A DNA stretch of 58,194 bases from a virus. The position numbers and the translations under genes were made by a program. The stretch is taken from the IMG/VR virus record IMGVR_UViG_3300009466_000003, positions 1-58,194 of that record. One strand, 5' to 3'. Below are positions 1 through 58,194 of this stretch, one piece after another. Positions within the stretch are counted from its first letter, which is position 1, and each line of letters opens with the position of its first letter. The notes under the pieces were generated by a model. That model did no database searches. It was not told the origin of the DNA and saw nothing but the letters and a program-made list of their open reading frames with translations.

Positions 1-1
1 T

Positions 2-571
2 GGAGACTTTAAGCGCATGGAGCAATTGGCTATTGTCAAAATGGCTGACAAATACCATGAGTTGGCCCAATACCATGAGCGGTTCCAGAAGGAGGCCGAA
101 ACCCTCGCAGAGGCCGAAGCCGCCCGAAAAGCCCAGTCTGAACAGGAATTTATTGAGAATGATTTGCGACTCCAGAAAGCATTTACCGCCAAAACGTGGA
201 CAAATCTGGAAGACCGTTACAATTTCCTCCAAGAGGTCGATGGTCAGGATGAGTGGAATAGCCACATCCGTAGTGCCAAGAAGAACGCCGCCGAGACCAA
301 TCTGGACCGTTTGAGCGTCGAAGACCGAAGCGCCATCCTCGCACGGGCTGCTGTTGTCCCCTTCCTAGAATCGGCCATCAACCATTATACCTCCCAGATG
401 GAGAAAGTGAGCGCCGAAAAAGACGCCAAGATCAAGGAACTCCAGACCCAGCTAGAGGGTCTAGTCGGAGCCACCCCCAGCCTTGGCAAGGCCACCGAGA
501 CCGATGTCAACGACGATGATGACACGGACGCCGATAGCCTGATGAATTTCGGAAAATCTATATTCCGCTAA
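2..571 (+). CDS. Capsid scaffold-like protein, 5' partial
   Basis: The frame is open to the left edge, so the gene probably begins upstream; the first ATG inside the window is at 17. The visible ~184 residues are highly charged and almost free of hydrophobic stretches, with long Glu/Lys/Ala-rich helices likely to be coiled coil and an acidic Asp-rich tail (about residues 160-175). That composition, and its place directly before the major capsid gene, fits a head scaffolding protein that guides capsid assembly and then leaves. No catalytic motif is visible. The assignment rests on position and composition rather than on a signature motif. Confidence 0.6.
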   Translation, partial: GDFKRMEQLAIVKMADKYHELAQYHERFQKEAETLAEAEAARKAQSEQEFIENDLRLQKAFTAKTWTNLEDRYNFLQEVDGQDEWNSHIRSAKKNAAETNLDRLSVEDRSAILARAAVVPFLESAINHYTSQMEKVSAEKDAKIKELQTQLEGLVGATPSLGKATETDVNDDDDTDADSLMNFGKSIFR

Positions 572-581
572 AATTCTGCTA

Positions 582-607
582 TTGACAATTTAAGGGAAAT
601 GTAATAA
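582..607 (+). promoter_or_regulatory. Candidate late promoter before the capsid gene
   Basis: TTGACA at 582-587 is followed by TAATAA at 602-607. The spacer of 14 nt is shorter than the sigma-70 optimum. The string GCTATTGAC is shared with the promoter-like site at 15967, which precedes the other structural operon. This supports a phage-specific late promoter but does not prove it. Confidence 0.4.
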
Positions 608-715
608 CTTCCCACCAAGACTGAAGTCTGAGTTGGTCGCAGACACCTCGCTGGCGGGTTAGCGCCTTCAAAATTTGTAGCCGTAAATCTCTGGTCGCGG
701 CCCAGAAACTAAACC

Positions 716-744
716 GATAGACGGGCATCCTATGCCTTGCTATC
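716..744 (+). promoter_or_regulatory. Hairpin in the capsid gene leader
   Basis: GATAG (716-720) pairs with CTATC (740-744) and GGCAT (724-728) with ATGCC (732-736). A symmetric 3x3 internal loop separates the two stems, and the terminal loop is CCT. It ends 39 nt before the capsid start codon, inside a roughly 170-nt leader. It has no U tract, so it is more likely an mRNA stabiliser or leader element than a terminator. Confidence 0.5.
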
Positions 745-783
745 AAAACTAACCCTTAAACCAAATAGAAAGAAACTATTAAT

Positions 784-2037
784 ATGTCAGCACCTGTTGC
801 TTCTACTTGCGAGAGCATCAATGACAATTTCCAGAGAGAGACTGGACGTATTGCCCTTGGTACCCATCGCTTGGGTCTTTATAAAGATCCCTATCTGCGT
901 CTTGTCAATCAGTCGGCGTTCCCCGACAACATGGGCAAAACGATCACCAACACCATTGCTCGCCGCTCGATTGCCTCTGGCAACGGCTGGGAGACCATTG
1001 GCGTCACTGGCGAGTCTGGTCAGGACAACTCCTGCTTGGCTCCCGTCAAAAAGGTCGGCTACGCTTTCGACCAGAAGAACTTTTCGCTCCGCCATCAGGC
1101 TGTTGAGTCGGATTGGATCTGCTTGGAAGACGTTCGCACTTCGGCCTTCCCGATTGACGATGTCAACAACTACATCAAAATCTTGGCCGACAACGTCAAC
1201 GTTGAGTGGATCAAGCGTTACGACAACGACTATCTTTCCCACGTTACCCAACTTAGCGTGGAAGCTGGTCTCGACACCCAGATCAACACTGGTGTCACCT
1301 TCACCAACGACTTGGCTACGATCAGCGGCTTGACCGCCCCGACGAGCGTTCTCACGACTGGCGTCCTGCGTCAGATCTACGACACGCTCTACACGGACAA
1401 CGCTGGCGATGACGGCGATGCGGTGACCGATGACGGTTCGCCTGTTTTCAACGTCATGTCTGATCGCGCCACCATCGAACAGATGGTCAAAATCAACGAG
1501 GATATCCGTCAGGACATCCGCTGGAGTGATCGCATCAACGATCTGCTGGGTTCCAATGGCCAGATGCTTCTTCCCAAGAAGAGCTACGCTGGTTATGTGT
1601 TCCACAGCCGTCCGTTCCCGAAACGCTTCAACGATGGCGAAGGCGGAACCCTTGTCGAGGTTGCTCCGTATATCACGGATTCGGCCTTCAAGGGCACCAA
1701 GGCTATCGTCAACCCCGCCTACAAGAATGCGAAGTATACCTCCACGGTTATCTTCCATCCCAAGGCGATGGAGTGGCTCGTCCCGAACCCGAACCTCAAA
1801 GTCGGCAAGCTTGTCTATGATGCTCAGAACTATCGCGGAGATTTCCGCTGGATCAACGAGTATGATAAGCACTGCAACCCCGACAAGAATTCGGGCTACT
1901 GGCGTGCCAAGATGGCCTGCGCGGTGAAGCAAATCTTCCCTGAGTGGGGCTATTATATCATCCACCTCCGTTGCAGCCTTGCGAACGACCTCGTTCCTTG
2001 CGCGGCAGGAAGCGGATACGGCTATCTGGTTCCCTAA
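784..2037 (+). CDS. Major capsid protein
   Basis: This 417-residue soluble protein has no signal peptide or membrane segment. It sits between a scaffold-like gene and small head genes, the classic place for the major capsid protein that forms the icosahedral shell. Its codons are noticeably GC-ending and uniform, as expected for a very highly expressed gene. The leader is about 200 nt and contains a promoter-like site and a strong hairpin; a purine-rich AGAAAG lies about a dozen bases before the ATG. An HK97-type fold is likely by default but cannot be shown from sequence alone. I do not recognise the specific family. Confidence 0.72.
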   Translation: MSAPVASTCESINDNFQRETGRIALGTHRLGLYKDPYLRLVNQSAFPDNMGKTITNTIARRSIASGNGWETIGVTGESGQDNSCLAPVKKVGYAFDQKNFSLRHQAVESDWICLEDVRTSAFPIDDVNNYIKILADNVNVEWIKRYDNDYLSHVTQLSVEAGLDTQINTGVTFTNDLATISGLTAPTSVLTTGVLRQIYDTLYTDNAGDDGDAVTDDGSPVFNVMSDRATIEQMVKINEDIRQDIRWSDRINDLLGSNGQMLLPKKSYAGYVFHSRPFPKRFNDGEGGTLVEVAPYITDSAFKGTKAIVNPAYKNAKYTSTVIFHPKAMEWLVPNPNLKVGKLVYDAQNYRGDFRWINEYDKHCNPDKNSGYWRAKMACAVKQIFPEWGYYIIHLRCSLANDLVPCAAGSGYGYLVP

Positions 2038-2060
2038 TTAGTTAGTCTCCCTTCATCAAG

Positions 2061-2090
2061 GCTTGCCTTGGAGTAAAATCTAAGGCAAGC
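2061..2090 (+). promoter_or_regulatory. Intercistronic hairpin after the capsid gene
   Basis: GCTTGCCTT (2061-2069) and AAGGCAAGC (2082-2090) form a perfect 9-bp stem with a 12-nt loop, between the capsid stop and the next Shine-Dalgarno. There is no U tract. It may act as a partial terminator or an RNA-stabilising end that lets the capsid message outnumber downstream genes. Confidence 0.5.
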
Positions 2091-2113
2091 TCTATGAGGA
2101 GAGAATAACTATT

Positions 2114-2359
2114 ATGAAACTAACTATACCTGAAGGATATACCCTGCCCGAAGACGTTGCCGATGGCGACACGTTTGAGGAGCTTGTTACGTTCCGTGTG
2201 GACGGCGATTCGCTGACTCCCACTATGTTGGCTGGCGTCGAAATTGCGGCGGAAGCCGAAGATGACGAAATGGACATGGAAGAGGAAGCCACCGCCGAAA
2301 TGGAAGCTGGTGCTTCCCCGATGGCTGGAATGGGCGAGCGAATCATGGGCATGGCCTAG
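2114..2359 (+). CDS. Small acidic head-region protein
   Basis: This 81-residue protein has a strongly acidic middle (residues ~47-63, mostly Glu, Asp and Ala) and a Met/Gly-rich end. It follows the capsid gene and has one of the clearest Shine-Dalgarno sequences in the window (AGGAG at about 2097). Position suggests a minor head or decoration protein, but no family is recognised. Confidence 0.6.
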   Translation: MKLTIPEGYTLPEDVADGDTFEELVTFRVDGDSLTPTMLAGVEIAAEAEDDEMDMEEEATAEMEAGASPMAGMGERIMGMA

Positions 2360-2379
2360 CCCAGAAGGGACCATAGACT

Positions 2380-3477
2380 ATGGCCCTTCCAACACTAGAT
2401 GCTACGTTTGCTTCGGCGGCTGATGTGCCCCGAAGGTATATGCTGGCCCAATGGCTGGTTAATGAGTTGGGTTCGGGATCCATCGCTGATTACATTACCC
2501 TCCCAGAACGCTATCTCTGGGCCAAGATCGCCGTAGCCGCAGGCGCACCGAAAGATGAGGCAGCGTATATCGGGATACCCAAACAATACGCTTGGAAGGA
2601 TATCTATGATGCGGTTTCCTCGTCTTCAGATGGAACTATCGACTGGACTGAAAAACAAGCTTTGGGGCATATTGCCGCCGCTTATCGCGGAGACACAGGC
2701 ACCCCAGAAAACCTAGCCACCTATATTGACTGGCCTTGGCGCTATCAAGTTGCTTCTATTATTATCGCAACTTCAATAGATAGCGATGTAGCGGCATTTA
2801 TTGCAGCAAGTGGGGCCACAGACGTTGCAGGATTGGATGCTTTTGTTAGAGGTATAAAAGATTTGGGTCTATGGGATTCCATGGTTGCTTGGCCTCTTCG
2901 GAGCAGCCAAAACGCAGGCACAGGAACCACGGCTTACAGTTTTGGCGGCTTGGGAGGATATAACGGAACTCTTGTTAACGGCCCAATCTGGACGGATGAT
3001 GGAGTTAACTTCTTAACAGGAGATACAACATCAAAAATAACTACAGGTTTTACGGCCACCCAACCATTTAGCTTTTATGGTTGCATGCATTTTGCTTCTA
3101 ATGTTTATTCTGGCGGGGTTCTAATTGGCGCTGGACCTACTGTCTCCGTTAGCAATGCTTTTGCTACAGGAGCCAATAAAGTCGTAATGTATGCTGGTGC
3201 ATCACTTGCTTCTTCAAATACTTATACACCATCGGTAAAATGTTTTATTCAGGGTTATTTTAACGGAGCATCTTCTTCATTGTCGCTTGATGGAATAACT
3301 GTAACTGGAAATGCTGGATCTAATGCTTTTAACAATTTGACAATTGGAAACACTACAACGCAAGCAAATAAAAATTACGAAATCGCATTTCTTATGATTG
3401 TGCCAAATCAAAATGTGAATGCCAGTGTTAGCGATTTATACAAGAATACATTGGGGGTTGGTCTTGGACTGCCATGA
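2380..3477 (+). CDS. Lectin-like (LamG/concanavalin fold) virion appendage protein
   Basis: The 365 residues fall in two parts. The first ~130 hold four loose copies of a Pro-x-x-Tyr motif (VPRRYMLAQ near 16, LPERYLWAKI near 41, IPKQYAWKDI near 66, WPWRYQVASI near 118), a repeat unit of unknown role. The C-terminal ~170 (from about residue 185) are Gly/Thr/Ser-rich with alternating beta pattern, resembling LamG or concanavalin-A-like domains used in phage receptor-binding and head-fibre proteins. It likely sits on the outside of the virion and binds glycans. Its last codons overlap the next gene (ATGA). The fold is inferred from pattern only. Confidence 0.5.
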   Translation: MALPTLDATFASAADVPRRYMLAQWLVNELGSGSIADYITLPERYLWAKIAVAAGAPKDEAAYIGIPKQYAWKDIYDAVSSSSDGTIDWTEKQALGHIAAAYRGDTGTPENLATYIDWPWRYQVASIIIATSIDSDVAAFIAASGATDVAGLDAFVRGIKDLGLWDSMVAWPLRSSQNAGTGTTAYSFGGLGGYNGTLVNGPIWTDDGVNFLTGDTTSKITTGFTATQPFSFYGCMHFASNVYSGGVLIGAGPTVSVSNAFATGANKVVMYAGASLASSNTYTPSVKCFIQGYFNGASSSLSLDGITVTGNAGSNAFNNLTIGNTTTQANKNYEIAFLMIVPNQNVNASVSDLYKNTLGVGLGLP

Positions 3478-3821
3478 GCTTTGAACTTTCAGAACGTATC
3501 ATTGCCGTTTCCGCCGAAGCTGTAGATGCGATGTTTCCACAGCTTCTCGCGCAATACGGAGAAGATCTTCCCGATGGTAATCGAAAAATACGAACCATTG
3601 GGGGCCATTGGGATGATGGGGCTAAAACCCGTATTCGCGCAGCATCACTCACTGATGGAACGATTACGGGACAATCGCTCACCAATGGCAAGTTGGCTTT
3701 TTATTGCTTGTGGCAATCTGACTTGGCAAAAGATTTTGATGACGGTAAAATTGCTGGCGTGGAACAACTTACACAAGAACAATTGATCGCATTAACCCCG
3801 AACCCTGAAGTAGCACTATGA
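3474..3821 (+). CDS. Hypothetical protein in the head/lysis operon
   Basis: This 115-residue soluble protein overlaps its upstream neighbour by ATGA and its downstream neighbour the same way, so it is translationally coupled on both sides. It has no membrane segment or recognised motif. Position between the lectin-like protein and the holin candidates suggests a virion accessory or chaperone for the appendage protein. Confidence 0.6.
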   Translation: MSFELSERIIAVSAEAVDAMFPQLLAQYGEDLPDGNRKIRTIGGHWDDGAKTRIRAASLTDGTITGQSLTNGKLAFYCLWQSDLAKDFDDGKIAGVEQLTQEQLIALTPNPEVAL

Positions 3822-4090
3822 GTATCGAAACTGTGAGAAATGAACGTGGGGTAAAACTCACCATGAGCGAGTTGATTGCGGGGATTGCCCTGATGGTAAC
3901 TTTATTTTCGGCCCTTAATGGGTGGGTGGTCTTGCCAGAGCAAATGCGAACCATACAAGCCAACGATGCCAAGCAGGATGCGAAGATTGAGGTCATCCAA
4001 AAGGAGGCCCAAGCCCGTAACGAAACCCTAGCTAGGATTGATGAGCGCACAAAAAGGATCGAAGAATACTTGCAATCCAAGGGCTTCTAA
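3818..4090 (+). CDS. Membrane protein with coiled-coil tail, holin-like
   Basis: In 90 residues there is one hydrophobic segment (about 19-41) followed by a charged heptad-rich tail (about 45-88). This one-TM plus coiled-coil layout recurs in phage lysis cassettes as a holin, antiholin or spanin-like protein. Two further membrane proteins and an amidase follow directly, which supports a lysis role. ATGA overlap with the gene upstream. Which of the three membrane proteins is the true holin cannot be decided from sequence. Confidence 0.55.
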   Translation: MSIETVRNERGVKLTMSELIAGIALMVTLFSALNGWVVLPEQMRTIQANDAKQDAKIEVIQKEAQARNETLARIDERTKRIEEYLQSKGF

Positions 4091-4105
4091 TTTAGTTTTA
4101 GATAT

Positions 4106-4390
4106 ATGAAATCATTCTTTGCCAAAATCTGGGGTATCACCACCAATGTGTTCAACTTCTTCCTCCCCGTGCTTCGGGAAATCGCCGCCTCTTCGGTTGC
4201 GGTTCTTCTGCCGATTGCCTTGGAGATTGTCCGCTCGCTGGCCGATACCGATAAAACGGGAGCCGAAAAGCGGGAGGCCGCAGTCAAAAAACTCACCACC
4301 GCCGCCAAGAAACAAGGCGTGGCAGCTTCAGAGTCTCTGATTCGTTTTACCATTGAATCCGCTGTCCAACGCTACAAATTGGAACAATGA
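4106..4390 (+). CDS. Putative holin (LL-H-like)
   Basis: This 94-residue protein has an N-terminal hydrophobic span (about 12-45) and a C-terminal basic amphipathic part with GAEKREAAVKKL and ESAVQRYKLEQ. That resembles the LL-H-type phage holins, which end with a Lys/Glu-rich helix and an IEaAV motif. It would permeabilise the inner membrane to release the endolysin encoded just downstream. It overlaps the next membrane protein gene by ATGA. Confidence 0.6.
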   Translation: MKSFFAKIWGITTNVFNFFLPVLREIAASSVAVLLPIALEIVRSLADTDKTGAEKREAAVKKLTTAAKKQGVAASESLIRFTIESAVQRYKLEQ

Positions 4391-4728
4391 AAGACAAAAT
4401 CCTCGCATTTCTGGTCAGCAAGCTTGGCGGTGTTATCACCCCATTAATCGCCATGGGTGTTGCAGCGGTAGTTTCTCGCCTAGCCATGATTGATCCCAAA
4501 TTGGCCGAATCTGTCGATCAAGTCAGTCTTACGGGCTTTATTGTGGCTTTGATTATCTCGATTGTTAACTACGTCACCAACGAAGTTCAAGTCAAAGGAG
4601 TCAAACAGATTCAAGCTTTGGTTAATACCGATGTTGATGGCGTGGCTGGACCGCTTACCTACACTGAGGTTCGTAGGGCCATCAAGGTTCCCAAAATGAC
4701 AAAGCCTGTCCGCCGCAAAAAGAAGTGA
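4387..4728 (+). CDS. Two-TM protein with peptidoglycan-binding-like tail, holin candidate
   Basis: Two hydrophobic segments (about 13-33 and 47-63) are followed by a soluble tail. Residues ~72-98 read KQIQALVNTDVDGVAGPLT, then EVRRAI. This matches the second half of the PG_binding_1 repeat (Q..L...DG..G..T...V), normally found on secreted cell-wall enzymes. The protein ends in a run of Lys/Arg. It may be a holin or accessory that places a wall-binding motif next to the membrane. It shares ATGA with the holin upstream and GTGA with the small gene downstream. Confidence 0.55.
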   Translation: MKDKILAFLVSKLGGVITPLIAMGVAAVVSRLAMIDPKLAESVDQVSLTGFIVALIISIVNYVTNEVQVKGVKQIQALVNTDVDGVAGPLTYTEVRRAIKVPKMTKPVRRKKK

Positions 4729-4901
4729 AACTATCCCATGAAACCCTCAAAGCCATACTCGTCAAAAGCCCGCCCCCAGAAGATCGCAGAAGTTTCCTTG
4801 TCCGTTTACTCAGTTCCCTCAAAGTCGGAATCAAAATCAAGCGGAGCCATGATGGAAAAACTTCCTACCACTGGAGAGTCGGAGGTGGAGCGGATTTCTA
4901 G
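4725..4901 (+). CDS. Small basic protein in the lysis cassette (58 aa)
   Basis: A GTG start at 4725 overlaps the TGA of the previous gene (GTGA). The product is 58 residues beginning MKLSHETLKAILVKS, basic, with no membrane segment. The GTGA coupling is used repeatedly by real genes in this genome, and the other frames here give weaker reading. Function unknown. Confidence 0.6.
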   Translation: MKLSHETLKAILVKSPPPEDRRSFLVRLLSSLKVGIKIKRSHDGKTSYHWRVGGGADF

Positions 4902-4931
4902 GAATTGGGATATTGGGCGGCGAGTTTGCAA

Positions 4932-5552
4932 ATGGTGGTAAAACGATGGGATCGACTCATGTGGCAGTCAATCCTGAAACTACTTGGGCTAGGGTCAAAA
5001 AGTGGCCCAGCGCCGTCCTTGCCGAGTTCGCCATCCGCATCCAAGCCGAACTCCACGAAAGAGCCTCCCACAGAAAAGAAGACGTATCGGGAAACAAGGG
5101 TGGTAACCCCGAACAAAAGCTCAAAAAGTATAAAGCCTCTAGCCATCGTCCTCCATCACAGCGGAGGAAGCTATCTGGGCGGGGTAAGCTGGATTAGGAA
5201 TCCCAAAAGCAGGGTCTCCTACCATTGCCTGATCGCCAGAGATGGTCGCAGGACGGTCTTTGGAGATGACACCAGTAGGATGTGGCATGCGGGAGTTAGC
5301 AGCTACAAAGGCAAGAAGGACGCCAATAGCTGGTCAATCGGAGTCAGTTTTGAGGGGGATAGCTATGAGCAACCCTTGAGTGAGGACATGATTGCCAGCG
5401 CCATTGAATACATCAAGCCCCGCATGGAAAAATGGGGAATCGGGCTGGACATGGTGCTGGATCATCGTATCATTTCTGCACCAAGAAAGAACGACCTCAA
5501 TCCCGAAGAGTATCGCAAATTTATTACCAGACTTAAAAAAGAAGTAAAATGA
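4932..5552 (+). CDS. N-acetylmuramoyl-L-alanine amidase endolysin
   Basis: This is an Amidase_2-type zinc amidase that cuts the bond between muramic acid and the peptide stem of peptidoglycan. Numbering from 4932, the motifs are IVLHHSGG (HH at about 75-76), SYHCLIARDG (~97), WHAG (~118), SIGVSFEG and DHRIISAPRKNDLNP (~177-191). These are the usual zinc ligands and catalytic Lys/Arg region. A Pro/Ser-rich linker (~25-60) precedes the catalytic domain. The frame also opens at TTG 4905, and an ATG at 4959 is possible; 4932 is a best guess. It follows three membrane proteins, forming a lysis cassette, and ends in ATGA. Confidence 0.88.
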   Translation: MVVKRWDRLMWQSILKLLGLGSKSGPAPSLPSSPSASKPNSTKEPPTEKKTYRETRVVTPNKSSKSIKPLAIVLHHSGGSYLGGVSWIRNPKSRVSYHCLIARDGRRTVFGDDTSRMWHAGVSSYKGKKDANSWSIGVSFEGDSYEQPLSEDMIASAIEYIKPRMEKWGIGLDMVLDHRIISAPRKNDLNPEEYRKFITRLKKEVK

Positions 5553-5704
5553 GCAAGCCGTTGAAGCCCAAGAAGAAAAGCTATCCGAAGAAGCCCGAAA
5601 TCACATCCTGCTATTACTGTGGGTCAAATAAAATTGAACAAGTTCCAATCTCGCATGTCGGAGTTATTCGGATATGCAAGAACTGCAAAGAACAACTGGA
5701 CTAA
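5549..5704 (+). CDS. Small zinc-ribbon protein (51 aa)
   Basis: This ATG overlaps the amidase stop (ATGA). The 51 residues begin with a Lys/Pro-rich stretch and then carry CYYCGSNK and RICKNCKEQ. The CxxC...CxxC pattern fits a single zinc ribbon. It may bind nucleic acid or protein. It is too short to have been listed by a standard ORF cutoff. Confidence 0.65.
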   Translation: MSKPLKPKKKSYPKKPEITSCYYCGSNKIEQVPISHVGVIRICKNCKEQLD

Positions 5705-5708
5705 GTCT

Positions 5709-5966
5709 ATGGCCTCTCACGACAAGAGACTCCAAGAGGTGTTGGACAAGCTTGCCAAAGAACTTGTGGAATACTTTGATTCGGGGTTTGTCGTTGCCAC
5801 CTTCCAAGACGGCGGGGAAACCAAAAACGCTTTTCTCAAATTCGGTAATGACTACGCTATCGAAGGAATTGTCTCCAACATCCATGACATCCTCTACGGA
5901 CAAGACGAAGACGAAGACGACGATCTGGATGACGGAGACCTTAAAAAAGTAATCAAGGACTCTTGA
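5709..5966 (+). CDS. Hypothetical protein with acidic tail (85 aa)
   Basis: The ATG at 5709 lies four bases after the zinc-ribbon stop and gives an 85-residue protein starting MASHDKRLQEV. An upstream in-frame start at 5619 would bury half the previous gene, so it is rejected. The C-terminal third is dominated by Asp and Glu. Small phage protein of unknown role. Confidence 0.65.
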   Translation: MASHDKRLQEVLDKLAKELVEYFDSGFVVATFQDGGETKNAFLKFGNDYAIEGIVSNIHDILYGQDEDEDDDLDDGDLKKVIKDS

Positions 5967-5967
5967 T

Positions 5968-6189
5968 ATGGCTAATGGAACTTTATCCTTCACCCTTCCA
6001 GAAGAGCGACAAGAGTTTGAAGATGCTTGTAAAGCAGGCGATTTTCGTAGTGTTCTTAGTTATCTTGATAGCGAGCTTCGCTCTCATCTTAAGCATGATA
6101 CTCATCCTGAGTGGGATGGGCGCACTGTTGAAGAGATTAGGAAAATTCTTTGGGATCTAGTTGCCGACTACGGCATCCAGATCGATTAA
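5968..6189 (+). CDS. Conserved small phage protein (LTFTLPEE type)
   Basis: This 73-residue protein begins MANGTLSFTLPEERQEFEDA. It resembles a widespread phage family that starts with a TLTFTLPEE-like strand and continues with a long helix containing LDxxLRS and ending LxDYGI. Its function is not established. It begins one base after the upstream stop. Confidence 0.7.
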   Translation: MANGTLSFTLPEERQEFEDACKAGDFRSVLSYLDSELRSHLKHDTHPEWDGRTVEEIRKILWDLVADYGIQID

Positions 6190-6212
6190 CAACAAACAAC
6201 CTACACACACCT

Positions 6213-6815
6213 ATGACTACAGCATATATCTGTGGCCCGATGCGGGGCTATCCAAAACTAAATCACGATGCCTTTTTTGAGGCCGAAGAAGAATTAATCA
6301 AAACTGGAAGAAAGGTAATCAATCCTGCCAGAATGGATTTAGAGCTTGGATTAGACCCCTACAATTCCCAGATGGATGCGAAGTTTATTGAGGAAGCCGC
6401 CAAGCGTGATATTAACGCAGTTTTTGAGTGCGACGAAATTGTTGCTCTTTGCAATTGGGAAAAATCCAAGGGGGCCAGAGCGGAAGTTGCTGTGGCCCAA
6501 TGGCTTGGAAAAACCTTGCGTCTCTATCCATCTTTGATTAGATTGGACAAAGAAGATGTGTGCGATATTGCCAAACGTCTTACTTCCTATGATCGGCAAA
6601 CAGACTACGGAAGTCCGATTGAAGACTTTACCAAACAGGCCAAGATGTGGGGAGCCATCCTTGGAGTCAATGTAACCCCGCAACAAATTGCTATGTGCAT
6701 GATTGCCGTGAAACTCAGCCGTCTTACCAACTCACCCCGTCATCGGGATAGTGTGGTGGACATCGTCGGCTATGCGCGGTGTTTAGATCTCTGCAACCAA
6801 GCAACCTCTCTATGA
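6213..6815 (+). CDS. DUF4406/DUF6378-type fusion protein
   Basis: In this 200-residue protein the N-terminal ~100 residues (TTAYICGPMRGYPKLN..., INPARMD..., CDEIVALCNWEKSKGARAEVAVA) match the DUF4406 pattern. That pattern resembles nucleoside 2-deoxyribosyltransferases: a GPM loop near the start and a GA-x-E-x-x-x-A motif. The C-terminal ~90 residues (NSPRHRDSVVDIVGYARCL) match the DUF6378-like helical domain found in many phages. A role in nucleotide salvage is plausible for the first half. The ATG at 6213 is chosen over 6150 because 6150 overlaps the previous gene. Confidence 0.75.
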   Translation: MTTAYICGPMRGYPKLNHDAFFEAEEELIKTGRKVINPARMDLELGLDPYNSQMDAKFIEEAAKRDINAVFECDEIVALCNWEKSKGARAEVAVAQWLGKTLRLYPSLIRLDKEDVCDIAKRLTSYDRQTDYGSPIEDFTKQAKMWGAILGVNVTPQQIAMCMIAVKLSRLTNSPRHRDSVVDIVGYARCLDLCNQATSL

Positions 6816-7600
6816 GCAAAAAAATAGCAGTCCTTTCGGATTTCCATTGCGGCCACAAGGTCGGACTGACCCCGAAAGGCTATCTACCCGAAGAACCAGC
6901 AAACGAACGTGCAAGGTGGGTTCACGCCAACCAAGCCTATTACAACTGGTACAAGAAAAACATCCACCTCCACGGCCCCTACGATATTATTTTCCTTAAC
7001 GGAGACCTCGTAGACGGCACGGGCAAGAAGTCGGGAGGAACCGAACAGATCACCACCGACATGGAAGAGCAGTGTGATATGGCGGTCAAGATCATCCGTG
7101 AAATCCCGAAAACCAAAAACTGTTCCATCGTCATTACCCGTGGGACGCCCTACCATACAGGGGATTCGGAGGACTGGGAAAACATTATCGCAGATAGGGT
7201 GGGGGCGGCTATTGGAGAACATGAATGGGTAGACGTAGAAGGGGTCGTATTTGACCTTAAACACCACCCAGCAGGCTCCAGCGGCATTCCCCATGGTCGC
7301 CATAGCGGAGTGGCCAGAGATCGTCTCTGGAACCTCATCTGGGCCGAAAAAGAGCTACAGCCCAAGGGGGATGTATTTATCCGCTCCCATGTCCATTACC
7401 ACAACTTCGCAGGAGGACCAGACTGGCTGGCCATGACCACCCCAGCCTTACAGGGATTTGGTAGCCGCTACGGAGCCAGACGCTGCACGGGCATTGTGGA
7501 CTTCGGGTTTATCACCTTCACCGTCAACAAAGGAACATACACATGGCAACCCATCATAGCAAAACTGGAAGAGCAAAAAGCCCCCATGATAAAATTGTAG
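6812..7600 (+). CDS. Calcineurin-like metallophosphoesterase
   Basis: The 262 residues carry the two-metal phosphoesterase motifs: LSDFHCGH (~6-13), LNGDLVDG (~62-69), a variant TRGTPYHTG in place of GNHD, and RSHVHYHN near 190. Phage members of this superfamily are often present in virion or DNA-metabolism operons and may act on nucleotides or nucleic-acid ends. The ATG at 6812 gives ATGA coupling to the gene before it. Confidence 0.85.
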   Translation: MSKKIAVLSDFHCGHKVGLTPKGYLPEEPANERARWVHANQAYYNWYKKNIHLHGPYDIIFLNGDLVDGTGKKSGGTEQITTDMEEQCDMAVKIIREIPKTKNCSIVITRGTPYHTGDSEDWENIIADRVGAAIGEHEWVDVEGVVFDLKHHPAGSSGIPHGRHSGVARDRLWNLIWAEKELQPKGDVFIRSHVHYHNFAGGPDWLAMTTPALQGFGSRYGARRCTGIVDFGFITFTVNKGTYTWQPIIAKLEEQKAPMIKL

Positions 7601-7833
7601 TCCCGTCATGGGATAGTGTCTGGGATTCCCTAAACGAAGATCGCGGAAAATCAACCATCGAATCCATGAACGCCGATGGATGGAAAACTGTTGTGCAGGC
7701 GGCAGAATCAACGGGACTCTCCCGTCCTCGCGTTAATCATATGGCCCATGAAGGAAAATTGGAGTGGACCAAAAAGCGCGTGTATTCTGGTGGAAAGACC
7801 CGCGAAATGATGTTTGTCAGGCCGAAGGTTTAA
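7543..7833 (+). CDS. Small HTH-like DNA-binding protein
   Basis: In this 96-residue protein residues ~46-80 (GWKTVVQAAESTGLSRPRVNHMAHEGKLE) look like a helix-turn-helix of the excisionase/winged type. A basic segment follows. It overlaps the end of the phosphoesterase gene by 58 nt, which is long for this genome, so the start could be different. Its stop shares the tetramer TTAA with the stop of the convergent minus-strand gene. Confidence 0.6.
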   Translation: MATHHSKTGRAKSPHDKIVVPSWDSVWDSLNEDRGKSTIESMNADGWKTVVQAAESTGLSRPRVNHMAHEGKLEWTKKRVYSGGKTREMMFVRPKV

Positions 7834-8051
7834 GCCTGATCGGCCCGATCACAGCATCCTGACAATCGTTTGCGATTGGATGGATGGGCGCGTTCCGAAG
7901 ATGCGTCGAAAGCAGCCTTGGCTTCTGGCGTGTTGTCTCCGCGCTTGATGCAATCCAAACAATTTCCCAGCCAAGGCCGACCCCCATACCAACCAAGGGC
8001 ACAAGTAAATTGACCTCTATCGCGGTTTCTGGATTGGTGGGGGCAAGTCAT
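7830..8051 (-). CDS. Cysteine-rich small protein, end of tail operon
   Basis: The ATG at 8051 overlaps the upstream stop (ATGA), giving a 73-residue protein with MTCPHQ, FTCALGW, GNCLDCIKRG and GCC. The six cysteines suggest a zinc- or disulfide-stabilised knot. It is the last gene of a four-gene minus-strand operon whose first member is a large repeat protein, so a virion accessory role is likely. Its stop shares TTAA with the convergent gene. Confidence 0.6.
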   Translation of the reverse strand: MTCPHQSRNRDRGQFTCALGWYGGRPWLGNCLDCIKRGDNTPEAKAAFDASSERAHPSNRKRLSGCCDRADQA

Positions 8052-8746
8052 GGAACTACCTCCCAAACATAGTTCCCATCTAAATAAATTCCTTCTGGGC
8101 TATTATACGGTCCCCCATCGGCGCGACCATTTATATTCATAGTCCACATTGATGCGCGTGATGTGTTTTCATTTGGGGTGTTATATCTAAGTTCTACAAT
8201 ATTACCACCACTGTATCTTGAATCAAATCCAGACCAAAGGCACACATCTTGTCTTGTTATGGTAAAAGTGCTGGCTGGTGATCCGCCAACAAAATCATCA
8301 TAAGTGTTTACAGTGTAAGTGTCGGCAAAGTCATCTGGATACATTCCCAATCCAGAATCTCCACCAAGACAATTGCCAACAATTCCGCATGCAAAATCTA
8401 CACAGGTTCCCCACCCAACTTCTGGAATTAGCTGAAAAAATCCTAAATAACCAATATTTCCATATCCTCCGAATGGCCCAGTATAATTATCGAAGTAATA
8501 AGCGAGCAATGGCCCGCCTTCAGTATTTACAATTTCTGGTTCCGAAAGCTTGACCAATGATCCATCGTTCATTGTGTCTGGCAAATCTTCAAAAGAATAA
8601 AATCCGTTCACAAGCCCTTCGGCAGGATACATACAACATCCCTCTGGTGGTTCACAACAAGAACAACTCACCCTGCGATCTCCGCTAACTAATTTGGTAA
8701 TGATGCGGAGTTGGCCCGAAATAAGTTGCGTCTTAATCGTTGACAT
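8048..8746 (-). CDS. Putative tail/appendage protein, Cys-rich N-terminus
   Basis: The 232 residues are Gly/Tyr/Thr-rich, low in Lys, with a beta-like composition typical of tail tip or fibre domains. A striking CSCCEPPEGCCMYP segment sits near residue 28 and more cysteines follow (CVDFACGIVGNC). The codons are AT-richer than in the head genes. It lies between two other putative structural genes on the minus strand. Confidence 0.5.
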   Translation of the reverse strand: MSTIKTQLISGQLRIITKLVSGDRRVSCSCCEPPEGCCMYPAEGLVNGFYSFEDLPDTMNDGSLVKLSEPEIVNTEGGPLLAYYFDNYTGPFGGYGNIGYLGFFQLIPEVGWGTCVDFACGIVGNCLGGDSGLGMYPDDFADTYTVNTYDDFVGGSPASTFTITRQDVCLWSGFDSRYSGGNIVELRYNTPNENTSRASMWTMNINGRADGGPYNSPEGIYLDGNYVWEVVP

Positions 8747-9151
8747 TTATTCACAATCAACAGTTTCAATCCATTGCAATTCTGTGTCTCGGACACAAAG
8801 AACGTATAATTTATTGTCGTTTGGCCTTGGCGGCAAAATGGTTTCTATTGAATTCTGTTTTTGATCTGCGGCTCTAGTGGCTTGATTTGTTTTGTTTGCA
8901 GAATTTGTTGTCGGCTTGTATTCAACACTGGGCTGTTGTGAAAATTGCAACGAGGGATCTATTTGAGACAAAGCTGCCCTGAGATCTTTATTTGACTGAG
9001 ATTCTTTTTTTAAGAAAAAAGAAACACTATTGGTAGCTTGGGCCTGTTTAAATTCCCTTTCTATCCTCTTGTCTTTTGCCCGACCAAGTCTTGTTTCGCG
9101 AATTTCTTGTTCCAGTTTTTCGCGGGCTGCTCTTTTTTCAAAAAGATTCAT
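8747..9151 (-). CDS. Hypothetical coiled-coil protein in tail operon
   Basis: The 134 residues open with a highly charged helix (MNLFEKRAAREKLEQEIRE, to about 55), a likely coiled coil. A Gln/Asn/Thr-rich middle and a short C-terminal motif KLYVLCVRDTELQWIETVDCE follow. Its start overlaps the stop of the 905-aa protein (TAATG). Probably a virion assembly or linker protein. Confidence 0.55.
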   Translation of the reverse strand: MNLFEKRAAREKLEQEIRETRLGRAKDKRIEREFKQAQATNSVSFFLKKESQSNKDLRAALSQIDPSLQFSQQPSVEYKPTTNSANKTNQATRAADQKQNSIETILPPRPNDNKLYVLCVRDTELQWIETVDCE

Positions 9152-11868
9152 TACGCAAATATACTGGCATCAATTGTGGTTGCTCTAACAATAGAGAACC
9201 CATACTTGAAAAATTCCACGCTGCTGTCTATCAAATATTTTCCACTGGTGGGTATTGATGTTGGAGATGTTGATCCGAGGTTTGCGCGTATAAAAGCTGT
9301 GTCGCTCGTATTGCCTCCATCGGTTGTTACCAATGATGAAAAAATAAAATAACTGGCAGTTTTGGCGGTTGCTATTGCTGTTGCGGAAACCGTTCTTGTT
9401 TCGTTGATATTAATATCTGAATGCAAACATGGCGGAATATTAATTGATATGGGGGTTATGGATCTTGAGAAATCCCTTTGTTTGGATTGATCTGTATATC
9501 CTCCAAATACTGATGGTTTGGGTTGTTGAACCGATATTGATGCAGTTACGCCGACTGTTATCCTAACTTCAACGCCCTTGCCAGTAATTGTGTGACTTTT
9601 AGGTTTGAAGGTGGGCCACTCCAGTGCGTTTACTTTTCCAAGGATTGCCGCCTTGGTTACGGGGTTTCTCAAAAAGAAAATATTGACTGTCGCTGGTATA
9701 TTCTGGCCCCACACATCTTTGAAGTTAAGATTAACAAGGGGTGTTGCCGAAGAATAGGACGAAGCCTCGCCCTTATCAGCGTTTGAAAATTGATATATTT
9801 CTCCAGCAGCAACTGGGGTGTTTTCATATGTTCCCTCTTGTGTTTTTTCATCCCACTCAATATCGATGGACTCCAAGACCCTTGGAAGATTCAGATTAAT
9901 AGTCGTTGGATGGGTTTGTAAAAATGAATTAAGATAAGACTCTATCTCGTTTTGATCATATTCTGTTACGAGATATCTGGTGTTATCTATGGGCGTGGCT
10001 TCAGAAGAGGACCCCACTGGGAGGGTCGTTGATATTTTTTCGGTGTATGGTATTTGAACGTCGAAAGATTCTTCATAATCAATACCATTAAGCTCTGGGA
10101 TACTTTTTTCGTCTCTTGTTGTGGTAGATTTTCTTACCCGAAATTCTGTAACTCTTTCTTCTGTTTTTTCCAGTTCGCCTTCTTCAAGAGACAAATCACT
10201 TAATGAATCTTGCTCGACAACTTCTTGTTCTGTTTTTGTTTCTACGCTTGCCCTGAATCTTTCTGGGAGAACATCTGGCTTTGAAACACTCAGCGTTTTG
10301 TTATCGAACGGCGCATCAACCCTGACTTCGGTTTTAATAGTCCGTCCATCTCCCAAAGCCTCAATAGATCCATCAATCAATAATGCATCTGGCTGAATGG
10401 ATTGTGCTTCGCTTGAAAGTCTCAGCGTTCTTTCGGCAAGCTGCCCTTGATTGGTTACAATAAACTCTGTGAGATCTGTCGTTGCCGAAACATCCCGATT
10501 GGTGACAGAGGTTCGCTTGATAAATTCCGTGACCTGTTCTTCTGACTTGGAAAATTCCCCCTCACCAAGAGATATGCTTGTGGATATTGTTCCAGCCACA
10601 CTCTCTTCGGTTATTGTGTCTTCTTGCTGCGCCTTAAATTTTTCGGGTGTAAGATCTGGTTTTGTTTTCCGTATGGTTTTATTTGGGAATACGTTTGGAA
10701 CCTCTACCTCCGTTTTTACTGTTCGCCCATCACCAAGTTCCTCAACACTGGCATCGATAAGTGTGGCTGATGGTGTAAATGATTGGGTTCCCGAAGACAG
10801 CGTAAGCGTTCTGGCTCCAATTTGTCCTTGCGGGGTCAGAACTTTTTCATTAAGTGTAACCGCCGAAGTAATGGAACGAGATGTGGTGGCGACTCGTTTG
10901 GTGAATTGATTGATCTGTTCTTCTGATTTTACAAACTCTCCCGCGCCCAAAATGATATTTGGATTGGCTGTTCCAGCAATTGTTTGCTCAAAAGTGGTGT
11001 CTGATTGCGCGGCTTTGAATTTCTGGGGAGTAATATCCTCTTTGGTTTTTCGGTATACTGCCGCACCAAAAACTTCAGGAACTTCAACAACTCGTTCGAC
11101 CAAGGATTCGGCGTCTTCCCGCGAAACTTCCACAGTCCTTGTCGCGCTTGGACTTGGCGGAATATATCCATCAGCCCCCTTTCGTTGGGTGGTGACAGTT
11201 GCCAGTTGTCGGGCTTCGTCGGTAGCTTTTCCAATCAGTTGCGGGCCGTCCACCGAATAAGTCTGGACAATCTTTACCGAAAGAAATTCATTGTAAGGTT
11301 CGTAGGAAGTCTGAGTGATGACTCCGTTGACGTTCTCCAGAGACCCGACCTCTTCTCCTGTGGGGACAAAGAGTTGTCGGCGTTCTTGGACGGGACCGCG
11401 GGATGCATCATAAAAATCCCGATCCCGAACAGGGAAAAGGGAATTGCCATCATCGTCGGTTTCAATCGACCAAGTCTCCTCAATTTCGGTATAGACAATA
11501 GCCGAACCCTCGCGGGCCTCGTAGGTAACCCGTTTGTCGGCGGTAAGGCTGGCTACTTGTCCTTCGTTTTTAACAGAGCGGCGTCTACCTTGAATCGGGC
11601 CTAGATCATCATCGTAGCGGGTAAACGGCACCCAAGGAGATGGAAGGATCTCGTAGACATGGGTAACAATCTGATCTCCCGAAGACGGTTGGGCACCCGT
11701 AAAAACATGGTTGGGGTAACGTTTGGAATCGGGGTGAGGGCTAAGATCTTCTGGAACCCTGTAGCCAGCAACGCGAGGATCTTTTTTAATCCCGATTACA
11801 GGGAAATCGCGGTCATTGGCCGCATAGGAGACAACGTAGAATTTGTCAAAAGGAGGATAGGAAGCCAT
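9151..11868 (-). CDS. Large repeat-containing tail/fibre protein (905 aa)
   Basis: First gene of the minus-strand tail operon. Residues 1-250 have Tyr/Pro-rich beta character. Residues ~257-610 contain three tandem units of ~127 residues, each with PE-x-F, GEGEF-x-KSEEQ, KR-x-x-x-T-x-R, RTL-x-LSS and LGDGRT motifs. The C-terminal ~290 residues include a jelly-roll-like end. There is no signal peptide. The form fits a long fibre or tail appendage with repeated beta domains. The ATG is 210 nt from the divergent gene at 12079, with a promoter region between. Receptor-binding function is inferred only. Confidence 0.6.
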   Translation of the reverse strand: MASYPPFDKFYVVSYAANDRDFPVIGIKKDPRVAGYRVPEDLSPHPDSKRYPNHVFTGAQPSSGDQIVTHVYEILPSPWVPFTRYDDDLGPIQGRRRSVKNEGQVASLTADKRVTYEAREGSAIVYTEIEETWSIETDDDGNSLFPVRDRDFYDASRGPVQERRQLFVPTGEEVGSLENVNGVITQTSYEPYNEFLSVKIVQTYSVDGPQLIGKATDEARQLATVTTQRKGADGYIPPSPSATRTVEVSREDAESLVERVVEVPEVFGAAVYRKTKEDITPQKFKAAQSDTTFEQTIAGTANPNIILGAGEFVKSEEQINQFTKRVATTSRSITSAVTLNEKVLTPQGQIGARTLTLSSGTQSFTPSATLIDASVEELGDGRTVKTEVEVPNVFPNKTIRKTKPDLTPEKFKAQQEDTITEESVAGTISTSISLGEGEFSKSEEQVTEFIKRTSVTNRDVSATTDLTEFIVTNQGQLAERTLRLSSEAQSIQPDALLIDGSIEALGDGRTIKTEVRVDAPFDNKTLSVSKPDVLPERFRASVETKTEQEVVEQDSLSDLSLEEGELEKTEERVTEFRVRKSTTTRDEKSIPELNGIDYEESFDVQIPYTEKISTTLPVGSSSEATPIDNTRYLVTEYDQNEIESYLNSFLQTHPTTINLNLPRVLESIDIEWDEKTQEGTYENTPVAAGEIYQFSNADKGEASSYSSATPLVNLNFKDVWGQNIPATVNIFFLRNPVTKAAILGKVNALEWPTFKPKSHTITGKGVEVRITVGVTASISVQQPKPSVFGGYTDQSKQRDFSRSITPISINIPPCLHSDININETRTVSATAIATAKTASYFIFSSLVTTDGGNTSDTAFIRANLGSTSPTSIPTSGKYLIDSSVEFFKYGFSIVRATTIDASIFA
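10336..11100 (-). repeat. Three tandem ~127-codon repeats in the 905-aa protein
   Basis: Units cover about residues 257-384, 385-511 and 512-610, the last partly degenerate. Shared cores include LGDGRT followed by KTEV, and KPD followed by PE. Identity is clear at protein level but eroded at DNA level, so the duplication is old. Confidence 0.75.
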
Positions 11869-11957
11869 TTGGTCACGAAAACTTACTCTAAAAAAGGTTG
11901 AGCGGCAAGATGATTTTCCGCTTGCATTGATTAATGGCTATGCTAGATTACCACCTT

Positions 11958-12031
11958 GGAAGGCCACTCGGTCTTCCTGTTTTCATGTGTGTGGGGCGGG
12001 GTCGGGCTAAAAACTCGGCCCCGCTTTTTTT
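11958..12031 (+). ncRNA. Candidate small RNA: hairpin plus rho-independent terminator
   Basis: GGAAGGCC (11958-11965) pairs with GGTCTTCC (11970-11977), 8 bp with one G-U and a 4-nt loop. GCGGGGTCG (11996-12004) pairs with CGGCCCCGC (12016-12024), followed by seven T (12025-12031). This is a textbook terminator on the plus strand. Yet the only gene upstream runs on the minus strand, so the terminator must end a short plus-strand transcript or block antisense transcription. TAGATT at about 11945 could be its -10. The rest of the 210-nt gap holds no ORF. Confidence 0.5.
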
Positions 12032-12037
12032 GAACGC

Positions 12038-12066
12038 TTGACAAGTTGGGTTGTCGGATCTACTGA
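12038..12066 (+). promoter_or_regulatory. Candidate promoter for the 12.1-15.9 kb operon
   Basis: TTGACA (12038-12043), a 17-nt spacer, then TACTGA (12061-12066). The surrounding TGAACGCTTGACAAGTTG is nearly repeated at 50646 (TGAACGCCTGATAGGTTG). It lies directly after a terminator and 12 nt before the next start codon. Confidence 0.45.
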
Positions 12067-12078
12067 ATCCTTATCAAT

Positions 12079-12705
12079 ATGGCATATCAATCCAACAAAC
12101 CTAAAGACCCACCACTCTACCACAGCAACCTCGTCAAAGGAGGCCCGAAACTTGTGTCAATCAAGTCGGCTCCTAAATGGGTGAAGCAGAACACCTTATG
12201 CGTAATCGAAGTTATTGTGGACGGCGTGACCCATGTCTACTTCACGGAAAACCGCGACATCGCCTCCAAGTTTCAGCAATATGTGGGCAAGTCAGTAGTC
12301 TTGATTGCCTCTGGCAACTCCAAGCAGAAGACTGATTCCATGGAGATCCAGCCTGCTGGGGTGCCCGCCTCCAGCCTTCCCGCCGCCCAGAGTGCCCCGC
12401 AATCGCCTCAGAAGCCCGTAGAACAGGTTATTACGGCCCCAGCCCACAAGGACAAGGAAGCCAAGCAATTCCTCTGTCAGGCGGCAAATCTGATGCGCCT
12501 ATGCGTCAAGAAGGCCAACGACATTGCGGTGGAACTTAACCTTCCCGAACAACACCGTCAGGGAATTGCGACCACGTTATTTATTCAAGCAGACCGACAA
12601 GGACATATTGCGGCCATGCCCATCACGGCGTATACTCCCGAACAATTGGGTTTCGGGGCAAGCAAGGCCGAATCCCTCAAGAACCCCGAACCAAACAATG
12701 ACTGA
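12079..12705 (+). CDS. Hypothetical protein, possible nucleic-acid-associated
   Basis: The 208 residues form an N-terminal ~95-residue beta-rich part, a Pro/Ala/Gln linker (~95-125) and a helical C-terminal part with KEAKQFLCQAANLMRLC and HRQGIATTLFIQADRQG. The two-domain layout with a flexible linker is reminiscent of phage ssDNA-binding or recombination accessory proteins, but no defining motif is seen. First gene after a promoter-like site; its end overlaps the SWIM gene. Confidence 0.55.
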   Translation: MAYQSNKPKDPPLYHSNLVKGGPKLVSIKSAPKWVKQNTLCVIEVIVDGVTHVYFTENRDIASKFQQYVGKSVVLIASGNSKQKTDSMEIQPAGVPASSLPAAQSAPQSPQKPVEQVITAPAHKDKEAKQFLCQAANLMRLCVKKANDIAVELNLPEQHRQGIATTLFIQADRQGHIAAMPITAYTPEQLGFGASKAESLKNPEPNND

Positions 12706-12955
12706 TGAACGAGAGCGCGGCATCGAAATTCTGTCGCATGATAAGGGATCATTCCTCGTTCAGAGTCGCACCAATAGAGAAGACTACTACATGGTGGAGT
12801 TCACTACCGATGAGGCGGGAGACATCACGGGGTGTGCCTGCTCTTGTCCAAGCTATCAATTCCGCAAAGAGTGCTTCCACATCCGCTACCTCTGCAAACT
12901 CTTGGGCGTCGAAACGCCGAAGCCAACAAACAACAACCAACTAATAGCAGCATAG
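12698..12955 (+). CDS. SWIM zinc finger protein
   Basis: In this 85-residue protein the segment CSCPSYQFRKECFHIRYLC (about residues 48-66) is a SWIM zinc finger (CxC-x8-CxH), a fold that binds DNA or protein partners. A beta-rich N-terminal region presents the substrate side in SWIM proteins. The ATG at 12698 is 8 nt inside the upstream gene; a longer in-frame opening from 12524 is rejected because it would overlap that gene by 180 nt. Confidence 0.8.
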   Translation: MTDERERGIEILSHDKGSFLVQSRTNREDYYMVEFTTDEAGDITGCACSCPSYQFRKECFHIRYLCKLLGVETPKPTNNNQLIAA

Positions 12956-12958
12956 AAT

Positions 12959-13120
12959 ATGAAAAAATCCAAGGGACAAAAGAAAGTGGCAACCGTCATG
13001 CGCGAATACAGCAAGGGCAAACTCAAAAGTAGTTCGGGCCAAAAGGTGACCAACCCTCGCCAAGCGCGAGCAATTGCAATGTCGGAAGCTGGACTCAGTA
13101 AAAAAAAGAAGGGCAAATAA
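12959..13120 (+). CDS. DUF6496-like basic protein (53 aa)
   Basis: This 53-residue protein begins MKKSKGQKKVATVMREYSKG, continues KLKSSSGQKVTNPRQARAIA and ends MSEAGLSKKKKGK. This matches the small phage family described as DUF6496 (QKKV..VM.E...G.LKS.SG.KVT...QA.AIA.SEAG). Very basic, so DNA packing or binding is plausible. It starts four bases after the SWIM gene. Confidence 0.75.
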   Translation: MKKSKGQKKVATVMREYSKGKLKSSSGQKVTNPRQARAIAMSEAGLSKKKKGK

Positions 13121-13126
13121 TCCTTT

Positions 13127-13198
13127 GGCGGGGTGCGCTACTGTTCGCAAGGACGTAGTTGCGCTTAATATGGGGTCGCTCCATGCCCCGCTCTTTTT
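13127..13198 (+). terminator. Terminator with a branched (three-way) loop
   Basis: GCGGGG (13128-13133) pairs with CCCCGC (13186-13191) and is followed by TCTTTTT. The 52-nt loop itself holds two more hairpins: GCGCTAC with GTAG and GCGC (13135-13164, bulged), and ATGG with CCAT (13170-13184). An intrinsic terminator with an elaborate loop is unusual and could also be a processed 3'-UTR RNA. Confidence 0.65.
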
Positions 13199-13231
13199 GA
13201 ACAAATCAATCACACACCTGTCAAAGCACAT

Positions 13232-13705
13232 ATGATCACAAAATCTTCATGGAGGATTAACAATCTCTTGCAATGGCGTGATAAAAATCCAGAGCTATAC
13301 AAAGAGAAGTGGCTCAAGGGGATTCGGAGTTCTAAGAAAATAAAAGAAGCGGCGAGGATTGTGTCTTTTAAATATCGCAAAAAAGCAACCATAACCAGAC
13401 TTGCCCTTCCTAAATTTCAAAAGGGAGAACAGCATTTTCGTTCTTCTGTTTGGAGGTTTCGTTCTCCCAAGAATGTTGTTTATGAATTTAAAAACTTGTC
13501 GGAATTTTTACGCACTCATGGCAATCTTTTTGATATTAAAGATTTACAGTGGAAACGTCTTGGGACATCAGATTTATGTAATGCTTATAAATGTCTTTCG
13601 GCGCTTCGCCCACACCTTTCAAATGGAACCCCGAAACAAAAAGTTGCGGGATCTTGGAAGGGATGGCGCTGGTATGCCAGCAAAGAAGTAGAGGAAAAAC
13701 TATGA
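13232..13705 (+). CDS. Basic protein with homing-endonuclease-associated-like repeat
   Basis: The 157 residues have a very basic N-terminus (1-65). A C-terminal part with VYEFKNLSEFLRTHGNLFD, then CNAYKCLSALRP and GSWKGWRW, resembles the DNA-binding repeats attached to GIY-YIG and HNH homing enzymes. No nuclease motif is visible, so it may be a stand-alone DNA-binding relative. It overlaps the nuclease gene downstream by ATGA. A/T-richer codons than its neighbours hint at separate acquisition. Confidence 0.6.
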   Translation: MITKSSWRINNLLQWRDKNPELYKEKWLKGIRSSKKIKEAARIVSFKYRKKATITRLALPKFQKGEQHFRSSVWRFRSPKNVVYEFKNLSEFLRTHGNLFDIKDLQWKRLGTSDLCNAYKCLSALRPHLSNGTPKQKVAGSWKGWRWYASKEVEEKL

Positions 13706-14574
13706 CCATATCGAATATCTACAATCTCCCCCAGCCGTTCGTTGACTTGGTCAGCGAGTCTTCGTATTCGGCGGGGGAGGCTGATATTACTACAACAAGT
13801 CTCTTCCAACCTCCGAAGATTCGGGAGTTGATGAAACGGCATGGGGACAAAATTACTGAGGATGCGTCTGATAGAGTCTGGGTAATGCTTGGAACCGCTA
13901 ATCATTATGTTTTAGAGAAGATAGCAAAGAAAAACCCCGAAAGATACATTTGTGAACAGAGGTATTACATGGATGTGGACGGCGTGAAACTCGGAGGCCA
14001 GATCGACCTCTATGACAAGCAAGAGCAAATCCTTTATGACTACAAGGTCAGCAGTGTCTACAAGGCCATGAGCGATGATCGCTTTGAGTGGACGGCACAA
14101 GCGGCGGTCAACCGACTGCTATTGGAACATAATGGTTATCCAGTCAAGCGTTCTGCCATCATCTTGGTAATGAAGGATTTCCGTTTGCGGGATTCCAAGA
14201 TCAAAGCCGACTATCCGAAGTGTCCTGTGGTGGAAATCAAGCTGGATGCGTGGAAGCCCGAAGAAACATTTGCATATATCAAAAGTCGGATTACACTCCA
14301 CCAGCAAGCCAAAGACCTTCCCGATGACCAGATCCCGATCTGCACACCAGAAGAGCGGTGGGAAAAACCCACCATCTATGCAGTCCTTCCGAAAGAAGGA
14401 GCGAAACGTGCCGTTAATGGAGGGCTGTACGAATCTGAATCTGAGGCTTTGCTCCACGCAAAAAGAATTTCTGGTGCCGTCGAGAGACGGGAGGGGAGTT
14501 GTACGAGGTGTCTGGACTTCTGTCGCGTTAGGCAATACTGTTCATTCGGAAAAACCCTAAAAACCAACCAATAA
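13702..14574 (+). CDS. PD-(D/E)XK nuclease, Cas4/RecB-like
   Basis: The 290 residues carry the core GGQIDLYDKQEQILYDYKVSS split as GGQIDLYD (~98-105) and LYDYKVSS (~111-118), giving the D...(D/E)xK triad, plus a downstream QAAVNRLLLE helix. Near the C-terminus CTRCLDFCRVRQYC provides four cysteines, as in Cas4-type nucleases with an iron-sulfur cluster. Likely a single-strand exonuclease in recombination or DNA-end processing. ATGA coupling upstream. Confidence 0.78.
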   Translation: MTISNIYNLPQPFVDLVSESSYSAGEADITTTSLFQPPKIRELMKRHGDKITEDASDRVWVMLGTANHYVLEKIAKKNPERYICEQRYYMDVDGVKLGGQIDLYDKQEQILYDYKVSSVYKAMSDDRFEWTAQAAVNRLLLEHNGYPVKRSAIILVMKDFRLRDSKIKADYPKCPVVEIKLDAWKPEETFAYIKSRITLHQQAKDLPDDQIPICTPEERWEKPTIYAVLPKEGAKRAVNGGLYESESEALLHAKRISGAVERREGSCTRCLDFCRVRQYCSFGKTLKTNQ

Positions 14575-14576
14575 CT

Positions 14577-14810
14577 ATGAAAAAGAAATTTAGCAAAACA
14601 GTAACCAACCCCGATACGGGGCGAAAGAAGACCGTCAAATACGGAGCAAAAGGCAGCAAGATTGGGCCTATTGGCAGCGCCCGTGCCGATGCCTACTGTG
14701 CCCGAAGCAACAAGATTAAGGGCAATTGGCGCAATGATCCCAACTCTCCTAATCGCCTTTCCCGCAAGAAATGGGGATGCCAAGGAAGCAAATCAGTCAA
14801 AAAGAAATAA
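14577..14810 (+). CDS. Small basic phage protein (77 aa)
   Basis: MKKKFSKTVTNPDTGRKKTV at the start and AYCARSNKIKGNW, NSPNRLSRKKWGC and GSKS near the end match a small family common in environmental phage genomes, usually next to the basic protein that follows here. Lys-rich, two cysteines, no known function. Confidence 0.7.
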   Translation: MKKKFSKTVTNPDTGRKKTVKYGAKGSKIGPIGSARADAYCARSNKIKGNWRNDPNSPNRLSRKKWGCQGSKSVKKK

Positions 14811-14815
14811 CCACT

Positions 14816-14953
14816 ATGAAAAAACGAGGACTATACGACAACATCAATGCAAGGAAAAAGGCTGGCACCAGCCGCCCGAAATCCAAATCCACCATCGATC
14901 CCAAGGTCTACAAGAAGATGAAGGCCAAGAAGGGTGGGTTCAAAGAAAAATGA
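14816..14953 (+). CDS. Small basic phage protein, MKKRGLYxNINARK family (45 aa)
   Basis: The 45-residue protein starts MKKRGLYDNINARKKAGTSR. This opening is a recognisable signature of tiny proteins found beside structural genes in many marine and freshwater podoviruses. Over a third of the residues are basic. The ATG at 14816 is preferred; the frame opens upstream but inside the previous gene. Ends in ATGA with the next gene. Confidence 0.7.
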   Translation: MKKRGLYDNINARKKAGTSRPKSKSTIDPKVYKKMKAKKGGFKEK

Positions 14954-15177
14954 AACCACATCCAGACGATAGTATCTTCAAGGTCAAAGACTTCATCAAC
15001 GAACTCTCAAGGGTTCAGGATGCCTACTTTGAATCCCTTTGCTTTGAGCTTGGATTAGATGGCGAAGATCAACTCCGAGATCATCTATTCGACTATATCT
15101 ATAACGAAACAGAGATGATCACCTTTGGAGAATATTTGGATAAGTTTGGTATCGGGGATCTTTGGGACGGGCTGTGA
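14950..15177 (+). CDS. Hypothetical acidic protein (75 aa)
   Basis: This short acidic helical protein (MKPHPDDSIFKVKDFINEL...) is coupled by ATGA upstream and GTGA downstream. No motif recognised. It contrasts sharply in charge with the two basic proteins before it, so a partner role is possible. Confidence 0.65.
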   Translation: MKPHPDDSIFKVKDFINELSRVQDAYFESLCFELGLDGEDQLRDHLFDYIYNETEMITFGEYLDKFGIGDLWDGL

Positions 15178-15959
15178 CCCTCAACATATTCACGATTGTC
15201 CTTGATGGCTCTCCGTGGATCGGGGCGCAGTTTGCGGAGTTGTGCCGATTAAGAGACGTTGACTGGCATTGGTCGATTGTTGAGGGTGCGGCGATGCCCG
15301 TCAAAGATACGGGATGGATGGGCAACCAGACGGGAAAAGTCTCCCATGATGGAACCCATCAATTTTTACAAGCCCTAGCTTCCCATCCCCGAATCACGGT
15401 TAATAGCAAGTCGGAATGGGGTGGTAAAACGGAGATGATCAATGCGGCGTTGACCGCCTTTAAAAAAGACGGCGTCTTACTCCAAATGGATAGTGATGAG
15501 TTGTGGACGTTCCACCAAATGATTGAACTCCTATATCTGTTTGAGAAAAATCCCGAAGCCAATACCGCACAGTTTGAAATGGATTACATGCTTGGGCCGA
15601 ATGTAAAATCAACATCCACAGATGGTTACGGTAACAGAAAGAGTGAATGGATTCGGGCTTGGCGGTATAGTGTCGGGCTTTGGATGGAGCGCCATGAACC
15701 TCCCGTGTTCAACGGTAATCGCGGACAACTCCTAGATCGCGGCAAGACCTCAATGAGTGTAGGCAAAATCCTCCACATGGCATGGGTAACCCCGCAACAA
15801 GTAGCCCAGAAACAACGTATATACAAAGGTGGATACGAGAATGCCTGCGAGGATTGGGACAGACTTCAAAAGAATACGCAATGGCCCGTCAAGGATCTCA
15901 AACAGTTTCTACCATGGGTTGGTAGCGGGGCTTCGGCTGATTTACTTTTCAAGCAATAA
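15174..15959 (+). CDS. Glycosyltransferase-like protein
   Basis: This 261-residue protein starts at a GTG overlapping the upstream stop. MTLNIFTIVLDGSPW at the start, then DWHWSIVEGAA and a VLLQMDSDELW segment near residue 105 fit a GT-A fold, in which a D-x-D-like motif holds the metal and sugar nucleotide. Such genes in phages modify host surface glycans, phage proteins or modified DNA bases. It is followed by a promoter-like site and the structural operon. The specific sugar cannot be inferred. Confidence 0.6.
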   Translation: MTLNIFTIVLDGSPWIGAQFAELCRLRDVDWHWSIVEGAAMPVKDTGWMGNQTGKVSHDGTHQFLQALASHPRITVNSKSEWGGKTEMINAALTAFKKDGVLLQMDSDELWTFHQMIELLYLFEKNPEANTAQFEMDYMLGPNVKSTSTDGYGNRKSEWIRAWRYSVGLWMERHEPPVFNGNRGQLLDRGKTSMSVGKILHMAWVTPQQVAQKQRIYKGGYENACEDWDRLQKNTQWPVKDLKQFLPWVGSGASADLLFKQ

Positions 15960-15966
15960 TCCGCTA

Positions 15967-15995
15967 TTGACCTTCTAGAGAAGGCATGGTAATTT
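15967..15995 (+). promoter_or_regulatory. Candidate late promoter before the adaptor operon
   Basis: TTGACC (15967-15972), a 17-nt spacer and TAATTT (15990-15995) with a TG one base upstream of the -10 box (extended -10). Predicted transcription starts near 16002, only about four bases before the ATG at 16006, so the transcript could be nearly leaderless. CGCTATTGAC is shared with the site before the capsid gene. Confidence 0.6.
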
Positions 15996-16005
15996 CGCGG
16001 GCAAA

Positions 16006-16980
16006 ATGTCCTCATTGACCCTTGGCCTAGCCGTAGAACGTTTACCTTCTTCTGTTGTCCCTCAACCCGATCCGCCCGATCTGGAGGGATTTGACGCGCA
16101 GGCCGAACTGCGAAGCAACATCAATCGTGTTTTAGAACGCCTGTACTCAGAGGGGAAATGGGAGGGTTTGCTCGTTCAGGCTACCATTACGGCTTACGAG
16201 GACGCCAACGACAACAAATTTATTACTCTCCCGCGCCATCTGGAGACTTGTATTCGGGCGGGAAAATCGGGCTACAAGACCGTAGCCGTACAGAGCGAGT
16301 GGTATCAGTATCTGCCCCAAGGGCGCGGTATCCGCAAATCGGACGAGAAATACTACGGCCCCATCCAAGACATGGGAGAAGGCTTTGTTACATTTCGGGA
16401 CATTGAGACCGCATCACAACTTACCCTATCTAGCAGCGAGACCGAATGTGCAGGAAGCTACATCTGGATTCGCGGAAAGGACTCAAATGGGAATAAAATT
16501 TATTCTACAGTGGATGGAGAACGAGTGGAGGGAATTCGTCTTGACCTTGGAGGCGGAACCCAAACCACCTCCGAGACGTTTGCGGAGATCTATTCTGTCG
16601 AGAAAACCCCTACCACGGGCGTCATCTCTCTATCGGCTGGGGCGACCACCTTGGCCAAATATGAGGCGGGGGAACGCGCTATAAGCTACCGCCGCTATCT
16701 GGTGGATCGCAATTGGGATAGCGTCCAAGGCATCTTCAAGCGCAAGCATTGCTGGGCCATCAGCGACAATGATCCGCTTTATCCCGACTCGCTGGAAGCT
16801 ATCAAGCTTGGTCTCATGGCCCTCAACGCCGAAGAAAAAGCCGATGTCGAGCGCGGACAATATTACATGGACAGAGCAATTTTACTTCTCAACGCCGAAC
16901 TAAAAGAGTATAACGCAGGGCAAGAAGGGGTTATGCAAATCGCTCCTTGGCTCACCCGCCGACTCGTAAACATGACTTGA
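16006..16980 (+). CDS. Head-tail adaptor / tail tubular protein A-like
   Basis: In this 324-residue soluble protein the C-terminal region (YPDSLEAIKLGLMALNAEEKADVERG and QYYMDRAILLLNAELKEY) resembles the helical end of short-tail phage adaptor proteins related to T7 gp11. These form the ring under the portal. It is the first gene after a strong promoter-like site and before the internal virion proteins, as expected for that role. No tape measure or sheath gene is near, consistent with a short tail. Confidence 0.6.
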   Translation: MSSLTLGLAVERLPSSVVPQPDPPDLEGFDAQAELRSNINRVLERLYSEGKWEGLLVQATITAYEDANDNKFITLPRHLETCIRAGKSGYKTVAVQSEWYQYLPQGRGIRKSDEKYYGPIQDMGEGFVTFRDIETASQLTLSSSETECAGSYIWIRGKDSNGNKIYSTVDGERVEGIRLDLGGGTQTTSETFAEIYSVEKTPTTGVISLSAGATTLAKYEAGERAISYRRYLVDRNWDSVQGIFKRKHCWAISDNDPLYPDSLEAIKLGLMALNAEEKADVERGQYYMDRAILLLNAELKEYNAGQEGVMQIAPWLTRRLVNMT

Positions 16981-16981
16981 T

Positions 16982-18154
16982 ATGCCAGAAACCGAAGAAC
17001 AGCGCAGACTTAGGCAAGCCGATCAGGCTGCAAGAACCATGTTTAATGTGTTCCCACAGGGCGTTGGAGAACGTGTTGGCGGTGCGGCACAAGCTGTAGC
17101 TGGAGCGGTTGGATCTGCCATTAATCGTTTTTCAAATCCATTTGGCGCATTGGCTTCAGATATCGGCGCAGCAAGACAAGCTGTTTCTGGAACAAGACTC
17201 ATTGGTCGCAGAGAGCCAGCGCAAGAAGTCGCTACAGCCCCTACACCAGTTCTTCCAAGTGGAACACCAATGGTTGGATTTGATGCTTATCCTACAATTC
17301 CGCAATCAATCCCTCAAACCGCAAGTGCTACGGCCCCACAACCAGCGACACCGCTAGTGTCTCCGAGTGTCCCAGCGTTTCCGACCACGGGAATGGGACT
17401 TATGGGAAATGAAAATATTAGACCGCTACCTACTGAGCAATTTGCCGCAATGGGACGCATTGAGCCGACATTGGCTGATCGCGGAAAAGTTAGCACAGAT
17501 ATTACTGGAATGCAACGCGCAACGCCGATTCAAACTCCCTACGGAACCATTTATGCCACACCAGAGCAACAAGCGAATCTGCAAAGAACTCGCACTGTTG
17601 CCCAACAAAGCTCCAGATCTCCCGCCGAACAGCAGGCTTTAATCGCACAAATTCGTCAGCAGGGCGCAGACTTGGGTCAGAAAGGACTTCAAGGGCAAGA
17701 GCAATTCTTCGCTCAAAAGCGAGCAGAGCGTGAGGCGTTGCGTTCCGCAGAAAGTGCTGCAAGAGCTAGTGGTGTTCGCTCGATGGACATTATGCGAGCG
17801 AGAGCGGCGACACAGCCATCATCCACACTTGCTGGCATTCGTGGTCAAGCATTTGAATATTCACAACGTCTTCCATCAGAAGGATTACAGCAAAGCGTCA
17901 CTTCTGCATTTAATAGATTTCTTCCTGCTGGTGGAAGCAGACCTCTTCCCGCTGGTCCAATGGGACCAAGTGGTTATGCTTTATACGAGCGCCAGCGCAT
18001 GGCCAGAGGATCATCTAACCCTTACTCAAACGTAGAGGCGGAGCGAAGGCGCAGGACGAGAAACATCGCAATATCACAGGGGCTTCAGCCAGCACTCAGT
18101 CTCCCAGTTCAAGAAAAACAAGAGGATTATTTTCGCCGCAGGGGGTTGATGTAA
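16982..18154 (+). CDS. Putative internal virion protein (390 aa)
   Basis: Low-complexity regions rich in Ala, Gly, Pro and Gln: an early AAQAVAGAVGSAI stretch (~35-47), a Pro/Thr/Ala-rich middle (~80-140), and helical Gln/Arg-rich segments (~200-270). It is followed by a coiled-coil protein and a giant protein, matching the internal or ejection protein block of podoviruses. No enzyme motif seen. Confidence 0.55.
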   Translation: MPETEEQRRLRQADQAARTMFNVFPQGVGERVGGAAQAVAGAVGSAINRFSNPFGALASDIGAARQAVSGTRLIGRREPAQEVATAPTPVLPSGTPMVGFDAYPTIPQSIPQTASATAPQPATPLVSPSVPAFPTTGMGLMGNENIRPLPTEQFAAMGRIEPTLADRGKVSTDITGMQRATPIQTPYGTIYATPEQQANLQRTRTVAQQSSRSPAEQQALIAQIRQQGADLGQKGLQGQEQFFAQKRAEREALRSAESAARASGVRSMDIMRARAATQPSSTLAGIRGQAFEYSQRLPSEGLQQSVTSAFNRFLPAGGSRPLPAGPMGPSGYALYERQRMARGSSNPYSNVEAERRRRTRNIAISQGLQPALSLPVQEKQEDYFRRRGLM

Positions 18155-19242
18155 TGGCAAATGGCATTGCAACAGAGTATCCAAGAATGGCACCTTCTGA
18201 AATAGAAGCTATGGTTCAAGAGCGTGTTGGTGGTGGCGGAGGGATTGGACAAGATTTTCAATCTTGGCAGTATAATATCCCCGAAGGTGGAGGAACGGCA
18301 TACCCCAAAAGCCGCAGGCAGATGCGAATGGAGGCAGAATACCAGCAATATCAATTGAAAGAACTTGAACGCATGAAAGCGTTGCAAGCAATGGAAATGG
18401 CTGAAAAGCAATATGGTCTTCAGCTTGAACAAGAACAGAGGTTGCGAGAAAAACAACAGCTTGATCTTGACAGACAGGAAGAAGTTCAAAACCAAGCTCG
18501 CATGGCCATGGGCGCAATTCTGGGATCGGTTCAGCCTGATGGCCAAAGAACTAGGCCAATCAATATTAATGACGATGATGCCGTCGAAAGACTTCAATCT
18601 GTAATTTATTCCAACCAGCTTGGAATGGAGGATCAGGCTACCAAAGAAGCTGTTGTTGGAATGTTGAATGATGCTCTTCGTGTTCGTGAACGTAAACTGC
18701 AAACATCTCAAGAGCAGGAGTTGGCAGCATCAACACTTTCGGCGCAAACTGGAAAACCAATGAAAGAGTTTGGAGAGTATACGGCAGAAGGCATCTTTCG
18801 TCCCAATTTGAATGCCATTGTCAAAGCCAATGAAGAGTTAAAACAGAAAGAAGAAGCTGCTGCTGAAGAAAAAGAAGTAGCCAAAGAAACCCGAAGGGCG
18901 GAAGCAAGAGAGACTGTTGCCGAGAAAAAATCCAAAGAAACTCAAATTATCGGAATTGATAAAGAGTTGCGTAGGGAAGGTCTTGCTTTGGAAGAAGTTG
19001 CGGCAAATCTTGGATTGCAGCGTGACCAGTCTGGAAGGTTTAATATTGGCGGGCTTTCTGATACTCAGAAAAAAACATTTAGGGCGGCTGAGAATCGCGT
19101 TAGACTTTTGGAACAGGACAAGGCACAATTGCAGGGATTTATGTTTGACACAGAGGCAGATGCCCAAGCGGCAATTGAGGCCAAAAGAGTTCCAAAGGGA
19201 GCCATCATATTTATTAATGGCAAAAAAGCTATCAACCGATAA
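18154..19242 (+). CDS. Putative internal virion protein, coiled coil (362 aa)
   Basis: Most of residues ~55-115 and ~220-330 are Glu/Gln/Lys/Arg-rich heptads, likely long coiled coils. A C-terminal FINGKKAINR tail ends the protein. It shares one base (TAATG) with both neighbours and so is coupled between the Ala/Pro-rich protein and the giant polyvalent protein. Role inferred from position: structural core or ejection protein. Confidence 0.55.
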   Translation: MANGIATEYPRMAPSEIEAMVQERVGGGGGIGQDFQSWQYNIPEGGGTAYPKSRRQMRMEAEYQQYQLKELERMKALQAMEMAEKQYGLQLEQEQRLREKQQLDLDRQEEVQNQARMAMGAILGSVQPDGQRTRPININDDDAVERLQSVIYSNQLGMEDQATKEAVVGMLNDALRVRERKLQTSQEQELAASTLSAQTGKPMKEFGEYTAEGIFRPNLNAIVKANEELKQKEEAAAEEKEVAKETRRAEARETVAEKKSKETQIIGIDKELRREGLALEEVAANLGLQRDQSGRFNIGGLSDTQKKTFRAAENRVRLLEQDKAQLQGFMFDTEADAQAAIEAKRVPKGAIIFINGKKAINR

Positions 19243-22200
19243 TGCCGATAGAATATCTAGATGATATCGAAGAGGATATTACAGAAGCGGCGGACACTAC
19301 TCCCGTAGAGCAACCGCCCGTTGCTGGCGTTTCTGAGCCAGTCGCGCCAGAACCCTCTGGAGAATTTGGCGGAAGGATTGAATACATTGAAGAAGAGCCT
19401 CTAGAAATAGAGCCTCCTAGAGATAATAGCTGGGACACGCTCCGAGGTTTTGAGGTTTCGATGCGGCAAGTTCCGCAGTTGGCTTACGGGGTGGCGGGGT
19501 TGGTCGGTGAGACCGCAGAACAATTGACAGGCTATGGCGAATCGCTCCGAGACTGGGGGTTCCGTGGATACCAAGATTGGGCCGAAAGCATGGAGCCAAT
19601 CTCCAAGGAAACCGATGATGTTACGGTGGCATGGCAGAAAGCCAAAGAAGGAGATATCGGTGCGCTGGTTGATTGGGCGCAATACGGTATTGGTTATGCG
19701 CTAGGACAGCTTGGAGAAACGGCAGCTATTGCAGTCTTGGGCGGTATAGCTGGTGGTGCGGCGGGAGCGGCTGGTGGACCAACGGCAGTTCCAGCGGCGG
19801 CGGGCGGTGCTGTGGTGGCTGCGGCTGGAAAAACTGGATTTAAGGCTCTTGCCAAAAATCTTGTTGAGAAAGCCATCAGCGCACAAGCGAAAAATATTGT
19901 TAAAAAACAAGCTGCAAAAGAAGGAATTGAACTTACTGGTGAACAATTAGCCAAACGCGCACAGCAAGAGGCTATTAAGCGTCAGGCTGGCAGAGAGATT
20001 GGTTCTAATGCTGCCGTGTTTGCCAATGCCATCGGAATGCAACTTGGTGCCATCTACGGATCTGCCGAGGAAAAGGCCCGTGAGGAAGGGCGTGAACTTA
20101 CAGGATTGGACTTGGCTCGCATCTGGGGTAGCGGCATTGCCACGGGCGGACTGGAAGGTGTTGTTGATAAATTTGGATTGGATCTTTTGAAGGGTAAGTT
20201 TGCCGAAGCTCTTCCTGCTGGACGGCTGGCTGGTGCGGCGGTGGCTGGCCCGATTGGTCTTGTTGGCGAAGCGGCAACCGAAGCAGTTCAAACTGTTGGC
20301 GAGCGATTCGGCGCAGGCAGGGAACTTCTTAGCGACGAAGCTATCAACGAATATATCAATGCTTCTGCCTTGGGTGGTATTGGTGGCGGGGTTATTGGCG
20401 GTGCTGGCGGGTTTATCTCTGGCAACCCCAAGGAAAACGCCGCAGCCAAAGCCAAGGTATCTTCAGAGGCTAATAAGGACATCGCTCCCGCTACCGCCGA
20501 GACCGTAGCCAGACAAGCCGATGCCGTAATTGCTGAGACAGTCCAAGAAACTCCCGAACAGCGAGTAGCCCGCCTCCAAGAAGAATCTGCCGCAGCAGCA
20601 GGAATAGAACTAGAAGAAGAAGGGGAAGGCGGGGTTGAGCCGACAGTTCCCGTCACTCCTCCCGTAGCACCCACTCCCGAAGGCGCAGTAGCCCCTGTAG
20701 AGCCAGTTGTTACTCCAGAAGTAGCAGAGCCGCAGCCAGCCGCAGAAGTCGCGCCCACTTCAATTTCAGAATCTGAACAAATTAAAAACATTAAAGACAA
20801 GGGCGTCACCGCCATTCACTTTTCAAGGACTCCAATGCAACTTGAAAAAGGTGTAGATATTTCAAAAATTAAGGGCGCATATCCAGAGGAGTCTGTATTT
20901 GGTCGTGGGTTTTACGCAATGGAACCAGCAGATGAGTCTTCTTGGAGAAGTGCCAGTAGGTTTCAACTTGGAGACTATAGAAATGAAGTAAAATTATCTC
21001 CAAAAAACCCAATCATTATATCTCCAGACACAGTTAAAAAATACGGATATGATGAAATTAAAAATCGCGTTGATCAAGGTGGATACGATGCAATTATTGT
21101 TAGTGGCTGGAATCCCGAATACGATGCTGGCATAGAAAAAAGACTGAACGAGCTTTGGAGTCCAGTCTTTCCAGAAGGAAGGACAAGTGGACAATTTTTA
21201 AACACCAAAGAATATGATGCGGCAATAAGTAGAGCCACAGAAGAAATTACTGGTCTTTCAAGGAAAGACTATGAGGCGATAAGTAAAAGTGGATGGGATC
21301 AAAATCAAGTATTTATCCCACCAGATATTGCTTCTGACATTGTATCGAAGCCAGAAGTGACTCCTCCCGCCGAGGTTGCTCCCGAAGTGACCCCGAATCT
21401 TGAACCCCTACGCCGAGTAGCAAGAGCAGAACAAGCCCCAGAAGATATTCCCTCTTTGGTGGAGGCGGGGTTGGTCGAGGTGTATAAAGATCAACCTGTC
21501 ATTACGGAAGCGGGGATTGCCCAATTGCCCGAAGCAGAACGTCCAAGGCTGACGCCCGAAGCCCGAAAGATCCAAATCGACACAGGAGCAAACGAAGTAG
21601 TAGCCGAAGCCATCTCCAAGAATCTTCGTATCGGGGTCGATCAGGTGGGAGCCAATGTGCGTATGCCCGCAGGCTGGACACTGGTAGAGGATATCTATGT
21701 GCCGCCAGCCAAGCAGGAAGTAGCGAAAGCGGGACAACCAGAACAAGCAGTAACCCCGCCGACATTAAAAACAAAATATACAGACAACAATCTTGAAAAT
21801 GTTTCTTTTCCGCGCACATCTGGTCAACCCAATCAAGCAAGGCAAGCGTTGGAAGTTATTTCCAAAGGAAGTTCTCCGTATGCACAGTTGGCTCAAGAAA
21901 TTCTAAATGCTGCCAGCACCAATCCAGAAATAAGCTTCGCAATTAGCAATTCAAAATTTACCAGATCAACGCCAGCGCAAGACAGGGGAAGATTTAAAAA
22001 CAGATCTTTTTACGAGGCGGCATACAGGACAATAGCCATGAATCCCAATCAGGCTGGGGATACGCGAATTGCCGTCCATGAAATTATCCATGCCATCATC
22101 GCGCACAAACTTCCTAATCAAATATCATCAAGCAAACTCAAGGGTAAAAAATATAAAAATGTTTTAGACAAAGCAATCGCGGATAAGTCTTTGCCCAAAC

Positions 22201-25200
22201 CACTGCGCGACATAATTCGTGGATACATTCTTACCGTTGAAAAAATGGGCGCTGCTGAAACATTGTGGGGCACTGGCCCAGATGCTGGAACCACATCTCA
22301 AACACTTAATGTTTCAGTAAAATATCTTGGTGCGCCGATTGGGGCACAAACCAAGGCGCAAAGAGAGGGCGGCAGGTCATATAGAATCCAAAAGAAATCG
22401 AATGTTCAAAAGCTTCTAAGGTATCTAAAGGAAAACGGGATTACAGAGGTTGATGTTCGTCAAGGATCTTATGGAATTAGATCCAGAGGCGGGCAACCAT
22501 ACTATGATGTAATTATCGCAAATTCTGATCTTGAAAAGATCGCCGTTAATAAAAAGCAGCAGGGCAAGCATCCGTCATATTACGGAAACAAGGGATACGA
22601 TCCGACCAACAATGCTTTAACTTGGAACATAAAAAACAAAAAGTTCCCACTTGCCAATGATCCAGATGCAGTTGTCGAATACGGCTTTGAATACGGTCTT
22701 GGTAATATTGATGAGTTCCTTTCCGAAGCACTGAGCAATCCCGAATTCCAAAAAGTCCTCAACGAGATTGAGATGGAACAAGGAAAAACAATTTGGCAAA
22801 CAATTGTTGACGCCATCGCCCGAATCCTAGGTATCGAAGTGAAGGCGGGATCTGTGCTGGATGTGATATCCAGATCGGCATTTGAGTTGGCTACAGAAGG
22901 AGACCTTCTTCTGGCTGGAGGCCGAACCCCGTCCCCCGCCCCCGAAGTAAGAGAATCCCGCAGGGAACCCGCTCCCCTTACCCAACAAGACAGAGAGTAT
23001 CTGGATGCGGTGGAAAGAGGAGATTTGGATGCGGCGTCGAGGGTCGTGGATGCGGCGGCACAGGCTGCTGGAAATGTGACAACGGCTTATAGGTCAAACA
23101 CACAAACAACCACAGTATTCGACACAAAGAATCGGGCCGCTTGGTTCACCGATGATCTGACTGATGCCCAAGACTATGCATCTATCACAGACGTAGATCC
23201 CGAAACAGTAAGCAAATACTATCTCAACACCGACAACTTCGCGTCACTTGATGATCCGCAAATAGCCCGACAGATCAGAGATATCGTTCCGAACATGAAT
23301 GATCTGATGGCGGTGAGTGATGCTATGCCGCAAATCCGCCAACGACTTGGAGAAAGGTATGACGGCATCAAGGTGACCAGCTTTTCGATGGGCTATGAAA
23401 CGACCCACTACAATCCCTTCAAGCCCGAAAGAATCAAATCGGCAGACGCCGTAACCCGCGATGACCAAGGCAACATCATCCCTCCCAGCCAACGCTTCCA
23501 GCCCACAGAAGAAGATATAAGGTATTCCAGACGGGAGCCAGTCCTTCTAAAGAATCGCTTCTACTCACAGCTTGAGCGCACGGTTGCGGCAAAGATGCCA
23601 AACGTCTCGTCTCCCGAACAGCTTAAAGCCATCATCGATCCTTCTAGGGGAAGCGGGGTCAAGCCCGAAGAAATAAAATGGAGCGGTATCACCGAGGCCA
23701 TTGACCGCATTGCCGCCGAAAACAACGGGCGAGTCCCGAAAGAAGCCATCATCAAGTATATGCAGGATGAAGGCAATGTCCGCTTTGAAGAGGTAACTCT
23801 GGCGAGAAAGAAAGTTCCATATACTGGCGGGGAAATCAAGCGAATGCCCAACGGAACATACAAGTTGTCGTTCTTTGGATACGACAGCATGTATACAAAA
23901 CTAGAAGACGCTGAATCTGATCTCCAAAAAATGCGGGAAGGCGCGAGCAGAACAGAAGACGAGACTACTTATTCACAATATCAACTTCCTAATGGCGAAA
24001 ACTATCGTGAGGTTATATTGACAACGGCTTCTGGTGGTTCTTATCAAGATCCCCAAAGATTACGAGACCTATCTCGCGAAAGGCGCGGCATTCAGGAATC
24101 TGGAAGAATGCTTACCAGAGAAGAGTCGAACAGGATTACTGAAATAGACAAAGAAGTCAGAACTCTTGAAGATAGAATTGAGCAAGCAAAGTCTAAATAC
24201 AAATCTCCTCACTTTGCAAATATACCAAACTACGTTGCCCACATGCGTCTGAATGATCGCAAGGATGCAGAAGGAAAAGACGGAACATTTATTGAAGAAA
24301 TTCAATCAGATCTCCACCAAAAAGCCAGAGAGGTTGGATATAAAGACGAAGGCATTGTTCAGCAGAATTTTGTAAGCTGGTTGGCCGCAAACAAAAAAGA
24401 ACTTTCCGAACAAGAAATTCAAACACAATTTAAAACAAGGATTGGTGAGGAAATCCAGCAATGGACTAAAGACCAAGAAATCGCCGCAAAAAATGCCAGT
24501 GCCGTTCCAGATGCGCCGTTCCGCAAGGATTGGTCGCTGCAAATGTTTAAGAGGGCGTTGGAAGAGGCTGTTGCAAGCGGTAAAGATTGGATTGGATGGA
24601 CAACTGGGGATACGCAGGCGGCACGATATGATTTAAGCAAGCAAGCAAAGGCTGTTATCTATAACAAGAATCGAGATGGTTCATTCACTATTACGGTTAG
24701 AGATCTAAACGATGTAAACTCAAAAATAGGAGACTATTCTGCCGAGAAGTTGCCTGATGTTGTCGGCAAAGAGCTTGCGGAAAAAATCGTAAACGATCCA
24801 AACCCAAATGGAATCTTCGCTGGAAACGACCTAAAGATTGGCGGCGAGGGGATGAAAGGATTTTACGACAATATCCTTCCCAAAGAGATTGCCAAGTATG
24901 TCAAGAAGTGGGGCGCAACTGTTGAGAAGTCTGAGATATCGGCGGGCGTTGGTATTAATGCTTGGGTATTTTTAGATGATGATGGTGTGTTTAGAGTCAA
25001 AGATAGAAAAGACGGAAAAGACCCACAGGCTAAAACTTTGGGAGAATTTGATAATCAAACAGACGCCGAAGAATTTGCGCGTATGTATAAGGGGGAAAAT
25101 GTCCCAATCTGGCGCGTCAGCATCACTCCAGAGATGCGCCGAATCATCGAAGAAGAAGGACAGGCTTTATTCTCTCTACAGATGCCCAGCCGTATTGCTG

Positions 25201-28200
25201 GCATGGAACCCGAAGCAGTGACAACCAAGCTGGAGTCTTTGGGATTCGGGCGGGGTGGGATTGTATCAGTGGTCAACGAACCCGATGCCTCCTTTGAAGG
25301 CCGCACCATCATCCGAGACGGGAAAGTAGTAGGTATAGAGCTAAACGCCGCAGCCTTGAGAGACGATGCCGCTGTAGAGCGAGTCTTGAACCATGAGATT
25401 GCCGAATCCGCCAATGCCGATGGGGCGCTTAATCGTTTGGTGGCGGGGTTGACCCCGAAAGAAAGAAAAGAAATCAACGATGCCATCACTAGGTTGGGCT
25501 ACGCAGAGCGGGCTAGAACCGCCGAGGAAGCCGCCAGAGCCGTCGAATTACTAGCCGAGGGATGGAGGGGCAGACGCTGGTTTGAACGTGCTGTGGCGCG
25601 GATTGAGGCATGGGCCAACAAGCTGGGATACAAGCTCACCCGACGAGCCGCCGAATACATCGCCGCCCGCAACATGGCGGAAGTCAACGATAGCTTCAAA
25701 CAGGCATACAACAAATTTATCAATGTGCAGGGAGAGGCTAGGGAAGCGCGAGTTGGCGAGCAAGCTGTCGTTGATGCCGATATGGGCCGCAGATCGCAGA
25801 CCGAACTAACGCCACAAGAAATAGAACAACTAGAAAGCGGCGAGAAAATCCGAGTCTACAGGGCGATGCAAGTCATTGATGGAAAGCTGTATCCGCCGAT
25901 GTCCGCTTTGGTTGGCGGAAAACTCCGCAAGCCCACAGAAATTGGAACATGGGAAAAGGCCGAAGAGCGCCCAGACTTGCTGGATAAGCGGGGCAAATTC
26001 ATTCTTCAGAAGGGCAACAAAGCGACAGTCCCCGCAGCATACAACCCGTATTTCCACACATCTACCTCACCCCTAAATGATCAGTTTTCTTCGGCATACA
26101 AGAGAGACAATCTTGTCACGGTTGAAGTCGAGGTTCCCGCCAGCGAATTGACCAGTGGCTACAAAGCAGATGGCGCAAAGGATGCCGTGGGCGAAGTCCG
26201 CTGGAATGCTGGCCCCGTGAGCAGCAAGCTCCCCGCCGACAAGAAACGCAAAGTTATTCTTTCGCGCTACGCTAAGGTTGTCCGCATTGTTCCCGACAGC
26301 GAGGTTGCTGGAATCATCGCAAATCTTCTTGAGGGTACTAATCTTTCTATTCCAGAAAACACCGTCACCCCGTCACTAAAAGCTGAACTGGAAAAGCAGG
26401 GAATCAGCGTAACCCCGCGACCAGTAAGAGGTGAGGAGATCCGCGAATCCCGCAGAGAAGACGCCATCCCCACCTTCTCCGAGGGAAGCCCCGAAGCATC
26501 CACTCTATCTACTATGGCCTCATCTATGGCCAAGGTGGATGCGGCGTCCGAGGCCAAGCCAAACCCCGAAAACAAACCCACCTACAAGATCAGCGAGATA
26601 GCCTCTGTCTGGATGGATCAAGGGGGAGATGCCCGTCAACTCCAAGACATGGTGGTGGAGTATACCAACCTCACACCAGCCAATGCCAAGAAGGTAGCCA
26701 ATGCCATTGCCAAGCAATACGATATCCAGCAGTCGATTGCTACGGCATTTTTAGAAACTCCCGCTGGCATTTCGGTGGAAGCCCTACCCGAAGGTGTCAC
26801 GCTCCCGAAAGAGGTTGATCCTGATCGTCCGCGCCCCGTCATGCAGCGCCTCTTTGATGTGTTCATGGGAGTCAGGGTAAAACCCGTCAAGATTACTGGT
26901 GATGAAAAGGCATTGCTTAAAAGCCAGATCCGCCTCAAGGCCGCAGCCAATCGTGCGGCAAAGCAGGAGCAGCAACGCACCGCAGACGAGGTTGTTGAGA
27001 TTATCAAGTCCATGGAGCTTCGCGGCCCCGTCCGCCCAAAACAAGCACAGGCTCTAGCCAAACGCGCAGCCAAGGTGATCTGGACAAGCGAGAAATCCAT
27101 GGAGACCTTTGTCGAATACGCCGCCAAGGTGGTGGAGAACGCCAACTACGATGCGGATCTCCGCGAGGCCAAAGCGGCACAGAAACGCGCCAAGGAACTT
27201 TCCAAACAGAAGAAAGTCGCCATGAGTCCGCAGCGTCTAATCCTCCAACAGATTGGTAATGTCGCAGTTAATAAGCTGGATGATCCGCGCATGTTTGCCG
27301 AGATGATCAACTACTACTTGCGTGGATTCAAGGATGTGCGTTCTCCTGACTATGTGGTGGTTCCCGATGAAGAAATCACGGGCTACATATCTCAACTGGA
27401 AAACGAGTCCGTCACAGATCAAGCCGAGGTGGAGCGCGAGACCAACGAAAGGCTTGCCCGCAAATACGACCTTGATCCCAATACCATTCCAGAGTTGATG
27501 AGCCTTATCAACATCATCGAAGAGATTGAAGGCAGGGAGAACCGCGAAGCCTTGGAATCGATCCTTACTGACAAAGCCATCGAAACCCAAGACGGATTGC
27601 GCGGATATGACACAACCGCGCTTACTAACACTCAAAAGAAATTGGTTGAGTCAATGCTCAATGTAGATCTGAAGTCAATCAATACACAAGAGCGGCAAAT
27701 GTTTATCCGCATTGCCAACAATATGATTTACAACAATCAGACCAATGGCGCGGAATACTTTGTGGCTACGGCCAAGGGGCAAGAAAATGCTCGCAAGGCG
27801 GCAAGAGATTCCAAATTGATCCAACGCAACCAAGCTTGGATTCCGCTTATTCCTTCCTTTGGATCTTTGAAGCTGCAAGAAACCCTTCGCAACTTCTCTT
27901 TGGAATTGCAATCAGTGGCCGACACCTTCCGCAATGTATTCGGAAAAGACTTTATGGCCAAGGCTTACGAGATGATGGGGATGCTGGATCTGAATGAGGG
28001 ATTCACCAAAGCCAACAATACCATTGATGAAATCCAAGATCTGATGGCCGAATTTCACCAAGGCAACAAAAAGAAATATGGTGACGCAGCCCGCAACCAA
28101 GACGGCATTCTCTCCGAGGGTGTGGCTGGATTCTTGATCCAAGAATTCCCGTTCAAGGATGAGGCAACCTCAATTCAGCAACGCCGAAACCTGATCAATG

Positions 28201-30185
28201 AATACATCGCCAATGCCCGCGAATCCCGTCAGAAAGATCGTGTAGCCATGGCGGATCGCGTCGAAACCATCCTTAACAAAATCGATGGTGCTTCGGTTCA
28301 AGAGATCTTGAACAATATGAAGCGCGAATACCGCCCGAACTACGATTCACTCATGTGGTACAAGGATGTGCTGTTCCCTAAATACAAAGACTTCCTCAAA
28401 CAATTTGATGAGAACTTCAACGATCAGGCTAACAACTACGATAGCCCGAATTATCTTCCGATTGCCTTTACTTCGGCTGGCCCAGCCTTGGCTCTTACAA
28501 CAGAAGATGTGAGCATTGCCAACTCCATTTCTCTACAGCCCAAACAATCTGTCTACACTATCAAACGCCAAGATTACACCACACTTCCCAAAGACAGGGA
28601 TGGAAATCCTAAAGAAATTGAATTCAATCTTCGTCGCAACGCCTTCAACAGCTTGTCAGATCAGATCAATAAGGCTTACACCAACCCTTCTTGGCAGCAG
28701 ATCTTTGCGTTTATGAAGACTCCAGAATCTATTGAGTTCTTTGGAGACAAAGCTAACCGCGACTTCTTTGTGGATCGCCTCAATAGGTTGCGTGTTTCCA
28801 GAGCAAGGCGCGGATCTGTCAGTGGTGGGGGATTGGAAAAGGCACTTGATTCTTTAAGTATTATTTCCAGAAAACTTGGCACTGGCATTGCCCTTGGTGG
28901 CGCGTTCCAGTGGATCAAGCAGCCCCCAGACCAGCTTCTTACGGCTTTGGGTAGCGGTGGGCGAGGAGATCTTCTGGCTAAAAATATTGCGCCATCTACC
29001 CAGAAAGCGGCCAGAGAACTTCTGAATCTGTTTTCCATTGGACGCCGTGGAGATTCGTCTGCTGGTTACAAATACATCAACCAGATGGAAGGCCATCAAA
29101 GCCGCATGGAGCGTTACTTTAGTGAGAGCAAATGGGAGCAAGCCAAGGAACAGGGCGGGAAGATTGCCGATGTATGGATGGTGGCATTGAAGAAGTCCGA
29201 TTTCATTTCCGCTTCTGCTGCATGGATGACTTACTACGAAGGCGAACTAAACAAGAATGATATCAAGATTGATGACTGGGCCAAAGAAGCCGAGCTTGTC
29301 AAAACCGATCCCGTCAGGCGTCAAGCGGCGGCGTATGCCGAACAAATGACCGACATTTATCAGGGTTCAAGCGACCCGACATCCATGGCTACGTTTGCAC
29401 AAAGCGGTAAAACTGGTTGGGAAAACTTCGTCAAAGCTCTGTTGGTTCCATTCAACTCGTTCGCTGTCCAGCAACGTATGAGGCTTTACTCCGATGCCAG
29501 AGACGCACTCAACGGAACCAGTGGAGGCAAGGGTGGATTGGCTGGAACAATCGGCGGTCTCATCCTTTTTCATACCACGAAACGATTTGTCCTTCCTGTT
29601 ATTTCTGGCGGCACTGCCGCAGTCCTTTACGGAATGCTTGGCGTTGACATGGAAGAACCCGATGAAGAGAAGCAGAAAGAAATGGCTGATAGGAACTGGC
29701 GTCAGTTCTTGGCAGACATCACTGGTAACTTGCTGGTCGGCGGAACCCCGCAAATCGTTGAAAACAGGGTGATCGAATCTTTCAACTACGCTTCTTACAT
29801 GGTTGGTGTGCAGCTTGAGAGCGAAACGGTGATGGATGAAAACGGCGAGATCATGTCCTTTGACAAGTATTCCAAAGAGCGTTCTCCATTCTATCGCTAC
29901 AAGTCTTACGACAATGCCATGAGTCTTGGCATGTTTGAGATTGGATTTGATCAAGCCAAAGAGGCGGCGCTTCAAACCAAGATGCTCATGGATCGTGAAG
30001 AGATGGAGATGTATACGCCCGAAGAGCAGCGTCTCCTCTACTTCTCTGCACTTTCGGAGTGGCTGTATCTTATGCGCCTCAATGACACGGACTTCGCCCG
30101 TATCGTGAAGAAGGCCCGCCGCGACATGATCAAAGCAGCCGAAGAGCGCGAGAAAGAACTAGCCCGCATCCGCGCTGGACGCTAG
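19242..30185 (+). CDS. Giant polyvalent protein (3647 aa), likely ejected with the DNA
   Basis: One uninterrupted 10.9-kb frame. In order: acidic N-terminus; Gly/Ala-rich hydrophobic segments (~160-210, ~375-400) able to insert in membrane; an ADP-ribosyltransferase-like domain (AIHFSRT near 525, G-x-GFYAM); a zincin with HEIIH at 946-950 and a downstream EALSNPEFQ; an ART-PolyVal-like domain (from ~1250, AYRSNT near 1283, ending KSADAVTRDDQGNIIPPSQRF); a domain with EEIQSD (1685) and PF-x-x-W...FKRAL (~1759); a second zincin-like site HEIAE (2051); a YPPM...NPYFHTS...LNDQFSSA domain (from ~2204); then ~1300 mostly helical residues. This fits the polyvalent protein class delivered into the host to counter defences. 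Confidence 0.8.
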   Translation: MPIEYLDDIEEDITEAADTTPVEQPPVAGVSEPVAPEPSGEFGGRIEYIEEEPLEIEPPRDNSWDTLRGFEVSMRQVPQLAYGVAGLVGETAEQLTGYGESLRDWGFRGYQDWAESMEPISKETDDVTVAWQKAKEGDIGALVDWAQYGIGYALGQLGETAAIAVLGGIAGGAAGAAGGPTAVPAAAGGAVVAAAGKTGFKALAKNLVEKAISAQAKNIVKKQAAKEGIELTGEQLAKRAQQEAIKRQAGREIGSNAAVFANAIGMQLGAIYGSAEEKAREEGRELTGLDLARIWGSGIATGGLEGVVDKFGLDLLKGKFAEALPAGRLAGAAVAGPIGLVGEAATEAVQTVGERFGAGRELLSDEAINEYINASALGGIGGGVIGGAGGFISGNPKENAAAKAKVSSEANKDIAPATAETVARQADAVIAETVQETPEQRVARLQEESAAAAGIELEEEGEGGVEPTVPVTPPVAPTPEGAVAPVEPVVTPEVAEPQPAAEVAPTSISESEQIKNIKDKGVTAIHFSRTPMQLEKGVDISKIKGAYPEESVFGRGFYAMEPADESSWRSASRFQLGDYRNEVKLSPKNPIIISPDTVKKYGYDEIKNRVDQGGYDAIIVSGWNPEYDAGIEKRLNELWSPVFPEGRTSGQFLNTKEYDAAISRATEEITGLSRKDYEAISKSGWDQNQVFIPPDIASDIVSKPEVTPPAEVAPEVTPNLEPLRRVARAEQAPEDIPSLVEAGLVEVYKDQPVITEAGIAQLPEAERPRLTPEARKIQIDTGANEVVAEAISKNLRIGVDQVGANVRMPAGWTLVEDIYVPPAKQEVAKAGQPEQAVTPPTLKTKYTDNNLENVSFPRTSGQPNQARQALEVISKGSSPYAQLAQEILNAASTNPEISFAISNSKFTRSTPAQDRGRFKNRSFYEAAYRTIAMNPNQAGDTRIAVHEIIHAIIAHKLPNQISSSKLKGKKYKNVLDKAIADKSLPKPLRDIIRGYILTVEKMGAAETLWGTGPDAGTTSQTLNVSVKYLGAPIGAQTKAQREGGRSYRIQKKSNVQKLLRYLKENGITEVDVRQGSYGIRSRGGQPYYDVIIANSDLEKIAVNKKQQGKHPSYYGNKGYDPTNNALTWNIKNKKFPLANDPDAVVEYGFEYGLGNIDEFLSEALSNPEFQKVLNEIEMEQGKTIWQTIVDAIARILGIEVKAGSVLDVISRSAFELATEGDLLLAGGRTPSPAPEVRESRREPAPLTQQDREYLDAVERGDLDAASRVVDAAAQAAGNVTTAYRSNTQTTTVFDTKNRAAWFTDDLTDAQDYASITDVDPETVSKYYLNTDNFASLDDPQIARQIRDIVPNMNDLMAVSDAMPQIRQRLGERYDGIKVTSFSMGYETTHYNPFKPERIKSADAVTRDDQGNIIPPSQRFQPTEEDIRYSRREPVLLKNRFYSQLERTVAAKMPNVSSPEQLKAIIDPSRGSGVKPEEIKWSGITEAIDRIAAENNGRVPKEAIIKYMQDEGNVRFEEVTLARKKVPYTGGEIKRMPNGTYKLSFFGYDSMYTKLEDAESDLQKMREGASRTEDETTYSQYQLPNGENYREVILTTASGGSYQDPQRLRDLSRERRGIQESGRMLTREESNRITEIDKEVRTLEDRIEQAKSKYKSPHFANIPNYVAHMRLNDRKDAEGKDGTFIEEIQSDLHQKAREVGYKDEGIVQQNFVSWLAANKKELSEQEIQTQFKTRIGEEIQQWTKDQEIAAKNASAVPDAPFRKDWSLQMFKRALEEAVASGKDWIGWTTGDTQAARYDLSKQAKAVIYNKNRDGSFTITVRDLNDVNSKIGDYSAEKLPDVVGKELAEKIVNDPNPNGIFAGNDLKIGGEGMKGFYDNILPKEIAKYVKKWGATVEKSEISAGVGINAWVFLDDDGVFRVKDRKDGKDPQAKTLGEFDNQTDAEEFARMYKGENVPIWRVSITPEMRRIIEEEGQALFSLQMPSRIAGMEPEAVTTKLESLGFGRGGIVSVVNEPDASFEGRTIIRDGKVVGIELNAAALRDDAAVERVLNHEIAESANADGALNRLVAGLTPKERKEINDAITRLGYAERARTAEEAARAVELLAEGWRGRRWFERAVARIEAWANKLGYKLTRRAAEYIAARNMAEVNDSFKQAYNKFINVQGEAREARVGEQAVVDADMGRRSQTELTPQEIEQLESGEKIRVYRAMQVIDGKLYPPMSALVGGKLRKPTEIGTWEKAEERPDLLDKRGKFILQKGNKATVPAAYNPYFHTSTSPLNDQFSSAYKRDNLVTVEVEVPASELTSGYKADGAKDAVGEVRWNAGPVSSKLPADKKRKVILSRYAKVVRIVPDSEVAGIIANLLEGTNLSIPENTVTPSLKAELEKQGISVTPRPVRGEEIRESRREDAIPTFSEGSPEASTLSTMASSMAKVDAASEAKPNPENKPTYKISEIASVWMDQGGDARQLQDMVVEYTNLTPANAKKVANAIAKQYDIQQSIATAFLETPAGISVEALPEGVTLPKEVDPDRPRPVMQRLFDVFMGVRVKPVKITGDEKALLKSQIRLKAAANRAAKQEQQRTADEVVEIIKSMELRGPVRPKQAQALAKRAAKVIWTSEKSMETFVEYAAKVVENANYDADLREAKAAQKRAKELSKQKKVAMSPQRLILQQIGNVAVNKLDDPRMFAEMINYYLRGFKDVRSPDYVVVPDEEITGYISQLENESVTDQAEVERETNERLARKYDLDPNTIPELMSLINIIEEIEGRENREALESILTDKAIETQDGLRGYDTTALTNTQKKLVESMLNVDLKSINTQERQMFIRIANNMIYNNQTNGAEYFVATAKGQENARKAARDSKLIQRNQAWIPLIPSFGSLKLQETLRNFSLELQSVADTFRNVFGKDFMAKAYEMMGMLDLNEGFTKANNTIDEIQDLMAEFHQGNKKKYGDAARNQDGILSEGVAGFLIQEFPFKDEATSIQQRRNLINEYIANARESRQKDRVAMADRVETILNKIDGASVQEILNNMKREYRPNYDSLMWYKDVLFPKYKDFLKQFDENFNDQANNYDSPNYLPIAFTSAGPALALTTEDVSIANSISLQPKQSVYTIKRQDYTTLPKDRDGNPKEIEFNLRRNAFNSLSDQINKAYTNPSWQQIFAFMKTPESIEFFGDKANRDFFVDRLNRLRVSRARRGSVSGGGLEKALDSLSIISRKLGTGIALGGAFQWIKQPPDQLLTALGSGGRGDLLAKNIAPSTQKAARELLNLFSIGRRGDSSAGYKYINQMEGHQSRMERYFSESKWEQAKEQGGKIADVWMVALKKSDFISASAAWMTYYEGELNKNDIKIDDWAKEAELVKTDPVRRQAAAYAEQMTDIYQGSSDPTSMATFAQSGKTGWENFVKALLVPFNSFAVQQRMRLYSDARDALNGTSGGKGGLAGTIGGLILFHTTKRFVLPVISGGTAAVLYGMLGVDMEEPDEEKQKEMADRNWRQFLADITGNLLVGGTPQIVENRVIESFNYASYMVGVQLESETVMDENGEIMSFDKYSKERSPFYRYKSYDNAMSLGMFEIGFDQAKEAALQTKMLMDREEMEMYTPEEQRLLYFSALSEWLYLMRLNDTDFARIVKKARRDMIKAAEEREKELARIRAGR

Positions 30186-30826
30186 ATCAGTCCCCGCTTT
30201 TTAGCCTCGTCCAATTCTTCCTGATTCCATTGCTGGGCATACCAGACTTCAGCATCCCAAGGTAGCGGTCTCATGCGGTCAACCCCGAAAGAAAGTCTCA
30301 CATAGTTGTCTGGACTATTCTCTTCCAGCTTTACAAACTTATCCTCTGGTAGCATGTCCTTGTCATGGGGAAGGAACAGGTAGCCCCGCAAGAAATCCAG
30401 AATAAAACTATGGCGAATCAGGAAGGTCGATTGGGCGCAAGCCATCCAAGGAGCGCCATCCATCTTGGCCCCGAATACCATGCCTTTGTCTCCTAGATCT
30501 TGATACATGCGTTCAGGAATAGGCCCGAACCACAAACAGTCTGCTTCTTTGTAGATGAAGTCTTTGCCGCAATTGTAGGCAATCATGGCCAAGGCGCAGA
30601 TAGAAGCCGACCATCCGCACAGTCCTTCGCGCCCTTCCTTTATTAAGTCTCCTACATGCCCGACATTATGGTTGCAGATAATTTGGTTGGATGTCGGCAC
30701 ACCTCTGTCTGTTGAGATGATGTGGTAATCATGGGTATATTTTTCGGTGTTGTCCCGCCAGATATCAAAGAAAGACCGATCCCAATCAGATCGGTAGTGG
30801 TAGCCCGAACCTACAACGTAATTCAT
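30182..30826 (-). CDS. Glycosyltransferase-like protein
   Basis: This 214-residue protein starts MNYVVGSGYHYRSDWDRSFF. YKEADCLWFGP (~115-125) resembles the acidic metal site of GT-A enzymes, and the general layout parallels the gene at 53193 (an FWEPDCVPM segment). Last gene of the minus-strand glycan cassette; ATGA overlap with the methyltransferase upstream. Its stop and the giant gene's stop share the tetramer CTAG. The start at 30826 is preferred over 30910, which would overlap the methyltransferase. Confidence 0.55.
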   Translation of the reverse strand: MNYVVGSGYHYRSDWDRSFFDIWRDNTEKYTHDYHIISTDRGVPTSNQIICNHNVGHVGDLIKEGREGLCGWSASICALAMIAYNCGKDFIYKEADCLWFGPIPERMYQDLGDKGMVFGAKMDGAPWMACAQSTFLIRHSFILDFLRGYLFLPHDKDMLPEDKFVKLEENSPDNYVRLSFGVDRMRPLPWDAEVWYAQQWNQEELDEAKKRGLI

Positions 30827-31383
30827 TTTTTGCGGTAGATGGATAGGGTGGGCTTGACCCAACGTGCCGTAGCAACAGACCTCAAATCCCGCGAGAAATC
30901 CTCCATCCATTGATAACCCCAGAATTCAAAGATGTCATTCCAGTAGGATTGCGGCTGGCAATTGACATGGTGGTGACCCCCATCGCTCCATTGAGGCTCC
31001 GAGTAGGTCATGGCAACAATCTTGGCTGAGTTAAACGTGGTCATGTAGTTGTTTACATATCGGGCTTCAACGTGTTCGACAAACTCGCAAGACCAAGCCA
31101 TGTCAAATTCTGATTCAACTTTGTATGGCCCTTTGGTGTAATCGTGGAGGATGATACGGTCTTTGACAGGGCTTTTGTCTAGTGCTTTAACCGAACCTTC
31201 AATCCCGATGGCATCCACTCCATTGTCCACAAACCATTTGACTGAGTGTCCCTCACCGCACCCGATGTCGATCAGGTTCTTAGGTTGGAAGGTGTCGATT
31301 AACTTCTGCCATATGACTGGGTCATAGGTATCGGGGTCGCCCCCCTGAACAAATCCTCCGAGATGGCCGTCTTGAATAAGCAT
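30823..31383 (-). CDS. Class I SAM-dependent methyltransferase
   Basis: In this 186-residue protein motif I is LIDIGCGEGHSVKWF (~37-51), the acidic end of strand beta-2 is GIEG, and motif IV-like SCEFVEHVEA follows. These bind S-adenosylmethionine. Homologous arrangements occur in sugar O-methyltransferases and in FkbM-like enzymes. The neighbours are two more methyltransferases and glycosyltransferases, so a sugar substrate is more likely than DNA; no DPPY/NPPY motif is present. Confidence 0.8.
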   Translation of the reverse strand: MLIQDGHLGGFVQGGDPDTYDPVIWQKLIDTFQPKNLIDIGCGEGHSVKWFVDNGVDAIGIEGSVKALDKSPVKDRIILHDYTKGPYKVESEFDMAWSCEFVEHVEARYVNNYMTTFNSAKIVAMTYSEPQWSDGGHHHVNCQPQSYWNDIFEFWGYQWMEDFSRDLRSVATARWVKPTLSIYRKK

Positions 31384-31893
31384 CTACTTCACTGCCTCCA
31401 TAATAATGGTTTCGATTTTGTTGTTGTGGTCTCCAATGACTTTGCCATGACCCTCCAGTTCGCTGAAGTCGCAGCCATAGATCTTATCAGGGTCAAACCC
31501 CGCAGCAAAGAGACAAGCCTCAAGGATGGAATGATTCCAAGCTGATAGATGGCCATGGTCTAGAAGGATGGAGCGAACCGCACCGAGCTTTGATCCATCC
31601 CCGAATCCAGATTGTCCATGCCACTTGAGGTAGGCCCCATCTGCCAAATCATAGATCTTGTCGGCACTTGGAACAGCCACGCGCAAGGTTCCTTCTGGTT
31701 TTAGAACGCGCAAAGCTTCTACAAAAAACCGCACCGCATCAGGTGTGGTGGTGTGTTCTACGCAGTGTTCTATGAAAATAAAATCAATCGAATTATCTTC
31801 GTATGGTAATGGCTTGGTGATGTCCACATCCATATCGTGGTTTTCCCAGCCAGCTAAAATGTTCCCCCCACAGCCTAAGTTTAGTTTTCTCAT
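31384..31893 (-). CDS. Class I SAM-dependent methyltransferase
   Basis: In this 169-residue protein LNLGCGGNILAGW (~4-16) is motif I, HDMDVDITKPLPY the beta-2 region, FIFIEHCVEHTTTPD motif IV, and VLKPEGTLRVAVP motif VI. These are close to glycan-pathway methyltransferases of the UbiE/type-11 fold. The gene directly abuts its downstream neighbour and overlaps its upstream neighbour. Confidence 0.8.
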   Translation of the reverse strand: MRKLNLGCGGNILAGWENHDMDVDITKPLPYEDNSIDFIFIEHCVEHTTTPDAVRFFVEALRVLKPEGTLRVAVPSADKIYDLADGAYLKWHGQSGFGDGSKLGAVRSILLDHGHLSAWNHSILEACLFAAGFDPDKIYGCDFSELEGHGKVIGDHNNKIETIIMEAVK

Positions 31894-32420
31894 TTTTGAA
31901 ATGCGACTGCACCATTAGCTGCATCAGTAATCCAAATTGACTGAGATGGCTTGTAATCAGCCTCAAACTTCTTGGTCATGTCCATCAGGTAGGTGTGGGC
32001 TTTGTGGGTAATATCATCAAAGACGATCCATCCCCCAGAATTAACCATCTTCCATCCATCAATTAGATCTTGTTCTCCACCCTTATATGAATGGTCTCCG
32101 TCTATGGTGACCAAATCAAACGATGCCCCCTCTTGAATGAGTTGCGGAAGAATTTGATGCGAGTCGCCATCGATAAATCTGGTTTGTCCTTTGTATCCAA
32201 GGCGATTGAGAAGATCAATGATGTGGTTGTGGTTGCCGCGCCCTGTGCCTCCATAGGCATATCCCCACATATCGACAAGAGTCAGGCTTTCGATAGTAGG
32301 ACACTCATTGATCACTACTTCCAAGCTTGTTCCTTCATTAACCCCGACTTCCAAATAAGATTTAGATCCTTGGCACACACGGGATAGCGCCTCCCTGATT
32401 GCATAAAAGTGTTTGTTCAT
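31890..32420 (-). CDS. Class I SAM-dependent methyltransferase, CmcI/TylF-like
   Basis: In this 176-residue protein SYLEVGVNEGTSLEVV (~21-36) is motif I, LVDMWG marks beta-2, and FDLVTIDGDHSYKGGEQDL (~100-118) is the D-G-D-H motif of the cephalosporin hydroxylase/TylF/macrocin O-methyltransferase group, often magnesium-dependent. This supports O-methylation of a sugar hydroxyl. ATGA overlaps on both sides. Confidence 0.78.
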   Translation of the reverse strand: MNKHFYAIREALSRVCQGSKSYLEVGVNEGTSLEVVINECPTIESLTLVDMWGYAYGGTGRGNHNHIIDLLNRLGYKGQTRFIDGDSHQILPQLIQEGASFDLVTIDGDHSYKGGEQDLIDGWKMVNSGGWIVFDDITHKAHTYLMDMTKKFEADYKPSQSIWITDAANGAVAFQK

Positions 32421-33739
32421 GTTAATAGCATTTTGAATATTCTTTCATTCCATTTTGAAGCTGGTTGTTCCATTGATCCCGTCCAGCTTGATTGATGGTC
32501 TGAATGGTAGAGGATTTTTTCATTCGGGATTTCGGCAGGATAGCGGTCTTCGATCAGGTTGTCTAGTGTGGAAACCCAGCCGAATTGCCGCCTAATCCAC
32601 GCAGCTACAGCAAGATCAAACCAAGGCGAGGCCACGGCGCAATCTGGGAAATTGTAGATGCGGTCTGCCAGCCAGTCCCAACGGAAGGCAAATAGTTCTC
32701 GTCCTATATGGGCGGGATCACGCCGAACCCCGACAGCCCCGAACTTTCGGCAATGCTCTACTACTTTGTGAAGGTTGATGATCTGCACATCATCATTTGT
32801 CCAGACGATGATATCCCGACCCCTTGTAAACTTCAGAGCCTTGGCCAACATCTCCTTGAGCATTGGTAGAGGACGCCGATCCCCGATAGACTGAGCCGTC
32901 CGAAGGATATTCTCTGCTGTAAGCATGTGGTCGAAGTGGGCTTTTTGGCTCTTAAATGCCTCTCTATGGCGTTTTTCCTGCCCGAATCGGTCCACAATCG
33001 CCCATACTTCGCCTGTTGGTAGTAGGGTTTTCTCAACCTCGTCACAGATCTGGTCTATCTGGAACTGTGAATATCGGAAGGTGGCGGTAGCGGTTACGGG
33101 TGGAGGACTGGCCCTCCAACCATTCATATGATCGTTTACCAAAGCTACTGTCGGACACTTGGCGGCATTAGCCAGCCATAGGTGGAGGGTATCGATAGTG
33201 ACTAGACAGGACGCCGCATCCAGAACCCCCAATAAATCAAATGGCTTTTCTGCTTGGATCTTGGATAGGTCTACAATTTCGTGTTCGGGAAATCTGGATT
33301 GCAATCCACTTATCAATTGTTTGCTATTCGCGAATGGCGAAGACACTCCATGAGGAGCCACGGCAATAAACGGAGATTCTGGGATTAGCTTTTGTTCCCG
33401 TTCGGGATTGCGCCGATCAAACACATAGGGATGCTTCCTCCAAAGATCCCGAAATTTTCCCAAGCGGTAACTTTCCAAAGCATAGTTGGATTCCTGCTTG
33501 GTTTCCTTGGGATGCATGAAGACTTGGGCAACCCGAAGATCTGGCAATCCTTGGCAAAGATTGATGGCATGGTGGAGTTCAACGGGATCTCCGCTGTAGT
33601 TGCGAGTCTGACAATAGCTAGTTCCCTCAAATATATCGGCATACTTCGCCGCAGTGACGAAGGTGGTTCCCTTGTTGGCGTAAGCCACGGGTAAAAGATT
33701 GATATGATCTCCAAGCCTTCCAAGATTTAGGATAGTCAT
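32417..33739 (-). CDS. GT9/heptosyltransferase-like glycosyltransferase, two-part (440 aa)
   Basis: The N-terminal ~240 residues show a GT-B Rossmann pattern like family 9 transferases. They include NLGRLGDHINLLPVAYA at the start, FIAVAPHGVSSPF (~122), and CLVTIDTLHLWLANAAKCPTVALV (~180-203), where the heptosyltransferase acceptor-side motif normally lies. A second part (~310-440: DIIVWTNDDVQIIN...) carries a D-D pair reminiscent of a GT-A site, so the protein may be a fusion. Its likely role is transfer of a heptose-type sugar in LPS-like glycan. ATGA with the sulfotransferase gene. Confidence 0.62.
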   Translation of the reverse strand: MTILNLGRLGDHINLLPVAYANKGTTFVTAAKYADIFEGTSYCQTRNYSGDPVELHHAINLCQGLPDLRVAQVFMHPKETKQESNYALESYRLGKFRDLWRKHPYVFDRRNPEREQKLIPESPFIAVAPHGVSSPFANSKQLISGLQSRFPEHEIVDLSKIQAEKPFDLLGVLDAASCLVTIDTLHLWLANAAKCPTVALVNDHMNGWRASPPPVTATATFRYSQFQIDQICDEVEKTLLPTGEVWAIVDRFGQEKRHREAFKSQKAHFDHMLTAENILRTAQSIGDRRPLPMLKEMLAKALKFTRGRDIIVWTNDDVQIINLHKVVEHCRKFGAVGVRRDPAHIGRELFAFRWDWLADRIYNFPDCAVASPWFDLAVAAWIRRQFGWVSTLDNLIEDRYPAEIPNEKILYHSDHQSSWTGSMEQPASKWNERIFKMLLT

Positions 33740-34140
33740 TTGATAAATGAAATAACTTTGTTGACCCAGACCTCTGCGTCTTCCATAAGATCATGGTAGT
33801 AGACAATCATCCTGTTGGGGACAGGCGAGATAATCCATTTAGAAACAAACTCTCCGTAGAAACATCGTTTATTCGGCCAAGTAGGGGCTATCTGCTCCCA
33901 GCTTTTAATGCAATCATCAATCACTCTGCATTGCACGATGTGGAGGTATTCGGGATTCTTTGGTAAGTCCAATTCAAAGTCGTGGGTCTTTTGAGCGGTA
34001 ATTTCTGGGGAATTCTCCAAGGTCTTCCCGTTGCTGTGGTATTCACTGTAAACAAATTCATCCCCAAGTCTTTCTTGGAGCATGGACACTAGCCAATGGT
34101 GGCCCGATCTTGGAAAGGTGACAAATCTGGTTCGCTTCAC
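33736..34140 (-). CDS. Sulfotransferase-like protein
   Basis: In this 134-residue protein FVTFPRSGHHWLVSML (~6-21) matches the 5'-phosphosulfate loop of PAPS-dependent sulfotransferases (PK/RSGTTWL), and HIVQCRVIDDCIKSW (~67-81) resembles the 3'-phosphate-binding R...S segment. Such enzymes move sulfate from PAPS to a hydroxyl, here presumably on a sugar. The protein is about half the usual sulfotransferase length, so it may be a minimal or truncated version. It starts at GTG overlapping the primase stop (GTGA). Confidence 0.68.
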   Translation of the reverse strand: MKRTRFVTFPRSGHHWLVSMLQERLGDEFVYSEYHSNGKTLENSPEITAQKTHDFELDLPKNPEYLHIVQCRVIDDCIKSWEQIAPTWPNKRCFYGEFVSKWIISPVPNRMIVYYHDLMEDAEVWVNKVISFIK

Positions 34141-35717
34141 AGAGACTTGAGCGTATCCAATAACGGCATCAAGTCAACCATGGAGGTGCGGCGTTTGATC
34201 TCCGCTTCCAGCATGGACTTGTATATACTGCGTATATCCAGATCGGCTATATCTTGGTGGGATATCCCACTGATTGCCGCTTCCGCATTGTTATCCAGTT
34301 GAGAAATAACCTTGGCTATGGAGGCGGGGTTTCCTGCCTCGTAATCTGCTGCCATGATGGTAGAAATGTCATCGTCCGCCAACAAATCCCAGTTGTAGGC
34401 GTTCGCTGGCTCCTTGCCGCAAAGTAGAAGATGGGCTACCAACTGCTTCCAAGACTCTCCTTTCTGCTCCCCGTAGCGGGTTTCGGTAGGTAAAGCCCGA
34501 TGGCCCCCTCCCATGGCAGCTTGTTTCTTTAGCTGAGAAGACTTGATACCAAGCAGCTTCGCACACCGATTAGCCAATTCGTCCCGCTCAATGCCGTCTT
34601 CCAAGACCGACAAGGCTTGCCCGACCTTGCCCATGGCAATCTGTTTATCCTCAATTGATTTTTTATCCAGTGATTCAGCCAGTGCTTCGGGATAGAGCTT
34701 TGCTTCTGAGATAAGACTCGCAAGATCCCCGCCCGAAACCAAGAAGGAATCAGGATCTCCCTCTGGCAGCATGACAGCCCTGACCCTCACCCCAAGGCTT
34801 GCCAGCCCCGCAAAAGCTTTAAATGACGCCTCCTTGCCCGCTTTGTCCCCGTCGAATACCAAGACCGCCTCGCCGCATAAACGCCTCACTGTGGCCCCGT
34901 GGGAAGCGGTAAACCCTGTCCCCAAAGGTGCAATAGCGTTGGTAATCCCCGACAAATGGCATCTGATTGTATCAATCTGACCCTCGACAATGACCGCTTG
35001 CCCCGAATCAATGATGGATCGTTTGGCTTTATCCAGCCCGTAGAGCAGCTTGCCCTTGTGGAATATGGGAGACTCTGGACTATTGAGATATTTAGCAGGG
35101 TGGTTGTCGGTGGTGCGTCCGCTGAATCCAACCAGTGTTCCCGACTCATCCGCTATCCCAAACATGATACGGTTGGTAAAACGTAGGGTTCCGTTGTCGT
35201 AGGTCAAACCCGACAGGGTATGATGGGAGGCACTACCAGACAAAGCGTAGCTTTTGGGCGCATATCCGATCTTCCAATCCTCGCAGATCTCCCGATTGAA
35301 TCCACGTTCCTTGAGGATCTTTCGGGCTTCCGACCCCTCCTTGCTTAAAAGCAAACTGAAAAATTGTTGGTGGGCTTTGTAGACTACCGATACCAAGCCC
35401 CTTCGTATCTTGTCGGCCTCACTTTCCTGTTCCTCTATGGCTATCCCCGCCTTGGCCCCAAGCTTGCGGACAGCCTCTGGAAAGTTGATCTTGTCCATCT
35501 CCATGACGAAGCGGAAGACCGACCCTCCTGCCCCGCAACCAAAGCAGTGGTAGCTCCCCTTGTCATCATTGATAAAAAAAGAAGGAGTCCTCTCCCGATG
35601 GAAAGGACAAAGCGCAACGAATCGTCCGCCCCTCCTTTTCACAGGAAAGTAATCTCCTGCTACTTCAGAGAGACGGACGTTCGCCGCTATCGAAGCAATG
35701 GTGGAGTCAGAGATCAA
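34137..35717 (-). CDS. DNA primase, DnaG type
   Basis: In this 526-residue protein the zinc-binding CHC2 domain is CPFHRERTPSFF (C37, H40) with HCFGCG (C58, C61). The core includes VEGQIDTIR, an acidic TOPRIM Glu, and VLVFDGDKAGKEA, the TOPRIM DxD. It makes the RNA primers for phage replication, working with the DnaB-type helicase encoded at 54254. The C-terminal ~130 residues are less conserved and probably contact helicase. First large gene of the long minus-strand arm; its ATG overlaps the small membrane protein before it. Confidence 0.92.
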   Translation of the reverse strand: MISDSTIASIAANVRLSEVAGDYFPVKRRGGRFVALCPFHRERTPSFFINDDKGSYHCFGCGAGGSVFRFVMEMDKINFPEAVRKLGAKAGIAIEEQESEADKIRRGLVSVVYKAHQQFFSLLLSKEGSEARKILKERGFNREICEDWKIGYAPKSYALSGSASHHTLSGLTYDNGTLRFTNRIMFGIADESGTLVGFSGRTTDNHPAKYLNSPESPIFHKGKLLYGLDKAKRSIIDSGQAVIVEGQIDTIRCHLSGITNAIAPLGTGFTASHGATVRRLCGEAVLVFDGDKAGKEASFKAFAGLASLGVRVRAVMLPEGDPDSFLVSGGDLASLISEAKLYPEALAESLDKKSIEDKQIAMGKVGQALSVLEDGIERDELANRCAKLLGIKSSQLKKQAAMGGGHRALPTETRYGEQKGESWKQLVAHLLLCGKEPANAYNWDLLADDDISTIMAADYEAGNPASIAKVISQLDNNAEAAISGISHQDIADLDIRSIYKSMLEAEIKRRTSMVDLMPLLDTLKSL

Positions 35718-35875
35718 AAACTAAGCGGATTAGGATTTGATGGCATGGACTCCACGCGAGGCAAGACATAGACCTTGTCCTGCTGCTTTGGTTTGCGCGG
35801 TGCTTCGATGGCAGTCACCACAAACAAAAACGAAGTGACTAAGACTATCAGTGCGAGGAATGCGTAGGGTTTCAT
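35714..35875 (-). CDS. Single-TM microprotein (53 aa)
   Basis: The 53 residues start MKPYAFLALIVLVTSFLFVV, one hydrophobic segment or uncleaved signal, with a Lys/Pro-rich outside tail. ATGA overlaps on both sides place it in the same operon as the primase. Function unknown. Confidence 0.65.
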   Translation of the reverse strand: MKPYAFLALIVLVTSFLFVVTAIEAPRKPKQQDKVYVLPRVESMPSNPNPLSF

Positions 35876-36057
35876 TTATTTTTCCTTACAAGTTTGTAGT
35901 ATGCTTTTTGATAATCTGAATTTGTATAATTTGCATTTTTTAATCCGTATTTTTTAGCAATTTTTATTTTTCTTTTCCATTGTTTCCTAGCTTTTGAATA
36001 CTCTGGGTTTAAAACCCCAAATCCAAGCCAGACTGGTGGCAATGACAACGCTTTCAT
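35872..36057 (-). CDS. Small basic protein (61 aa)
   Basis: The 61 residues have a short hydrophobic N-terminus (MKALSLPPVWLGFGVL) followed by a Lys/Tyr-rich region (RKQWKRKIKIAKKYGLK). AT-rich relative to its neighbours. ATGA coupling on both sides. Not recognised. Confidence 0.65.
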   Translation of the reverse strand: MKALSLPPVWLGFGVLNPEYSKARKQWKRKIKIAKKYGLKNANYTNSDYQKAYYKLVRKNK

Positions 36058-36221
36058 TTCTTTTTTAGTAGTTCGACTATTTGGTAGAACATGGTCGCCG
36101 CGAACAAGACAACCACGATAAATAAAACAATCGTATTAACGATAGTTCCACGGACTTCCCGCGACTTCGCGAATAGCCAGAGGATCGCCGCCGACAACAG
36201 GATAAAACAGATCAGTTCCAT
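36054..36221 (-). CDS. Two-TM microprotein (55 aa)
   Basis: MELICFILLSAAILWLFAKS and then a second hydrophobic helix (IVLFIVVVLFAATMF) with a basic end LLKKK. ATGA overlap with the gene downstream and a one-base TAATG overlap upstream. Part of a cluster of tiny membrane proteins; function unknown. Confidence 0.65.
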   Translation of the reverse strand: MELICFILLSAAILWLFAKSREVRGTIVNTIVLFIVVVLFAATMFYQIVELLKKK

Positions 36222-36313
36222 TATTTCCGATACTTTCTGATTTGATCGATGTTGTAGAAGATCACATATCCGAAGACGAATATGAACAGCAGGATAAAGA
36301 GTGCGTCGATCAT
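36221..36313 (-). CDS. Single-TM microprotein (30 aa)
   Basis: The 30 residues start MIDALFILLFIFVFGYVIFY, then a basic end NIDQIRKYRK. The start overlaps its upstream neighbour by ATGA, the stop overlaps the next gene by one base. The same M-I-D opening recurs in the microprotein at 46776. Very short, so support is mainly from the precise coupling. Confidence 0.55.
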   Translation of the reverse strand: MIDALFILLFIFVFGYVIFYNIDQIRKYRK

Positions 36314-36555
36314 ACGAGCATCATATCCTCTGCATCGTAGAGTTGGCCCAGATCGCGGAAATGTTCCAAGATCTTCCCCATCAACTCGTTAGAGATAACG
36401 TCTTCGATATCGATAAAGAATCGGCGTTCCAGTTGTTTGACTTCGGCCACGCTCAGAGTCAACTCAATATTATTTGAATCGTTCCAGACTGTGACCCGTC
36501 CCCTGCAACGCTTTTCGGCGTTGAGGCCAGCTTTAGTTATGTGGTGATGCGTCAC
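36310..36555 (-). CDS. Hypothetical protein (about 81 aa)
   Basis: The frame reads HHHITKAGLNAEKRC early, and its second half is acidic, LSVAEVKQLERRFFIDIEDVI. The GTG at 36555, two bases after the upstream stop, is the simplest start; TTG at 36564 is possible. ATGA with the microprotein downstream. Not recognised. Confidence 0.6.
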   Translation of the reverse strand: MTHHHITKAGLNAEKRCRGRVTVWNDSNNIELTLSVAEVKQLERRFFIDIEDVISNELMGKILEHFRDLGQLYDAEDMMLV

Positions 36556-36557
36556 GG

Positions 36558-36695
36558 TCAGCAAACAATCAGAAGATTATTCTTCATCCAATCTTTGCTG
36601 ATTCCTTTTTCAACAAGACGATTGGTGATGGCTTTCTTGATTTGTTTTTCGCGCTGCGAAGCGCCCGACTTTTTACTTTTGGTTTTCTGTTTCAT
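36558..36695 (-). CDS. Small basic protein (45 aa)
   Basis: The 45 residues start MKQTKSKKSGASQREKQIKK after reading the first codons as MKQK, highly basic, then a short helix (ITNRLVEKGISKDW). The start is preceded by AACACC, a leader string shared by several genes in this arm. Function unknown. Confidence 0.6.
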   Translation of the reverse strand: MKQKTKSKKSGASQREKQIKKAITNRLVEKGISKDWMKNNLLIVC

Positions 36696-36882
36696 GGTGT
36701 TGTTTATTGGATAGCCAGTTGTCTAACTGGCGGTAGGCTACAAGACGTTCCATCCAATTAGCTTTGGTGCTGAACTGGATACCCCGCGCTAATAGCGAAG
36801 GTTGTTGTTTCGGGGTTCCCCGCAACCAGAGCATGATGTCATGCCACAGATCGCGGATAAATCTTACTTGTTCTTTAGACAT
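36673..36882 (-). CDS. Hypothetical protein (69 aa)
   Basis: Starting at ATG 36882 the protein is MSKEQVRFIRDLWHDIML..., helical with several Trp. The longer frame to 36966 is rejected because it would run through the neighbouring gene. Not recognised. Confidence 0.62.
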   Translation of the reverse strand: MSKEQVRFIRDLWHDIMLWLRGTPKQQPSLLARGIQFSTKANWMERLVAYRQLDNWLSNKQHHETENQK

Positions 36883-37093
36883 AGGAATCCTCCTGACGTT
36901 GGCATTCCTCGCGGATTGCCGCCAGATCTTCGACATAGGGCAAACATCCAAGGTGGATACAGGCATCCAATACTTGGGCGTCCCCGAACTCGTTGCAGAT
37001 GTTGAACAAGGGACGGGACTGGTAGGTCTTGCCGTTAAGCTTTATACCTTCCCAGAATTCCCAATGGTCGTTGCCCAGTGCATCAGTCCACAT
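36875..37093 (-). CDS. Hypothetical protein (72 aa)
   Basis: Trp/Gly/Asp-rich N-terminus (MWTDALGNDHWEFWEGIK), later CIHLGCLPYVEDLAAIREEC. Overlaps both neighbours by about 10 nt. A small single-domain fold is likely; function unknown. Confidence 0.62.
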   Translation of the reverse strand: MWTDALGNDHWEFWEGIKLNGKTYQSRPLFNICNEFGDAQVLDACIHLGCLPYVEDLAAIREECQRQEDSYV

Positions 37094-37289
37094 GGCAGAC
37101 CTCCGTTTCCTTGATCATGCGGTAGGCTTTTATGGTGTCGCGGATATCGTCGCGTCTCCATTTTCTGACCAGACCGAAGTCTGATTGGTTGCGGGATTTG
37201 AGTCCGTTGCGGATGGCACGGGACAAGACCGCATCCATCAACATCAGGTTTTCCAGTGAGGGTTTAAACTTTCCGATTTTAGTTTTCAT
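37083..37289 (-). CDS. Small basic protein (68 aa)
   Basis: MKTKIGKFKPSLENLMLMDA then a basic half with RNQSDFGLVRKWRRDDIRD. Overlaps the next gene start by ATGA. Not recognised. Confidence 0.62.
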   Translation of the reverse strand: MKTKIGKFKPSLENLMLMDAVLSRAIRNGLKSRNQSDFGLVRKWRRDDIRDTIKAYRMIKETEVCHVD

Positions 37290-37468
37290 ATGTATTGTTC
37301 TCCGCGCACGTTGTAGAGGTTTGCCATCTTGCGGCGTAAGCGAATGCGCTTTTTGATATCTTTCCGAAACTCAGGGTTGCGGATGAATGGCTTGTGGTAG
37401 TGGTTAACGAGCAACAAGCAGGACATGAGCATGACTTGCTCATCCATTGTTAGTTCGACTGTTTTCAT
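37286..37468 (-). CDS. Small protein (60 aa)
   Basis: MKTVELTMDEQVMLMSCLLL and then a basic half (RKDIKKRIRLRRKMANLY). The start is preceded by CACC, as for other genes here, and is divergent from the plus-strand gene at 37509, with only 40 bp between the two starts. Not recognised. Confidence 0.62.
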   Translation of the reverse strand: MKTVELTMDEQVMLMSCLLLVNHYHKPFIRNPEFRKDIKKRIRLRRKMANLYNVRGEQYI

Positions 37469-37508
37469 GGTGGTATTTGATTAGACAGTGTGTTAGGGGT
37501 TTTGTTCA

Positions 37509-37718
37509 ATGAAATCTTCATGGTCTATCCACGATTTTCCTGCCGAAGAAGGCGAGCAACCCGCGCCCGAAGCAGACAAACCTTGGGTTCCGCCGCCCCT
37601 AACCAATAAGGAAAAGCAAGCCCTCAAGTTTGCCATGATTCGGAACAGACCTGACCGCAAGGGACGGGGAGCCAGACGGCGAGCAGGGGAGAAGAAGTGG
37701 GCAACAAAAGGCAAATAG
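37509..37718 (+). CDS. Lone plus-strand basic protein (69 aa) inside the minus arm
   Basis: Residues 1-32 are acidic/Pro-rich (SSWSIHDFPAEEGEQ...), the rest basic (RNRPDRKGRGARRRAGEKKW). It lies in a gap left by the minus genes, divergent from one and convergent with the other, ending 4 bp before the latter's stop. An overlapping minus-strand frame (37493-37726) exists but has poor composition. The reading is plausible rather than certain. Confidence 0.5.
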   Translation: MKSSWSIHDFPAEEGEQPAPEADKPWVPPPLTNKEKQALKFAMIRNRPDRKGRGARRRAGEKKWATKGK

Positions 37719-37722
37719 TTTT

Positions 37723-38013
37723 TCATGCGGTTCTCCAGATGCGGATGGTTTTCCCCTTGTCACCCTGCCAAGGGCGCGGCCAGATCGTCCGCAAAGTAAA
37801 TCTTTTTCCAGTTGATTTTTGATGGCGTTGCATGATGGCCCGAAGCTTGTTTGGGTTTTGCTCGTTCAGGTCTCTCGGCCAATCCATAGCCTGACCAACC
37901 TCCAAAACTTTGAGCATTTCATGGAGGGGATGCTTCATGGTGGGAAAGGATCGGACTTTCGCGGGGATCGGCAAATCATCCCACACCCACACTTTGACCA
38001 GACGGCGAGGCAT
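37723..38013 (-). CDS. Hypothetical protein (96 aa)
   Basis: Starts MPRRLVKVWVWDDLPIPA with a central helical segment (MLKVLEVGQAMDWP) and a basic C-terminus (KRFTLRTIWPRPWQG). The last part holds a GGGTGACAAGGGG string seen in other places in this arm. TAATG overlap with the gene before it. Not recognised. Confidence 0.62.
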   Translation of the reverse strand: MPRRLVKVWVWDDLPIPAKVRSFPTMKHPLHEMLKVLEVGQAMDWPRDLNEQNPNKLRAIMQRHQKSTGKRFTLRTIWPRPWQGDKGKTIRIWRTA

Positions 38014-38345
38014 TAGAGGTCTCTTTCGTCGCGGGCATCCCGCATATCGCGGGCAATGTCGCAGAGATTGTCTTCTGTATAGGTTTGGATCTCATCCCAC
38101 AGGGCTTGATCAATAGCCTCTGTAAGCTCTGGATGGCCCGTGACGATGACTTTTTCGATAGTCCGCCCCTCGTAGTCCAGCGGCATATTCTCGCCGTCTA
38201 GAGGGGCAACCTCCGCTTTGGTGATCTCCAGCCCACAGGGTTCAGGGTCTTCCTCGCATCGGAAGGAAACGTCCGCCTCGACAAAGGCATAGAACAGTTG
38301 GTCTCCGATTGAGAACTCTTTGTCTATTTCGATTGAGTAGCTCAC
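38013..38345 (-). CDS. Hypothetical acidic protein (110 aa)
   Basis: GTG start overlapping the upstream stop (GTGA). The protein begins MSYSIEIDKEFSIGDQLFYA and is beta-rich, then has an acidic helix ending DARDERDL. FRCEEDPEPCGLEI has two cysteines. The longer frame to 38390 would overlap the gene before. Not recognised. Confidence 0.62.
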   Translation of the reverse strand: MSYSIEIDKEFSIGDQLFYAFVEADVSFRCEEDPEPCGLEITKAEVAPLDGENMPLDYEGRTIEKVIVTGHPELTEAIDQALWDEIQTYTEDNLCDIARDMRDARDERDL

Positions 38346-38521
38346 AGCGTTTTTCCTTTCGATGGGGCTGAAGTGACGACAGCCTTGCAAGCCGCTCGCG
38401 CTGCTGCCTCGACTCTGTCGATAGCTTCCTGACTGACTCTGGAAAACTTGTGGGCGCGGTTAGCCTCCGCGAATTCCAGAATGAATTTTTTGACTTTGGA
38501 TTTGTTGATCAGTGTGTTCAT
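38342..38521 (-). CDS. Small helical protein, possibly histone-fold-like (59 aa)
   Basis: LINKSKVKKFILEFAEA then FSRVSQEAIDRVEAAARAAC and ending PSKGKTL. The order short helix, loop with RVS, long helix and a basic PSxGKTL end recalls single-chain bacterial histone-fold or CENP-like modules, which bind DNA. This is pattern-based. The start at 38521 follows ACACC. ATGA with the upstream gene. Confidence 0.55.
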   Translation of the reverse strand: MNTLINKSKVKKFILEFAEANRAHKFSRVSQEAIDRVEAAARAACKAVVTSAPSKGKTL

Positions 38522-38691
38522 GGTGTGGTTTTGTTTTTGCAGATTGTGACCAGCATTTCTTGGGTAATCCTTGTCCCGCATGGGGCAAGGTATTCCATCT
38601 CGACTGACGGGAAATCGGGGCTAGTCACCCTTTTCCCATCGAACAGGCAAGGCACTTGCTCGCCTGCAATATTCAACGTGATTGTTTTCAT
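38518..38691 (-). CDS. Hypothetical protein (57 aa)
   Basis: MKTITLNIAGEQVPCLFDGK: a short beta-rich protein with a Lys/Thr-rich tail. ATGA overlaps on both sides. Not recognised. Confidence 0.6.
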   Translation of the reverse strand: MKTITLNIAGEQVPCLFDGKRVTSPDFPSVEMEYLAPCGTRITQEMLVTICKNKTTP

Positions 38692-39254
38692 TGGTCGTTT
38701 CCGCTCATCATTTTCCAGATCAGGAGATCCGCATCCGCTAGTGACAGATTCGGATAACTTTGCCCGATAAGGGTGATGGCTTGCTTTTCTAGTTCCTCAT
38801 ACCGCTTGCCTGACGGGGTTTGTTTCGGGGTTTTGATCCCGTGAACCTCGCGCATCCAGCGGAGAATGTGAACATCCAGCACAGCACCTTTGTGATCGGG
38901 GCGGGAATGCAGAAGAAACATATTCGCCGTCTTCAGCCCGATCCCGTGGACGGCAAGCAAATCCGCCATCGTGCAAGTGCGAAGGTTAAGCTTCATCACT
39001 CCCCGTATGGCAGGAATAATCCTCCCGTATTGTCCAACCCTCCAGAAACGAAGGTGATCTTCCAGCGGGATGCGGGACAGGAAATCAAACGGGGATTCGT
39101 TTTCCTTGGCCTCGCCCAACACCTTGCCGATCAGGTTGGCAGTGGTCAGTGCGTTTTTGCTGGCAACCGCAATCGAAAAGATTGCTAGTGCCTCCAATTC
39201 CGCATCAGTGCGATTGAAATTAGTGAGTTGCTTGGGATCGATTAACTGTTTCAT
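38688..39254 (-). CDS. HhH-GPD DNA glycosylase, endonuclease III-like
   Basis: This 188-residue protein has the helix-hairpin-helix HGIGLKTA (103-110), with the Lys at 108 where endonuclease III has its catalytic Lys, and LDVHILRWM with Asp 127 in the place of the catalytic Asp. That pair is the signature of bifunctional glycosylase/AP-lyases that excise damaged or modified bases. The four-Cys iron-sulfur loop of endonuclease III is not visible at the C-terminus. Start at 39254 after AACACC; the longer frame is rejected. Confidence 0.8.
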   Translation of the reverse strand: MKQLIDPKQLTNFNRTDAELEALAIFSIAVASKNALTTANLIGKVLGEAKENESPFDFLSRIPLEDHLRFWRVGQYGRIIPAIRGVMKLNLRTCTMADLLAVHGIGLKTANMFLLHSRPDHKGAVLDVHILRWMREVHGIKTPKQTPSGKRYEELEKQAITLIGQSYPNLSLADADLLIWKMMSGNDQ

Positions 39255-39258
39255 GGTG

Positions 39259-39465
39259 TTATCGGATTCCGAATGCTTCAGGTTTCGCGGCATAGAAGGC
39301 AAACGCATCCCGCAAGCGGTAACGCTCCAGAATGCGCGTAATCTTGTCCATGCGCGGATGGATTTTGGCATACTCGTAGAGTGCCAGTTTCAGGGCGCGG
39401 CATTTCATCATGGATTGATCCAATCCGAAATGCTTTGCTGCTTGGATTTTGTCGGTTTGTTTCAT
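39259..39465 (-). CDS. Hypothetical protein (68 aa)
   Basis: Short helical basic protein (MKQTDKIQAAKHFGLDQSMM...). The start at 39465 follows AAACACC, four bases separate its stop from the glycosylase start. No motif recognised. Confidence 0.6.
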   Translation of the reverse strand: MKQTDKIQAAKHFGLDQSMMKCRALKLALYEYAKIHPRMDKITRILERYRLRDAFAFYAAKPEAFGIR

Positions 39466-39498
39466 GGTGTTTTGATCGGGGAAGGTTCCCCCTGCTAT

Positions 39499-39522
39499 CC
39501 TCCCGCCCGAATTGACGGGAGG
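39499..39522 (-). promoter_or_regulatory. Hairpin between DUF932 gene and the next gene
   Basis: CCTCCCG (39499-39505) and CGGGAGG (39516-39522) form a perfect 7-bp stem with a 10-nt loop. There is no U tract. In the minus direction it lies after the DUF932 gene and before the 68-aa gene; it may be a transcript-stabilising or partial-termination element. Confidence 0.5.
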
Positions 39523-39537
39523 ACAGACGGGACAACC

Positions 39538-40581
39538 CTAGTTCAGGGCAGTGGCGAGCGTGACTCGCGCACCTAGTTCTTCCAGTGCCTCGCGGCGATT
39601 GGAATCGCGGATCAGGGTGAGGAAGCGTTCTTTATGCTCCGCCGCCGAACCGAATTCCGAACGATAAGTTTTGACCAGTGAGGTTCCAGTTTTTCCGACT
39701 CCATCCCCGTGGGTATAGAATTCGGTGACTCCATTGACAAGATCGTAGAGAGTCTCTCCACGATTGCCCTTGCCCGTGCGAAACGTCGAGACGATGCCGT
39801 CCACAGTGTTTGCCGTGCGCGTAGCGAATTCGGTATTTCCGCCCTGCAAACGGGAGAAATATCCGTTGATGATGCGCCGTGCTTTCACGATATCGCATTT
39901 GATCCCCGCCAGATGCGCGAGTGCCTCGACCATGTCGGTTTGCTTGTTCCGCATGGCGACGAGGATTTCGGGCAAGGCGTCGAGTTGCATATCGGCGTTT
40001 TTGGTATGGAATATCTTTACCTTAACGTCCGATGAATCGATGGATGCGCGGACAGTGTTCCAGCAGACTTGTCGGAATCCGCAAATCGTGGAGACCAGAG
40101 CATCAGTGCCATCGTGGGAGGTTGCAAGGTTAAGGTAGAACGTCCAGCGATCCCCCTCGCGCAATTCCACTTCGTAGCTTTGTGCCTGTTGCAGGGAGAT
40201 GAAGAACGAGCGACCCCTTCGGACTGTTCCAGCGGTCACGATTTCGGCGTCGAGTCCGAAATTTTCAATTGCGTTTTTCACCGCATTGAAAACCTCACGA
40301 TTGGAAATGACCCGATAGTCTTTCCCCATGATGGAAAGCGGAACAAGTTGCTCCCCTTGGGGAATGTCATCGCGAAAGCGATAGTCCGCCACGATTGCTT
40401 TTTTATTTTCCAGCGAGACTTGCTCGCCATCGATGTTCACCGCGATTTCGCCCTCGACCATGCGGGGCATAATGGGGGTGATGGTTTCTTCGTTTATGAC
40501 AGGAGTCACGATAGCTTTCCCGTGCCATTCGCGGGAAACCTTGCTGTAGACCTTGTCAACTGTTGCGTCGATCATATCCAT
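39538..40581 (-). CDS. DUF932 family protein
   Basis: In this 347-residue protein FRDDIPQGEQLVPLSIMGKDYRVI split as DYRFRDDIP and MGKDYRVIS, then LATSHDGTDALVSTICGFRQVCWNTVR (~150-177) follow the pattern of DUF932, a family common in phages and plasmids. The C-terminal helices NRREALEEL end the family. The biochemical role of the family is not established. The gene start has two nearby ATGs (40581, 40575). Confidence 0.8.
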   Translation of the reverse strand: MDMIDATVDKVYSKVSREWHGKAIVTPVINEETITPIMPRMVEGEIAVNIDGEQVSLENKKAIVADYRFRDDIPQGEQLVPLSIMGKDYRVISNREVFNAVKNAIENFGLDAEIVTAGTVRRGRSFFISLQQAQSYEVELREGDRWTFYLNLATSHDGTDALVSTICGFRQVCWNTVRASIDSSDVKVKIFHTKNADMQLDALPEILVAMRNKQTDMVEALAHLAGIKCDIVKARRIINGYFSRLQGGNTEFATRTANTVDGIVSTFRTGKGNRGETLYDLVNGVTEFYTHGDGVGKTGTSLVKTYRSEFGSAAEHKERFLTLIRDSNRREALEELGARVTLATALN

Positions 40582-40623
40582 GATGTTTTGTTTTCTATTT
40601 GTGTTTTGTGGTGTTTTGTTCGC

Positions 40624-41223
40624 CGCCCCTTGTCACCCTCATTTGAGGAACAGAGTTTGTCGAACGAAAATGAATTTATTCGGGGAAGCTTGTTTGTCAA
40701 ATGTTTTTTTTCGCATCCCATCAAAAAAGTTTTCGGGCAATGATTCCACGGGAAAAGACAGGTTGCGGCTTGCACCTTGTCACCATTGTAAGCGGGTATC
40801 CGAATTTGCCGCCCCGCTTAAATCCGAATTTGCTTTTGTCACCTACTTGATGCCGCGCAAAATCGGCGGAAAATTCCGCTTTTGTTCTGTAAAATACAGG
40901 TTCCCCGATCACCGCGAAACCGACAAGCATTGCCTGCCCCTTCCCTGTCCGAATTAGTCCGACACGCTGGCCGATATAGGGGCGGAGGGAATTCGTTCGC
41001 CTCGTTTCAATTGTTTTTTGTCCCGTCAGGATTTGATCGGTGAAGGGTTGCGCGGAGTCATTAATGTTTACGCCCCTTGTCACCTTGTCACGGGAGCCTG
41101 ATTTTGTGATGGATTGTCGGAGGGTCACGATAGCGGGGAGGGAATAAAAATGGCTCAGAGGGGCTTTTAAAGCGCAAAAATCGGGGGGATTGGCGGGGAT
41201 TGGACCCGCCCGCCCCTTGTCAC
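40624..41223 (-). repeat. Three copies of the 13-mer GTGACAAGGGGCG
   Basis: On the minus strand GTGACAAGGGGCG occurs at 40636-40624, 41083-41071 and 41223-41211. All three lie at gene edges: before DUF932, at the ASCH gene start, and just after the 151-aa gene. A 12-base form GGTGACAAGGGG lies in a coding region at 37764-37753, and GGTGACAAGGTG at 40784-40773. Confidence 0.6.
40721..41083 (-). CDS. ASCH domain protein
   Basis: From GTG 41083 (120 aa) the protein reads MTRGVNINDSAQPFTDQ, then ILTGQKTIETRRT, RPYIGQRVGLIRTG, and GKFGYPL. This is the ASCH/PUA-like pattern (I..G.KTIE.R..., ..GkyGy), a fold that binds RNA or modified nucleotides. The frame opens up to 41128, but the GTG fits the conserved start and coincides with a repeated 13-mer. 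Confidence 0.78.
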   Translation of the reverse strand: MTRGVNINDSAQPFTDQILTGQKTIETRRTNSLRPYIGQRVGLIRTGKGQAMLVGFAVIGEPVFYRTKAEFSADFARHQVGDKSKFGFKRGGKFGYPLTMVTRCKPQPVFSRGIIARKLF

Positions 41224-41227
41224 TCTG

Positions 41228-41683
41228 TTAGACTTCAGCGGGGAAGCTTTCCTCAAATTGCCCCGCATAATCCTCCCGCGAGCATTTCGCCCTGACAATG
41301 GCATTGTGCATTGCGTTGCGCTTGTCAATCGCGTTGTCGAATTTGATATTTAACTTGTCATATTCCTTGGCAAGATATTGCGCGGTTTCGGATTCCCCGC
41401 CCGCATAGTCTTCCGCAAGGGCGATTGCCCCCCCCGCAAGCTTCATTGCCTCAAAGAATAGTTCACGCACGGCGGAATCCCCTTGCGGCATTTGTTCAGG
41501 ATTTACGAAATGCGCGGGAGTGTTTTCTCCGCCGCCCAACGTCTCGCAAGTGCGATTTCCCGCCGCATCGATGAACATTGCGCGACCTTCCGCGAATCCA
41601 TCATGGCGGACAGATTCGCCGCAATTGATACAGGTATGCGCGGCGGATTCCCCGCGCCCGTTTTCGGTGTTTGGTGTTGTCAT
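41228..41683 (-). CDS. Hypothetical protein with zinc-binding N-terminus (151 aa)
   Basis: HTCINCGESVRHDGFAEGRA near the start resembles a small CxxC zinc knuckle. The remainder is Ala/Glu-rich helical (FFEAMKLAGGAIALAED). The start follows AACACC. High GC. Not recognised as a named family. Confidence 0.65.
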   Translation of the reverse strand: MTTPNTENGRGESAAHTCINCGESVRHDGFAEGRAMFIDAAGNRTCETLGGGENTPAHFVNPEQMPQGDSAVRELFFEAMKLAGGAIALAEDYAGGESETAQYLAKEYDKLNIKFDNAIDKRNAMHNAIVRAKCSREDYAGQFEESFPAEV

Positions 41684-41745
41684 GGTGTTTTTATGGGTTT
41701 CCCCGTGCGCCCCGCGACCATAGCCGCGAGGCGAGGCGGGAAAGC

Positions 41746-42456
41746 CTAGATTTGGACAACGAATCCTGACAGATCCTTTCGCGCTTTGCCCTTGGCCTTA
41801 AGCCCGACAACGCATCCGCGAGGATCTAGAAAGCGCAAATCGGACTCATCCCCATCCACTACGGGCTTGCCCTGATAGCTTTCGGGAAGCTTGGCAGAGG
41901 AAAAGACGATTGCGACATTCCCCCCGCTGCCAAGGATGGAAAGCGCAACCTGCCCGTTATCCTCTGACCTGCTGAAGGTCAGTTGATAGTTTGACGGCAT
42001 TTTCCCTTCAAGATAAGCCGCAATCCGATTCGGATTTTTGGTGTAATCGTAAAACTGAATCGCGGGGAATCGTTCCATGATGTTGGCAAAGCTTCCGCAT
42101 GGGATTTTTTCCCACGGGAGATCACTTGTCCCATTTAAACGGACGCATGGAGTCATGCCCGCTTTGCTGGCCTTTTTGACAAGCCGCGCAACATCCCCCG
42201 CGAGGGTTTCCATGAATGCGGAGCGGTCTTGAACGAATGCCAGCGTCTTTGCAACGCGAGCGGAGCGGACATTATCAAACGCCCCGCGCCCCGCCGTGAA
42301 TAGGCAAGCCGCCGCGCATCCTGCTGACGCATGGGGGCAAACGTTAATCGCTCCCGATTCTTTAACGGGGGCAAGGTAGAGAATGCCCGTCAGGAATCCC
42401 TTGGCCTGCCCTTTGATTGTTTTTGCGTTGGTGTCGATTGATAGGAGTGTTTTCAT
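41746..42456 (-). CDS. Gp88-like phage protein with Cys cluster
   Basis: In this 236-residue protein the region NVCPHASAGCAAACLFTAGRGAF (~38-60) has the CP-x-A-x-x-C-x-x-x-C-L-x-x-AGRG signature of the phage Gp88 family; then VAKTLAFVQDRSAFMETL, a typical continuation. Function of the family is unknown; the cysteines suggest a metal site. The start at 42456 follows AACACCA; an upstream ATG at 42516 is also in frame and overlaps the preceding stop, but would add only a Thr/Pro repeat. Confidence 0.78.
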   Translation of the reverse strand: MKTLLSIDTNAKTIKGQAKGFLTGILYLAPVKESGAINVCPHASAGCAAACLFTAGRGAFDNVRSARVAKTLAFVQDRSAFMETLAGDVARLVKKASKAGMTPCVRLNGTSDLPWEKIPCGSFANIMERFPAIQFYDYTKNPNRIAAYLEGKMPSNYQLTFSRSEDNGQVALSILGSGGNVAIVFSSAKLPESYQGKPVVDGDESDLRFLDPRGCVVGLKAKGKARKDLSGFVVQI

Positions 42457-42512
42457 TGGTGTTGGTGTTGGTGTTGGAGTATTGCCCCCTACGGGGAAGA
42501 TCTCAATCTTTT

Positions 42513-42647
42513 TCATTTGCTTTTGACAAGCTGAATAGATGAGAATCCTACGGAAGCAATGCGCCAGCCGCGAGCGCATAGCGTTTCCGCCCGTTTCAGG
42601 TCTTTTTCGTTTCGTATCTGTAACGTTTTGTATTTTGTTGTTTTCAT
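42513..42647 (-). CDS. Small basic protein (44 aa)
   Basis: MKTTKYKTLQIRNEKDLKRA then a RGWRIASVGFSSIQLVK strand. The size and form resemble small phage regulatory or DUF-type proteins with a beta-hairpin. It sits before the Gp88-like gene with ATGA possible at its end. Confidence 0.55.
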   Translation of the reverse strand: MKTTKYKTLQIRNEKDLKRAETLCARGWRIASVGFSSIQLVKSK

Positions 42648-42654
42648 GGATGGG

Positions 42655-42846
42655 TTAGTGTTGAGAAAAAAACTTGACTAGGCAAAGCCCGAAAAAAGGA
42701 CTCATCCCCGCTACGCAAACAAGCGCAAAGGGCGAAGCTTCCTTGAATTCCCGACAGATCCCGCGAACGTAGAAAGCAAAGCGGGATGGATTACGAATGA
42801 TGCAACGCGCATGAAGCGCAATGCGGTGAGATGATGGATTGATCAT
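42655..42846 (-). CDS. Basic protein with C-terminal hydrophobic segment (63 aa)
   Basis: The start overlaps the preceding microprotein stop (ATGA). Residues 1-40 are basic with Cys and His, residues ~41-60 hydrophobic (ALVCVAGMSPFFGLCLV), so a membrane-anchored peptide is likely. Not recognised. Confidence 0.5.
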   Translation of the reverse strand: MINPSSHRIALHARCIIRNPSRFAFYVRGICREFKEASPFALVCVAGMSPFFGLCLVKFFSQH

Positions 42847-42935
42847 AGGTCAAAATATGAATGAACGAACGTCCAGAGGATAAGGAAAGATCCGAAAAGA
42901 ATCATTCCGTTGATGAATGTGTCGGTGATTTGCAT
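42843..42935 (-). CDS. Single-TM microprotein (30 aa)
   Basis: MQITDTFINGMILFGSFLIL, then WTFVHSYFDL. One hydrophobic helix. Its stop overlaps the next start by ATGA, which is the main evidence that both are real. Confidence 0.5.
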   Translation of the reverse strand: MQITDTFINGMILFGSFLILWTFVHSYFDL

Positions 42936-43009
42936 ATGTGTTTTAGGTGTTGCGGGATTGTCTCCCCTACTCCCCGCGAGACTTGGCCCACGGGGAGACG
43001 GGGAAGCAA

Positions 43010-43411
43010 TCAGGAATATTGCCGCAATCCCTCAAAGCTAACAAGAGCGGGAAGGATGTTGAACATGGTGAAGAATTGCGAGACAGTGTCAGGCAATCTG
43101 TCCCAACCTTCATTCATGTTCGGGCCTCCGCCGCATTGCTTGCCCCAAGTGAATTGAGTGTAGGAAGAACCCCAATTAACTTTTTCCCCCCCCCAATCCT
43201 CAATGATGCCCTTCTTAACAAGTGAAGATACAACGCCCGAAACCTGATTGCGCTCCATGATCTTTGCATCTATCAGGTCATCAATGAATCCGAAATCATG
43301 GCCGTTGCCCTCTGCACTATCGAAAAGAACGTGCATTGCTTTGGTTTCTAGTTCGGTCAAACGCACGGCGGAAATCCCCGCGCCCGTCATGTTTTCAGTG
43401 GTGTTTTCCAT
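43010..43411 (-). CDS. MarR-like winged-helix protein
   Basis: In this 133-residue protein LTELETKAMHVLFDSA, then IDAKIMERNQVSGVVSSLVKKGII and a strand-turn (FTWG) fit a winged helix with the recognition helix at ~45-60. Probably a transcriptional regulator of this arm. The start at 43411 is used; the longer frame has no typical start context. A 15-bp perfect palindrome lies 72 bp upstream and a 750-bp noncoding region separates it from the previous gene, a good place for its own operator. Confidence 0.68.
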   Translation of the reverse strand: MENTTENMTGAGISAVRLTELETKAMHVLFDSAEGNGHDFGFIDDLIDAKIMERNQVSGVVSSLVKKGIIEDWGGEKVNWGSSYTQFTWGKQCGGGPNMNEGWDRLPDTVSQFFTMFNILPALVSFEGLRQYS

Positions 43412-43483
43412 AACGAGAAAAAAAATAAGGCGGGGACCGAAAAAGCACAAGGAATATTTTCAATTGATTTTTGGCAATGCTAA

Positions 43484-43498
43484 TTGGAATAATTCCAA
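43484..43498. promoter_or_regulatory. 15-bp palindrome, candidate operator
   Basis: TTGGAATAATTCCAA is a perfect palindrome around one central base, in an AT-rich stretch before the winged-helix gene. It is the size of a typical dimeric repressor site and may be autoregulatory. Confidence 0.5.
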
Positions 43499-43559
43499 AT
43501 AAGAATTGACGGACTGCGGGAGAACAACGCATCAACATATCCGCATATGATGATATGTC

Positions 43560-44105
43560 CCAAGGCGGGGGACGCTAGGTCAAACGTCCGCATGAAATGC
43601 GGGGAAGGGAATTGCGGGAGATAGTTTCCCGCTAGGGTTGGCAATGGGCTATTGTCTCCCCTAGTAGGTTGGGAAAGGGTTGGTCATGTTTCGGGATTTG
43701 GCCCTAGCTCCTCTGTCGGTTGTCGGCGTTGAGTAGTCCCGAAAAATGGAAAGTCTCGCCACAGGGCCGTATAAGCGGACAATCACCTATCAAATCAGGT
43801 GATCGGGGCGGGATGGGCATGACAACTGAGAGCCAGCTATCAGCCCTGACAGGGGGACGGGACAGAGGCGAGCGGACAGTGGAACAGCGTAGCGAGCGGG
43901 GACAGCTAGGGGCGGGAGCCTAGCGCGGTGAGCCTGACAGCCTGACGGGAACCTAGCGGACCAGCATGATAACAGCCTCGCACAGCGGACCCCCACCACA
44001 CCCGTCTTACCCCCACACCTTCGTCAGCGCGAACACGTTGCGCTGGAAAAATACCCCCTCTCAAAAATTTTCTGTGCAAAAGTAATCCGTCAACAGATTA
44101 TTTTC
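43560..44105. other. Hairpin-dense noncoding region with strand-composition switch
   Basis: This is the core of a gene-free 756-bp gap (43412-44167). On the plus strand it is G-rich from ~43560 to 43980 and C-rich from ~43985 to 44160. Hairpins: GGACG/CGTCC (43570-43589), CCGCAT/ATGCGG (43588-43602), GCGGGA/TCCCGC (43614-43632), TTTCGGGA/TCCCGAAA (43689-43744), ATCACCT/AGGTGAT (43782-43803), GCTAGG/CCTAGC (43905-43924), CAGCGC/GCGCTG (44025-44045). An AT-rich stretch follows at ~44059-44107. It could be an origin, a structured RNA or a regulatory hub. I see no convincing gene here; two short frames on opposite strands are rejected. Confidence 0.6.
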
Positions 44106-44167
44106 TACCCCTCCACCCCCATCTCTTCTATTTTCGGAGACTCCCCCTACCCCCCATTCAAGGGACG

Positions 44168-44479
44168 TTAGCCCGTCTCAAATTTTTGATATCTGAATGT
44201 TTCGGGCTTGTAGCGTTTTCTCAAGTATTCTGGGAGTGGTGCTTTTTGTGGTCTTTTGGTCTTTAGGCGATATAGGTCTAGGTATATGCCTTGGAACATG
44301 TGTTCGGCGCATTTGGGGCAAAAGGACATGTTTTGCCGCCCCATCCAATGGATAAAGGGGAAGGTTAGTTCTTTTCCGCAGCAGAAGCAGCCTTCGTCTG
44401 TGTTTGTAACGTCTAGCTCAGAGTTTGTTACCTCTCCTGTGAATGGGCGTATGGATTTTTCTTTGGTTATTAGGCTCAT
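44168..44479 (-). CDS. Zinc-ribbon protein (103 aa)
   Basis: CFCCGKELTF (~31-40) and SFCPKCAEHMF (~52-62) give a CxxC...CxxC zinc ribbon. The C-terminal region is basic (YRLKTKRPQKAPLPEYLRKR), typical of nucleic-acid-binding regulators. Its stop lies at the edge of the long noncoding gap. Confidence 0.65.
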   Translation of the reverse strand: MSLITKEKSIRPFTGEVTNSELDVTNTDEGCFCCGKELTFPFIHWMGRQNMSFCPKCAEHMFQGIYLDLYRLKTKRPQKAPLPEYLRKRYKPETFRYQKFETG

Positions 44480-44552
44480 AGTGTGTTGGTATGGTTGCGG
44501 GATTTGGTCTGATCTATGCCCGTGGATGGGCCGTAATTGCGTTTTAATGGGC

Positions 44553-44810
44553 CTAGGAGGCGTCTTCTAGGAAGATTGGGGTCTGCTCCCCGACATAGCT
44601 TCCAATGACGTTGTAGTCGAAATATTCGTAGGCTTGTTCTTCGTCCATACCCTGCTCCATGAAGTATTGGATGGCCTTCTTCTTGGAGTAGATAGCTATC
44701 GGGGTGTTGAATTGATAGCCTATTCCAATAAAGGCTTCTTCTAGTCCGTCTGCCAGTAAGAAGGATTCTTCTCTATCTTTTAGGATTAGGTCTGCTTCGG
44801 TGGTGGTCAT
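44553..44810 (-). CDS. Conserved phage hypothetical protein (85 aa)
   Basis: Central block PIAIYSKKKAIQYFMEQGMD, then EEQAYEYFDYNVIGSYVGEQTP. This resembles a widespread small phage family whose members read P-x-A-x-Y, M-x-x-EEA-x-E-x-x-x-x-N-x-x-G-x-Y-x-G-x-x-TP. Function unknown. ATGA with the upstream gene. Confidence 0.7.
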   Translation of the reverse strand: MTTTEADLILKDREESFLLADGLEEAFIGIGYQFNTPIAIYSKKKAIQYFMEQGMDEEQAYEYFDYNVIGSYVGEQTPIFLEDAS

Positions 44811-44992
44811 GTGGTTTCGGGCTTGGTCTCAACTGGCCCCAAGACTATGGGTTGTTTGAGCATAAATGGCTTGTGGTGGGCTTTTCTGCTGGTTGGCTTC
44901 CTCCGATAGCCTACGAGGCATAAAGACTCGTCTAGGACGTTGTAGATGGGGAGTAGCCTTCCTTGCTTTAGGAGTTTGTTTAAGTCTCTCAT
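44807..44992 (-). CDS. Small basic protein (61 aa)
   Basis: MRDLNKLLKQGRLLPIYNVL then YRRKPTSRKAHHKPFML. ATGA coupling both sides. Not recognised. Confidence 0.6.
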   Translation of the reverse strand: MRDLNKLLKQGRLLPIYNVLDESLCLVGYRRKPTSRKAHHKPFMLKQPIVLGPVETKPETT

Positions 44993-45123
44993 TTGGGTTC
45001 GGGGTTTTGGGTGTCAATAGGTTTTTTCTTCTTCCACGCAATAGAGTCGTAGTTAGACCGATACTTCGGCCCATTAACTTTCCTTGGACGATCCCCTTTG
45101 CCGTTGGGCCTGCTACTCGCCAT
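44989..45123 (-). CDS. Small basic protein (44 aa)
   Basis: ATG 45123: MASSRPNGKGDRPRKVNGPK, then YRSNYDSIAWKKKKP. The GDxPR...K pattern is common in short phage proteins next to DNA-handling genes. ATGA overlap downstream. The longer frame to 45177 lies inside the next gene. Confidence 0.6.
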   Translation of the reverse strand: MASSRPNGKGDRPRKVNGPKYRSNYDSIAWKKKKPIDTQNPEPK

Positions 45124-45496
45124 GATCTTTGTTTCTTTTTTCAGCTTTGTTTCTAAAATACTCCTTAATGGCATCAATCCAACCTTGGGTCTCGTTTTTT
45201 AACGATTCGATAAATTCATCTGAATTTTTTGTCCATTCGTCTGGCCCCTCTTCTTGCCACGCCTCACAATATTCAACAACCTCCTCAAGTTCATTGACAA
45301 GTGAACTAATTGTGTCTTCATAAAGATTGACTTCGTCGTAAACATTTACCCAGAAAAAATCAAGTTCATCATCAAGTTCTTTTAGAAGCCCCTTCATTTC
45401 TGGGTGTTTTTCGGCCAGTTTTTCTTTTTTAATCCACTCGTTAAGCTTTTCAAGCTTATCATCGATACTGCCAGCTATATCTATTAGATGATCCAT
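45113..45496 (-). CDS. Acidic coiled-coil protein (127 aa)
   Basis: Almost entirely charged helix: MDHLIDIAGSIDDKLEKLNE..., with many Glu, Lys and Trp at regular spacing. AT-rich. Probably a structural or inhibitor-like helical protein. Not recognised. Confidence 0.62.
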   Translation of the reverse strand: MDHLIDIAGSIDDKLEKLNEWIKKEKLAEKHPEMKGLLKELDDELDFFWVNVYDEVNLYEDTISSLVNELEEVVEYCEAWQEEGPDEWTKNSDEFIESLKNETQGWIDAIKEYFRNKAEKRNKDHGE

Positions 45497-45521
45497 TGTG
45501 TGTAGTTATTCTATTTTCTGA

Positions 45522-45719
45522 CTAAAACTCCAATGGATCTACCATCCACCCCATGGAGGGATGGCGGGTAATGATGCGGGATTTGATGCCTTTGACGAAG
45601 TCTTCTCCAGACTCCTTGATTTCACTATCCAGCCAGTCCCGACAGCTTACAAGGATGGCGCTTATCGTAGCTTCGGCGTACGTTAAGCTATCGCTAAGTT
45701 GTTCTATTTGAGGATTCAT
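45522..45719 (-). CDS. Hypothetical protein (65 aa)
   Basis: MNPQIEQLSDSLTYAEATIS then WLDSEIKESGEDFVKGIK. Short helical protein; starts 11 bp after a GC-rich hairpin. Not recognised. Confidence 0.58.
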   Translation of the reverse strand: MNPQIEQLSDSLTYAEATISAILVSCRDWLDSEIKESGEDFVKGIKSRIITRHPSMGWMVDPLEF

Positions 45720-45729
45720 TGTTAAGTTT

Positions 45730-45768
45730 GGGGCGGGGAGTAGGTCGAATTACCCCCCACCCCGTTTT
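45730..45768 (+). terminator. GC-rich hairpin with T4, possible terminator
   Basis: GGGGCGGGG (45730-45738) pairs with CCCC (45753-45756) and CCCC (45760-45763), then GTTTT. The U tract reads on the plus strand, while both flanking genes are on the minus strand, so in the minus direction it would be a 5'-UTR hairpin of the 65-aa gene. Confidence 0.45.
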
Positions 45769-45790
45769 GGGCCGTGCTGACGATCCAAAG

Positions 45791-46039
45791 TTAAAATGCT
45801 TCGTCTACTTCAGACTCTTCGCGCTTCTTGAACGGAAGGGAAACTTTGATGCTTTCGTATTTCTTTCCGTCTTTGGAAACTTGATTCCAGATTGCCAAAT
45901 CAACTGACTCGCCGCGATTAAGGGCGTCGAGAACTTCTCCGCTAATGGACAAGCTTCCTTTTTTGGCTGGAGCCTTCGGGTTGGTGCTTTGATTCGGGAA
46001 CAAAACTCCCGTGTTAGGTTTACGTTGCTGATTGCTCAT
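45791..46039 (-). CDS. DUF736-like / single-strand-associated small protein (82 aa)
   Basis: Starts MSNQQRKPNTGVLFPNQSTN, then KGSLSISGEVLDALN and DLAIWNQVSKDGKKYESIKVS. This N-T-G-x-LF...GS-L-x-I-x-G...W...SK-x-GK-x-Y pattern resembles DUF736-type and other small OB-like proteins in phages. Function is not firmly known. Confidence 0.62.
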   Translation of the reverse strand: MSNQQRKPNTGVLFPNQSTNPKAPAKKGSLSISGEVLDALNRGESVDLAIWNQVSKDGKKYESIKVSLPFKKREESEVDEAF

Positions 46040-46502
46040 ATATATTAGGTTTCTTTATTGTTGCTTCACTAATGGCCAATAGGTCTACGGTTGGAACTAC
46101 GGTCATCAGATCTTTTCTACCAGTTCTTTGGTAAAGTTTATAGACAGCGGGTTCATCGCTATGTTCATTCTTTTCGGTCAATCCTTCGATATAGGGCATG
46201 AGGGAGCGGCGATTGACCACAATCCAATACCGTCTTGTTTCAAAGACGATGTAGTCGGCCTCCCCGTAGAGCCAGCCCAGTTCCCCATGGACGTTGCGTA
46301 GTTCGACAAAATGCATGCGGTCTGTGGGTTCTGGGGCGCTGCGTTTCCATTTCTTCATCGCCTTCACATCATAGCGTTTACCGTCCGCTTCCACATCCCA
46401 ATGCTGGGTCATGTCCTCTTCTGGAGTTGAAAATCGCGGGTTATTTAGTAGTTCGGCAAATCGTTGTTCGGCGCGTTGCCCGACTTCGTAGCATGTGTCC
46501 AT
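46020..46502 (-). CDS. Putative nuclease-like protein (160 aa)
   Basis: Starts MDTCYEVGQRAEQRFAELLN. WDVEADGKRYDVKAMKKWKR (~35-54) places an acidic residue before a DVKxxK, as in PD-(D/E)XK nucleases or resolvase-like folds, with a helical Glu (residue ~12-16) before. RRYWIVVNRRSL follows. The assignment is tentative. Overlaps its downstream neighbour by 20 nt. Confidence 0.55.
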   Translation of the reverse strand: MDTCYEVGQRAEQRFAELLNNPRFSTPEEDMTQHWDVEADGKRYDVKAMKKWKRSAPEPTDRMHFVELRNVHGELGWLYGEADYIVFETRRYWIVVNRRSLMPYIEGLTEKNEHSDEPAVYKLYQRTGRKDLMTVVPTVDLLAISEATIKKPNIYEQSAT

Positions 46503-46508
46503 ACGTTA

Positions 46509-46715
46509 TTAGACGCCGTGGCGCTGCAAATGTTCAAAGTTTTTTGCCAGCCACCACATAGCCTCCCGATCATTGCCAACATGCCTAGCCCATTCGGCGT
46601 TATCGCTCACCACCCCGTAATCTTGGAGGATGTTCATTATCTCGCGCTCGTCGGCAAAACGGGCCTTGATCCAGTTTTCCAGCTTATTGCCAGTAGAAGA
46701 AGGCATAGACACCAT
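46509..46715 (-). CDS. Hypothetical protein (68 aa)
   Basis: MVSMPSSTGNKLENWIKARF, then MNILQDYGVVSDNAEWARH. The real start may be the second ATG at 46706. Helical. Overlaps the microprotein upstream. Not recognised. Confidence 0.55.
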   Translation of the reverse strand: MVSMPSSTGNKLENWIKARFADEREIMNILQDYGVVSDNAEWARHVGNDREAMWWLAKNFEHLQRHGV

Positions 46716-46779
46716 AGAAGGTAAACACCCAGAAGAAGGCGGAGAAGATGATGGATATGGTTAAAATGACGGGGTTCAT
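46684..46779 (-). CDS. Single-TM microprotein (31 aa)
   Basis: MNPVILTISIIFSAFFWVFT, then FYGVYAFFYWQ, one long hydrophobic helix rich in Phe, Tyr and Trp. It starts with ATGA shared with the next upstream microprotein. Confidence 0.5.
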   Translation of the reverse strand: MNPVILTISIIFSAFFWVFTFYGVYAFFYWQ

Positions 46780-46868
46780 TTTTCTGGCTTTACCCTGTCC
46801 TTGATTACCTTGAGAACCACGACAAGCATAGCCCCCCAGAATATTAAGGCTGTGAATGTGTCGATCAT
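46776..46868 (-). CDS. Single-TM microprotein (30 aa)
   Basis: MIDTFTALIFWGAMLVVVLK, then a basic end VIKDRVKPEK. Overlaps both neighbours by ATGA. Same MID opening and length as the microprotein at 36221. Confidence 0.5.
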   Translation of the reverse strand: MIDTFTALIFWGAMLVVVLKVIKDRVKPEK

Positions 46869-46951
46869 TTGTCGAGGTGGCGTCCAGTTACCTTCCACCA
46901 TCCAATAAATACGCAACCAAACATTGCGTAAAGTAGTCCTATTGTTTCCAT
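46865..46951 (-). CDS. Single-TM microprotein (28 aa)
   Basis: METIGLLYAMFGCVFIGWWK then VTGRHLDK. Hydrophobic helix with a short basic end. ATGA overlap with the next microprotein. Confidence 0.48.
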   Translation of the reverse strand: METIGLLYAMFGCVFIGWWKVTGRHLDK

Positions 46952-46955
46952 TGTG

Positions 46956-47114
46956 TTATTTGCCTCCGTAAAGTGTGATCCAAAGTAGTCCCCATTGGGA
47001 AAAACAATAGCCTCCCCAAATAACTGATAGGGCGTAGTTTCCGCGAATTGCCTGCTCTAGCGCAACAATTCCGTAACATATTCCCACTGCCCCGATCAGC
47101 CATAGACTGGTCAT
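46956..47114 (-). CDS. Two-TM small protein (52 aa)
   Basis: ATG 47114: MTSLWLIGAVGICYGIVALE, then a second helix ALSVIWGGYCFSQWGLL. First of a row of four consecutive tiny membrane genes in this arm. The longer frame to 47171 lies inside its upstream neighbour. ATGA overlap. Confidence 0.58.
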   Translation of the reverse strand: MTSLWLIGAVGICYGIVALEQAIRGNYALSVIWGGYCFSQWGLLWITLYGGK

Positions 47115-47407
47115 TTTTTCTTTACCAGTTTCTTTTTCTTGGTTGCGGTCTTTTTCGGCGCGGGCTTGCACTTGGCCGACTTGGGCTTGACCGAAGCTTT
47201 ACTAACCACAAACTGCGCCTCTGGGTGCATCATCGAAAGAAAGGCCCATGTGTAGTAGGCCGCTTTTTCGGACAAGAATAGCGGAGTGTACTCTTCTCCG
47301 TTGAAATAGGTAAAGCAGTAGGTGTTGCTTTCGGGGATATGCCAAGCGCGGACGCTACCCAAGGCTCCCACCCTTGCCTCGTAGACGGGATAGATATCAC
47401 TCGCCAT
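47111..47407 (-). CDS. Hypothetical protein with Lys-rich tail (98 aa)
   Basis: A globular N-terminal ~70 residues (EARVGALGSVRAWHIPESNT...) and a C-terminal tail rich in Lys, Ala and Pro (KKTATKKKKLVKKK), like tails that bind nucleic acid. Not recognised. Confidence 0.62.
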   Translation of the reverse strand: MASDIYPVYEARVGALGSVRAWHIPESNTYCFTYFNGEEYTPLFLSEKAAYYTWAFLSMMHPEAQFVVSKASVKPKSAKCKPAPKKTATKKKKLVKKK

Positions 47408-47648
47408 CCTTCGCTACCTCCTTGGGTTTTGTTTCGGGCGCAAGCTGGTCAACCATCTCTTTGGCTCCTTCAAAGGTCATCAAGATGTCGGCGTTAGCCT
47501 CGTTCTTTTCGCCTTGGATCATCAAGATGTTGTCGGTTCCTCCGTTGAGAAGCGTGTATCCCTTGGCGATATACGCCTTGTCTACACGTTCTTGGAGAGA
47601 GTTAGGGGCCAGAGGACTGGCGGCTTGTTCGTTGGTTTCTTCACTCAT
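47397..47648 (-). CDS. Hypothetical acidic protein (83 aa)
   Basis: Acidic, helical: MSEETNEQAASPLAPNSLQE. Overlaps the next gene by 11 nt and its upstream neighbour by ATGA. Not recognised. Confidence 0.6.
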   Translation of the reverse strand: MSEETNEQAASPLAPNSLQERVDKAYIAKGYTLLNGGTDNILMIQGEKNEANADILMTFEGAKEMVDQLAPETKPKEVAKDGE

Positions 47649-47869
47649 AAATTGATTTGGTAAGATTCGCTGAATCGGACGAAAAGGGTTCCGTCCATGT
47701 ACATATGGTCGAGGTGGACGGGTTCTTTGTCAACCCTCCAAAGGAACATTGCTTTCCTGTCTTCCCCGACACGTTCGGTAGTGATGTAACCTTCGTGGTC
47801 GTGTTCAAACTCCGAATACTCCCGCCAGCCAGTCACTTTTTCAAAGACTCTAGCTAGTCCTTCGCTCAT
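47645..47869 (-). CDS. Hypothetical protein (74 aa)
   Basis: MSEGLARVFEKVTGWREYSE with later beta strands (AMFLWRVDKEPVHLDHMYM). No motif recognised. Begins 36 nt after the deaminase stop. Confidence 0.6.
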   Translation of the reverse strand: MSEGLARVFEKVTGWREYSEFEHDHEGYITTERVGEDRKAMFLWRVDKEPVHLDHMYMDGTLFVRFSESYQINL

Positions 47870-47905
47870 AATTGGGGGTTAATAGATACGGGGATTCGGG
47901 GTCTG

Positions 47906-48352
47906 TCAAGAGAAAATCACACGGACTTCGGCCTCGTCAAACATCTGTAAAGCGGCTTTGAAGGAATCTGCCCACCGCTCGTAGGTGTCCAGATGGGCAT
48001 TGAACGGGCAATAAACATCTTTGATTCCAGCTTGAATGATGGAGCCTGCACAATGAGCGCAAGGCTGGAAGGGCCAGACAAAAATAGAGTAGTCTTTAAG
48101 TGGTTCTTTGGCCGATAGTATTGCGTTAACTTCGGCGTGAATTGTGTAGAGCAGTTTGGTGTCGCGATTTGCGATACGATCATGTGTGTCCTCCACCCCA
48201 CGGGGGAAGCCGTTGAATCCCACCGATGCGATGGTTCGGTCTGGGCGGACGATCACCGCACCGACTTGGGACGAAGCATCCTTTGACCATGTAGCGATTT
48301 CTTTGGCCAGCTTGCCAAACCGTGCTTGCCACTTGCTGTCAATTGTTGCCAT
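47906..48352 (-). CDS. dCMP deaminase-family zinc deaminase
   Basis: This 148-residue protein has HAEVNAI (~77-83) and PCAHCAGSI (~103-111), which form the zinc site of cytidine/deoxycytidylate deaminases, with Glu as proton shuttle. SSQVGAVIVRPDRTIASVGFNGFPRG is the typical N-terminal core. It converts dCMP to dUMP to feed dTMP synthesis for replication. Start at ATG 48352; the longer frame overlaps the gene before. Confidence 0.9.
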   Translation of the reverse strand: MATIDSKWQARFGKLAKEIATWSKDASSQVGAVIVRPDRTIASVGFNGFPRGVEDTHDRIANRDTKLLYTIHAEVNAILSAKEPLKDYSIFVWPFQPCAHCAGSIIQAGIKDVYCPFNAHLDTYERWADSFKAALQMFDEAEVRVIFS

Positions 48353-48605
48353 CGATTTCAAATCCTTGGTTTTCCATTTTCTTGACCATATTGGCAATCA
48401 TGGTGGATTTCAACTTGCGCTCGTAGCTATCTTTAGCTCTCCACATCTTGACTTCCGAAATTAGTAGATCAATTGAGATAATCGGGCTTTCTCCTTCAAA
48501 TGTCTGGTATTCAGCGATTAACTGCTTTATCTCATTAAGTTGGCTGCACGAAGGACAGTTGGTAAATTCTTTGCCATTAAGCCCGTTGTTCATTAAGTCA
48601 ATCAT
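48339..48605 (-). CDS. Hypothetical protein (88 aa)
   Basis: MIDLMNNGLNGKEFTNCPSC then SQLNEIKQLIAEYQTF. A single CPSC pair is visible. It overlaps the zincin gene by 8 nt and the deaminase by 14 nt. Not recognised. Confidence 0.58.
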   Translation of the reverse strand: MIDLMNNGLNGKEFTNCPSCSQLNEIKQLIAEYQTFEGESPIISIDLLISEVKMWRAKDSYERKLKSTMIANMVKKMENQGFEIDGNN

Positions 48606-49170
48606 AGTATGGATCGGTAAGTTTGCTAGGAGGAAATAGTGCGGTCTTTAAGGGTAGGATCTTTTCGGGCATTTGGCTCCAGATCCTTGTGGTTTCATAG
48701 CTCTTCTTGCACCACTTGCGGGTGTTGTATGTCCAATGGTAGCCCAAGATGTAGGCATTGGCCATCTGGGCATACTGCTTGAGGTTTACGGGGAGTTTGT
48801 TTCGGGCGATCTTGCGGACAGCCCGCATCTCGCAATCCCACTCCAGTTCAACAACGAGACGTATATACTTGTCGATATAGTCTACTTTCTTGCCATCTAA
48901 CCAATCATCCAGTTTGCCCACAGCGTTTTCACGGATATCGTGCCAGCGGGGGCGTTGAAGCTGTTGGTCTAGGTGACAGGTCTCATGGACGAATACATCC
49001 AGCCATGTGGGGATCGGGCGCTTGGTGGCTATGCGTAGTTCTTTGTCATCTGCCCAGCCTGTCGAAGTGGCTTTGCCTGTAATAAGATACTTCTGGGGAA
49101 CGAAAGTTAACTTGAACTTTCGGTATTTGAGGATGGCCCGCCCCAAAAAGTTGATCGTTGCTTGATCCAT
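48598..49170 (-). CDS. Zincin-type metallopeptidase-like protein (190 aa)
   Basis: VFVHETCHLDQQLQ (~60-73) is an HExxH zinc motif (H62, E63, H66), and ELEWDCEMRAVR (~108-119) offers a downstream acidic ligand in the D/E-x-x-E pattern of phage SprT- or ImmA-like peptidases. The protein is soluble, no signal peptide. Phage proteins of this layout have been seen in early accessory operons, but their targets are unknown. Confidence 0.72.
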   Translation of the reverse strand: MDQATINFLGRAILKYRKFKLTFVPQKYLITGKATSTGWADDKELRIATKRPIPTWLDVFVHETCHLDQQLQRPRWHDIRENAVGKLDDWLDGKKVDYIDKYIRLVVELEWDCEMRAVRKIARNKLPVNLKQYAQMANAYILGYHWTYNTRKWCKKSYETTRIWSQMPEKILPLKTALFPPSKLTDPYYD

Positions 49171-49326
49171 TTATTCCTCTTCTTGGACATCTTCTTCCTC
49201 AACTTGTTCAAATAACCTTCTGATAGGGTTGTCGCAAAAACCTTCTTCCTGTTCTGGAAATGGCATCAGAACTCCTGTGTCATCGTAGGCGACTTTTAGA
49301 TCTGCATCAAACTGCGACTGATTCAC
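49171..49326 (-). CDS. Small acidic protein (51 aa)
   Basis: GTG start at 49326. MNQSQFDADLKVAYDDTGVL then an acidic tail (EQVEEEDVQEEE). It overlaps the end of the RusA-like gene by 20 nt and directly abuts the zincin gene. Not recognised. Confidence 0.5.
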   Translation of the reverse strand: MNQSQFDADLKVAYDDTGVLMPFPEQEEGFCDNPIRRLFEQVEEEDVQEEE

Positions 49327-49687
49327 GAAACAACTCTATAATCGTCTCTTCTTTTTGACGAGTCTTTTCTTGTTTTGTTTCAATAGTGACATCTTCCGCA
49401 CGGTCATCTGGAATTGCTCCAGCATAGCGGAGGCAGTCAATGAAGTATTTGAAAACGAGATTGTCGGGATCAATAAGTCGCTTCCTTCTTGCCGTAAGGC
49501 GGATATGAATGCGTCCTGTATTTTCTTTTTTGCCGCCTGTCTTCGCCAATGGTTCATTGCGAATAGGGCGTTTAGACTTGGGGTTACTGCTCCCACTCTT
49601 ACGGTTAGGAACGGTTGGTTTGATGAGATCTCTGCGGACATAGACTCCTTTACTTGTTTCTACATAGCCTGCGGGGATGGTGTTCAT
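49307..49687 (-). CDS. RusA-like Holliday junction resolvase
   Basis: In this 126-residue protein DPDNLVFKYFIDCLRYAGAI (73-92) followed by PDDRAEDV is the RusA signature (DxDN...D.L......DD). The acidic residues bind magnesium for cutting four-way junctions. It processes replication and recombination branches before packaging. Coupled by ATGA to the gene upstream. Confidence 0.82.
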   Translation of the reverse strand: MNTIPAGYVETSKGVYVRRDLIKPTVPNRKSGSSNPKSKRPIRNEPLAKTGGKKENTGRIHIRLTARRKRLIDPDNLVFKYFIDCLRYAGAIPDDRAEDVTIETKQEKTRQKEETIIELFRESVAV

Positions 49688-49860
49688 TGTTCAAGCAATA
49701 CTTCCTCTTTAAGTCTTTCGGCTTCGGCGTCTGGGGCCACACACATCATTAGTGCTTTGCGGGCTTTCTCCAGTTGGGCTTCTTTTTGTTCCAATAGTGC
49801 CTCCAAGATACCCGAAACAGGAGGGGGAGCCATTGTGCTATGGATGCGGCCCACAGTCAC
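49684..49860 (-). CDS. Small helical protein (58 aa)
   Basis: GTG start overlapping the HTH gene stop (GTGA). MTVGRIHSTMAPPPVSGILE, then a helix EALLEQKEAQLEKARKALMM. ATGA with the RusA-like gene. An internal ATG could shorten it by nine residues. Not recognised. Confidence 0.55.
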   Translation of the reverse strand: MTVGRIHSTMAPPPVSGILEALLEQKEAQLEKARKALMMCVAPDAEAERLKEEVLLEQ

Positions 49861-50165
49861 TTGATGATTCCCTCTTGGCGGGCGATGGCCTCAATCTGGC
49901 TCACATACTCGCGGGTGCAGTTGAATTGCTCGGCTACGGCAGCAAAGTTCATTTCGGGGTTGGCCATGAGATAGCCAAGGACTTTGAAAGCCCGACCTCC
50001 ATGCATGCGCCTCTTGGTAGTCTTCTTGCGCTTGGCCCGAATCCCATTCTTACGCAATGCCTGTGCCATGGCTCCGTATTTGACTCCATGCTTTTCGGCA
50101 AGTTCGCCAATGGTGATTTCGGGGTTTTGTTCGATTTCTTGTGGTAGTAAGGATGCTTTGATCAT
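49857..50165 (-). CDS. DNA-binding protein with two HTH-like segments (102 aa)
   Basis: N-terminal ITIGELAEKHGVKYGAMAQA (~17-36) and C-terminal MNFAAVAEQFNCTREYVSQIE (split as MNFAAVAEQF and NCTREYVSQIE, ~72-92) both look like helix-turn-helix units, joined by a very basic bridge RAKRKKTTKRR. Likely a sequence-specific regulator of this arm, close to the divergent control region. Confidence 0.65.
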   Translation of the reverse strand: MIKASLLPQEIEQNPEITIGELAEKHGVKYGAMAQALRKNGIRAKRKKTTKRRMHGGRAFKVLGYLMANPEMNFAAVAEQFNCTREYVSQIEAIARQEGIIK

Positions 50166-50209
50166 AGAATTAGTGTTGACTTACAACAGTAGCTGTTGTT
50201 CAATCGCCG

Positions 50210-50500
50210 TCAAATAATATTATTGGAGAGGCGTGGAGACTTTCGTTTCCGCGCCTTTCGCGGTTTACGGGCCTTCCTCTGCTCCTTGTGGAACAATTTG
50301 TGGCACACCTTACATAGGCAGATCAGATCGTCCAAGTGGTTGAGTTCATCTCCTTGGTGTTCGTAGGTGCGGTGGTGGGCTTGGAGTTCCAGAGGGCTAT
50401 TGCATACCCCACATCTCCAGCCGTAGCGTTTCTTCACCAGTCGGCTTACTTCTTTCCAATAAGGCGTTCTCAAGTAGGATCTATAAGATTCTTTATCCAC
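50210..50500 (-). CDS. HNH endonuclease
   Basis: In this 96-residue protein CGVCNSPLELQAHHRTY (~30-46), then HLDDLICLCKVCHKLFH (~55-71) is the HNH fold with its two zinc CxxC pairs, the catalytic His (HH) and final His. Either a free-standing homing enzyme or a terminase-associated nick enzyme. First gene of the minus arm before the gene-free RNA region. Confidence 0.85.
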   Translation of the reverse strand: MDKESYRSYLRTPYWKEVSRLVKKRYGWRCGVCNSPLELQAHHRTYEHQGDELNHLDDLICLCKVCHKLFHKEQRKARKPRKARKRKSPRLSNNII

Positions 50501-50520
50501 AGAGAAATACTACTCTCTTG

Positions 50521-50549
50521 TTGACAGTGTGGCCACCCTTAGTTATTTT
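50521..50549 (+). promoter_or_regulatory. Candidate promoter for a small RNA
   Basis: TTGACA (50521-50526), 17-nt spacer, TATTTT (50544-50549). The best -35 in the region, pointing into the terminator-closed RNA at 50556. It starts 21 bp from the divergent HNH gene. Confidence 0.55.
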
Positions 50550-50555
50550 GGCGCA

Positions 50556-50629
50556 GGCGATTTGGGTGCGGTCTCTAGGAGCGGATGTTTCTATCAAGAC
50601 ATCAGTGAGGGGCCGCACCCTCTTTTTTT
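50556..50629 (+). ncRNA. Candidate terminator-closed small RNA
   Basis: GGGTGCGGTC (50564-50573) pairs with GGCCGCACCC (50611-50620), 10 bp including one T-G, then TCTTTTTTT. Inside, GATGT (50584-50588) pairs with ACATC (50599-50603). A promoter-like site 10-20 nt upstream makes a ~75-nt transcript plausible. No ORF. Confidence 0.55.
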
Positions 50630-50633
50630 GATA

Positions 50634-50662
50634 TTGACTTATTTTTGAACGCCTGATAGGTT
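50634..50662 (+). promoter_or_regulatory. Candidate promoter for the large structured RNA
   Basis: TTGACT (50634-50639), 17-nt spacer and TAGGTT (50657-50662). TATTGAC is shared with the two late-promoter sites. A TAGATT at 50676 offers an alternative -10, paired with a CTGATA that matches the TGAACGC motif at 12031. Confidence 0.42.
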
Positions 50663-51171
50663 GCCGTGGTCTTGATAGATTCAGACATCCGCTCACGGCG
50701 AGCTAGACATATTGTAGCCGAATCTCCAGCGCAGGTATGCAAGGGTCACACCGCCGAACGTTGGAATATCCGAACCAAGCCTCGCCCGCTTGGTAATCCA
50801 GAAATAGTCTGGTAAAGCGACAGGGACATGCCCTGTGGAGTGCATCGACGTTATTGGGTCATCAGAATGGCAGCCTCGGAGCCTAGACGTTGGTGGTAGG
50901 GCTGAAGCAACTCATCTCGGAGGGATGAATACTTCGACTTTTTACAAAACTCCTGCCCCGTAGCTGGGGCGGAGTGTGTGGAGGACATCGCAATCTATCT
51001 GGATGGATTAATCTCCGACTATGCGGCGTTCGGGCGAACTGCGTAAAGAAGCCGCTATACTAGGCGGGGCGCACGGCTTTAGCCCCGCCGAATATCCCCC
51101 CAAAGAAAAAAGAAGAAAAAAGATTGAACGCCCCGAAGGGGCTATGGTCTATTACTCCATGGACAATTTAA

Positions 51172-51237
51172 GGGGGAGACTAGGTTCGACGCGCAAAACC
51201 AAGCGCGGACTCGGCTGCAATGCCGACTCCTCCACCA
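51172..51237 (+). ncRNA. tRNA-like element resembling the tmRNA tRNA domain, with CCA
   Basis: 66 nt. Acceptor GGGGGAG (51172-51178) with CTCCTCC (51227-51233), 7 bp with a G-U at position 3-70 (the alanine identity pair also kept in tmRNA), then ACCA (A73-CCA). A T-arm TCGGC-TGCAAT-GCCGA (51211-51226) abuts the acceptor as in tRNA; its loop keeps T54, C56, A57 and A58 but has 6 nt. The D-like part has GG (51183-51184) in GGTTCGAC, the tmRNA 5' hallmark, with no D-stem. CGCGC/GCGCG (51190-51207) replaces the anticodon arm or tmRNA P2. No mRNA-like domain is seen, so it is not a normal tmRNA. Competing pairings with GGAGG (51242) exist. Confidence 0.55.
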
Positions 51238-51241
51238 ATTC

Positions 51242-51310
51242 GGAGGGGATCATTGAGGGCAAGATGAGTGTAAACTCCTTGAGCGACCTGAGTCCTCTCC
51301 CATTTTTTTT
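51242..51310 (+). terminator. Rho-independent terminator with a large loop
   Basis: GGAGGGGA (51242-51249) pairs with TCCTCTCC (51293-51300), 8 bp with one G-T, followed by CA and eight T. The loop contains GAGT-GTAA-ACTC, a stem with a GNRA-type tetraloop. It probably ends the long RNA. Confidence 0.65.
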
Positions 51311-51390
51311 GGAGGCGGGGAAGACCCGACTGCAAAGTCGAAAGCTTCAAAGGCTGGGGGGCTAATGAAGTTGCGCCACCTCGCCTCCAA
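51309..51390 (+). promoter_or_regulatory. Structured leader of the 117-aa gene
   Basis: TTGGAGGCG (51309-51317) pairs with CGCCTCCAA (51382-51390), 9 bp, and encloses CGACT-GCAA-AGTCG (51327-51340), a GNRA hairpin, and a GCTTCA/TGAAGT stem. It ends 8 nt before the start codon and shares two T with the preceding terminator, so the two structures compete. No Shine-Dalgarno lies between it and the ATG. It could be a translation switch. Confidence 0.5.
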
Positions 51391-51398
51391 TTCTCTTT

Positions 51399-51752
51399 AT
51401 GAATAGACAAGAAGCAATACAACTACAGATTGATGACATCCTTGACAGTTTCGATTTTCAGGCGGTTATGAAGTCATTGGAAGTCTATAAGTCCATGGAG
51501 CGGGGTTATCCGTCCGATTGGTTCCTAGATGATGAGCCGTTTGAACCCGCGATTCGGGCAGCGGCTCGCGATTGCATGAAAGCGGCCATCAAAGAGGGCT
51601 ATGCTGGTCATAGCTACTTTGAAGCCCGCTTTACTGAAGGAGAAGACGAAGAAGGCCCGTGGGTCAGAATCACTCTTAATTTCGGGCTTCATTCTTACAA
51701 TGACGGAGTATCTTATGAAAAAACTACTACTACTACCCCTGTTACTGAGTAA
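51399..51752 (+). CDS. Hypothetical protein (117 aa)
   Basis: MNRQEAIQLQIDDILDSFDF: a helical N-terminal region and a beta-rich C-terminal region (EEGPWVRITLNFGLHSYNDG) with a Thr-rich tail. First gene after the structured RNA region. The last 38 nt overlap the signal-peptide gene. Not recognised. Confidence 0.62.
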   Translation: MNRQEAIQLQIDDILDSFDFQAVMKSLEVYKSMERGYPSDWFLDDEPFEPAIRAAARDCMKAAIKEGYAGHSYFEARFTEGEDEEGPWVRITLNFGLHSYNDGVSYEKTTTTTPVTE

Positions 51753-51996
51753 TACCATTGCCCAAGACGGATCGTTCAATGGGACGGTCTTTGACTTGGA
51801 TTCAGGGCGCACACAGGTCATCAGTGGATCGGTTGATGTGAAACCCGCCGAAAGCCCGTATCTCACCACGCTACGCAGGATCAATGCGGAGTTGGCCGAA
51901 TCAAACGCTCGTTTAAGCGCGGAGATTGCCGCCAACAACCAACTCTACGAACTGCGCGAGCAGACAAGGCTCCTTCGCAAGATTGCCAACCAGTGA
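51715..51996 (+). CDS. Signal-peptide coiled-coil protein, inner-spanin-like
   Basis: MKKLLLLPLLLSNTIAQDGS is a signal or anchor sequence, followed by a ~75-residue soluble part ending in a coiled-coil stretch (RINAELAESNARLSAEIAAN). With the lipoprotein gene that overlaps its stop (GTGA), it has the layout of a two-component Rz/Rz1 spanin, which fuses inner and outer membranes at lysis. The anchor looks cleavable (ASN-TIA-QD), which argues for caution. Confidence 0.5.
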   Translation: MKKLLLLPLLLSNTIAQDGSFNGTVFDLDSGRTQVISGSVDVKPAESPYLTTLRRINAELAESNARLSAEIAANNQLYELREQTRLLRKIANQ

Positions 51997-52259
51997 ATCG
52001 TTGGATAATTACAGCAATACTTGTTACAAGTGGTTGTGCTTCTTATCCACGCCCCTACCCTTGGAACTTCCCCCCAGAAGAGGAATGGAATCAACCACTT
52101 GAAACAAGCTGGGTTAATGCCGTTGACGCCTACCGCAACTGGACGGCCCCGAAAGGAAAAGTATGGAATCCGCTTATTCGGGAGTATGAGCCTGACTTTG
52201 GCTATGAGATTGAACTTCTGAAGCTTCGGGATCTTGAGGAACATGAGTTGTATCAATAA
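51993..52259 (+). CDS. Lipoprotein, outer-spanin-like
   Basis: GTG start. MNRWIITAILVTSGCASYPR: a signal peptide with the lipobox TSGC, so the mature protein begins with an acylated Cys and is anchored in the outer (or inner) membrane. It is rich in Trp, Pro and Tyr. Its position after a signal-peptide coiled-coil protein fits Rz1. Its last 86 nt overlap the convergent HNH gene. Confidence 0.6.
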   Translation: MNRWIITAILVTSGCASYPRPYPWNFPPEEEWNQPLETSWVNAVDAYRNWTAPKGKVWNPLIREYEPDFGYEIELLKLRDLEEHELYQ

Positions 52260-52572
52260 TCCAGCCAAGCCTGCGGGCTTCTTTTCCATTCTCATGCACC
52301 CAACGATGGCATCCCGAACAGAGCGCGGCAAAAAGGTCGTAGCGGTTAAGCAGCGACCCATGGCGTTGGGCTTTATGATGCACTTCGGTGGCTTTGCTTT
52401 TCTTGCAACGCTCACAAATCGGGTGGAGAGCCAGATAGGCTTTGCGAACATTTGCATACTCCTTGTATTCACGCTGGCGCTTGGGGGATGCATTCCTCAA
52501 CCGTCCGCCGCGCTTGAGGCCATTCGATCTTTTCAGTGGAGTTTTTGAACGAAGGGGAGTTTTTCTTGTCAT
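52174..52572 (-). CDS. HNH endonuclease, convergent with the lipoprotein gene
   Basis: In this 132-residue protein CERCKKSKATEVHHKAQRHG (~49-68), then LCSGCHRWVHENG (~81-93) is an HNH domain with CxxC pairs. The N-terminus is very basic (RKTPLRSKTPLKRSNGLKRG). ATG 52572 is used; ATG 52590 is possible. The tail after the HNH domain overlaps the lipoprotein gene and may be non-conserved. A lone minus-strand gene, a hallmark of an inserted mobile HNH gene. Confidence 0.8.
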   Translation of the reverse strand: MTRKTPLRSKTPLKRSNGLKRGGRLRNASPKRQREYKEYANVRKAYLALHPICERCKKSKATEVHHKAQRHGSLLNRYDLFAALCSGCHRWVHENGKEARRLGWIIDTTHVPQDPEASEVQSHSQSQAHTPE

Positions 52573-52578
52573 ACTTTT

Positions 52579-52818
52579 ATGGAGATTCACTGGAATAAAT
52601 ACGAAGATAGCAAGCCCGTCAAGAACGGTGTTTACTTGATTGCCAACGAAGATATTGACCCGCCACTTAGGGCGTGTTCATATTACGATATGACCCACGG
52701 CTGGACAGGAATAGCCCATACTTTGGAAAAGCTAATCCAATGCTGGGCTGATTTTCCCGCAACCCAATCTTTTACAAACCATGCCAAAGTTCAAAGTCGT
52801 TTTAACTGTTATCAATGA
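52579..52818 (+). CDS. Hypothetical protein (79 aa)
   Basis: MEIHWNKYEDSKPVKNGVYL resembles the W...Y.D.KP...G.YL opening of small DUF551-type phage proteins, and later WADFPATQSF. It diverges from the HNH gene with almost no gap. Its last 38 nt overlap the next gene. Confidence 0.58.
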   Translation: MEIHWNKYEDSKPVKNGVYLIANEDIDPPLRACSYYDMTHGWTGIAHTLEKLIQCWADFPATQSFTNHAKVQSRFNCYQ

Positions 52819-53008
52819 AGACTCTGTATCCCCATTCGTGGTTGGCCCACGATTCCGTCGAGGAGGACAAATGCCAATGGAAAGGCTATCAACAGAGCGA
52901 AGCGGCTATTGGTTCGACCCAGAAACAGAAAAAGATCTCGCGCAAGAATGTGCAGACCAATTCACTAAATATATCCAACAAGCAGAAGCAAAGAAAAAGA
53001 AAAAATGA
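52781..53008 (+). CDS. Hypothetical protein (75 aa)
   Basis: MPKFKVVLTVINEDSVSPFV with a helical, Lys-rich C-terminus (ADQFTKYIQQAEAKKKKK). ATGA-coupled to the next gene. Not recognised. Confidence 0.58.
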   Translation: MPKFKVVLTVINEDSVSPFVVGPRFRRGGQMPMERLSTERSGYWFDPETEKDLAQECADQFTKYIQQAEAKKKKK

Positions 53009-53196
53009 GCGATAAAACCAAAACATTCATTGTGTCCCACGGGGAGAAGATTGTTGAACTCCATGGATTCGGGCTTTCCCATGAAGAAGCGACACTACAG
53101 TCCGATCAATTGACACGGGCTGGCAAGCGCAACGTCCGCATTCGTCTGGAAGATCCCGTCCATCCAAGCTGGCCGCTCAACTTCGACGCACAATGA
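53005..53196 (+). CDS. Hypothetical protein (63 aa)
   Basis: MSDKTKTFIVSHGEKIVELH, a compact basic protein with no motif recognised. ATGA overlaps with the upstream and downstream genes. Confidence 0.62.
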   Translation: MSDKTKTFIVSHGEKIVELHGFGLSHEEATLQSDQLTRAGKRNVRIRLEDPVHPSWPLNFDAQ

Positions 53197-54245
53197 ATAT
53201 TGTCTTTGCCTACCACAACGGAGATGCTGATCTGGCTATGGAGTCCGCCAAGGCTATCACAGCTATGGGGCTGAACATGCGTCACAAGGCTTATGTCTGT
53301 ACCAGAACTGGTACTAAAGATTGTAACACCGTCATCCAAGAACTGAAGAAAAGCTTCCCTGAAGTTGACCAAATAACCGCACAAGATGGTTTCGACGGCT
53401 GGCCGCTTGGCCCAAATCAGATGTTCAGTGATGTGGCTGCTGCGATGTATTCAACCAAGGTTCCCTTCTACTTCTGGGAACCAGATTGTGTCCCGATGAA
53501 AGAGGGTTGGTTAGATGATCTCGACGCCGAATACCACCGAAAAGTCGGCATCATGGGCCATCTCTACGAAGGAGGCATGGCAACCAATGGCAAGAATATC
53601 TACAAGATGATTGTTGGTAGTGCGGTTTACCCTCCCAACTTCTTGGACTTTTGTCCTTCCGCGCAATCCTTATCAACCTACAACTTGGCCTATAAGAATG
53701 CAGGCACCATCCCCGAACCATGGGATGTTCGTTGTCGGTGGAACTTTATGAAGATCGGGCGGGACACCCCACTCATCCGCACTTATTGGAAAAGTGTGAA
53801 CTACCAGTGGAAAGACGGAAAGATCGTCTTCTACGCCGAAGACCCCGAAGCCCAAGCTGTCCAAGGGGTCACATGCCCAGACAGAATTATCTCCAGCCAA
53901 GCGGTGGTCATCCATGGGTGCAAAGATGGGTCGCTTCACAAGATGGCTCAAGAAGGATTCCCAATGCCGTCAGATTCGACGGGATTAGAAGGAGGGGGAC
54001 AAATTGCCACCCCCCTTGTGCAAAACGTCAACAATGAAGTACAAAGTCCTACAGTTTGTAACAAAGCGTCAGAAGTGGTGCAAATCGTCACAAAAGACGA
54101 GTTAAGGCCCAAATCCCGCAACAAATCGTCAGATAAGACGAAAAAGAAGCGAGTAATCTCCGAAGCGGAGCGCGAACGCCGCAGGCAATCAATGCTGGCA
54201 ATTTTGGCAAGAAAGCGTGAACGAAAAGCCCAAGCGGCTGTCTAA
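53193..54245 (+). CDS. Glycosyltransferase-like protein with basic tail (350 aa)
   Basis: MNIVFAYHNGDADLAMESAK at the start, FYFWEPDCVPMKEGW (~92-106) as a GT-A-like metal site, and AVYPPNFLDF later. This resembles the 30182 and 15174 genes in general layout. From ~270 the protein becomes low-complexity, then basic (KSRNKSSDKTKKKR, EAERERRRQSML), an unusual tail that contains a DNA repeat. The target glycan is unknown. Ends 8 bp before the helicase gene. Confidence 0.58.
   Translation: MNIVFAYHNGDADLAMESAKAITAMGLNMRHKAYVCTRTGTKDCNTVIQELKKSFPEVDQITAQDGFDGWPLGPNQMFSDVAAAMYSTKVPFYFWEPDCVPMKEGWLDDLDAEYHRKVGIMGHLYEGGMATNGKNIYKMIVGSAVYPPNFLDFCPSAQSLSTYNLAYKNAGTIPEPWDVRCRWNFMKIGRDTPLIRTYWKSVNYQWKDGKIVFYAEDPEAQAVQGVTCPDRIISSQAVVIHGCKDGSLHKMAQEGFPMPSDSTGLEGGGQIATPLVQNVNNEVQSPTVCNKASEVVQIVTKDELRPKSRNKSSDKTKKKRVISEAERERRRQSMLAILARKRERKAQAAV
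54021..54131 (+). repeat. Four CAAANCGTCA repeats, candidate iterons
   Basis: CAAAACGTCA (54021-54030), CAAAGCGTCA (54062-54071), CAAATCGTCA (54081-54090) and CAAATCGTCA (54122-54131) are direct copies at start-to-start spacings of 41, 19 and 41 bp, roughly 4, 2 and 4 helical turns. They lie in the low-complexity end of the glycosyltransferase gene and about 120 bp before the replicative helicase gene. A palindrome TTTGTAACAAA (54055-54065) overlaps the second copy. Confidence 0.6.
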
Positions 54246-54253
54246 CGCTTCCT

Positions 54254-55558
54254 ATGCACGAAGTCATCTACGAACCCTCGGCGGAAACCGCAATACTGTC
54301 CTGCCTCTGCCACGCGCCGACAGAGGACCAAAGGGAAATCTTACTTTCCATCAAGGAGGATCATTTCTACCTTCAGGAAAATAAAATTATCTTTCGGGCA
54401 ATCATGCGATGTATCGCCAAGGGGATGCAGGCCGATATCATCAATGTGAAGGCCGAAATCGAAGCGGCCAACGAATACGACATCATCGGGGGTGAACAAA
54501 AGATTGCAGAAGTTGCAACTTCATGTGTGGCCCACAACAATTGGAAACGCTACTACCCCAAGCTGGAAGAAGCCCGTTACAGAAGGTCATTGGAGTATCT
54601 GGCCAATGACATGGTTCACAAGGCCCGTGACCGCGAACTCAAGATTGACGAACTCAAGAACTGGTCGGAAACCACCGTAATGAAGGCCGACTATGAGATG
54701 GATGACGGGGACAAGCTATCCATCATTAGCGCCCTAGACCGCGCTGCCCAGAACATCGAATCCACCATTGCGGGTAAGCCCTGTGTCGGCATCAAGACGG
54801 GACTGGTTCCAGTAGATGATCTTTTAATCTTCGGCATGCGAGGAGGAGATATGGTAGTGGTCGCCGCCCGTCCAGCAGTTGGAAAGACCAGTAGCGCCAT
54901 GCAGATTGCAGAGCATGTGGCTCTCAACCAGCAAAAACGGGTATTGGTGTTTTCTCTTGAGATGACCAGTGTTGCTCTCATGGAGCGACTGATCCGCTCC
55001 CGTGCGCGTGTGCGAGCGGCTGACATTCTGGCTAGGACGGTGACCCCGCTACAAAAGAAAGCACTGGCAGATGCCACAATGGAAATCCAAGGCTCCAAGA
55101 TCTTGTGTGATGATAGTTCGGCCAAGTCCATCGGCTATCTCAAGGCAGTAGCTCGCCGCGCCCACCAGCGCGAACCACTCGACCTCATCATTATCGACTA
55201 CCTCCAGCTTGTCAGAGGGGACAGTCGGCGCGGAAAAGAAAACCGTGTGTGCGAGGTGGAAGAGATTAGCGGCGGCATAAAAGACCTAGCCAAGACGCTC
55301 AAGGTTCCTGTTCTGGTTCTGGCTCAACTCAATCGCGACCCCGACAAGCGCGGAGGACGCCCAAGTCTGGCCGACCTCAAGGGATCAAGCGCCATTGAGA
55401 TGGATGCCGATATTGTCATCATGCTCCACAGCGAAGAAGCCGCCGATCACGGGCAAAATCCCACCATGGAATTTATCGTAGCCAAGCATCGTGAAGGCCC
55501 GACAGGTGTGGCCAACATGGTCTTTAACAAGGCTATTACCCGATTTGAGGTGGCGTAG
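54254..55558 (+). CDS. Replicative DNA helicase, DnaB type
   Basis: In this 434-residue protein the N-terminal DnaB domain (~1-100) is followed by a RecA-like core: Walker A ARPAVGKT (205-212), Walker B LIIIDYLQL (311-319), and the arginine-rich DnaB motifs toward the C-terminus (AQLNRDPDKRGGRPSLADLK). It unwinds DNA at the phage fork with the DnaG-type primase encoded at 34137. Its end overlaps the convergent gene by 23 nt. Confidence 0.93.
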   Translation: MHEVIYEPSAETAILSCLCHAPTEDQREILLSIKEDHFYLQENKIIFRAIMRCIAKGMQADIINVKAEIEAANEYDIIGGEQKIAEVATSCVAHNNWKRYYPKLEEARYRRSLEYLANDMVHKARDRELKIDELKNWSETTVMKADYEMDDGDKLSIISALDRAAQNIESTIAGKPCVGIKTGLVPVDDLLIFGMRGGDMVVVAARPAVGKTSSAMQIAEHVALNQQKRVLVFSLEMTSVALMERLIRSRARVRAADILARTVTPLQKKALADATMEIQGSKILCDDSSAKSIGYLKAVARRAHQREPLDLIIIDYLQLVRGDSRRGKENRVCEVEEISGGIKDLAKTLKVPVLVLAQLNRDPDKRGGRPSLADLKGSSAIEMDADIVIMLHSEEAADHGQNPTMEFIVAKHREGPTGVANMVFNKAITRFEVA

Positions 55559-56138
55559 CCTTCCAGCAAAAATCAGGAAAATCCAGATTCTCCCCGCCTT
55601 GCACTTCAACTGGTAGGTGGACGCTGACAGCATTGTAGCAACCACAGACGCCACAAGCCTTGAGTTGCATATCGTAAGAAGTTTTTCTAGCTCCTGCGAT
55701 ATGTGGCAGCATTCCTGCAATACCCTTGCACCCCCAACATCCAGAAGTGGCGATCTGATGAGGGCATGCCGCACAGATCTTGGCGCGGCGTTCGGCTTCT
55801 TCTTGGGGGACAAGCTCAAACTTGCCCTTGGTGGCAAATTGATACATGGCCCGAACCCAGCGGACAATCTCGGCAAACCCCAAAGTTTGCTTCTTGCTAG
55901 TGCAAGGAACACAGCCTTGATGGCCAGCCAATCGGTCACAAAGATTGTGTTCTATTTGTGACACAAGATCGGTGGGAGGGGTGATACCTTTGGATACCAA
56001 AAGCTTCTCGCAGTTTCCGACCATATCCCAAAAATCCCCGCCATAGACTTCCTCGTTGACAATCGGACATTTAACGATCCACCCTTTCGGCGGGACATCT
56101 GTCTTGCGCGGATAGCAAAATTTAGGAGCCTCACTCAT
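55536..56138 (-). CDS. Cysteine-rich protein (200 aa), zinc-binding candidate
   Basis: Start at ATG 56138 (TTG 56144 also in frame). Pairs of cysteines: NLCDRLAGHQGCVPC, RAKICAACPHQ, SGCWGCKG, LKACGVCGC and FCWKA. This suggests several zinc or iron-sulfur knuckles in a phage protein of unknown role. It overlaps the small terminase gene by 8 nt, so it may be a packaging partner. Confidence 0.62.
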   Translation of the reverse strand: MSEAPKFCYPRKTDVPPKGWIVKCPIVNEEVYGGDFWDMVGNCEKLLVSKGITPPTDLVSQIEHNLCDRLAGHQGCVPCTSKKQTLGFAEIVRWVRAMYQFATKGKFELVPQEEAERRAKICAACPHQIATSGCWGCKGIAGMLPHIAGARKTSYDMQLKACGVCGCYNAVSVHLPVEVQGGENLDFPDFCWKATPPQIG

Positions 56139-56901
56139 TGACAACTAGCTCCGCTTCGTAGGTTGAATCTTCGGGAATCTTCATGGATTCCAGCTTGGTG
56201 GCGATATTGATTTGGATGGCGTTTTGTTGATTGACGCCTTCGGAGAAGTTGATGGCAGCAGCTTCAGCCAGTTGCTTGATATTCCGCATCATTCCAAGAG
56301 CCTCCATGCCGTCGAGATCTTGCGCGGCATCAGCGGCCTTGACTAATACTTTACCAGTAAGAAACTTGATTGATTTTTTCATGGTCTCCAATGAAGCCGT
56401 AATTTCCGACATCAAAGTGGGAACCCCATCATCCTCCCAAGGGGCAGGAGATTGTTCGTTGACCAGTCGTTCTCGACATTGAATCCAACGCTGAGTATCG
56501 CGCCATAGACAGACCGTAGACTCACTAACTTTTAGTTCTTCGGCAATGTCCCGAATCGTCCTTCCCGAACAATACATGGAGAATCCCTTGATACACTCAA
56601 GCCTGCGCTTCTTGTCCATCTCTTCCATCTTGGCGGGAGGCGGAACTAAAGCTACGGGCTTTTCCACATCCCAAGGATAGAGGTTTTCTTTTTCGGGATT
56701 TGCCTGCCAGATCTTTGCATGGTCATCCCATTTCTCGCTATAGATAAGCTTCTCAAGTGTGGGTTTGTGCTTGGTGTCCAAGGCTTGCATGACTTCTGGC
56801 ATCTTTCGACCAGCGGCATACAATCGAAAGGCGTTTTGTTTTTTAAGTCGATTTTCGGGGCTGTCCCAATCCCGTTCTGCAACCTTGCGCTTTTTCTCCA
56901 T
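56131..56901 (-). CDS. Terminase small subunit
   Basis: In this 256-residue protein a basic N-terminus (MEKKRKVAERDWDSPENRLK) is followed by helical DNA-binding units: AFRLYAAGRKMPEVMQALD (~24-42) and YCSGRTIRDIAEELKVSESTV (split as YCSGRTIRDI and AEELKVSESTV, ~109-129), the second a clear helix-turn-helix. A long helical C-terminus follows. It recognises the packaging site and recruits TerL. Divergent from the TerL gene with 28 bp between the starts. Confidence 0.75.
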   Translation of the reverse strand: MEKKRKVAERDWDSPENRLKKQNAFRLYAAGRKMPEVMQALDTKHKPTLEKLIYSEKWDDHAKIWQANPEKENLYPWDVEKPVALVPPPAKMEEMDKKRRLECIKGFSMYCSGRTIRDIAEELKVSESTVCLWRDTQRWIQCRERLVNEQSPAPWEDDGVPTLMSEITASLETMKKSIKFLTGKVLVKAADAAQDLDGMEALGMMRNIKQLAEAAAINFSEGVNQQNAIQINIATKLESMKIPEDSTYEAELVVNE

Positions 56902-56929
56902 TGCGATTAGTGTAGTATAAATTTCATAA

Positions 56930-58194
56930 ATGGCAACAGTTGATCAAGGGATAGAGAAATACGGGAGGTTATGGCTACCCAAAGACGGACAGGCGATTAC
57001 GCCGATCCGTATTGAGATGGATGCATTCCTGCAAGGGCTGACGCCCGAAGAAGGAGGGCTCGGAAAAGCCCGCCATTACAGAAACATCGTTTCAGCTATC
57101 TGGCCCACATTCCAATGGCACAAGTGGGCGGAATTGGCTGCACAGGCATTTTGTTCCACGGTTCACGAAGTAGACGAAGTCACGGGCAACCGATTTATCC
57201 GAAGCGTGACAGGTCTGGCGGGCGGCACCGATTCTGGTAAGTCCTATGGCATGGCGGCGTTTGGGCTAGTCAACTGGTTCTGCGACCCAATCAATACGAT
57301 GTGTATTGTGGTGTCTACGAGCAAGATTGACGCCAAGCAGCGTATCTGGGCGGCACTGGTCAAGATGTATCGCGAAGCCCGAAATATGGGACTGGCCTCT
57401 GGCCGACTGATTGAATCCATGGATATCATCAAGCTCTCAGACGAAGAGGGAGCTATTATTGACCCCGAAACAGGGGTAAGCGATGCGTCTTCGATTATGC
57501 TTCTCGCGGCGGGTGACGAATACAAAGATGACGCCCAAAAGCGACTTCAAGGTAAAAAGAATCGTCGTATCGTGTTGATAATAGATGAGTTACAAGATTG
57601 TTCGCCCTCCGTGATATCCCAAGCTGTGTGGGGATTTAAGGGAGCGCAAGAACTCTACATCGTCGGCGCGGGAAACCCCGCCTCCATCTTCGATCCCCAT
57701 GGGAAGTTTTGCGAACCCATCAAGGGGTGGATGAGCGTTGACGAGGACACCCCGAACTGGAAGATACGGGTGGCTGGTATTGAAGGCGTATGCATCCGAT
57801 TTGACTCTGAAAAAGACAATCCAAACCAACAATCATTTGAGGCTGGCAAGGGACTCCGCTATCCATTCCTTCCCAAGCCCAACGATGTGGCGTTGGCCCG
57901 AAAAGAACTCGGAGAACTCAACCCGCAGTATTGGAGAAAGTTCAGAGGCTTTTGGCCTCCAGCAGATGCCGATGATTCTACGATTGTCTCAGACATCCTT
58001 CTAGCTCGCCATGGAGCCATGGACAAACCCATCTGGGACGGAACCCCGAAAGATATTGCAGGAATCGACCCAAGCTATACCGAAGGTGGTGACCGTTTTG
58101 TCTTCACTCACATGAAGTATGGGAAACTAATCAGTGGGAAATGGGCAATAGCGGTGGAGAAACAATATGTTCTCAACCGAAGGGCTGGGTCTCA
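56930..58194 (+). CDS. Terminase large subunit, 3' partial
   Basis: ATG 56930; the frame is open to the right edge (421 codons visible). ATPase Walker A is GGTDSGKS (98-105), Walker B is VLIIDELQD (215-223), and a nuclease-side Asp appears in AGIDPSY (~380). It powers DNA translocation into the head and cuts the concatemer. The missing C-terminal nuclease part and the portal presumably lie in the gap joining the two window edges. Confidence 0.9.
   Translation, partial: MATVDQGIEKYGRLWLPKDGQAITPIRIEMDAFLQGLTPEEGGLGKARHYRNIVSAIWPTFQWHKWAELAAQAFCSTVHEVDEVTGNRFIRSVTGLAGGTDSGKSYGMAAFGLVNWFCDPINTMCIVVSTSKIDAKQRIWAALVKMYREARNMGLASGRLIESMDIIKLSDEEGAIIDPETGVSDASSIMLLAAGDEYKDDAQKRLQGKKNRRIVLIIDELQDCSPSVISQAVWGFKGAQELYIVGAGNPASIFDPHGKFCEPIKGWMSVDEDTPNWKIRVAGIEGVCIRFDSEKDNPNQQSFEAGKGLRYPFLPKPNDVALARKELGELNPQYWRKFRGFWPPADADDSTIVSDILLARHGAMDKPIWDGTPKDIAGIDPSYTEGGDRFVFTHMKYGKLISGKWAIAVEKQYVLNRRAGS

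Follow-up and report, generated by a model that had tools for sequence, protein, structure and literature searches.

A conserved phage locus of predicted small RNA genes carries a probable tmRNA tRNA-like domain without a tag reading frame

Analysis of a 58,194-nucleotide stretch of viral DNA (IMG/VR record IMGVR_UViG_3300009466_000003, positions 1 to 58,194; hereafter the window) revealed a conserved group of candidate small RNA genes that, judged by its sequence, is organized in three plus-strand transcription units. The third unit carries a 66-nt element that is almost certainly the tRNA-like domain of a tmRNA, with the message part lost (a CDS-less tmRNA, or mini-tmRNA). By analogy with a published precedent, we propose with a probability of roughly 60% that this RNA acts as a decoy inhibiting host trans-translation. 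Coordinates are those of the window, and features lie on its plus strand unless stated otherwise.

The locus spans 50501-51398, an interval of 898 bp without a credible gene. Its left border is a small HNH endonuclease gene on the minus strand (50210..50500; PHROGs HNH matches down to 1e-9, supported by synteny), and its right border is a plus-strand ORF of 117 aa (51399..51752) assigned to no family. The left neighbour of the HNH gene encodes a small helix-turn-helix (HTH) protein (49857..50165, minus strand; Pfam HTH_24, 9e-7) and keeps its position in relatives. The order HTH, HNH, RNA region, small ORFs, and DnaB is common to many IMG/VR contigs, and DnaB identity is 65-100% among those with the syntenic locus. 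The complete interval between the HNH gene and the downstream ORF is present in 24 compared sequences, the window's own included; partial copies occur in further contigs, and more distant ones were added by pattern scans. In some relatives, the HTH and HNH genes are separated by a tRNA-Met gene (L016:2098-2171, L037:3247-3321, L044:3408-3483, and L003:1849-1924).

The plus-strand RNA of 50668-51310 has a predicted folding energy of -232.3 kcal/mol, compared with -211.2 +/- 7.7 kcal/mol for shuffled sequences (z -2.7; 0 of 20 shuffles as low), and the helices of the locus covary well above controls in which pairing partners were slid. This conservation and covariation is more than chance. An earlier note on this DNA had described a gene-free, structured region matching no family and had staked that description on conservation and covariation in relatives; the gap, the structure, and both kinds of comparative support were all found, and no Rfam family reached its gathering threshold in the window. 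A nucleotide search of phage records returned no match, and no close cultured relative of the window phage was found. Elsewhere, the plus strand holds a single ORF of 3647 codons (19242-30185).

The tRNA-like element lies at 51172..51237. It was identified with a model, R1, built from ten cellular tmRNA tRNA-like domains only, all from genomes of one phylum (that of a Bacteroidetes MAG). R1 joins the two tmRNA halves by an artificial AAAA linker and uses alignment A2, since the MAFFT alignment A1 misplaced the 5' acceptor. In the 58 kb window, R1 returned this element as its single match (46.5 bits, E=1.5e-8), a score to which the linker, matched by the window element, added some bits; the L009 element, without a linker match, scored 41.1 bits. 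Applied to 689 kb of related phages from 52 sources, R1 matched only at the same site, in 13 other loci. The stems of the domain covary, with a score of 0.70 compared with 0.05-0.11 for slid partners.

The predicted fold consists of a 7-bp acceptor, GGGGGAG/CTCCTCC with G3:U70 (51172-51178/51227-51233), a P2 helix read from the sequence as 5 bp closed by an 8-nt loop (51190-51194/51203-51207), a T arm whose 5-bp stem abuts the acceptor (51211-51226), and a 3' ACCA formed by A73 and an encoded CCA (51234-51237). The element also carries GGUUCGAC, and GGAC before the T arm. The alanine signals, G3:U70 and A73 on a 7-bp acceptor, are kept, and G3:U70 is present in 31 of 31 sequences of alignment A4. 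Like the tmRNAs of Rfam RF00023, the element combines a G3:U70 acceptor, GG-UUCGAC, GGAC before a T arm that abuts the acceptor, and CCA. Unlike them, it has no message-like domain: a tag reading frame and pseudoknots between the tRNA halves are absent, and it is no full tmRNA by the RF00023 definition, scoring below the gathering threshold that many viral relatives pass. In gathering and relaxed Rfam scans of the window, nothing credible appeared except weak tmRNA echoes (tmRNA_permuted, 14.6 bits; alpha_tmRNA, 13.4 bits). Matches to suhB and HCV were rejected as chance, and ARAGORN reported neither a tRNA nor a tmRNA in the window. The tRNA-like element that the earlier note had claimed is present but belongs to tmRNA rather than to a tRNA.

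Two features of the window element depart from the usual form. Its T-loop is a 6-nt UGCAAU instead of the canonical 7-nt UUCRANY, which is usual rather than defining, and its D region lacks one base relative to tmRNA. The elements of L080 and L081 keep GGAUUCGAC, and their T-loops read UUCGAU and UUCGAUC, respectively. These canonical features suggest that the window form is derived.

Elements of this kind form a wider viral class. A first scan took a short-P2 tRNA-like domain as its pattern, with the 5' GGGG fixed and U70 free, and yielded about 38 further viral contigs; a looser scan fixed neither G3:U70 nor A73. Once filtered for a 7-bp acceptor and for a T stem, the two scans together gave at least 134 viral elements, at least 102 of them distinct and mostly 76-79 nt long. 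Among the elements listed, both G3:U70 and A73 occur in 134 of 134. Nearly all of the loci scanned with Rfam exceed the threshold of its tmRNA model, with scores of 54-81 bits. In the cultured Streptomyces phages LuckySocke and BRock, an unannotated 81-nt CDS-less tmRNA that passes this model lies inside tRNA arrays, and BLAST found similar sequences in GiJojo, pSt2308, Alone3, and Shaeky. The GiJojo match (PP725410.1, 17030-17103) overlaps gene 44, a "hypothetical protein" that is possibly misannotated. BLAST matches to the 3' end of tmRNA in Pseudomonas, Synechococcus, Gordonia, and Caulobacter phages had scores far below those of mini-tmRNAs and were excluded from the count. A pistol self-cleaving ribozyme (Rfam RF02679, 51-52 bits) was observed about 100-200 nt upstream of a mini-tmRNA on the same strand (L190:6093-6154, L206:11838-11899, and L202:706-767); it could release the mini-tmRNA.

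The kind of molecule appears to be known from one phage. Mycobacteriophage DS6A is listed as "TLD only" (PMC4131195), and its ssrA (Mao et al. 2009, as described in PMC4131195 and PMC11915505) is likewise a phage tmRNA tRNA-like domain without a tag frame. Set against those descriptions alone, the window element differs in its 66-nt length with shortened D region and T-loop, in its occurrence in uncultured, mostly aquatic phages, and in its setting, a phage-type promoter and a slot shared with other RNA inserts. A full-text search of literature accessible without subscription found no other report of CDS-less phage tmRNAs. The window element therefore appears to be a shortened form found in a new context; that the class is this broad also appears to be new.

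Upstream of the mini-tmRNA, the locus contains two further candidate transcription units. The first begins at P1, a sigma-70-like promoter (TTGACA-17-TATTTT, 50521..50549) recognized from its sequence and from relatives, in which -35/-10-like hexamers are kept (TATTCT, TACTCT). Its predicted product, sRNA1 (approximately 50556-50629, with the start placed from P1), consists of a terminator hairpin, GGGTGCGG...CCGCACCC followed by T7, with a variable loop (fold z -3.4). The second begins at P2 (TTGACT-17-TAGGTT, 50634..50662), also supported by relatives. Its spacer contains TTTGAACG at 50644-50651, which is kept even in distant relatives without TTGACT. In L080 and L081, the region upstream of RNA2 has an inverted repeat, CGTTCAAA...TTTGAACG, around the RNA2 promoter, possibly an operator. 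P2 would drive RNA2, a conserved structured RNA (approximately 50669..51110, with the start placed from P2); no terminator was seen in the sequence after it.

The loop of sRNA1 varies among phages and is predicted to pair with the RNA2 5' end, and loop and target change together. In the window, the target site (50666..50695) covers approximately the first 27 nt of RNA2, and its duplex with the loop has a predicted energy of -35.8 kcal/mol, compared with -13.1 +/- 3.0 kcal/mol for shuffled targets. Over 16 loop/target pairs, cognate combinations averaged -33.3 kcal/mol and non-cognate ones -22.1 kcal/mol; 0 of 20000 permutations were as good, a test that overstates the number of independent events since some of the pairs are closely related, so that the safer figure is at least seven distinct specificities by our grouping of the pairs. 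Three further loci, L109, L112, and L113, have matched pairs at the same offset. The antisense partner was not detectable in the distant relatives L080, L081, L084, L091, L116, and L121, which keep RNA2. On this sequence evidence, sRNA1 is likely a short antisense RNA against the RNA2 5' end.

RNA2 itself is best described, from its alignment, as a putative new family of structured non-coding RNA with strong covariation; it matched no Rfam family. The RNAalifold consensus of 26 sequences has 42 pairs, 20 of them with changes on both sides, and 107 double-change cells compared with 5-22 when partners were slid. Its consensus energy is -39.4 kcal/mol, compared with -9.8 +/- 3.5 kcal/mol for shuffled columns. 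The invariant blocks include ATCCG, CGGAGC, GCCCC...GGGGCG, and AGGTATGCAAGG, the invariance of the last being partly by construction since it served as the search pattern for many loci. A search of genome contigs with the RNA2 pattern gave two matches, approximately the chance number expected from the information content of the pattern, and both were rejected: one shares the pattern stretch only, and the other has no similarity beyond the pattern. The matches of a second RNA2 pattern scan were a mixture of known loci and unverified ones and did not enter the analysis.

The pairing of sRNA1 with RNA2 recalls ColE1, in which RNA I and RNA II set copy number and incompatibility. RNA2 and sRNA1 could by the same logic form an RNA-based replication origin, with RNA2 initiating or priming and sRNA1 setting copy number and incompatibility, a function that could coexist with a decoy role of the mini-tmRNA and that we regard as possible but doubtful. 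As in ColE1, a short RNA is matched by complementarity to the 5' part of a long structured one, and the specificities, here at least seven, are diversified and matched. The divergent gene junction of the phage lies about 3 kb from a DnaB helicase gene. Mycobacteriophages provide examples of RNA-based prophage origins with incompatibility, in which a non-coding RNA is needed for phage replication (PMC7157519). In ColE1, however, the antisense gene lies opposite its target and overlaps it, whereas the sRNA1 gene is upstream on the same strand, and unlike in either system there is no sign of priming: no RNA-DNA transition site was identified. The phage also has its own DnaG-type primase and DnaB, and the six distant relatives named above retain RNA2 without a detectable antisense partner.

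Taken together, we propose the following scheme. Transcription from P1 would produce sRNA1, antisense to the RNA2 5' end, and transcription from P2 would produce RNA2. P3, a phage-type promoter (TTGAAC-17-GTCTAT, 51124..51152) and the only exact match to its motif in the window, would start the third unit, comprising the 66-nt mini-tmRNA and then a terminator. The mini-tmRNA would probably be trimmed like a tRNA; its CCA is encoded, and its 5' end lies about 13 nt from the presumed start. Alanyl-tRNA synthetase would recognize it via G3:U70, and it would bind SmpB and/or EF-Tu, titrating SmpB; no SmpB gene is encoded in the window. A stalled ribosome would be offered no tag reading frame, so that the RNA would behave as a decoy and host trans-translation would be inhibited, presumably to the benefit of the phage. 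The derived D region and 6-nt T-loop could weaken SmpB, EF-Tu, or modification contacts.

The decoy interpretation is preferred because of precedent and because the alanine signal is conserved without a tag. A molecule similar to that of DS6A strongly inhibits tmRNA whether chargeable or not, perhaps by titrating SmpB (PMC4131195; repeated in PMC11915505). The element could instead be a working rescue RNA without tagging, or it could serve processing or stability within the downstream gene's leader; we judge this alternative unlikely. Rescue without tagging has been proposed for tag-less mitochondrial tmRNA; such tmRNAs persist together with SmpB in some mitochondria, and tag-less forms also occur in two plastids (PMC11915505). 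In L009, L012, and L016, moreover, the element continues into the downstream leader with no long U-run in between. In the window, however, the element has a terminator of its own behind it. In E. coli, an RNA limited to the TLD was inhibitory to tmRNA (PMC4131195, PMC11915505), and ribosome recycling by the tmRNA route is impossible without a stop codon.

In relatives, the position after P3 behaves as a slot that holds the tRNA-like element, a BC element, one of several longer elements, or an HNH endonuclease ORF, or that is empty up to a conserved three-way junction. The tRNA-like element is an optional part, since it occupies only 8 of 37 distinct P3 slots. In the window, it is followed by the BC element (51241..51310), in which CAUUGAGGG...AGCGACCUGA lie between covarying stems and which ends in U8 and here looks like a terminator, and then by the three-way-junction leader element before the downstream gene (51311..51388, fold z -3.75). 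Both are well supported by covariation: the BC element, in 22 distinct relatives, has 98.1% of cells paired and 99 double-change cells compared with 13-27 in slid controls, and the three-way junction, in 47 distinct sequences, has 99.6% paired and 32 double-change cells compared with 0-4.

Outside the RNA-module context, relatives carry the P3 motif at 38 sites, with an ATG 3-13 nt downstream in 84%, compared with 17.6% of random positions, as expected for a phage promoter with very short leaders. The motif TTGAAC-17-GTCTA with an ATG a few bases downstream is found at many genes in related phages, for example at L095:3378 and L103:7713. This arrangement suggests leaderless phage transcripts under an ECF-like promoter. 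A hairpin at 51130-51143, considered with the A-rich region as an RNA element, was rejected because the spacing of TTGAAC-17-GTCTA is constant and the spacer sequence is not. The stretch after P3 might encode a protein from a leaderless start codon, with the hairpins as by-products: an ATG lies 7-9 nt downstream of P3, as at real genes, and in many relatives it opens a frame across the inserts, up to 250 codons long. In L032, the P3 ATG begins not RNA inserts but an HNH endonuclease (L032:3965-4378) that weakly matches the AP2 domain, and in L110 it begins a similar HNH endonuclease-like ORF. We nevertheless consider a coding function for this stretch very unlikely, as frame length and register vary widely (0 to 250 codons), L080 and L091 keep the RNA elements without the ATG, indels are not multiples of three, and stem changes are compensatory.

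The earlier note had likened the region, flanked by a promoter and a terminator, to the setting of giant phage ornate RNAs such as GOLLD and ROOL. The length, the many helices, and a tRNA-like element in a phage speak for a single giant RNA of that type, and GOLLD and ROOL (PMC12286853) are likewise large structured non-coding RNAs of phages or mobile elements. They share no sequence or structure match with the window, however, and neither appeared on the stretch even at E up to 5. The idea was dropped, and is now highly improbable, because internal promoters and module exchange were found: a terminator (50620-50629) and P3 lie inside the region, relatives show independent gain and loss of modules, and at least three transcription units are likely. 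Several components named by the note are present, but their arrangement differs. Promoter and terminator both exist, yet they delimit two promoter units plus P3 rather than one unit; the A-rich "linker" (51107..51123) sits directly upstream of P3, where it is A-rich in nearly all relatives and may be an UP element; and the U8 terminator, T8 at 51303-51310, ends the short unit that begins at P3. Although phages commonly use ssrA for attachment and prophages contain pieces of it (PMC9004378), it is exceedingly improbable that the element is a relic left by integration at the host ssrA gene, since 3'-end integration would not yield both halves of the domain with a closed short P2 helix and since the covarying stems indicate that selection maintains the element.

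As a wider and more tentative proposal, CDS-less tmRNAs may be a widespread viral weapon against trans-translation. In this family they would be one among several exchangeable RNA inserts, each of which may mimic a host RNA, in a dedicated expression slot downstream of the new antisense-controlled RNA2. Nearly all bacteria rescue ribosomes with tmRNA, and to our knowledge the reasons why phages would interfere with it have been little explored. The more than 100 viral mini-tmRNAs, all with the alanine signal and some in cultured Streptomyces phages, make this question directly testable. The locus also yields RNA2, a candidate new family of structured RNAs, and its naturally diversified antisense specificities could be used to test incompatibility or superinfection control.
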